Origin: a virus
DNA: 24,309 nucleotides
IMG/VR virus record: IMGVR_UViG_3300033997_000435
Location: 1-24,309 of that record
Direction: 5' to 3' (one strand)
Shown piece by piece: positions 1-24,309 of the stretch. Each line of letters begins with the position of its first letter. The stretch's first letter is position 1. Below the pieces are notes generated by a model. It ran no database searches, had not been told where the DNA came from, and worked only from the letters and a program-made list of their open reading frames with translations. Position numbers and translations under genes: made by a program.

Positions 1-1
1 C

Positions 2-1369
2 ACCCGCACCTCGACCATCAGCCAGTTTGCCGCCGACCTGGCCTCCCTGGTGGCCAAATACCGCAGCTGGTTCGACGGCATGATGACCTGGCTGACCGGT
101 TCGGGGGATGTCGCCATCCTCAACCCGGACACCGGCGCCAACGTCACCATCCCCAGCTGGAAGAAGGTGGCGAGCGAGGGGGAGGGGCAGACGGCCCGCG
201 CCAAGGTCGAAGCCGACCGGGCAAAGACCGAAGCGGATCGCGCCCTCACCGAGGCTGACCGGGCAGCGGGGATCGTGGCTACCGCCGCCCTCCCCCTGCC
301 GGATGTGTTGGCGCCGCTCTCTGACAGCCTGCGGATGATCACGGGCTATGGGCGTGAAGTGAAGGTCGGCGATGACGTAGTGGCGCGGATGGTCAACTTC
401 TCACGCAGCACCACCAGAACGTACACGGCTAAAGACGGGACATTAAAAATTGCAGCCATCAATGAGCCGTGTTTTGAAAAGGAAGGTCTGCATCTGGATG
501 TGCAGAGTACAAACCTCGTCATTTGGTCCGAGGATACAACGAAGTGGGTGAAAAACGCATCTCCGACACTGGAACGGTTGGCGGGTGTTTATTCAAAGAT
601 CACGCCTACAGCTGTTTCGTCAGGCCTCTACTTGGCAGGTGTGTCTCTGATTCCAGGAAGAACATACACGCTTAGCTTCTGGGGTTATGCCGATGCGGCG
701 GCATCAGTTCGGATTGGCCTGGAAAATGAGCCGTCGTCTGCCGCGTTGATCACGTCACTCACGACAACGCCTACTCGCCACGTGAAAACATTTGTAGCCA
801 CTCAATCCGGCGGGCCTCTGATTGCATATGGGGGTTATGGTGGGGCAAATACTCCCTTCTATGTTGGCGGATTTCAGATTGAGGAACTACCGTGGGCCAG
901 CTCCTACATCCCAACCAGCGGCGCCGCCGCAATTCGGGCTGCTGACCTTCTTCAGTTTGTTGGGCCAGGAAACCACCCGGACATTCTGTCTGGTGTACCG
1001 TTCACGCTCGCCGTGAGGATGTCGTGCGAGGAGGCCGCGTCGGGCGCAATGAGGGACATGGTACTTTGCCCCAATATTTCGTACGGCCTGTTGCGTAGAG
1101 CTACTAATACCATCCGTTATTACAGGGACGGCTCTGGCCAGTTGTCAGTTAATGCCCCAGCAAAAACTGTGAACGTAGTTGCCGTTCGAGTGTCTGCCGG
1201 TAACGTTTGCACTCTGCGAGTTGGATCAAATCAGGCGTCAAGGTCGGAAGTCCCGATCATTGGCGGGAAGGTTTCAACAATCAATATCACCAACGTCGCT
1301 GGCCACGTTCGCGATTTCCGCATCTGGCAGCACTCCCTGACGGATGAGCAATTTAAGGCGATCCCATGA
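2..1369 (+). CDS. Tail fibre/spike protein, 5' end outside window
   Basis: The frame is open from the left edge, so the true start lies upstream. The GTG at 50 is probably internal, because the codons before it read smoothly into it. The N-terminal part contains a DTGANVTIPSW motif, then a repeated K/LTEADRA heptad-like stretch, which suggests a coiled-coil stalk. The C-terminal part (about 110 residues onward) looks like a carbohydrate-binding or spike domain: it has the W...SSYIPTSGAA.RAAD pattern common in phage spikes. The protein probably contacts the host surface. Base composition drops from GC-rich to more AT-rich near position 395, which suggests an exchanged receptor-binding module. 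The next gene overlaps the stop codon (ATGA). The tail role is a fair inference; the receptor is unknown. Confidence 0.8.
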   Translation, partial: TRTSTISQFAADLASLVAKYRSWFDGMMTWLTGSGDVAILNPDTGANVTIPSWKKVASEGEGQTARAKVEADRAKTEADRALTEADRAAGIVATAALPLPDVLAPLSDSLRMITGYGREVKVGDDVVARMVNFSRSTTRTYTAKDGTLKIAAINEPCFEKEGLHLDVQSTNLVIWSEDTTKWVKNASPTLERLAGVYSKITPTAVSSGLYLAGVSLIPGRTYTLSFWGYADAAASVRIGLENEPSSAALITSLTTTPTRHVKTFVATQSGGPLIAYGGYGGANTPFYVGGFQIEELPWASSYIPTSGAAAIRAADLLQFVGPGNHPDILSGVPFTLAVRMSCEEAASGAMRDMVLCPNISYGLLRRATNTIRYYRDGSGQLSVNAPAKTVNVVAVRVSAGNVCTLRVGSNQASRSEVPIIGGKVSTINITNVAGHVRDFRIWQHSLTDEQFKAIP

Positions 1370-1680
1370 GCGACTTTATCGACCTCAACTTAAAGGCGGC
1401 CGACAAGGCCGCCATGTTCAAGGCCCTGTTGGCAGCTGGCTTTATCAAAGACAGCGAGACTGGCACCCTCTATCACCCTACCGCCTCACTGCAACTGCTG
1501 CCGCCCGGCATGGTCACCCGCCCCACTGGCGAGGTGCAGACCGTCGATGGTATCGAGCTGGAGGTGCGTGAGCCCGTGCCCGGCTATCACGCCAACGTGC
1601 GCACCACCGACGCCGCCCTGGCCGCCGCCCTGGCGCCGGTGACGGTGGCAGTCGAAACCCCGCAATACGTCTGGGCATAG
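1366..1680 (+). CDS. Small tail-associated protein of unknown function (104 aa)
   Basis: It starts in an ATGA overlap with the fibre gene, so translation is probably coupled. The product is acidic to neutral, soluble, with no membrane segment. The N-terminus (MSDFIDLNLKAADKAAMFKA) is predicted helical; the C-terminal half is Ala/Val-rich and ends in PQYVWA. I do not recognise a domain. Its place directly after a fibre gene is where tail-fibre assembly chaperones or small tail accessory proteins usually lie, so that is the most likely role, but this is inferred from context only. Confidence 0.7.
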   Translation: MSDFIDLNLKAADKAAMFKALLAAGFIKDSETGTLYHPTASLQLLPPGMVTRPTGEVQTVDGIELEVREPVPGYHANVRTTDAALAAALAPVTVAVETPQYVWA

Positions 1681-1688
1681 GGGACACC

Positions 1689-1853
1689 ATGATCGTTCGT
1701 CTTGAGCCGATTACGGCTATCGTCGCCGCCGTGCTGCTTGGCTGGGCGTGGAATACAGCCACGGCCCCCGGGCCTGTCTGTCAGGTGCAGGAGCGGCACC
1801 AGGGTAAAACCGTCCTGGTGCCGCGCCCCTGCGCCGATGTGCTGCCCAAGTAG
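1689..1853 (+). CDS. Small membrane or exported protein (54 aa)
   Basis: The gene follows the previous stop by 8 bases, with GGGACACC before the ATG as a weak ribosome site. The first about 25 residues hold a hydrophobic segment (ITAIVAAVLLGWAW), either a membrane anchor or a signal sequence. The short remainder has two cysteines and is basic, as expected for a periplasmic tail. Small genes of this kind often close the tail operon of lambdoid phages, but the function is unknown. A terminator follows 10 bases after the stop, so this is the last gene of the late transcript. Confidence 0.6.
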   Translation: MIVRLEPITAIVAAVLLGWAWNTATAPGPVCQVQERHQGKTVLVPRPCADVLPK

Positions 1854-1863
1854 TGTCGAACCT

Positions 1864-1895
1864 GCCCTGGCCATGTGCCGGGGCTTTTCTTTTTT
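1864..1895 (+). terminator. Rho-independent terminator of the tail operon
   Basis: GCCCTGG (1864-1870) pairs with CCGGGGC (1878-1884) around a 7-base loop, with one G-T pair. An 11-base tract rich in T follows at 1885-1895. It lies just after the last small tail gene and separates the late transcript from the LexA-controlled gene. Confidence 0.85.
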
Positions 1896-1931
1896 CGGCT
1901 TGCCCGTCAGGGCGGTCGGTGCCAAAATTGC

Positions 1932-1947
1932 CTGTATAAAAATACAG
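1932..1947 (+). promoter_or_regulatory. LexA (SOS) box
   Basis: CTGTATAAAAATACAG fits the gammaproteobacterial LexA consensus CTGT-N8-ACAG with an AT-rich centre. It overlaps TATAAA (1935-1940), a likely -10 element, and lies 21 bases before the start codon of the 66-aa gene. LexA would block the promoter until DNA damage. No convincing -35 element was seen. Confidence 0.8.
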
Positions 1948-1968
1948 TGCCAGCCGGGAGGGTTGCGG

Positions 1969-2169
1969 ATGAGTGGGGATAATTTGATGGGTGATCACGT
2001 TGATCAGGTGATCGATCAGCGCGGATCAAGTAGGATGGGAGAATTGCATAAGGTGCTGGCCGCCTTGCTCGATTACATCGGTCCCGATGTGTGTGATCAG
2101 GTGGTGAGCGAGGGCATAGAAAAGGCCGCCAGTATCGCGGCAGAGATGATCAATAATCCGGCTAGATGA
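1969..2169 (+). CDS. SOS-controlled small protein, candidate antirepressor (66 aa)
   Basis: The ATG at 1969 is chosen for the strong ribosome site GGGAGGG just upstream; longer frames would run through the LexA box. The protein is small, acidic and mostly helical, with no known domain. Its core LDYIGPDVCDQVV resembles AEYAGPDVADEVV in the 62-aa protein at 4578, and the similarity extends on both sides, so the two look like paralogs. A small DNA-damage-induced protein in a prophage whose repressor cannot cleave itself suggests an antirepressor, in the manner of Tum of phage 186 or Coi of P1. That role is inferred; a toxin or replication modulator is also possible. Confidence 0.75.
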   Translation: MSGDNLMGDHVDQVIDQRGSSRMGELHKVLAALLDYIGPDVCDQVVSEGIEKAASIAAEMINNPAR

Positions 2170-2188
2170 GACAGACGTGGCGCCGGCA

Positions 2189-2218
2189 TTGCGCCTGATG
2201 CACTAGCTGTGCTACATT
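2189..2218 (+). promoter_or_regulatory. Promoter with CI-type operator, reading toward repA
   Basis: TTGCGC (2189-2194) and TACATT (2213-2218) are separated by 18 bases. The spacer holds GCACTAGCTGTGC (2200-2212), which fits the GCAC-N5-GTGC operators between cI and cro. The 14 bases 2200-2213 are an exact inverted copy of 7415-7428. The repressor would therefore silence transcription into the repA leader. A 10-codon reading frame follows at 2226-2258 but has no ribosome site. Confidence 0.55.
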
Positions 2219-2279
2219 CTGTGGCATGGATTGGGGCGGGATGTGTTGCCCCGAGTAGAATCACAAACTGGCGAGTTTC

Positions 2280-2358
2280 CAAAATGACGAAACCCAGCCT
2301 TGCAGGGCTGGGTTTCTGATTCGGTTACACCACAAAAAGGGTGAACACGACTAATCGC
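2280..2358 (-). ncRNA. Candidate antisense RNA of the repA leader
   Basis: On the minus strand, TTGCCA (2388-2393) and TACACT (2365-2370) are spaced by 17 bases, a good sigma-70 promoter inside the start of repA. Transcription would begin near 2358 and run left across the repA start codon into the hairpin at 2290-2315. The RNA would be about 80 bases, close to CopA of IncFII plasmids, which limits RepA synthesis. The ends are estimates and the weak T tract after the hairpin is a caution. Confidence 0.45.
2290..2315. terminator. Strong hairpin before repA
   Basis: AAACCCAGCC (2290-2299) pairs perfectly with GGCTGGGTTT (2306-2315) around a 6-base loop. On either strand only a short T run follows. 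It may end the candidate antisense RNA, or be part of the repA leader that the antisense RNA targets, as in CopA/CopT. Confidence 0.65.
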
Positions 2359-3144
2359 AAAGTCAGTGTACCCAAGGTGTGGCCTGTTGGCAACCTTGCC
2401 GCCACTTTTTTAGGCGGACTAATGGCTTTTTCAGTGGCCCATGATGGGCTGAATGTGGGTTCTGGCAACCGTTGCGGCCACAACCCGACCCAACCGAACT
2501 TCCTTGTGCAGACTCACAAGGCCAACATCCCCCGGATCCTGAGTCGGGCCATCGAGGTGATCGAGGAATATTTCCCGCGCCTCAAGGAAATCGCCCAGCT
2601 TGACACCCTGAACCCACACCGCAAGAAGCGCAGCGAACGCCGCGAGGCGATCATTCAGGCTATCAAGGCGCTGCTTAAATATTGCGACCTGGTGACGCTG
2701 ACCGTGGGCATCCCGACCAAGAGCGGCCGGGTTGGCTTGACGTTGGCGCGGCTGCATAAAGAAACCACGCTGAGCTGGCCAAGATTCAAACGGGCCATCT
2801 CCGATCTCCGGGCCGCCGGCTTCCTTTCTATCGCTCAGCCAAGAATGACCAACAAGGCCGGCCAGGTGCGCGGCGTGGTGGGCGTCAAGGCGTTGTCTAT
2901 TCGCCTGTTCGAGGCACTCAAGCTGGATTTCTGGCTGCGCCGCGAGCGTGATCGCGCCTCCAAGCGTCAGCGGGCCAAGGCGCGGGCGGAAGGCGTGACC
3001 CAGCGCAGCTTCTACCATGGTGCCAGCAGCGCCCGCTCAGCAGAGCGCACTGGCGGGCCGTTGGCCCCTTGCGCAGAGGTTGCGCCCCCCACTAGCTGGG
3101 GCGCGTTCAAGGCCCGCGCCGCGAGCCGCCGCCCCCTCTCCTGA
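2341..3144 (+). CDS. repA: Plasmid replication initiator, IncFII RepA type
   Basis: The 267-aa product resembles the IncFII RepA family: a basic helical stretch, then RREAIIQAIKALLKYCDL, the GLTLARLHKETTLSWPRFKRAISDLRAAGFLS winged-helix-like region, and a basic C-terminus rich in Arg and Lys. Length is near the R1 RepA (about 285). RepA binds the origin and opens it with DnaA. The GTG at 2341 has poor ribosome-site spacing (AAAAGGG abuts it), but the first 18 bases after its G are shared with the start of the gene at 11708, which supports it. ATG 2422, with AGGCGG upstream, is an alternative start that would give 240 residues. The origin follows directly. Confidence 0.7.
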   Translation: MNTTNRKVSVPKVWPVGNLAATFLGGLMAFSVAHDGLNVGSGNRCGHNPTQPNFLVQTHKANIPRILSRAIEVIEEYFPRLKEIAQLDTLNPHRKKRSERREAIIQAIKALLKYCDLVTLTVGIPTKSGRVGLTLARLHKETTLSWPRFKRAISDLRAAGFLSIAQPRMTNKAGQVRGVVGVKALSIRLFEALKLDFWLRRERDRASKRQRAKARAEGVTQRSFYHGASSARSAERTGGPLAPCAEVAPPTSWGAFKARAASRRPLS

Positions 3145-3165
3145 CCACCCAGACAGCCACATATA

Positions 3166-3183
3166 ACCCAGCCCATGCTGGGT
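3166..3183 (+). terminator. Hairpin after repA
   Basis: ACCCAGC (3166-3172) pairs with GCTGGGT (3177-3183) around CCAT. No T tract follows, so it may be an attenuating structure or a Rho-dependent end rather than a strong terminator. Confidence 0.45.
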
Positions 3184-3280
3184 AAAGGCGTTTCCTGTCA
3201 CTGGCCAACCCAGGCCCTGCCCTCGTCTCCCTTACGACAAAAGACCCAATAGCCACCCATTACTGGGCGTAGACATGGAG

Positions 3281-3420
3281 TTATCCACATTACCCCGCCG
3301 TCAGCCCCCTCTTTTACCTCCCCCCTTTACAAATAAGTGTCCTCACTCTCTGTGGACAGTCTCTATTAAGTGTCCCTCATTATTTCAGGGGGTAAATATA
3401 TATAATCAGATCATCCTGGC
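3281..3420 (+). other. Replication origin, with DnaA box
   Basis: A perfect DnaA box, TTATCCACA, lies at 3281-3289, 137 bases after repA, matching the R1 oriR arrangement. Downstream are TAAGTGTCCTCA (3334-3345) and TAAGTGTCCCTCA (3367-3379), 33 bases or three helical turns apart, with an inverted GGACA at 3353-3357 between them; these may be RepA sites. An AT-rich stretch, GTAAATATATATAATC, follows near 3392-3407 and could be the unwinding element. Confidence 0.7.
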
Positions 3421-3443
3421 TCGCTAGCTCCCCAGGGAGAATG

Positions 3444-3565
3444 CCTGGCTATGCAGGCCAGCAAGCTGGCCGCCGCCAGAGCAAGGGCAAGAATGCCTGC
3501 CCTTGCAGGGCGGCAAGCCGCCCGCCGGTCAGCACCTTAACCCCTTCGTGGGGGCAAGCCCCCAC
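3444..3565 (-). repeat. Three GC-rich hairpins with CUUG tetraloops
   Basis: Three perfect stems share the same loop: GGCCAG-CAAG-CTGGCC (3456-3471), GGGCGG-CAAG-CCGCCC (3508-3523) and GTGGGGG-CAAG-CCCCCAC (3548-3565). Read as RNA from the minus strand, each loop is G(CUUG)C, an unusually stable RNA tetraloop. The first two sit in diverged tandem units that begin ATGCCTG and are 52 bases apart. They lie just past the origin. Possible roles are a structured RNA, a priming site or a replication barrier. Confidence 0.6.
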
Positions 3566-3987
3566 ACCCCATCCCACAAACCCAAGCTTGAACCAGCCAT
3601 GCCCCATAAAGGGGCCGATCACCCTCATGGGGGCGTCACGCCTTCGTGGCCTCAAAGACGGCTCAGCAGGGAGGGGGTGGCGGTTGCTGTGATACCGCAG
3701 CCAGCCCTTCACAGCTCGGCCGCCATGTCCATCAAAAAGAAAAGCCATGGCATGGCATGGCCACGGGGGGAGATTGCTTAAAACAGGGATCAGGCGCGTT
3801 CAAGAGGGGCAAAGCCGAATTATGAAATCGGCCATCGAAAAACAACAAAGTCGCAACATCTTTTGCCGGGGAGATCCCGGGGCAGGGCCGCCAGTTTGTT
3901 GTGGGTTATGGGCCGTTCGCCCCGGGCGCCTGGCCAAGGCCCGCCGCAGGGCTCGATTTAACATATTGTCGATTAGACGCGGTGACT
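3566..3987. other. Non-coding stretch after the origin
   Basis: No gene is supported here. There is a short hairpin, GCCCC-ATAAA-GGGGC (3602-3616), and an ATGGC triplication near 3746-3761. Open frames on both strands lack ribosome sites or have composition that follows the hairpins. The stretch likely belongs to the origin region and the end of the minus-strand gene at 3988. Confidence 0.5.
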
Positions 3988-4368
3988 TTACGGCATTTTT
4001 GGCGGTGCTCTGACCGGCGTTCCGCAAGCCTCGGCTGCGTCGTAGGCGTACCGGACGGCCAGCTCGGCCAGCCCCGGCGGCAGTGCCAGAAACGCCTGTA
4101 GGATAGGGTCATCCCCGCGCCGTCCAACCGGCATCAGCATGTCGGCGATCTCGATGCCGATCGCCTGGCAGATCCGCCTGGCCGCATGAAGCGGCATGAA
4201 CGTCTGTGTGCGTGGGGATAGCCAGCGCCGCAGGGATGGTTCCGGGATGCCTGTGGCATCGGATACATCGTCCAGGGAGAGCCCTCGGCGGGTGAGTACG
4301 CCGGCGAGGTTCTGTTTGACCGCGAGCACATATGCCCGGTCATCATCATCGATATAGGCGCGGCTCAT
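3988..4368 (-). CDS. HTH regulator (XRE/Cro-CI type), 126 aa
   Basis: Residues about 13-78 form a Cro/CI-type helix-turn-helix: VKQNLAGVLTRRGLSLDDVSDATGIPEPSLRRWLS, with GLSLDDVSDATG as the core, followed by helices up to IGIEIADMLM. The rest, up to residue 126, is a short helical tail of unknown role. AAAAGGA lies before the ATG on the minus strand. The gene is divergent from the 62-aa gene at 4578, with a palindrome at 4454-4471 between them, so it likely controls that gene and itself. Pairs of a transcription factor and a neighbouring small protein that inactivates the repressor are known on plasmid-like phages; this pair has the same layout. Whether it activates or represses cannot be told. 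Confidence 0.8.
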   Translation of the reverse strand: MSRAYIDDDDRAYVLAVKQNLAGVLTRRGLSLDDVSDATGIPEPSLRRWLSPRTQTFMPLHAARRICQAIGIEIADMLMPVGRRGDDPILQAFLALPPGLAELAVRYAYDAAEACGTPVRAPPKMP

Positions 4369-4453
4369 CCAGTAGGTTCCTTTTGAGCATCCCCGCGCTC
4401 TTTTTCTCGGTTTATGTGTCCATTTCTGTCACGTTCGCCGCACGTTCGCGGCC

Positions 4454-4471
4454 ACTGTCAGAAATGACAGT
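4454..4471. promoter_or_regulatory. Palindromic operator between divergent genes
   Basis: ACTGTCA-GAAA-TGACAGT is a perfect 7-base inverted repeat. Its core also fits CTGT-N8-ACAG, so it could be a second LexA box, although the centre is not the usual alternating AT. A partial copy, TTTCTGTCA, lies near 4423-4431 in the other orientation. It could be the site for the 126-aa regulator. Confidence 0.6.
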
Positions 4472-4540
4472 CATTTTTGATCATAAGATAGACGAGATCG
4501 AATATTTCTGGCGGGCGGTAGCGAACGAGTCAGAGTAGGA

Positions 4541-4574
4541 TTTATCCCGATGTCGTGAAAAATAACGGGATAAA
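4541..4574. promoter_or_regulatory. Inverted repeat at the start of the 62-aa gene
   Basis: TTTATCCCG (4541-4549) and CGGGATAAA (4566-4574) are perfect 9-base arms around 16 bases, ending three bases before the start codon. It may be an operator or, in mRNA, a hairpin that hides the ribosome site. Confidence 0.5.
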
Positions 4575-4577
4575 ATA

Positions 4578-4766
4578 ATGACAATATGTAATGGCGGGAT
4601 TTCGACTGGCCAAGTCTGGGAACTGATAGATGAGCTGGCAGAGTACGCGGGGCCTGATGTGGCTGATGAGGTCGTGCTGGCACTGATCAGGCGCATCAAG
4701 GCGCTCTCAGATGGACAGAAGGGCCACCTGGCGGTGACCCTTCATGCAGTCAAGGTGTGGCCTTGA
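4578..4766 (+). CDS. Small protein, paralog of the SOS-controlled protein (62 aa)
   Basis: The ATG follows a weak GGGAT site inside the inverted repeat. The acidic, helical product holds LAEYAGPDVADEVV, which lines up with LDYIGPDVCDQVV of the 66-aa protein at 1969. Its C-terminus (KGHLAVTLHAVKVWP) differs. No domain is recognised. It is divergent from the HTH regulator at 3988. If the 66-aa paralog inactivates the phage repressor, this gene would give a second route to the same outcome under other control. The last 17 bases overlap a 39-aa gene on the other strand. Confidence 0.65.
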   Translation: MTICNGGISTGQVWELIDELAEYAGPDVADEVVLALIRRIKALSDGQKGHLAVTLHAVKVWP

Positions 4767-4869
4767 ACTGGTTGAGCCGCGAGAAAAATGCCTCTCGTTC
4801 TTTCAGGCTCATGGCAATCAAATCGGCTACACTCGTGCCCTTTTCTTCGGTATGATCTGTTTGTTGCAT
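4750..4869 (-). CDS. Small protein of unknown function (39 aa)
   Basis: A short frame with a very good ribosome site, GGAGGT, five bases before ATG at 4869 (minus strand). The product is charged and helical (SVADLIAMSLKEREAFFSRL) with no membrane segment. It lies downstream of the RHH gene in the same direction, so it may be the last gene of the par operon. Its 3' end overlaps the 62-aa gene tail to tail by 17 bases, so the two transcripts are complementary there. Confidence 0.55.
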   Translation of the reverse strand: MQQTDHTEEKGTSVADLIAMSLKEREAFFSRLNQFKATP

Positions 4870-4938
4870 GGCTACCTCCAATAGCATGGCAACTGCGCGG
4901 GCTGGGGCCTCTTACACCCCGGCCCGTGCTGTCTCTGG

Positions 4939-5181
4939 TTAACGGGTTTCGTCGCGTTCCAACTTCTCGCGCACCGCTTCGATAATGTACGCGGTAAACA
5001 GCAGGGTGGTTTTACCCGCCCCCTTCAACTCCGCATGACGGTGGTAAAAATCGACCGGCATGTTGCGGATCTCTTTGGCCTTGGTTTCCGGCTTCTTCAT
5101 CACCTCGGGCTTGGTTGCCTCCGTCATGGTGGCCCCATTGGTCAACTTGCTCCAGTCCACCCCTTTCCCCTTGCCCGCCAT
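4939..5181 (-). CDS. parB: Ribbon-helix-helix partition protein (ParB role)
   Basis: The 80-aa product has a basic, flexible N-terminus (about 35 residues) and a C-terminal RHH fold: strand KEIRNMPVDF, helix YHRHAELKG, then LLFTAYIIEAVREKL. This layout matches small centromere-binding partners of ParA such as ParG; the mobile basic tail in those proteins stimulates the ATPase. The start has AGGTG upstream. It follows parA in the same direction, with the repeat array 5198-5238 between them. It probably binds the 11-base-spaced repeats around parA as both centromere and operator. The symbol reflects role, not family identity with classical ParB. Confidence 0.75.
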   Translation of the reverse strand: MAGKGKGVDWSKLTNGATMTEATKPEVMKKPETKAKEIRNMPVDFYHRHAELKGAGKTTLLFTAYIIEAVREKLERDETR

Positions 5182-5197
5182 CTAAACACCTCACTTT

Positions 5198-5238
5198 AAA
5201 TATGAATACAATATAAAAATAATACCAAAATAATATTA
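5198..5238. repeat. AT-rich 11-base-spaced repeats between parA and the RHH gene
   Basis: Four 8-base units at an exact 11-base spacing: AAATATGA (5198), CAATATAA (5209), TAATACCA (5220), TAATATTA (5231). Spacers are A-rich triplets. The last unit includes the parA stop codon. Unit size and one-turn spacing suit an RHH protein. Likely part of the par centromere or an operator. Confidence 0.65.
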
Positions 5239-5862
5239 AATCAAGAGTTCATCGATCTCGGCGATCAGCTCGGCCACCTCTTTCCCGGCTTCGCCGTGGC
5301 GGGTGCTGGTACGCTCTGTGACCCCTCTCCCCTCCAGCATGGCAGTCGGGTAGTCGGCACGGCGAGACAGGCGTGAGCGCATCATGGCCATGTGCGGCTG
5401 CTGCGCCAACTGCTCCGCAATCGCCTGATAGTTGCGCCGCGCCGGGTTTGTCCTGGTCATCAGTACGTGGGCGGTGATATGCCGGCGGGCGGCCTGGCTG
5501 ATCTCCCTCACGACATCGTGCATCTTGGCCAGCCCAATCTGTTCTGATAGGTCGTCGTTGCTGGGGCAGATCAGCAGATCGGCGCAGGCGATGGCGGCCC
5601 GGGTGCGGGTGGAGTCGAAGCCCCCGCAGTCGATCAGCACCAGGCCCTCCTGGTCGTCCTCCAACAACTGCCGCAGGTGCTTGTCATCGCGGGGCACCAC
5701 GACGTTCCATTGGTGCGCCTGCTCGCGCTGCTGGTTGATGATGCTGATGCCCTGGTGTGCATCCAGGTCGATGATCATGGCTGGGGACATAGCCCCCGCC
5801 AGTTGGGTGATGGTGGTGGTTTTACCCACCCCGCCCTTGTTGTGTGCCACTGCGATTTTCAT
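5236..5862 (-). CDS. parA: ParA-type partition ATPase
   Basis: The 208-aa product opens with a deviant Walker A motif, KGGVGKTTT (residues 9-17), then IIDLDAHQG and VLIDCGG, all typical of short ParA/MinD ATPases that lack an N-terminal HTH (type Ib). It would bind ATP, coat the nucleoid and move plasmid copies apart with the RHH partner encoded next. GGGAGG precedes the ATG. Because it has no DNA-binding domain, autoregulation should fall to the RHH protein, consistent with the array at 5879-5919 just before the gene. The presence of par genes supports a plasmid prophage rather than a chromosomal one. Confidence 0.92.
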   Translation of the reverse strand: MKIAVAHNKGGVGKTTTITQLAGAMSPAMIIDLDAHQGISIINQQREQAHQWNVVVPRDDKHLRQLLEDDQEGLVLIDCGGFDSTRTRAAIACADLLICPSNDDLSEQIGLAKMHDVVREISQAARRHITAHVLMTRTNPARRNYQAIAEQLAQQPHMAMMRSRLSRRADYPTAMLEGRGVTERTSTRHGEAGKEVAELIAEIDELLI

Positions 5863-5878
5863 GGTGATGCCTCCCGTT

Positions 5879-5919
5879 TAATATCCTAATGGGATTAAAA
5901 TAATATTAAATTGGTATTA
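5879..5919. repeat. AT-rich 11-base-spaced repeats upstream of parA
   Basis: Units TAATATCC (5879), TGGGATTA (5890), TAATATTA (5901) and TGGTATTA (5912) repeat every 11 bases in mixed orientation. Fifteen bases at 5897-5911 are identical to 5227-5241. It lies 16 bases ahead of the parA start codon, where it could act as operator and as centromere. Confidence 0.7.
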
Positions 5920-5926
5920 AAGCAAA

Positions 5927-5956
5927 TAAAAAGGCCGCTCACAGTGTGATCGGCCT
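5927..5956 (-). terminator. Terminator of the leftward immunity operon
   Basis: On the minus strand, AGGCCG (5956-5951) pairs with CGGCCT (5937-5932); TCACA and TGTGA extend the stem inside. A T-rich run follows. It ends transcription from the CI side before parA. Confidence 0.85.
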
Positions 5957-5984
5957 CACGCATTACCATGTGACGTTTTCAGCA

Positions 5985-6362
5985 TTACACCCAGATGTTG
6001 CGCCCGCCTGTCTTGATGCGCACCACCACCACGCCGGGGCGGCCCCCGCGAATGGGGGAGCGTTGCTTGATGGTGTCCTGGTAGTCTGCCGACAGTAAGG
6101 CCAGCAGCAGGCAGAGGGCGCGGCTGGCGATGACGCCGAGGGAGAAGGCGCGGGCGATCATGTTGGCCTGGGTTTTGGCGCCCAGCTTTTGCCGGATGGA
6201 TGTCTCCGCCCTCGCTCGCTCGATGCTTTTCATCCCGGTGATCTGCTCTATCTCGCCGTTGGTGGCGCCCTCAGCCAGCAACAGCAGGGTGCCAAGCTCG
6301 CGGGCGGTGAGATCGTGCCCAGGAACGGCTTTGAAATTAGGCCCGCACAGGCTCATGGTCAT
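5985..6362 (-). CDS. Stand-alone LuxR-type (GerE) HTH protein
   Basis: Residues about 18-76 form a LuxR C-terminal HTH: LTARELGTLLLLAEGATNGE, then IEQITGMKSIERARAETSIR, then QKLGAKTQANMIARAF. No signal-binding domain precedes it. The tail after the HTH has a hydrophobic stretch (ALCLLLALLSA) and a basic end. The first ATG (6362) is used; a second at 6356 has better spacing to AAGGGAG. It is the last gene of the leftward operon downstream of cI and overlaps the 99-aa gene. It may regulate a phage promoter, or compete with host or phage LuxR proteins for DNA. Family assignment is firm, role unknown. Confidence 0.8.
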   Translation of the reverse strand: MTMSLCGPNFKAVPGHDLTARELGTLLLLAEGATNGEIEQITGMKSIERARAETSIRQKLGAKTQANMIARAFSLGVIASRALCLLLALLSADYQDTIKQRSPIRGGRPGVVVVRIKTGGRNIWV

Positions 6363-6636
6363 CCGCTCCCTTGGTCAGTGTCAGTTGTTGAAGCAGGTGG
6401 TTATTCGGCCTGCCCGTCCCGGTCAGCATGGCGACTGACTCGCTGATCTCCTGTTCGTGTGCGTCGTCGGCGCCCCGCTCCAGCTCCCTCCGCAGTCGGC
6501 TGATCTGGTGCAGCACCAGCATTGCAGCCTCCCCGCCCTCCCCTTCGGTGATCATCTGTTCCAGCAGGCGCTCCGCGATGGCCGCATCATGGGCGGCGGC
6601 GGTCAGGAAGTCGTTGATATGGCTAGTGTTACTCAT
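6337..6636 (-). CDS. Helical protein of unknown function (99 aa)
   Basis: Acidic and largely helical (AERLLEQMITEGEGGEAAML, then QISRLRRELERGADDAHE), with no membrane segment and no recognised domain. The ATG lacks a strong ribosome site. It lies between cI and the GerE-type gene in the same direction and overlaps the latter by 26 bases, so the two are probably co-translated. A terminator lies between it and cI, so it may have its own promoter or depend on read-through. In this position, an immunity or exclusion function is possible but unsupported. Confidence 0.65.
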   Translation of the reverse strand: MSNTSHINDFLTAAAHDAAIAERLLEQMITEGEGGEAAMLVLHQISRLRRELERGADDAHEQEISESVAMLTGTGRPNNHLLQQLTLTKGADDHEPVRA

Positions 6637-6686
6637 GGTCGCAAAATCCCGGCTGTGTGTTACTGTTTGTAGTTTGTGCAGGTGTG

Positions 6687-6707
6687 AAAAAACCGGGCCA
6701 GGCCCAG
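6687..6707 (-). terminator. Terminator after cI
   Basis: On the minus strand CTGGGC and GCCCGG (6707-6693) form a short stem with a 3-base loop, followed by six T. It lies 14 bases after the cI stop codon. Confidence 0.7.
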
Positions 6708-6720
6708 TCTGTTTTCTCGA

Positions 6721-7347
6721 TTAAAGGTCAGTGATTTTGCAACGGTATGTGCCGCTGATATTCAGGGCTGCCACCTGCTCATCGGTCAGTTCCTCACTTT
6801 GGTGGCCGTCCGTGATCTTCCATTTGCCACTGGTGAGGGGGGTGATCCAGCGGATCAGGGTTTTCCCGCCCCCGGCGTCAATGGCAAACAGGCCGCCATC
6901 ACTGGGCATCCCTTCGCTGCGCTCAAAGAATAGGATGTCACCTTTCTTGTGAGGCCCCATATCCGAGCTGATGGGGTGCGCGAACGTTTCCCCCAGCAGC
7001 ACATTTCGGGCGCTGCCGCCGGCGCGGCTCAAGATCTGCTTGCCTATCTGCAGGCGCGTCTCGAACTCCCGGGTGCTGATCTGGTCGTCTATCAAACCCA
7101 TCAGGTAGGCCGCACTGACGTTGAACTCGGGCGCGATCACCTTATCCATCAGGTTTATCCACCTCGCCACGACATCGAGGCGCTGCCCGCGTTCGTAGCA
7201 GGAGTAAAGCGCCCGGGTGAGGCCCAAGACTTCTGCCGCTTTGTTGGAGTAGGAATAACCGGCGTCCATTCTCGATTTTGAGATGCGATGACCTATCAGC
7301 TGTGCGAGCAGCTTATCGTCATCGGCGGTCGGTTGAATGTGGTTCAT
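6721..7347 (-). CDS. cI: CI-like phage repressor with degenerate S24 domain
   Basis: The start ATG 7347 is chosen because upstream DNA carries the operators; the longer frame to 7434 would run through them. Residues about 13-85 hold an XRE-type HTH (ISKSRMDAGYSYSNKAAEVL, then LGLTRALYSCYERGQRLD). The C-terminus follows the S24/LexA fold: ISSDMGPHKKGDILFF and GGKTLIRWI. In cleavable repressors these read GDSM and VKR. Here Asp129 takes the catalytic Ser position and Ile165 the Lys position, and the only nearby Ala-Gly (109-110) is too close. So the fold is kept, probably for dimer contacts, but self-cleavage looks lost. It keeps the prophage silent and faces cro. Confidence 0.85.
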   Translation of the reverse strand: MNHIQPTADDDKLLAQLIGHRISKSRMDAGYSYSNKAAEVLGLTRALYSCYERGQRLDVVARWINLMDKVIAPEFNVSAAYLMGLIDDQISTREFETRLQIGKQILSRAGGSARNVLLGETFAHPISSDMGPHKKGDILFFERSEGMPSDGGLFAIDAGGGKTLIRWITPLTSGKWKITDGHQSEELTDEQVAALNISGTYRCKITDL

Positions 7348-7384
7348 GTTCGTCTCAAGTGGGGACTGTGTTCCACATAGTGTA

Positions 7385-7428
7385 GCACTGACAGTGCCAT
7401 AGTACATAGATTGAAGCACAGCTAGTGC
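7385..7428. promoter_or_regulatory. Repressor operators between cI and cro
   Basis: Two sites fit GCAC-N5-GTGC: GCACTGACAGTGC (7385-7397), a perfect palindrome, and GCACAGCTAGTGC (7416-7428), 31 bases apart centre to centre. On the minus strand TACACT (7384-7379) beside the first site may be the -10 of the cI promoter. A third, weaker CCACATAGTGT lies at 7373-7383 with different spacing. Confidence 0.75.
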
Positions 7429-7443
7429 CATCACGTTTCTCCG

Positions 7444-7468
7444 TGCTATTATCTTCTACAGTTAGTAG
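7444..7468 (+). promoter_or_regulatory. Early rightward promoter (PR-like)
   Basis: TGCTATTAT (7444-7452) is an extended -10 element; no good -35 is present, as is usual with extended -10 promoters. The start point should lie near 7459, inside TCTACAGTTAGTAG (7455-7468), which recurs exactly at 18721-18734 in the late control region. Confidence 0.55.
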
Positions 7469-7485
7469 CGCAAACGGTGCTTTTG

Positions 7486-7704
7486 ATGACATTTAGTGAC
7501 GCAATCAAAGGGCGGTGGCCGGCCAGCTCGATGGTCGAGACGCAAAGACAGGCCGCTGCGGCGATGGATCTGTCGCTCTCGCAGGTTCAAAAGTTGTGCA
7601 GGGGTGCTCGCATTCCTGGCACCAAGTCGCTGGTTGCGATCAAAAAGCACCTCCCCGGCTTTGATCTCAGTTGCCTGATCCCGAGCGAGGAGGGCATGCA
7701 ATGA
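7486..7704 (+). CDS. cro: Cro-like HTH repressor (72 aa)
   Basis: A small HTH protein divergent from cI: QRQAAAAMDLSLSQVQKLCR is the helix-turn-helix, followed by basic residues and a hydrophobic C-terminus. ATG 7486 is preferred; GTG 7477 is in frame upstream. No clear ribosome site is seen, and the short leader from the PR-like promoter suggests weak or special initiation. It is the first gene of the rightward early operon and overlaps the next start (ATGA). It likely binds the same operators as the repressor and favours lytic growth. Confidence 0.75.
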   Translation: MTFSDAIKGRWPASSMVETQRQAAAAMDLSLSQVQKLCRGARIPGTKSLVAIKKHLPGFDLSCLIPSEEGMQ

Positions 7705-8108
7705 TCATCGCTATCGTTTCCCCCTCCACCGCCACCCAAGAGGCATACATCCACAAGGTGATGGCGTCCTCTGCCCCCACCTCCCGATTCTCAGTGCAGG
7801 GCCGCCGGGCGTATGACCGGCCATCGGTATTGCTGGGGGCGCTGCGCCGCGATGCCCATGCCACGGCGGTGACGATCCTGGTGCCGGTGACGACGGTGGA
7901 AGAAGTGGACGCCATCCGCCTGATGGGCGGTTTCATCGGCCACGTATATGGCCCCGCCCACCCCAGCATCAAGATCAAAAAGTCCGACTTGATCCTGGCC
8001 AATCCGACCGCCGTCAGGCCGAAGCCCTGCCAGGTGCCACCCCATGAGCTGCATGCCGAGCTGCGCACCCGCCTGCTGGCCCAGCGAGATCGCATCGGGA
8101 GGGGCTGA
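7701..8108 (+). CDS. Early phage protein of unknown function (135 aa)
   Basis: It starts in an ATGA overlap with cro. The N-terminus MIIAIVSPSTATQEA and the later VTILVPVTTVEEVDAIRLMG suggest alternating strands and helices. This loosely recalls phage deoxynucleotide monophosphate kinases, in which a strand, an acidic EAxAIR-like helix and a Gly-Gly turn are conserved, but the P-loop that family needs is absent. I treat the likeness as weak. Position in the early operon suggests a role in replication or host takeover. Confidence 0.65.
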   Translation: MIIAIVSPSTATQEAYIHKVMASSAPTSRFSVQGRRAYDRPSVLLGALRRDAHATAVTILVPVTTVEEVDAIRLMGGFIGHVYGPAHPSIKIKKSDLILANPTAVRPKPCQVPPHELHAELRTRLLAQRDRIGRG

Positions 8109-8335
8109 TGGTCATTGACTACTACCGCGCCGACCCGGCTGACATCGCCAAGGAGATCACCTGCCAGTTAAAGGCCGGAAAACTCGTCTACATGGTCAAG
8201 CGCGGCGAGATCACCCGCGACCGCCTGCAGATCGAAATTGCCAACCACCCCGAGCAGGAACGGGAGTGTTTGCGGGCCTGGTGTAACCACTATCGCCGGC
8301 TGGCGGCACTCCAGGGCGAGGCTCCACGGAAATGA
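8108..8335 (+). CDS. Early phage protein of unknown function (75 aa)
   Basis: It overlaps the preceding stop by one base (TGATG), so translation is coupled. The basic, soluble, mostly helical product (PADIAKEITCQLKAGKLVYM, then HPEQERECLRAWCNHYRRLA) has two Cys in its last third, but not in a metal-binding pattern. No domain is recognised. Confidence 0.65.
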   Translation: MVIDYYRADPADIAKEITCQLKAGKLVYMVKRGEITRDRLQIEIANHPEQERECLRAWCNHYRRLAALQGEAPRK

Positions 8336-8745
8336 TCCTCTCCGACGCGCTCGACGCCTGGGCTCGGTGGGTCTATAGCGGCCATCTGCCGCCCCAGTCC
8401 GTGGGCCAGACCGGCAAGATCATGGAGATGCTGACGCTCGGCGTGACCGGCCCCAGCCACAACGGCGCGGCGAGAACGACGACTTCATCCGACCTCATCG
8501 AGGCGAGCATCGAGGCCGCCGTGATGCGCCTGGCGGCGTCTGGCCCCCTGGGGGAGAAGCGAGCCACGGTGCTGCGAGCCGAATACCTGTTTCCCGTTCG
8601 TGATGCCGCCCGCGCCCAGGAGGTGCGGGCCATCGCGCTCAATATCCCGCTGCGCACCTACAAGCGCAACCTGGCTGCCGCCCGGGATTTCGTTCTGGCT
8701 GCGTTGGAGGCGCAGCCATCCATTCCACGCATTGTAAGAGGGTGA
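8332..8745 (+). CDS. Possible Q-like late antiterminator (137 aa)
   Basis: ATGA overlap with the previous gene. The N-terminus has ALDAWARWVYSG, like the conserved start of phage Q proteins of the 82/N15 type. The C-terminus (EVRAIALNIPLRTYKRNLAA) reads as a sigma-region-4-like HTH found in Q and ArpU-type regulators. Residues about 50-100 are helical. The window has a terminator directly before the holin (18861-18890), the site where a Q protein would be needed, and no better Q candidate. The early-operon position is also suitable. Assignment is by pattern only; another HTH regulator is possible. Confidence 0.5.
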   Translation: MILSDALDAWARWVYSGHLPPQSVGQTGKIMEMLTLGVTGPSHNGAARTTTSSDLIEASIEAAVMRLAASGPLGEKRATVLRAEYLFPVRDAARAQEVRAIALNIPLRTYKRNLAAARDFVLAALEAQPSIPRIVRG

Positions 8746-8749
8746 CGTG

Positions 8750-8890
8750 ATGACCAACCGAAGAATGACCAGTTACCAGCGGGATGTTGCGGCAAATCCG
8801 GCGCTCAAGCACCGCCAGTCTGCCCGATCCCGCCTCGATGACATCGAGTTTCTTAAGTCCAGAAACCTGACTGAGAAGGATGTCAAATGA
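8750..8890 (+). CDS. Small basic protein (46 aa)
   Basis: AGAGGGTGA precedes ATG 8750, a good ribosome site, and the stop overlaps the next start (ATGA). The product is basic (MTSYQRDVAANPALKHRQSA, then RLDDIEFLKSRNLTEKDVK), with no membrane segment. Its place in an unbroken chain of overlapping genes supports it as a real gene. Function unknown. Confidence 0.6.
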   Translation: MTNRRMTSYQRDVAANPALKHRQSARSRLDDIEFLKSRNLTEKDVK

Positions 8891-9315
8891 GCCGCCTGGA
8901 AGCCCTCGCGCGCGGTCGCCAGCGTCTCCCCAAGGAGAAGCCGCCGGAGCAGATCGAAAGGGAGAAGGCCCTTAATCGGGCCAGGGTGGCCAGGAGCCGG
9001 CAGAAAGCGGCCGAGCGGGCCGCGCTGTTCGTGCCGGGGGAGCCCTGCAGCGTGGTGATCAAGCTCGATGCCGCCGACTCCAAGGCGCTCGGCGAAGGGA
9101 TGCGCTGGCGGGCGCTCTGGTCTGCCGCCCCCTATGACCTTGACGAATACATCCAGACGCTGATCGTCCGTGACCGCGAGCGCCTGGCCGGGTTGTTGGC
9201 CGAGTTGCCGCCGTGCAAAAAGTGCGGCGCCCGCCTGCCCGATAGCTGCAACCGCCTGCATTACGGCGAAGCAGATTGCCGTTTGACCACCACCCGCCGG
9301 GAGCTGGCACTATGA
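8887..9315 (+). CDS. Early protein with C-terminal Cys cluster (142 aa)
   Basis: A strongly basic N-terminal third (RARVARSRQKAAERAA) is followed by a mixed middle (PCSVVIKLDAADSKALGEGM) and a C-terminal CKKCG...C...C cluster that could bind zinc. The layout suggests a nucleic-acid-binding protein. No family is recognised. It is in the rightward early operon with ATGA overlaps on both sides. Confidence 0.7.
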   Translation: MSRLEALARGRQRLPKEKPPEQIEREKALNRARVARSRQKAAERAALFVPGEPCSVVIKLDAADSKALGEGMRWRALWSAAPYDLDEYIQTLIVRDRERLAGLLAELPPCKKCGARLPDSCNRLHYGEADCRLTTTRRELAL

Positions 9316-9605
9316 AACTGAGTCATAAAAGGAAGGTCGCCCACAAACGTTCTGGCGCCGCGAAGGGCTGGGCCAAGGTGGTGCGCTGCCGTCAGGCCGC
9401 CCGCGTTCTGATCGCGGGGGCGACGGCACTCGCATTTGCGCTGCACTTTTCCCCTGCCTATACCCGCCCCAGCAAGGCGGGGGGCGACGACCACAAGCCG
9501 AGGCCGTCGCTGTTGCGCCGCGCCGTTGATGCGGTGGTGGCCCCGTTCCGTCGCCTCAAGGCCGCCGGCGAGGCCCAGCGCAAGCTGTTGCAGGGTCGCC
9601 AATGA
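9312..9605 (+). CDS. Small membrane protein of early operon (97 aa)
   Basis: The ATG 9312 overlaps the stop of the previous gene; the in-frame start upstream at 9276 lies inside that gene. A basic N-terminus (KLSHKRKVAHKRSGAAKGWA) precedes one membrane segment, VLIAGATALAFALHF (about residues 33-47), and a basic C-terminal tail. The charge pattern predicts an inner-membrane protein, but does not settle orientation. Roles such as superinfection exclusion are possible but unproven. Confidence 0.65.
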   Translation: MKLSHKRKVAHKRSGAAKGWAKVVRCRQAARVLIAGATALAFALHFSPAYTRPSKAGGDDHKPRPSLLRRAVDAVVAPFRRLKAAGEAQRKLLQGRQ

Positions 9606-10807
9606 CCGCCCTCCCCAAGTCCATCACCGCCAGGCTGACCGACGCCGAGATCCGGCGCCAGTCTGCCAACCCGTTGTGCCGCGAGCTGAAAGACCCGCGT
9701 TATCCGATCCTGCTGCGCTACCACAAGGCCCGGGATCGGGCCTCTTATCTCTATGTCGGGCATCACAATGGCCGCCCCCGCTGGCGCAAGCTGGCCACCT
9801 GGCCGGTCACGCCGCCCGATGCGTTTTTCAAGGAGCTGCCGCGCCTGCTCGCCTCGGTCGCGGCCACCCCGGACGCGCACGAGAAGATCACCGAGTGGGT
9901 CACGTTCGGCCAGATGCTCCGCTGGTATCTGGAGCGGGCAAAGGGGAATCGCCGTTTGTCCAAGTCGCGCCGGGATGGCATCGCCAGTCAGATCCGCCGC
10001 CAGTTGCTCCCAATCTGGGGCGATCTGCCGCTGGCGCTGAGCCGCCGCGCCATTGATGAAACGGTGATGGGCTGGCAAGCCCGTTACAACCTGGAGACGG
10101 TGCGAGGCGGATATAGCCTGTTGCGCTCTGTCATCAAGCTGGCCCTGACCCTGACCCTGATCGATGCCGACCCGCTGCTGGGCTTGCGCTTTTGCGAGAT
10201 AGTGCCGACCCGCTCCCGCATCACGGCGGGGCGCTTGCGCCCCAGCCAGGTTGGCGCCGTGCTGACAGCCCTCCCTGATGCCCGAATGCCTGCCAGGGTG
10301 CTCTGCCTGCTGATGCTGCTGCATGGCACCCGGATCGGGGAAACCCGCCGCGCCGCCTGGCGCGACTTCGACCTGACCGACGACGTGGCGATGTGGCACA
10401 TCCCGGGCAGTACCACCAAAAACGGCTGTGATCACGCCCTGCCGCTGACCCCCGTCGCGGTGGCGCTGCTGGCCTCCTATCGCCGCTGGCAGCAAGCCGC
10501 TGGCTATCAGGGGGTGTACCTGTTCCCCCATGCTGCCGGCCAATTGTCTGCCCGCGAGGCGACCCGCTGGGTGTCTGCCGTGTCTGGCGGCCTGTGGCGA
10601 GCGCACGACCTGCGCAAACTGGCCCGCACTCGTTGGACAGAGCAGAGAACCGATCACCACATCGGGGAGGCCATGCTCAACCACAGCCCCGGCAAGCTGG
10701 CCAAGACCTACATCCAGAGCGACCTGGTGCCGCTGATGCGAGCTGCCCTGGTGACCTATCACGACTGGCTGTCGACTAGCAGTAACGGCGCAATGATATT
10801 AACATAA
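9602..10807 (+). CDS. Tyrosine recombinase, catalytic residues intact
   Basis: A 401-aa tyrosine recombinase. The N-terminal half (TFGQMLRWYLERAKGNRRLS onward) is a SAM-like core-binding domain. The catalytic domain has Arg244 (HGTRIGE), His335 and Arg338 (AHDLRKLAR), His361 (MLNHSPGKLA) and Tyr370 (KTYIQ), so it should be active. It ends the rightward early operon in an ATGA overlap, an unusual place for a lambda-type integrase, and its stop codon lies in the palindrome array 10791-10841. In a par-bearing phage-plasmid it may resolve multimers, as Cre does in P1, or integrate into a host site. No attP could be fixed. Confidence 0.88.
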   Translation: MTALPKSITARLTDAEIRRQSANPLCRELKDPRYPILLRYHKARDRASYLYVGHHNGRPRWRKLATWPVTPPDAFFKELPRLLASVAATPDAHEKITEWVTFGQMLRWYLERAKGNRRLSKSRRDGIASQIRRQLLPIWGDLPLALSRRAIDETVMGWQARYNLETVRGGYSLLRSVIKLALTLTLIDADPLLGLRFCEIVPTRSRITAGRLRPSQVGAVLTALPDARMPARVLCLLMLLHGTRIGETRRAAWRDFDLTDDVAMWHIPGSTTKNGCDHALPLTPVAVALLASYRRWQQAAGYQGVYLFPHAAGQLSAREATRWVSAVSGGLWRAHDLRKLARTRWTEQRTDHHIGEAMLNHSPGKLAKTYIQSDLVPLMRAALVTYHDWLSTSSNGAMILT

Positions 10808-10841
10808 TATCATTGTGATATTATTTTAATATTAAAATGAT
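10791..10841. repeat. Distal 11-base-spaced array at the end of the recombinase gene
   Basis: Units TGATATTA (10794), TAATATCA (10805), TGATATTA (10816) and TAATATTA (10827) alternate in orientation at exact 11-base spacing. The first two lie in an inverted repeat with 11-base arms (10791-10801 and 10805-10815) around ACA, and 10823-10838 is a 16-base perfect palindrome. Same unit and spacing as the arrays beside parA. It could be a remote centromere or a recombination or operator site. Confidence 0.7.
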
Positions 10842-10847
10842 TGACGG

Positions 10848-10866
10848 TTAGGCGGAACCCGCCTAA
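10848..10866. promoter_or_regulatory. Perfect inverted repeat just before a start codon
   Basis: TTAGGCGG and CCGCCTAA form 8-base arms around AAC, one base before ATG 10868. In DNA it may be an operator; in mRNA it would bury the initiation region. AGGCGGAAC recurs in the hairpin at 15591-15614. Confidence 0.55.
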
Positions 10867-10867
10867 T

Positions 10868-11230
10868 ATGACTCTCAACGGTGGCACACAGAAAGCCACT
10901 CGAATTCAGAGGCGGCTAGTTGATGCCACCGATGGAAACGAGATGAGACTGAGTGATGTAGCGACCATCAAGACCCACTATCCCGAGGCTGATTTCTGGC
11001 TAGTGCGTCGAGGCTCTTTAAAAACCTGCGGCCAGCCCACCCGGGAATACAACCCGGAACACATCGGCATCAAGGTCACCCGAACGGACATCCTCCTGCC
11101 GGATTACCTCTACTACTGCATGATGTGGCTTCACCAGTCGAAACGATGGGAGGCGCTGGCCACGGGCACATTGAGCTTGGTCAATATCAAAGTCTCTGAC
11201 GTTCGAACCATCGAGCTGTCACCGAGATAA
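10868..11230 (+). CDS. HsdS-like single-domain protein (120 aa)
   Basis: The ATG after the inverted repeat is used; an upstream TTG is unlikely. The protein looks like one target-recognition domain of a type I restriction specificity subunit: MRLSDVATIK at the start, the middle HIGIKVTRTDILLPDYLYYC, and TLSLVNIKVSDVRTIELS near the end. A complete HsdS has two such domains and partner HsdM and HsdR; none is nearby. Half-size HsdS-like proteins are found in phages and could interfere with host restriction by exchanging subunits, but that is inferred. It sits alone after a regulatory palindrome cluster, which suggests its own promoter. Confidence 0.65.
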   Translation: MTLNGGTQKATRIQRRLVDATDGNEMRLSDVATIKTHYPEADFWLVRRGSLKTCGQPTREYNPEHIGIKVTRTDILLPDYLYYCMMWLHQSKRWEALATGTLSLVNIKVSDVRTIELSPR

Positions 11231-11233
11231 ACA

Positions 11234-11253
11234 CCGGGGGCGCAAGCCCCCGG
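11234..11253 (+). terminator. GNRA-capped hairpin after the HsdS-like gene
   Basis: CCGGGGGC and GCCCCCGG form a perfect 8-base stem around GCAA, a stable GNRA tetraloop. No T tract follows, so it may protect an mRNA end or slow polymerase rather than terminate alone. Its core resembles the third origin hairpin (3548-3565). Confidence 0.5.
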
Positions 11254-11278
11254 CATATCGGCCAGCAAAGGAGAGAGT

Positions 11279-11692
11279 ATGAAAATCGAGTTACCAGGCA
11301 TCGCAGAGCAACAGCTGTTTGTGTTCAAGGCGGCGCAACAAGAAGCCCTGGCGGCCATGGCGAAGAACAGCGAGGCCAAGGTGCTGCAGGCTCCGCTGTC
11401 AGTGGATGAGGGCGCCTATCCGCGCACTCACCTGCTGCGTGAGCGGGAGGGTTGGGAGCCGCCACACAAGGATCTGGTCGCCGCCTACTTTCAGCAGTTC
11501 AAGGAGCTGTTCGGTTATGGCTCCGACAAGGAAATGGCCGATGCGCTGGGGTTGTCCAGTGATCGGCGGGTGCGGGAGTTCAAGCAAGGCAAGATCCCCG
11601 TCCCCTATGGGGTGTGGCGCCGCTTCCTGGTGATGACCGGTCGCGCCCCGCAAGATGTGATCCCCGTCCTCGGGGTGGTTGTTAACAAGTAA
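11279..11692 (+). CDS. Possible HTH phage regulator (137 aa)
   Basis: AAAGGAGAGAGT before the ATG is an excellent ribosome site. The C-terminal half is HTH-like: FGYGSDKEMADALGLSSDRR, then VREFKQGKIPVPYGVWRRFL, as in XRE regulators, but the N-terminal half is unassigned. It precedes a row of accessory genes in the same direction and could regulate them. Family unknown. Confidence 0.7.
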   Translation: MKIELPGIAEQQLFVFKAAQQEALAAMAKNSEAKVLQAPLSVDEGAYPRTHLLREREGWEPPHKDLVAAYFQQFKELFGYGSDKEMADALGLSSDRRVREFKQGKIPVPYGVWRRFLVMTGRAPQDVIPVLGVVVNK

Positions 11693-11707
11693 CGAGAGAG
11701 TACGCAA

Positions 11708-12574
11708 ATGAACACGACTAATCGCACCGTCGGAACCATTGAAGAAGCCCTGATGCTTGCCCAGCCCCATGAGCTGCTGGCCGCCTTTGTCCCGAGTTTT
11801 AACGACCTCACCGGCCAGCTGGATGAGCTGTCCCAGGAGCGGGATGAGCTGGAGATTCAAGTCGCTGCGGCCGCGACTACCCAAGCCGCCCTGCTGGCCC
11901 GCATTGCAGACCTGGAGCAAGAGAACGAGCGTTGCTGTGAGGCGGCTCGCAAGGCTGAAAAGATTGGCAACCAGGCGGGGGCACTGCTGGTTGAAAAGAC
12001 CCGCCTGCAGGAGCAGCTCAACCAGTTGCAGCAGGTGATTGCCACCTATGGTGGCGTGAATGGCATCGACAAGCTCAAGGAGCAGAACAAGCGCCTGAAG
12101 AGTGGCAACGCCGAGAAGGACGCCCGGATCAGTCAACTGGAGCGGGATAACAGCAAGGCCCGCCACGATCTGACCACCGCCCAGCGTCAGAGCATTGAGG
12201 CTCACGCCAAGATCGACTTGCTCCAGCGTCAGCTTGCCCACGACACCGGCAGCGGCCTGTATCACAACGGAGAGCACCACCTGATCATCTGGCCCCAAAA
12301 GACAAAATTCCAGCGCCAGGACGGCTCAACCTTTGAAGCTCGCTCCCTGCTCTATATGCACCAGTCCGGCCGGGGTGGCTTGTTCACCTACAGCGAAGAG
12401 GGCGGGACCGTGTTTGCCACCTCTCCGAAACCGGGATTGAAGCCGTCCAAGGAGGTGCAGGAGTTCGCCCATAACTGGCTGTTCAAGGTCAATGCCCTGC
12501 AGGATGGCATCGTGCGCGAGTCCGACATGGTGCCGGTCGATTTCAACGGCTATGCCAGTGAACAAGCAGCGTGA
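11708..12574 (+). CDS. Coiled-coil protein of unknown function (288 aa)
   Basis: Residues about 35-180 are strongly coiled-coil (LDELSQERDELEIQVAAA; LLQRQLAH near the end). The C-terminal 100 residues form a compact mixed domain with HHLIIWPQ, SGRGGLFTYSEEGGTVF and a conserved-looking NWLFKVNAL. No known family. ACGAGAGAGT precedes the start. Bases 11709-11726, from the second base of the start codon, are identical to 2342-2359 at the start of repA, so the candidate repA antisense RNA could also pair here. Confidence 0.8.
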   Translation: MNTTNRTVGTIEEALMLAQPHELLAAFVPSFNDLTGQLDELSQERDELEIQVAAAATTQAALLARIADLEQENERCCEAARKAEKIGNQAGALLVEKTRLQEQLNQLQQVIATYGGVNGIDKLKEQNKRLKSGNAEKDARISQLERDNSKARHDLTTAQRQSIEAHAKIDLLQRQLAHDTGSGLYHNGEHHLIIWPQKTKFQRQDGSTFEARSLLYMHQSGRGGLFTYSEEGGTVFATSPKPGLKPSKEVQEFAHNWLFKVNALQDGIVRESDMVPVDFNGYASEQAA

Positions 12575-12586
12575 TGGGGGTGTGAG

Positions 12587-13123
12587 ATGAGTTCAACAAC
12601 TGGTGACAAAATCGAGCGTGATAACTACCCGACCCCGGTTGAGGTGATCAATGCAATGCTGGCCAAGATGGGCTGGCGCCCCGGTGATACCTTCCTCGAA
12701 CCATGCCGTGGTGATGAGAGCCGTATTTATGATCGGGTGCCACTACCTGAATCACAAAAGGACTGGGCTGAGATCTCGATGGGCCGCGATTACCTGGCTC
12801 ATGACTTCGGCCGCCAGTTCGATGTGATCATCACCAATCCGCCGTTCAGCCTGACCGAGGAGTTTCTGGAAAAGAGCCTGGCCGAGCTGAAACCGGATGG
12901 CACCCTGATTTACCTGCAGCGGGTCAACTTCTTTGGCTCCATCAAGCGGGTGCCGTTCTTTGCCCGGATTGGCTTTCCGAACAAGACGCCGGTCATCATT
13001 CCGCGCCCACGCTTTGCGAAGGGTGGCACCGACTCTTGCGAATACGCCTGGATGGTATGGGATCGCGGCGGCCGCTTCGATGTGCCGAACGGCATCAGCC
13101 ACCTGTTAACTCGCGCTGCTTGA
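12587..13123 (+). CDS. Phage DNA adenine methyltransferase
   Basis: The 178-aa product has the order YPTP near residue 14, a SAM-binding motif I FLEPCRGDE (36-44) and the catalytic NPPF (84-87) of amino-methyltransferases acting on adenine N6. It is close to the short phage Dam-like enzymes. Motif I normally reads FLEPSAGxG; here RGDE replaces the glycine pattern, which may reflect a family variant. GGGGGTG precedes the ATG. It may shield phage DNA from host restriction or mark it for regulation. The recognition site cannot be told. Next to an HNH gene, it might pair with it. Confidence 0.78.
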   Translation: MSSTTGDKIERDNYPTPVEVINAMLAKMGWRPGDTFLEPCRGDESRIYDRVPLPESQKDWAEISMGRDYLAHDFGRQFDVIITNPPFSLTEEFLEKSLAELKPDGTLIYLQRVNFFGSIKRVPFFARIGFPNKTPVIIPRPRFAKGGTDSCEYAWMVWDRGGRFDVPNGISHLLTRAA

Positions 13124-13135
13124 TGGGGTTATGTG

Positions 13136-13369
13136 ATGAAAAACAAACTCACTGACCTGAATGATCACCTCTTTGCCCAGCTTGAGCGCCTCGGCGATGA
13201 GAGCCTTGATTCGGAGAAGCTCAAGGATGAGATCGCCAGAAGCAAGGCCATCACCGCCGTATCGAGCCAGATCGTCAACAACGCTCGCCTAGCCCTCGAT
13301 GCGCAGATCGCTGTGCGAGACCTGCCGCTGGGTAACCGGCTGCCATCGATGCTGGAGGCAAAGCCATGA
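13136..13369 (+). CDS. Small helical protein of unknown function (77 aa)
   Basis: Helical, charged product: LTDLNDHLFAQLERLGDESL, then an IARSKAITAVSSQIVNNARL stretch common in small phage proteins that bind other proteins or DNA. The ATG 13136 follows GATGGGG; GTG 13133 is the alternative. The stop overlaps the next start by four bases. Unknown function. Confidence 0.7.
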   Translation: MKNKLTDLNDHLFAQLERLGDESLDSEKLKDEIARSKAITAVSSQIVNNARLALDAQIAVRDLPLGNRLPSMLEAKP

Positions 13370-14175
13370 GCCGTTTTGTCTACACATCCGAGCAGCTCAA
13401 CTTTCTGGCCGAGACCTTCAAAGAGTGCAGCCTGGAAGATACCACCTCGATGTTTAACTTCGTGTTCGGCACCGCCAAGACGCAGATCGAGATACGTGCC
13501 TGCATCAAGAACAACGGCTTTACCTGCGGCCGCCAGCCTGGCAACAGCAAGGGCCAGCTGCGGATGTTCAACCAGCCGCAACGGGAGTGGATTGAACGCA
13601 AGTACCAGGAGCTGCCTATCTGCGAGCTCACCCCGCTGTTCAATGCCGAGTTTGCTACCGCGATGACCGAGGCCCAGATCCGGGCCTTTATCAAGAATCA
13701 TGGCATCAAGAGCGGCCGCACCGGCCAGTTTGCCAAGGGGGCGGCCCCTTGGAATGCCGGTCTCAAGGGGTACGACCCGGGCGGGAGATCAGCCCTTACC
13801 CGCTTCAAGAAAGGGGGTGTGCCGGTTAACCATCGCCCGGTTGGCAGCGAGCGGGTCACTGTTGATGGGTATATCGAGGTCAAGGTCGCCGAGCCGGCCA
13901 GCTGGGATCTCAAACATCGGGTGGTATGGGAGCGCGAGCACGGCCCCATCCCGCCGAGTCATGTGATCTGGTTCTACGACAATGACCCGACCAATTGCGA
14001 GCCGGAAAACCTGATGCTGGTTACCCGGGCCGAACATGCGGTGGTCAGCAAGCTGGGGCTGCACCACGCCACCGGCGAGTTAAAGCAAACCACCAGGTTG
14101 ATCGCTGGCGTGGCCATGGCCAGAACCAGCAGCCGCAAGAAGCTGCGGGAGTCCCGCCGCCCCAGAGCCGCTTGA
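13366..14175 (+). CDS. HNH-type endonuclease-like protein with tandem N-terminal repeats
   Basis: The N-terminus has two diverged copies of one about 50-residue unit, with IRACIKNNGFTCGR and IRAFIKNHGIKSGR as their matching ends; these look like DNA-binding modules. The C-terminus follows HNH_3: KHRVVWEREHGPIP (His184), then VIWFYDNDPTNCEPENL. The usual VIHHxDGN has Trp202-Phe203 in place of the His pair, while the Asn and ENL are kept. Some phage relatives also lack the pair, so activity is uncertain. It directly follows the methyltransferase and a small gene, so a role in restriction or packaging is possible. Confidence 0.72.
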   Translation: MSRFVYTSEQLNFLAETFKECSLEDTTSMFNFVFGTAKTQIEIRACIKNNGFTCGRQPGNSKGQLRMFNQPQREWIERKYQELPICELTPLFNAEFATAMTEAQIRAFIKNHGIKSGRTGQFAKGAAPWNAGLKGYDPGGRSALTRFKKGGVPVNHRPVGSERVTVDGYIEVKVAEPASWDLKHRVVWEREHGPIPPSHVIWFYDNDPTNCEPENLMLVTRAEHAVVSKLGLHHATGELKQTTRLIAGVAMARTSSRKKLRESRRPRAA

Positions 14176-14191
14176 TAGAGGAAATCACGAC

Positions 14192-14539
14192 ATGACAGAA
14201 AAAAATCATCAATACAATTCGCTCCAGGCCATAGCCCTGCTCGGGGAAATGAGTGCAATGCAGTTGGCAATGGAAGTGGTTGAACTGCGTGCATCTAACC
14301 CTGCGGTGGAAGAGTGGAGAATGATGTGTGGTGACTGGCGGGATGAGCTGGTCTCTTTGCATGGACAGAATGGCCATATCGTCAGCGGCCTGACGGTGGA
14401 GCAGGCCCGGGCCATCATTGATGCGCATGGCGGGGTTAAACCTGAGCAAGCCACACGAATGAAGGTAGGAATTGACGTTGAGGAAACCCGCCGCCTCGGT
14501 TTCTTTATGTACAAGCCTGTTCCTGACACTCAAGGGTAA
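14192..14539 (+). CDS. Accessory protein of unknown function (115 aa)
   Basis: GATAGAGGAAAT precedes the ATG. The product is a mixed helical, acidic protein with MSAMQLAMEVVELRASNPAV, then GLTVEQARAIIDAHGG. No membrane segment, no known domain. It follows the HNH gene and is separated from the next gene by two bases, so it is co-transcribed. Confidence 0.7.
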   Translation: MTEKNHQYNSLQAIALLGEMSAMQLAMEVVELRASNPAVEEWRMMCGDWRDELVSLHGQNGHIVSGLTVEQARAIIDAHGGVKPEQATRMKVGIDVEETRRLGFFMYKPVPDTQG

Positions 14540-14541
14540 TC

Positions 14542-14787
14542 ATGATCCGCCGCCTCATTGCCACCCTGCGCCGCGCCAGACCATGCCGCCATGTGTTTGT
14601 CGGGGCGCAGATGGGGCGCCGGGATGAGTGCGGCATATTGGCCTGGCCATGCTGCCGTTGTGGCCAGGTGTTCCACTTCGAGTACGGCCTGCAGGCTGGC
14701 CGATACGGGGTGATCACCGGCCCCTGGGGCGCGTGGGACAAGTCCGGCATACCCTGCTTCTACCCACACCCCCGCAACTTTCCGTGA
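14542..14787 (+). CDS. Cys-rich accessory protein (81 aa)
   Basis: Basic N-terminus (MIRRLIATLRRARPCRHVF), then CGILAWPCCRCGQVFHFEYG with a CxxC that could bind a metal, and a Trp/Pro-rich end. Soluble, no membrane segment. It is the last gene before the terminator at 14810. The family is not recognised. Confidence 0.65.
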   Translation: MIRRLIATLRRARPCRHVFVGAQMGRRDECGILAWPCCRCGQVFHFEYGLQAGRYGVITGPWGAWDKSGIPCFYPHPRNFP

Positions 14788-14809
14788 ACACCAGGACATA
14801 ATTGAGACA

Positions 14810-14832
14810 GGGGCCTTGATGGCCCCCTTTTA
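14810..14832 (+). terminator. Rho-independent terminator of the accessory operon
   Basis: GGGGCC (14810-14815) and GGCCCC (14821-14826) form the stem around TTGAT, followed by CTTTTATT. It ends the run of genes that starts near 11279. Confidence 0.85.
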
Positions 14833-14843
14833 TTGCGGTAGTC

Positions 14844-14880
14844 TCTATGTCTAATGATTCATTTCGAGATTAAACATAGA
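14844..14880. promoter_or_regulatory. Long inverted repeat before the recombinase-like gene
   Basis: TCTATGT (14844-14850) and ACATAGA (14874-14880) match, and after one mismatched pair TAAT and ATTA continue the arms, around 13 bases. The right arm ends in the A of the start codon. It may be an autoregulatory operator or a recombinase binding site. The start codon has no good ribosome site. Confidence 0.55.
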
Positions 14881-15542
14881 TGCCAAAGGCGATAGTTGTA
14901 GAGGATGCCCAGCTCGCCCACGCCGTGGCCGTCGCTCGGGCATCGAGCAAGGAGAATGGATCCCGTGACGCGGCCTTGCTCCTTTGCTTCTTTGGCACCG
15001 GCATGAAGCCAGCCGAGTTATCGCAGCTCCTGGTCAGCGACTACCTCTCACCCGCTGGCGAGCCGCTGGCCGCGACGGTGGTGAGGGCCGAGATTGCTTT
15101 CAATGGTCGCACCCGCCCCTTGTGCTGGGTGAATCAGAAGTTGATCAAGGCGGTGGATGAGCACCTTGCCGACCGGCTCCAGCGTGGGCACGGCATCACC
15201 GGCAGGCTGACGGCTTATCGCGGCCTTGACCCAAGCAGTGCTCTGTTTGTGTCTGGCCGTACCGGCCAGCCATTGAAGTTGACGAGAGTGGAGCGCGGCG
15301 GGCGGGTGAGCTATCGGGCTGACCAGTTGACGGCCCTGATAAGTCGCCTGTTTGCTCAGGCAGGGATTGAAGGGGCAACCTCTCAATCTGGCCGCCGAAC
15401 CCTGGCGGTGAAGTTGAAGCGCCAAGGCATTGATGAGCGGCATATCGGGGAGATCCTGGGCATGACAAGCATTAAGGCAATCAAGACCCTGTGTGACACC
15501 GACCCGGTGCGCCTGGGTGATCTGATAAGGCGAGTAGTTTGA
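14880..15542 (+). CDS. Tyrosine-recombinase-like protein lacking catalytic residues
   Basis: A 220-aa stand-alone catalytic-fold protein. GTGMKPAEL carries Lys43 in place of the first catalytic Arg. SQSGRRT (168-174) has Ser where the first His should be, though Arg172 remains. LGMTSI has Met195 where the second His sits, and Cys205 occupies the nucleophile Tyr position. With no core-binding domain and these losses, it should not cut DNA; it may bind DNA as a regulator or cofactor of the intact recombinase at 9602. The perfect repeat at its start suggests it controls itself. It could also be a decaying gene, but the frame is intact. Confidence 0.72.
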   Translation: MPKAIVVEDAQLAHAVAVARASSKENGSRDAALLLCFFGTGMKPAELSQLLVSDYLSPAGEPLAATVVRAEIAFNGRTRPLCWVNQKLIKAVDEHLADRLQRGHGITGRLTAYRGLDPSSALFVSGRTGQPLKLTRVERGGRVSYRADQLTALISRLFAQAGIEGATSQSGRRTLAVKLKRQGIDERHIGEILGMTSIKAIKTLCDTDPVRLGDLIRRVV

Positions 15543-15549
15543 AGTGAAC

Positions 15550-15614
15550 GGGGCCGGGTGGCCGCTACCAACGAACACACCCAGCCCCAGCAGGCGGAAC
15601 GAGTTAACCGCCTG
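15550..15614 (+). other. Two consecutive hairpins in a gene spacer
   Basis: GGGGCCGGGTG (15550-15560) pairs with CACCCAGCCCC (15578-15588) with one mismatch, then CAGGCGG (15591-15597) pairs with CCGCCTG (15608-15614). No T tract follows. It may be a leader RNA structure or a partial terminator before the gene at 15650. Confidence 0.5.
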
Positions 15615-15649
15615 CGCCGACATTAAACCAAAAACGAGAGAGTGAAGCG

Positions 15650-16189
15650 ATGCAACTATCAGTTACCAACACCACCAAGATCGTGCTGACTCAGCTGGAG
15701 CGGCTGGATCCGGTGACCATTTACCTGGACAACCCCACGCCGGGGCGCGGCAAGATCACTATCGAGTGCTTCGGCAAGAGCTGGTCATCCTTCTGGCCCG
15801 CGATGGGTGGCCGCCGAGTGGAAGAGTTCTTTGTCTCCTGTGATGACGAGTACCTGGCGGGCAACCTGAGCACCTGCCGCTCGCATATCCCGGTAACTGA
15901 CCAGGACGAGATCTGCGCGGTTGTACGAGAGGCGATCATCAATCAACGCTTGTCTGGTGAGCTTGAAAAGGACGAGGCCCGCCGTTTCTGGAATGAGGCT
16001 GATAGTGTCACGCTCACCAGTGACTATTGCAGCGCTCCAGAGCTGATGGTGGCGGCTTTCGGCGATGAGTGGTGGCTCTGTCTCCCCGAGAAGGAGAACC
16101 CGGATTACAACTACCTGGTGCGCATCATTCAGGCCGTTCGTGAGGGTCTGCGCGAGTACATCAAAGGCACCCCGGCCGCCGCGGCCTAA
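15650..16189 (+). CDS. Conserved phage protein of unknown function (179 aa)
   Basis: ACGAGAGAGT lies before the ATG. The product matches a widespread lambdoid prophage protein I recognise by pattern: LDPVTIYLDN, GKITIECFGKSWSSFWPAMG and VEEFFVSCDDEYLAGNL in order. Its role is unknown to me. The C-terminal third (WWLCLPEKENPDYNYLVRII) is also conserved-looking. It starts a run of small genes with near-identical spacers, so it is probably the first gene of that transcript. Confidence 0.8.
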   Translation: MQLSVTNTTKIVLTQLERLDPVTIYLDNPTPGRGKITIECFGKSWSSFWPAMGGRRVEEFFVSCDDEYLAGNLSTCRSHIPVTDQDEICAVVREAIINQRLSGELEKDEARRFWNEADSVTLTSDYCSAPELMVAAFGDEWWLCLPEKENPDYNYLVRIIQAVREGLREYIKGTPAAAA

Positions 16190-16207
16190 GTCAGAGGAAA
16201 AGCAACC

Positions 16208-16468
16208 ATGTGTAACTGTCAGGCAATGGCCCGAGATCTCAGTGAGACAATGGGCGGGAAGTATCCGGCAAGCCTTCATGCCCCCTTGTGTGAGGACTAC
16301 AAGCCGGTGCCGTTTACCAGGATCGAGGTTGATGGATCAGGGTGCCTCGTCCGTGAGTCAGAGGCCACCGCCGTGATCGCCGGTCTGGGTGATGAAGAGT
16401 ACAGCGTCAGTACGGTTCATCTGACGCAAGACCAATTCGACAGGCTGCCCGAGTCAGCCGGTTTCTGA
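16208..16468 (+). CDS. Small phage protein with N-terminal Cys pair (86 aa)
   Basis: AGAGGAAAA gives the ribosome site. The product starts MCNCQAMARD and has a mixed C-terminal half (YSVSTVHLTQDQFDRLPESA). The CNC could bind a metal, but two Cys are not enough alone. No family recognised. Part of the row of small genes after 15650. Confidence 0.68.
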   Translation: MCNCQAMARDLSETMGGKYPASLHAPLCEDYKPVPFTRIEVDGSGCLVRESEATAVIAGLGDEEYSVSTVHLTQDQFDRLPESAGF

Positions 16469-16483
16469 GTTAGAGGAAAAATC

Positions 16484-16816
16484 ATGGCGTTTATACGATT
16501 CATACACGGAAGTCGCCTTGGGATTGGCTATATCCCGGCAACGTCATTGAAGGAAGGTGATGAGATCGTTAACCCTGTTGATGGCTCGGTACACACTGTT
16601 GAGCGCATCTATGGCGCCGAGCTGATTGAAGATGACTCAAAGCTCAATGGTATGCCTCTGCCTGTTTTCACAGATAAGAACAATCCAATCACGCTCAACG
16701 GTCAGTCATCTATAGAGATGACCCGGGAGCCGGGTGGTTTTAGAACATCAATCGTTCCGGCTCTGAGCTATGAGTGTGGGCAGATAATGCCACTCACACC
16801 AGACGGCAAGAGATAG
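16484..16816 (+). CDS. Small phage protein, strand-rich (110 aa)
   Basis: TAGAGGAAAAA precedes the ATG. The strand-rich product (RLGIGYIPATSLKEGDEIVN, then VDGSVHTVERIYGAE) has an SH3-barrel-like look. Base composition is more AT-rich than its neighbours, a hint of separate origin. No known domain. Confidence 0.68.
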   Translation: MAFIRFIHGSRLGIGYIPATSLKEGDEIVNPVDGSVHTVERIYGAELIEDDSKLNGMPLPVFTDKNNPITLNGQSSIEMTREPGGFRTSIVPALSYECGQIMPLTPDGKR

Positions 16817-16830
16817 AGGAAAAACAGGCT

Positions 16831-17193
16831 ATGGATATGAAGTTTTCCGCCATGATTGCGATGGGGATGAACCAGTACAACGGTGCAGTTATCGAAGTTA
16901 CTGCGGCTGATGAGACTGTCCGCCAGGCTGTTCTCGAGGACATCAGAGGCGAGGGTGATCGGGAGTTCATTGATGCGCTCGGAGAGGGGTTGCCAAACAC
17001 GGGGTTAGTTCGGATTGAGGCAGAGCTGCAAGATTGGCCCAGCGAATACGACTCCCCTAACTACAAGGTGATTAGTGCGACCCCTGTGCATTTCATGGCT
17101 TGCGATACAGCCAAGGCAAATCGGTTTATTACGAGGGTTTCGGTTGGCCAGAAAGAAGACCCTGCCCTCATTGCACTGCACAACGAAAGTTAA
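16831..17193 (+). CDS. Small phage protein of unknown function (120 aa)
   Basis: ATG 16831 follows TAGAGGAAAAACAGGCT; an upstream in-frame ATG would lie in the previous gene. An acidic, mixed-fold product with VIEVTAADETVRQAVLEDIR and a conserved-looking NYKVISATPVHFMACDTAKA. No membrane segment. Family unknown. AT-richer than the lysis and packaging genes. Confidence 0.68.
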   Translation: MDMKFSAMIAMGMNQYNGAVIEVTAADETVRQAVLEDIRGEGDREFIDALGEGLPNTGLVRIEAELQDWPSEYDSPNYKVISATPVHFMACDTAKANRFITRVSVGQKEDPALIALHNES

Positions 17194-17208
17194 GGGAAAA
17201 ACGGACTC

Positions 17209-17481
17209 ATGAGTAACGAAAATCATCAGCTATTCACCACCGAGCAGATCCGCCAGCGCCTTGAAGAAGGGGGCGAATCTGCCCGCTGGTTGGCTCAGGC
17301 TGTTGTCTCCTACTACCGGCCTGCAGCACCAGCCCCTAGCCTGTTTTCCTTCTCTACGAAGCTGGACGAAGAGGCGCAGGGAATGTTTTTTCAACTGCTG
17401 TTGATCCGCAGCAAGCCGGATTGGTCTGATGACCAGCTGGCCGCCCTGGTGCGCGAGTGCGAGCAGCACCTCGCCAACTGA
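17209..17481 (+). CDS. Small phage protein of unknown function (90 aa)
   Basis: AAGGGAAAAA precedes the ATG. Helical, with HQLFTTEQIRQRLEEGGESA at the start and a Leu-rich end (PDWSDDQLAALVRECEQHLA). No domain is recognised. It is one of the small genes in the 15650-17756 row. Confidence 0.68.
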   Translation: MSNENHQLFTTEQIRQRLEEGGESARWLAQAVVSYYRPAAPAPSLFSFSTKLDEEAQGMFFQLLLIRSKPDWSDDQLAALVRECEQHLAN

Positions 17482-17495
17482 TAGAGGAAAAGGGT

Positions 17496-17756
17496 ATGGG
17501 AAAGGTATTCACTGACACTGTAGAGAAGGCGCTCACCGAGGCCCCCGCTTGCCGGATAGCGGTCTATCCGCGCCAACATGGCTGGGTGTCCGAGCGCGTG
17601 CAGTTGGAGCTGGCTGATTCTGTCGCGCAGTTGGGCGAGACAACCCCGAGCCGGGGAGGTGGCCACTACCTGGTTGATGGGCTGAGCGCCGAAGAGGCCG
17701 CCCAGGAGGCCCGCCGGTTGCGTGGCAAGCCCGTCGAAATCATCCGAATTGAATAG
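17496..17756 (+). CDS. Small phage protein of unknown function (86 aa)
   Basis: TAGAGGAAAAGGGT before ATG 17496 is the ribosome site. The fold is mixed: ACRIAVYPRQHGWVSERVQL, then GGHYLVDGLSAEEAAQEARR. No known family. It ends the rightward row at a terminator shared with the convergent luxR gene. Confidence 0.7.
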   Translation: MGKVFTDTVEKALTEAPACRIAVYPRQHGWVSERVQLELADSVAQLGETTPSRGGGHYLVDGLSAEEAAQEARRLRGKPVEIIRIE

Positions 17757-17775
17757 CCCGCATCAGCGGGCTTTC
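17755..17775. terminator. Bidirectional terminator between convergent genes
   Basis: AGCCCGC (17755-17761) and GCGGGCT (17766-17772) form a perfect stem with loop ATCA. A short T run follows rightward. It overlaps the preceding stop codon and lies two bases from the luxR stop. Confidence 0.75.
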
Positions 17776-17776
17776 A

Positions 17777-18514
17777 TTATCCCCGCCCGTAGTCGATGAC
17801 CCTGGACTCGCCGAGGGTGATGGGCACATCCCCCGCCTGCATTGCCCGCGCTACCGCCTGAGAGCGGGTCGCCGCCCCCAACTTCCGACAGGCCCGCTGC
17901 AGGTGGTAGTTCACCGTTCGCTCGGGCATCCCCATGATGACCCCGATGGCCTCCGAGCATTTCCCCTCGCTGACCCACCGCAAGCACTCAGCCTCTGCGC
18001 TGCTCAATGCTCGCTGGCTGGTCGGGCGACATAACCGCAGCACCGCCTCCAGTACGAACGGCACAACCATGGCCAGCTCCGCCGCCCGCTCGATGTAAAG
18101 CCCTGGCCGATGCGCCTCCGTGATAAAGCTCAGCACGCCGCCCTCCCCATCCGGCCCGTGCAGCGGGTAGGACACGCCCGCCCGCAGTCCGAATGCCGCC
18201 GCATCACTCATCACCATCATGGCCTCATCGCCCGCCCGCAGCGCATCCCAGCGGATGGGGGGCAGTTGCCGCTGGGCAGCGGCCACCACCGGGTCTATGG
18301 CGATCAGGTTAAGCCGGTTATACCGCTTGATCCATTCTGGCGGGCAGGAGTTGAAGATGCGGATGACGGGCCGCTGATGGCTCAGTGGGATGATGACGGC
18401 CATCCGGTAGTAGTCGAATCCGAGCCCCGTGACGATGCACTCGATGCGGGCCGCCAGCTCGTCAGGATGGCGGGCCTCTTTCAGGGTCAGCAGGTTTTCA
18501 AATAGGGTTGGCAT
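17777..18514 (-). CDS. luxR: Phage LuxR-type acyl-homoserine-lactone receptor
   Basis: The 245-aa product has both LuxR halves. The N-terminal signal domain keeps the key pocket residues by family numbering: Trp61, Tyr65, Asp74-Pro75, Trp89 and Gly113 (FGLRAGVSYPLHG). The C-terminal HTH (171-228) includes LSSAEAECLRWVSEGKCSEA and TVNYHLQRACRKLGAATRSQ. Such proteins bind an acyl-homoserine lactone, dimerise and act on DNA. LuxR receptors that bind the host's autoinducer are known from Aeromonas phages such as ARM81ld, as I recall. No LuxI synthase is here, so it would read a signal made by the host. CTGGAGC lies before the ATG. It is the only leftward gene between 7348 and the right edge. Confidence 0.92.
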   Translation of the reverse strand: MPTLFENLLTLKEARHPDELAARIECIVTGLGFDYYRMAVIIPLSHQRPVIRIFNSCPPEWIKRYNRLNLIAIDPVVAAAQRQLPPIRWDALRAGDEAMMVMSDAAAFGLRAGVSYPLHGPDGEGGVLSFITEAHRPGLYIERAAELAMVVPFVLEAVLRLCRPTSQRALSSAEAECLRWVSEGKCSEAIGVIMGMPERTVNYHLQRACRKLGAATRSQAVARAMQAGDVPITLGESRVIDYGRG

Positions 18515-18904
18515 CCATGAAGCTCCAGCAGGTTGGATGGAGCGCCGGCAACCTTAGACAGGCCTTAGATCCAAAGTTTGTTGACACACGGCGCCATGCG
18601 AGACGCGGCGCAGGTTACAGCCATTTTCGCGCCTTCACCAGAAAAGAGAAGGCAAGCCCCTGTTTTGCCATTACATTTCCGCTTTCTCCACGCAATGTAA
18701 TGGTGATCAATATCGCAAAATCTACAGTTAGTAGAAAAAAGTCACAGATAGTGTTGCGTTAAGTGGCACTCGGCTGTACCTTTCTCGTCATGGTGGTGAT
18801 TTTGCAGCTCGCCCCCATTGTTCAGACGTTTTCCGTTTATATCCCGTGTCATTTGTTTCAAAGGCCCATCTCTCCGATGGGCCTTTTTTTATGGCGTCCC
18901 CTCT
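18515..18904. promoter_or_regulatory. Non-coding late control region
   Basis: No gene is supported in these 390 bases. They hold a direct repeat CCTTAGA (18552-18558 and 18563-18569), an inverted repeat CCATTACAT and ATGTAATGG (18668-18676 and 18695-18703), and TCTACAGTTAGTAG (18721-18734), an exact copy of 7455-7468. TTGCGT (18754-18759) with TACCTT (18777-18782) at 17 bases is a weak candidate late promoter. The luxR promoter must lie here too. The layout recalls lambda pR'-tR': promoter, short leader, terminator, holin. Confidence 0.55.
18861..18890 (+). terminator. Terminator before the holin gene (tR'-like)
   Basis: AAGGCCCATC and GATGGGCCTT form a perfect 10-base stem around TCTCC, followed by five further T residues. 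It lies 15 bases before the holin start with no gene to end, so it probably blocks late transcription until an antiterminator acts. Confidence 0.9.
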
Positions 18905-19144
18905 ATGTTCGACCTGATCCACCGCTTCAAGGGCCAGTGCATCGCCTACGGTGGCGGGACGCTGGTGAGCCTCTGGTCCAAGGCTGTGGCCGCCGCTGAG
19001 AGCCTGCCTGAAATGACCATCCCGCAACTCACCATCAACGACCTGATCGGCATTGGCGGCCTGCTGGTCATCGCTGGCCGCCTGGCCTTCGACATCTTCG
19101 TCTACATCGACAAGCGCAAGCAGCGCAAACAGGGGGAGCAATGA
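18905..19144 (+). CDS. Holin (79 aa)
   Basis: A small protein with one clear membrane segment, LIGIGGLLVIAGRLAFDIFVYI (about residues 46-67), a weaker hydrophobic stretch near residue 17-30, and a basic end (DKRKQRKQGEQ), as in many holins. It would open the inner membrane at lysis. ATG 18905 is taken because the in-frame upstream extension crosses the terminator; the ribosome site is poor. It overlaps the endolysin start by four bases. Confidence 0.8.
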   Translation: MFDLIHRFKGQCIAYGGGTLVSLWSKAVAAAESLPEMTIPQLTINDLIGIGGLLVIAGRLAFDIFVYIDKRKQRKQGEQ

Positions 19145-19617
19145 AACTGCCGTGGATTGTTATTGCTGAGTCGCTAGTCGGCATCAAAGAGGTGCCCGGC
19201 CCGCAGCACAACCCCGAGATTCTGCAGATGTGGCGCGACATCAAGCGCGGCGGCATCAAGTCTGATGAGGTGCCTTGGTGCGCTGCATTTGTTGGTGCCT
19301 GCCTTGAGCGGGCTGGCATCCAGTCAACGCGCTTCGAAGGGGCTCGGTCTTATGCCGAGTGGGGTCAGAAGTTGTCCGCCCCGTCTCTTGGGTGCGTGGT
19401 GGTGTTTTCCCGAGATGGCGGTGGTCATGTCGGGTTTGTGGTGGGGCAGGACAAGACCGGCAATTTGCTCGTCCTTGGCGGCAATCAGTCTGATGCAGTA
19501 AACGTCCGTGCCTTCCCGCGCTCCAGGGTGACAGCGTACCGCTGGCCCGCTGGGGTTGATGTGCCGGCTGGCCCTCTGCCCGTTGGTGTTGGCTCTATGA
19601 CGAAAGGGGAATCTTGA
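19141..19617 (+). CDS. Endolysin, NlpC/P60 or CHAP-like peptidase
   Basis: The 158-aa product follows the TIGR02594-type cell-wall peptidase pattern: EVPWCAAFVGACL holds the catalytic Cys, GGGHVGFVVG the His, and VLGGNQSDAV the third polar residue. It would cut peptidoglycan peptide cross-links or amide bonds. No signal peptide, so it needs the holin. It starts in an ATGA overlap with holin. Confidence 0.9.
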   Translation: MKLPWIVIAESLVGIKEVPGPQHNPEILQMWRDIKRGGIKSDEVPWCAAFVGACLERAGIQSTRFEGARSYAEWGQKLSAPSLGCVVVFSRDGGGHVGFVVGQDKTGNLLVLGGNQSDAVNVRAFPRSRVTAYRWPAGVDVPAGPLPVGVGSMTKGES

Positions 19618-19889
19618 TGGGGGATTTGAATCTGGCCGACCTGCTGCTGCAGGTGTTCGGCGACAAGGCCGCCGCCTGGGTGGCGGTGGTGGGGCTTTGC
19701 CTGGTGGTGTGGTCGCAGTTGCGAGCCGCTATCCCGCAAGCATGGTGGGAGAAGTTGCCCCGTCCGGTGTTGGTTGTGCTGGACGTGCTGGCTGCTAACT
19801 GGGGGAGCGCGAAGAATGGAACCGGCACTGATAAGCGGATTGACCCGGCTCGCCCTGCTGGTAGCCGAGCAGCTCAACGCATCCCGTGA
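19617..19889 (+). CDS. Membrane protein in lysis cassette (90 aa)
   Basis: Overlaps the endolysin stop by one base (TGATG). One membrane segment, AAAWVAVVGLCLVVW (about residues 20-34), then an amphipathic part (QLRAAIPQAWWEKLPRPVLV) and a basic tail. It may be a second holin, an antiholin or an inner-membrane spanin-like protein; the sequence does not decide. It overlaps the following gene by 74 bases. Confidence 0.7.
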   Translation: MGDLNLADLLLQVFGDKAAAWVAVVGLCLVVWSQLRAAIPQAWWEKLPRPVLVVLDVLAANWGSAKNGTGTDKRIDPARPAGSRAAQRIP

Positions 19890-20061
19890 GGCTGCGTACT
19901 ATGCCGAGCAAGACGATAGGCGGGAGCGGGCGAAAGCGGCTCCCGCTGCTGCCTTTGCTGGCCTCTTCGGCCCTGCTGCAGGGGTGTACGTCCCCGGCAC
20001 CAGCGCCGAACGCCAGCTGCTACACCACACCCCCGAGGCTGGTGTGGATGGTCAGTCCTGA
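19816..20061 (+). CDS. Lysis-cassette protein of unknown function (81 aa)
   Basis: GGGGGAGCGCGAAGA precedes ATG 19816, a good site. The N-terminal helix (LISGLTRLALLVAEQLNAS) and charged EQDDRRERAK could form a coiled coil. It holds most of the Rz1-like gene in another frame, the place where the inner spanin Rz usually lies, but it has no clear membrane anchor. So an Rz role is only possible. Confidence 0.6.
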   Translation: MEPALISGLTRLALLVAEQLNASREAAYYAEQDDRRERAKAAPAAAFAGLFGPAAGVYVPGTSAERQLLHHTPEAGVDGQS

Positions 20062-20143
20062 TGGGTGGGCGCATCTTCCACCTGATTCGCAGGCCGAGCT
20101 GACCAATTGGATCATCGATGTGCGTGAGTGCATCAAGCAATGA
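19901..20143 (+). CDS. Rz1: Rz1-like outer-membrane spanin lipoprotein
   Basis: The 80-aa product has a basic start (MPSKTIGGSGRKR), a hydrophobic signal (LPLLPLLASSALLQGC) with lipobox LLQGC at Cys29, then a Pro-rich TSPAPAP. This is the Rz1 layout: a short lipoprotein that joins an inner spanin to fuse the membranes at the end of lysis. It overlaps the 81-aa gene at 19816 in the +1 frame, as Rz1 does Rz. ATG 19901 has GTGAGG upstream. Confidence 0.82.
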   Translation: MPSKTIGGSGRKRLPLLPLLASSALLQGCTSPAPAPNASCYTTPPRLVWMVSPDGWAHLPPDSQAELTNWIIDVRECIKQ

Positions 20144-20227
20144 GTACCGAGGCGCCGACACTGGCGACCAATCAGCATCAGACATCGTTGACCCGTTGGG
20201 CTCGACCTGTTGCCGGTGCCTCACCTA

Positions 20228-20304
20228 CACAAAGACATGGGCTCCTTAACCTCTACAGGACAGCGAGGGAGGGGAACCAACCTGGTGGAGTCCATGTCTT
20301 TGTG
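20228..20304 (+). repeat. Long inverted repeat between lysis genes and cos
   Basis: Arms 20228-20245 and 20287-20304 pair over 18 bases with one mismatch; the outer 13 (CACAAAGACATGG and CCATGTCTTTGTG) are perfect. The 41-base interval has no open gene of note. It may end the lysis transcript, act in packaging or be a short mobile remnant. Confidence 0.75.
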
Positions 20305-20415
20305 AGTTTCGCCGCCCAATGCTAGCGCCCTGCAGCAATGCCATTAGCAGCAGCGGGCGGCACCCCCACCCATCCCCCCCCAGGGTAAAGGTACTCCCAG
20401 CCACCCCCCGACTCG

Positions 20416-20454
20416 ACGGGTTGGACGAGGCGCGGTTTTTCACTACATATGAAA
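20416..20454 (+). other. cos: cos site with predicted cosN
   Basis: The sequence from CGCGG (20431) to TATGAAA (20448-20454) matches lambda after its cohesive end in about 20 of 24 positions, from memory. As in lambda, ACG precedes the presumed left nick. By alignment the 12-base overhang is GGTTGGACGAGG (20419-20430). The position 50 bases before the small terminase gene agrees. The exact nick needs end sequencing. Confidence 0.7.
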
Positions 20455-20480
20455 CCCCAAGAAGTGAGGTTGTTGTTTTC

Positions 20481-21017
20481 ATGTCAGAGCCATCAGACAA
20501 GGATCGCCCTGCGCCTGGCTGGCTGAAAAAATCCGACATGGCTGCAAGCCTGGGGATCTCGGTGCAAGCCTTTGATAAGTGGGGAGTTAAGCCAGTAAAA
20601 AAGATCGGGCGCAACGTTTACTTTGATGTGCGCTCGGTTGTGGATAACCGGATCGAGAACGCGATCCAAAAACACCAACCAACGGATCCTCAAGACATGG
20701 ATGAGGATCAACTGGACTTCCAACGGTGGAGGCTCACCAAGGAGCAGGCCGACAAGGCCGAGCGCGAGAACCGGATCGCTGAGCGCCATCAGGTGCCGAC
20801 CGAGTTTGCAACGTTCGCTCTGACGCGCATCGCCGCAAAGGTCAGCAGTCTGCTCGACACCGTTCCACTCACTATGCGCCGCCGTTATCCCGAATTGCAG
20901 ACCAAGCACATCGAGGGGCTCCAGCGCGAACTGGTCATAGCCAGCAACGAGGCGGCCTCCATGGGTGATCTGCTGCCGGAGTTACTGGATGAATATATCG
21001 ACAGCACAAGTAAGTAG
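20481..21017 (+). CDS. Terminase small subunit, lambda Nu1 type
   Basis: The 178-aa product aligns with lambda Nu1 along its length: an N-terminal HTH (KKSDMAASLGISVQAFDKW), a linker, then LDFQRWRLTKEQADKAEREN and ALTRIAAKVSSLLDTVPLTM and RRRYPELQTKHIEGLQREL. Nu1 binds cosB and guides the large subunit to cosN. ATG 20481 gives the usual length; the frame upstream runs through cos. The 3' end overlaps the large subunit by 29 bases, similar to lambda. Confidence 0.95.
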   Translation: MSEPSDKDRPAPGWLKKSDMAASLGISVQAFDKWGVKPVKKIGRNVYFDVRSVVDNRIENAIQKHQPTDPQDMDEDQLDFQRWRLTKEQADKAERENRIAERHQVPTEFATFALTRIAAKVSSLLDTVPLTMRRRYPELQTKHIEGLQRELVIASNEAASMGDLLPELLDEYIDSTSK

Positions 21018-22935
21018 CCTGGCGGCTGCCGTCAACCTTGGGCTGTCAGCCCTGCTCAGGCCGCCGGTGCAGACCGCCGCCGAGTGGATGGATGACCATT
21101 ACTACCTGCCGGTGGAGTCCTCCTATCAGGAGGGGCGCTGGAAGTCGCTCCCGTTCCAGGTGGCCATCATCAACGCGATGGCCAATGACGACATCCGAGA
21201 GGTCAACTTCGTCAAGTCGGCGCGGGTTGGTTACACCAAGATGTTGCTCGGTGTGGCCGCTTACCTGCTGGAGCACAAGAAGCGAAACGGACTGATTTGG
21301 CAACCCACCGATGGGGATGCCGAGTTGTTCGTGAAAAAGCACGTTGAACCCATGATCCGTGACGTGCCGAAAATCAAGGCGCTCGCGCCCTGGTTTGGCA
21401 AGAAGCACCGGGATAACACCCTGGAGCTCAAGCGGTTCGCCAACGGTCGCGGATTGGAGGTGAGGGGCGGCAAGGCAGCCAAGAACTACCGTGAAGCCTC
21501 TCCCGACTTCGGGATCTACGATGAGCTGGCCGCATTCGATGACGACATCGAGAAAGAGGGTTCGCCCACCTTCCTCGGCGATAAGCGGATGGAGGGCTCG
21601 ACCCATCCCAAATCAATTCGTGGCTCTACCCCCAAGATCGCGGGGCAGTGCCAGATTGAGCGGGCGGCCAACGAATCGCCGCACCTGATGCGTTATCACG
21701 TCAAGTGCCCACATTGCCACGCAGAACAGCACCTCAAGTGGGGCGGCCCCGATGCCGAGTTCGGCATCAAGTGGGACGGCAACAACCACCATTCGGCGTT
21801 CTATCTGTGCGAGGCAAATGGCTGCGCCATTCGCCAGCATGAGATGGATTACGAGACGGTGGAACGCTGGATCTGCGAGCGCACCGGCATCTGGACGCGG
21901 GACTCCATCGACTGGTTCGACAGTGATGACCAACCGATCCCGCCTCCCGAGTCGGTGACCTTCCATATCTGGACGGCCTACAGCCCGCTGACGACATGGG
22001 TGCGGATTGTCTCTGACTTCCTTAAAGCGAAGGATGACCAGGGCAAGCTAAAGACCTTCGTCAACACCACGCTGGGCGAGACCTGGGAAGAGGAGACCGG
22101 TGAGAAACTGGAGTGGGAGGCGCTTGCCGCCCGCCGCGAGGTATGGCCGCACCCCGTCCCTGATGGGGTGCTCTATATCACTGTCGGGGCTGATACCCAG
22201 GATGACCGTATCGAGTTCGAGATCACCGGCTGGGGCGTGGGGGAGGAGCAGTGGGTGATCGACTACCAGCGCCTGTACGGCAACCTCGGGCACACCGAGA
22301 TCTGGGATCGACTGCACGAGCAGTTCTCGCGCCAGTTTATCAAGGCCAACGGTGAGGTGATGGATATCGGCCTGGTGCTGATTGACTCGGGTGGTCACTA
22401 CACCGATGAGGTCTATCAGTTCTGTCGCCGCAACCCGCGCAAATATATCCCTATCAAGGGGGCCTCGGTGATGGGCAAACCCATCATCACCTTCCCGCGC
22501 AAGAAGAACCGGCAGGGTGTTTACCTGTCGGAGGTCGGCACCGACACCGCCAAGGACGTGATCTACGCCCGCCTGGCCGATGTGCCTGCATCGCTATCCG
22601 GGCCGCTGCCTGGTTACCGGCACCACCCTGTCGCCGAGTGGGCAGATGAACACTATTTCAAGGGTCTGACCTGTGAGCGAAAGCGGCTGGAGTTTATCAA
22701 GGGCCGCCGCGTCTATCGCTGGGTTAACCCATCCGGCGCCCGCAACGAGCCCACTGACTGCGCGGGTTACTCACTGGCCGCCGTGCGCCTTGGCGTCCAG
22801 CACAAAGGCTGGCGCCTGGTCGCCCGGCATCAGCCAACCACTATCAACCACGCCGAGCCGGTATCCCGCCCGCAGCCAAGACCCACGGCAGCAGGCAACA
22901 GCTGGCTCGGCACAAACTCAGGAGGCTGGCTGTGA
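20989..22935 (+). CDS. Terminase large subunit, lambda gpA type
   Basis: At 648 aa it is close to lambda gpA (641) and matches at many blocks: EWMDDHYYLPVESSYQEGRW, REVNFVKSARVGYTKMLLGV (the ATPase Walker region), IYDELAAFDDDIEKEGSPTF, GTDTAKDVIYARL. It translocates DNA into the head and cuts cosN. ATG 20989 (MNISTAQV) matches the lambda start and replaces an earlier in-frame start inside the Nu1-like gene. A CPHC...C pair near residue 235-280 is also typical of the family. It overlaps gpW by four bases. Confidence 0.97.
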   Translation: MNISTAQVSSLAAAVNLGLSALLRPPVQTAAEWMDDHYYLPVESSYQEGRWKSLPFQVAIINAMANDDIREVNFVKSARVGYTKMLLGVAAYLLEHKKRNGLIWQPTDGDAELFVKKHVEPMIRDVPKIKALAPWFGKKHRDNTLELKRFANGRGLEVRGGKAAKNYREASPDFGIYDELAAFDDDIEKEGSPTFLGDKRMEGSTHPKSIRGSTPKIAGQCQIERAANESPHLMRYHVKCPHCHAEQHLKWGGPDAEFGIKWDGNNHHSAFYLCEANGCAIRQHEMDYETVERWICERTGIWTRDSIDWFDSDDQPIPPPESVTFHIWTAYSPLTTWVRIVSDFLKAKDDQGKLKTFVNTTLGETWEEETGEKLEWEALAARREVWPHPVPDGVLYITVGADTQDDRIEFEITGWGVGEEQWVIDYQRLYGNLGHTEIWDRLHEQFSRQFIKANGEVMDIGLVLIDSGGHYTDEVYQFCRRNPRKYIPIKGASVMGKPIITFPRKKNRQGVYLSEVGTDTAKDVIYARLADVPASLSGPLPGYRHHPVAEWADEHYFKGLTCERKRLEFIKGRRVYRWVNPSGARNEPTDCAGYSLAAVRLGVQHKGWRLVARHQPTTINHAEPVSRPQPRPTAAGNSWLGTNSGGWL

Positions 22936-23141
22936 AGCTGAGCGATATCGACAGCATGATCGAGCTGTACCTGCAGGCCGAGCGCGATGTGCTGGCCGGC
23001 AAGCAGGTAACGTTCCAGGGCCGCACTGTGACCTCTGAAAACCTCAACGAGATCCGCTCTGGTCGGCGGGAGTGGGAGCAGCGCCGCGCCAGCGTGGCCA
23101 ACCCTGCCCGTCAGCCCTATGCCGCCGCGAGGTTTACATGA
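22932..23141 (+). CDS. Head-completion protein, gpW type
   Basis: A 69-aa product of the usual gpW length (68 in lambda), with the helical start LSDIDSMIELYLQAERDVLA, a short strand pair (KQVTFQGRTVTSENLNEI) and a basic C-terminus. gpW joins the portal after packaging and is needed for tail attachment. GTG 22932 overlaps the terminase stop; the stop overlaps the portal start. Confidence 0.88.
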   Translation: MKLSDIDSMIELYLQAERDVLAGKQVTFQGRTVTSENLNEIRSGRREWEQRRASVANPARQPYAAARFT

Positions 23142-24309
23142 GAGCCATAGATAAGTTGGTCGGGTTTATCTCGCCCGGCTGGGCGGCCAACCGGATGCGC
23201 GACCGCTTGCGAATGATGGCCTACGAGGCGGCAATGCCGTCTAGAACCCATCAGGCCAAGCGGGAACGGCGGGGCGCCAACGTGGCCACCCAGCAATCGG
23301 CGATCAGCTTGCGCGAGCAGGCCAGAGCCCTGGACGAAAACCATGACATCGTGATCGGCCTCCTCGACAAAATGGAGGAGCGGATTGTCGGCGGCAAAGG
23401 CATCCAGATCGAGCCGCAGCCCCGCTCTGTCGATGGGCAGTTTCTGGTTGACCTCGCCAAGGAGATCCGCCGGCGCTGGGCTGCCTGGTCGCTCAAACCG
23501 GAAACCACCGGCACCTACACCCGTCCCGCCATGGAGCGCCTGGTCTGTCGTACCTGGTTGCGCGATGGCGAGGTGTTTGGCCGCCGCCTGCTCGGCACCA
23601 TCAAGGGCTATCAGCATCATTCTGACACCCCCTTTTCGGTGGAGGTGCTGGAGCCTGACTTTGTGCCGTTCGAGATGAACAGCGTGGCGGATGGCGTCAG
23701 ACAGGGGATCAAGGTCGATGCCTGGCGCCGGCCGAAATCCTACTTTGTGATGTTCGATCACCCCGGCGAGATGCAGGGCTATCGCTACCGCACCAAGGAG
23801 GTTGAAGCCAGCGAGATGTATCACCTGGCCCTGCGCAAGCGGATCCATCAGCTGCGCGGCGTTACGCTGCTGCACGGTGTCATCACTCGCCTCGCTGACC
23901 TCAAGTCGGTGGAGGAGGCCGAGCGTGTGGCAGCTCGGATCAGTGCCTCGCTCGCCTTCTTCATCAAGAAGGAGGATCCGCAGGGGTATCAGCCTCCGCC
24001 AGATGGTTCGCCGCCGCAAGAGAAGCGAAGTATCGACATCACGCCGGGCATGACCTTTGACGACCTGCGCCCCGGCGAGGATGTCGGGGTTATCCAGTCC
24101 AACCGGCCAAACACAGCCCTAAACGTCTGGCGAGCGGGCCAGCTGCGCTCATCCTGTGCTGGCACTCGCAGCCAGTATTCGAGCGTGGCCCGCGACTATG
24201 ACGGCACCTATTCCGCCCAGCGCCAGGAGCTGGTCGAGGGGTGGGAAGGCTTCGCCGTGCTGCAGGATGAGTTTGTGGCCAACTGGTCGCGCCCTGTTTT
24301 TCGGGATTG
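23138..24309 (+). CDS. Portal protein, lambda gpB type, 3' end outside window
   Basis: ATG 23138 overlaps the gpW stop (ATGA). The first 390 residues match the lambda-type portal: DENHDIVIGLLDKMEERIVG, RTWLRDGEVFGR, VEVLEPDFVP, MYHLALRKRIHQLRGVTLLH and NTALNVWRAGQLRSSCAGTR. The portal forms the ring through which DNA enters and leaves the head. The reading frame is open at the right edge. Confidence 0.95.
   Translation, partial: MRAIDKLVGFISPGWAANRMRDRLRMMAYEAAMPSRTHQAKRERRGANVATQQSAISLREQARALDENHDIVIGLLDKMEERIVGGKGIQIEPQPRSVDGQFLVDLAKEIRRRWAAWSLKPETTGTYTRPAMERLVCRTWLRDGEVFGRRLLGTIKGYQHHSDTPFSVEVLEPDFVPFEMNSVADGVRQGIKVDAWRRPKSYFVMFDHPGEMQGYRYRTKEVEASEMYHLALRKRIHQLRGVTLLHGVITRLADLKSVEEAERVAARISASLAFFIKKEDPQGYQPPPDGSPPQEKRSIDITPGMTFDDLRPGEDVGVIQSNRPNTALNVWRAGQLRSSCAGTRSQYSSVARDYDGTYSAQRQELVEGWEGFAVLQDEFVANWSRPVFRD

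Follow-up and report, generated by a model that had tools for sequence, protein, structure and literature searches.

The window, that is, the whole 24.3-kb IMG/VR virus record analysed here, carries a gene that, on good evidence, encodes a phage-borne receptor for acyl-homoserine lactones (AHLs) with no synthase of its own. We consider it probable, though by no means certain, that this receptor forms the sensor half of a split XRE/LuxR–smORF induction module that hears host AHL. Phage LuxR receptors are already known; the window adds a new clade and the split variant of the module.

17777–18514, minus strand: luxR, 245-aa LuxR-type AHL receptor (autoinducer domain, residues 18–157; helix-turn-helix (HTH) domain, residues 169–223)

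On translation, the luxR reading frame was uninterrupted over 245 aa and ended exactly at 17777 and 18514 on the minus strand. Pfam assigned residues 18–157 to Autoind_bind (97.2 bits) and residues 169–223 to GerE (45.5 bits); the receptor is complete, with both the N-terminal autoinducer domain and the C-terminal LuxR-type HTH present. RhlR was the nearest solved relative by sequence, and RhlR bound to C4-HSL was the best PDB match of an AlphaFold model (mean pLDDT 84, built from nine sequences). The exact reading frame, the domains and the RhlR-like model thus bear out the LuxR-type receptor proposed in a preliminary description of this DNA. Its statement that no synthase lies nearby also held: a search for AHL synthases found none in the window or its relatives, a result that is weak alone because no control genome gave a match either; the annotated genes of the three complete relatives include none. 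By its substitution pattern, luxR is under purifying selection (pS 0.65 versus pN 0.17 in comparison with the A. veronii copy).

Seven characteristic residues (W61, Y65, D74, P75, W89, G113 and S129) are retained, the first six of which we take to be the equivalents of TraR W57, Y61, D70, P71, W85 and G113. However, Cys57 replaces the tyrosine present in TraR, LasR and RhlR (TraR Y53/LasR Y56), so that the earlier claim that all main ligand contacts are kept is true of the seven residues and not of this position. A broken pocket as the meaning of this exchange was ruled out, as AhyR and LuxR-ARM81ld carry the same cysteine. Since it is common to all Aeromonas receptors examined, the pocket is better described as AhyR-like than as canonical; as far as sequences tell, a tyrosine at this position is not required for LuxR-type membership in Aeromonas. 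The window LuxR is ~41% identical to AhyR overall. Of 19 positions compared in the pocket surroundings and the conserved core, 17 are the same in both proteins, and so is the recognition helix ERTVNYHL. Whereas AhyR, found in nearly all of 37 Aeromonas genomes, is chromosomal, lies beside the synthase gene ahyI and belongs to a separate clade, the window LuxR resides on a phage-plasmid. C4-HSL solubilises LuxR-ARM81ld (PMC6456758). In view of the AhyR-like pocket with the same cysteine, C4-HSL is the likely candidate ligand of the window LuxR as well.

The window contains tail fibre-like, ParA-like, putative repressor, integrase, CHAP endolysin and lambda-type terminase genes. These match complete circular plasmids of 38–39 kb with full virion gene sets, which indicates a phage-plasmid of Aeromonas, of which the window covers a fragment. 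Single-sequence scans of the genome and viral contigs with the receptor returned nothing, while an alignment query found matches. The family comprises the window and six relatives:

CP121813 (NZ_CP121813.1), A. veronii YOR 16989, complete circular plasmid
CP097210, A. caviae, complete circular plasmid
CP149128, A. salmonicida, complete circular plasmid
IMGVR_2876723161, IMGVR_2906289581 and IMGVR_3300034522, three IMG/VR contigs

CP095284 and CP140119 were rejected as relatives: they are ordinary conjugative plasmids with one common segment only. In every one of the seven members, luxR immediately precedes the lysis cassette in antisense orientation. Their receptors group together in one clade (support 100/99), apart from AhyR, a second core LuxR, the XRE-linked phage LuxR proteins (ARM81ld, PhAER-1, Apop) and another accessory clade, in a tree whose deep branch order is weakly supported.

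6721–7434, minus strand: putative CI-like repressor (PHROG transcriptional regulator/repressor; two immunity types in the family)
5236–5862, minus strand: ParA-like partition ATPase

Two immunity groups were distinguished, namely group A (window, CP121813, IMGVR_2876723161) and group B (CP097210, CP149128, IMGVR_2906289581, IMGVR_3300034522). Within group A, early genes are also shared, and the repressors and ParA proteins are 83% and 87% identical, respectively, as opposed to 30–32% and 46–50% between groups. LuxR identity likewise drops from 73% within to 57–62% between groups. The lysis, terminase and portal genes, by contrast, are 97–100% identical between the window and CP097210. The divergence of luxR thus parallels that of the repressor, early genes and xre rather than that of the adjoining lysis and terminase genes, indicating that the receptor evolves with the immunity module and not with its neighbours. 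Between parA and the repressor, the family carries a 125-aa protein (5985–6362, minus strand). It lacks an autoinducer domain; its LuxR-type HTH is weak and falls into the same PHROG as that of luxR. The gene at 8332–8745 resembles a Q-type antiterminator by eye, with no Pfam support.

17757–17776, unstranded: site of the missing companion ORF (present in six of seven members and as p38 in ARM81ld)

In six of the seven members, an ORF of 53–55 aa converges on luxR with overlapping stops. It is under strong purifying selection and 33–49% identical to ARM81ld p38 and counterparts, which occupy the same place (53–59 aa across both phage families). This pairing in two phage families suggests that the companion is a candidate LuxR modulator. 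The window gave no match to it; the ORF is deleted there. Such a loss would fit a luxR gene that is a passenger or a decaying, horizontally acquired leftover without a role in the element. We regard this explanation as very improbable, given the intact ORF, the purifying selection, the same location in all seven members and the co-divergence with the immunity module.

The preliminary description also placed luxR beside the late control region, which is correct, and considered that it might time lysis. The intergenic region and related sites elsewhere contain the following features:

18629–18653, unstranded: palindrome IR1, GCCTTC..GAAGGC, with one compensatory pair between groups
18668–18703, unstranded: palindrome IR2, CCATTACATT-N16-AATGTAATGG, arms co-varying between immunity groups
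18722–18734, unstranded: putative repressor operator CTACAGTTAGTAG, upstream of the late promoter
7456–7468, unstranded: putative repressor operator CTACAGTTAGTAG, upstream of the repressor
6660–6671, minus strand: putative repressor operator, variant CTACAAACAGTA, downstream of the repressor
18754–18782, plus strand: late-promoter-like TTGCGT-N17-TACCTT, divergent from luxR
18860–18890, plus strand: intrinsic terminator between late promoter and lysis genes, conserved in seven genomes
18908–19144, plus strand: small protein heading the lysis cassette, putative holin by position
19141–19617, plus strand: CHAP-domain endolysin

The core of the late-promoter-like element is invariant in seven genomes, although a sigma-70 consensus scan missed it. 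Rfam gave no match. The small protein at 18908–19144 is conserved, and a longer ORF there matches a PHROG of unknown function. This layout could be explained if AHL-bound LuxR controlled the divergent late promoter and its own gene through IR1 and IR2, so that late and lysis expression would track host density directly. The luxR–lysis synteny in seven of seven members agrees with this, as do the two palindromes themselves, which are absent elsewhere in the genomes and whose arms co-vary with the immunity group. Nevertheless, we consider it unlikely. Neither palindrome has lux-box geometry, the half-sites facing outwards or lying 20–25 bp apart; IR2 as a lux box was ruled out for its geometry and its outward-facing half-sites. 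Furthermore, the operator-like motif occurs in three copies per group A genome, two flanking the repressor gene and one by the late promoter. We read the motif flanking the repressor gene as the putative repressor operator, and its copy upstream of the late promoter suggests that late transcription is probably repressed directly by the repressor. Together with the conserved terminator, this putative operator would suffice for group-wise covariation and late control, and a separate role of LuxR in this region would be conceivable but superfluous. Lux-type boxes were found elsewhere, before two paralogous small ORFs, so that timing of lysis by mere adjacency to the lysis genes is poorly supported. 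One of these ORFs, smORF1, runs divergently from xre, whose product is homologous to the XRE protein needed by LuxR-ARM81ld/Apop.

3988–4368, minus strand: xre, homologue of the XRE partner of LuxR-ARM81ld/Apop
4455–4470, unstranded: box 1, lux-box-like palindrome CTGTCAGAAATGACAG, between xre and smORF1
4578–4766, plus strand: smORF1, 62 aa, divergent from xre, candidate antirepressor by position

XRE-ARM81ld matched the product of 3988–4368 with 34% identity over 105 aa (E = 2e-13). At E < 1e-5, homologues occurred in only 9 of 72,556 plasmids (eight from Aeromonas, one from Edwardsiella) and 5 of 50,697 phages (all from Aeromonas). Six of seven family members possess xre, the seventh being an incomplete contig that does not cover the region. 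The gene lies ~13.4 kb from luxR on the same (minus) strand, so that both do not form one operon, and relatives show the same split. The preliminary description's remark that luxR stands alone is therefore true locally, but the same genome encodes a homologue of the known LuxR partner. It had also held that the small protein through which the receptor would act was not known from the sequence; smORF1, however, takes the place that the antirepressor smORF holds in ARM81ld/Apop. It is situated 209 bp upstream of xre in counter-orientation, and six of the seven members have such an ORF at about this distance (~200 bp). In both groups, smORF1 shows more synonymous than non-synonymous change (pS > pN). 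Sequence homology to the ARM81ld antirepressor was rejected, as hhalign detected no relationship between smORF1 and the ARM81ld smORF, and the proposed role thus rests on position. In A. popoffii, the smORF has 156 nt and lies ~150 nt upstream of xre–luxR (PMC10432266); we found it in the A. popoffii locus as an ORF of 51 aa, to which smORF1 shows no recognisable similarity. Its promoter, PsmORF, needs XRE, LuxR and C4-HSL together, the smORF inactivates cI, and XRE-Apop activates its own operon (PMC10432266).

Box 1 has the exact form CTGTCA-N4-TGACAG once per genome, at the same site in all three group A genomes and nowhere else there; even the looser CTGTNAN4TNACAG is expected only 0.007 times per window. 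ARM81ld, PhAER-1, an A. hydrophila plasmid and Apop have a perfect lux box, CTGTAAT..ATTACAG, between xre and the proven smORF, as with box 1, and group B has TTGT(A/C)AGATCT(G/T)ACAA at the box 1 site. Read by eye, a –10-like TTATAG lies 17 bp beyond the palindrome in ARM81ld and PhAER-1; for box 1, no correctly spaced –10 element was identified. Related palindromes (CCGTCAGATCTGACAG, ATGTCAGATCTGACAG) precede xre in phage-plasmids without a phage luxR; the xre-bearing, luxR-less phage-plasmids are AP022265, CP054061, OR552796 and pHm21. Box 1 could thus also serve as a site for XRE or for the host's AhyR. If the palindrome were an XRE operator, LuxR would target other, possibly host genes, and the self-activation of XRE-Apop (PMC10432266) would fit, as would the luxR-less elements. 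We find this explanation quite doubtful, because in ARM81ld and group A the palindrome is of the lux-box type (CT-N12-AG), and because a second box of the same form (box 2, see below) lies away from xre. Of the luxR-less elements that combine xre with a lux-type palindrome, one carries the carbapenemase gene blaVCC-1 and one stems from Edwardsiella ictaluri. Some Aeromonas genomes have palindromes near ahyI from which box 1 deviates at one or two bases; there, a conserved CTGTNA..TGACAG stands behind ahyI and before a LysR-like gene (e.g., loci L024 and L028 near 667, AhyR on the plus strand). Its position behind ahyI ruled it out as the ahyI lux box, and its status as an AhyR site is putative.

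1900–1928, plus strand: promoter-like TTGCCC-N17-CAAAAT before smORF2, read by eye
1931–1947, unstranded: box 2, lux-box-like CCTGTATAAAAATACAG, overlapping the expected smORF2 transcription start
1969–2169, plus strand: smORF2, 66-aa paralogue of smORF1 with a GPDxxD motif

The two small proteins were related by hhalign (probability 84%, E = 7e-6). Box 2 (CCTGTA-N6-TACAG) was found at the same place in all six members covering the region, and the promoter-like element is kept in relatives with a spacing of 17–18 bp. Since box 2 overlaps the expected transcription start, it would more likely mediate repression of smORF2 than activation.

With a candidate XRE partner and a small ORF elsewhere in the same genome, we interpret the preferred split XRE/LuxR–smORF module as a rearranged version of the known circuit. 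Here luxR sits by the lysis genes, whereas xre and its divergent small ORF adjoin the genes for replication and partition; at this distance, the co-expression that the known operon provides is lost. AHL-bound LuxR, together with XRE acting in trans from afar, may bind the palindrome between xre and smORF1 and thereby raise expression of smORF1 (and xre). The smORF1 product would then disable the phage repressor, whose loss would start the lytic programme without DNA damage, so that the phage-plasmid would leave dormancy when hosts are crowded. The protein family, the pocket, the conservation, the homology and position of xre, the position of smORF1 and box 1 with its ARM81ld counterpart are observations of this analysis. 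Solubilisation by C4-HSL, the joint need for XRE, LuxR and AHL, and antirepressor action come from ARM81ld/Apop only (PMC6456758, PMC10432266). A more elaborate version appears rather improbable to us: LuxR and XRE, encoded on opposite sides of the genome, would act in trans on both paralogous small ORFs but in opposite directions (activating smORF1 through box 1, repressing smORF2 through box 2), the convergent 53–59 aa ORF would be a dedicated LuxR modulator, and luxR-less phage-plasmids with xre would use host AhyR via the same box.

The LuxR-ARM81ld/Apop module (PMC6456758, PMC9894119, PMC10432266) resembles the arrangement described here in that an Aeromonas phage is kept as a plasmid, in the LuxR pocket including the cysteine, in the XRE homologue, divergent small ORF and intervening lux-type palindrome, and in a nearby par gene and the convergent 53–59 aa ORF, which the window's family shares and the window itself has lost. 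In contrast, the window LuxR is only 35–40% identical and belongs to a separate clade, its gene is unlinked from xre and located in the late region, and the smORF is unrelated in sequence, with two paralogous small ORFs and two boxes. Moreover, the window's family consists of circular phage-plasmids with other virion types, whereas ARM81ld and Apop are linear protelomerase phages. VqmA-phage of VP882 is likewise a phage receptor for a host autoinducer that drives lysis, but belongs to another receptor family and has DPO as ligand (PMC6456758). Phaeobacter inhibens prophages also carry LuxR-type quorum sensing on a temperate phage (LuxI/LuxR), but make their own autoinducer, which favours lysogeny (PMC13345283). 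Lux-type boxes are absent from the 2023 paper's account of the module, and in a non-exhaustive literature search neither this family nor the split arrangement, lux boxes belonging to such modules, paired small ORFs or the convergent companion were found described. Quorum-sensing receptors are thus regular constituents of at least two unrelated Aeromonas phage-plasmid groups, and separation of the sensor from its partner does not prevent it from evolving along with the immunity genes. The candidate boxes and small proteins make joint LuxR/XRE action testable across natural variants, including elements that have xre and the palindrome but no luxR.

Several minor observations were made on other Aeromonas LuxR loci. 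A. veronii YOR 16989 harbours two phage-plasmids with one LuxR each, one of the window type (NZ_CP121813.1) and one of the ARM81ld type (NZ_CP121809.1), the latter record resembling a ~45-kb phage joined as an inverted dimer. Plasmid pO23AP3 of A. salmonicida (NZ_CP021657.1), which has conjugation genes, encodes an ARM81ld-clade LuxR at 7971–8741. The 4.9-Mb record NZ_AP026896.1 is labelled as a plasmid (pKAM479_3), yet contains chromosomal ahyR. A. popoffii has ten LuxR loci in total. Finally, an accessory clade of Aeromonas LuxR solos is located directly before hcp/vgrG-like genes of type VI secretion (loci L016, ~9965–13805, and L021, ~9905–13912).
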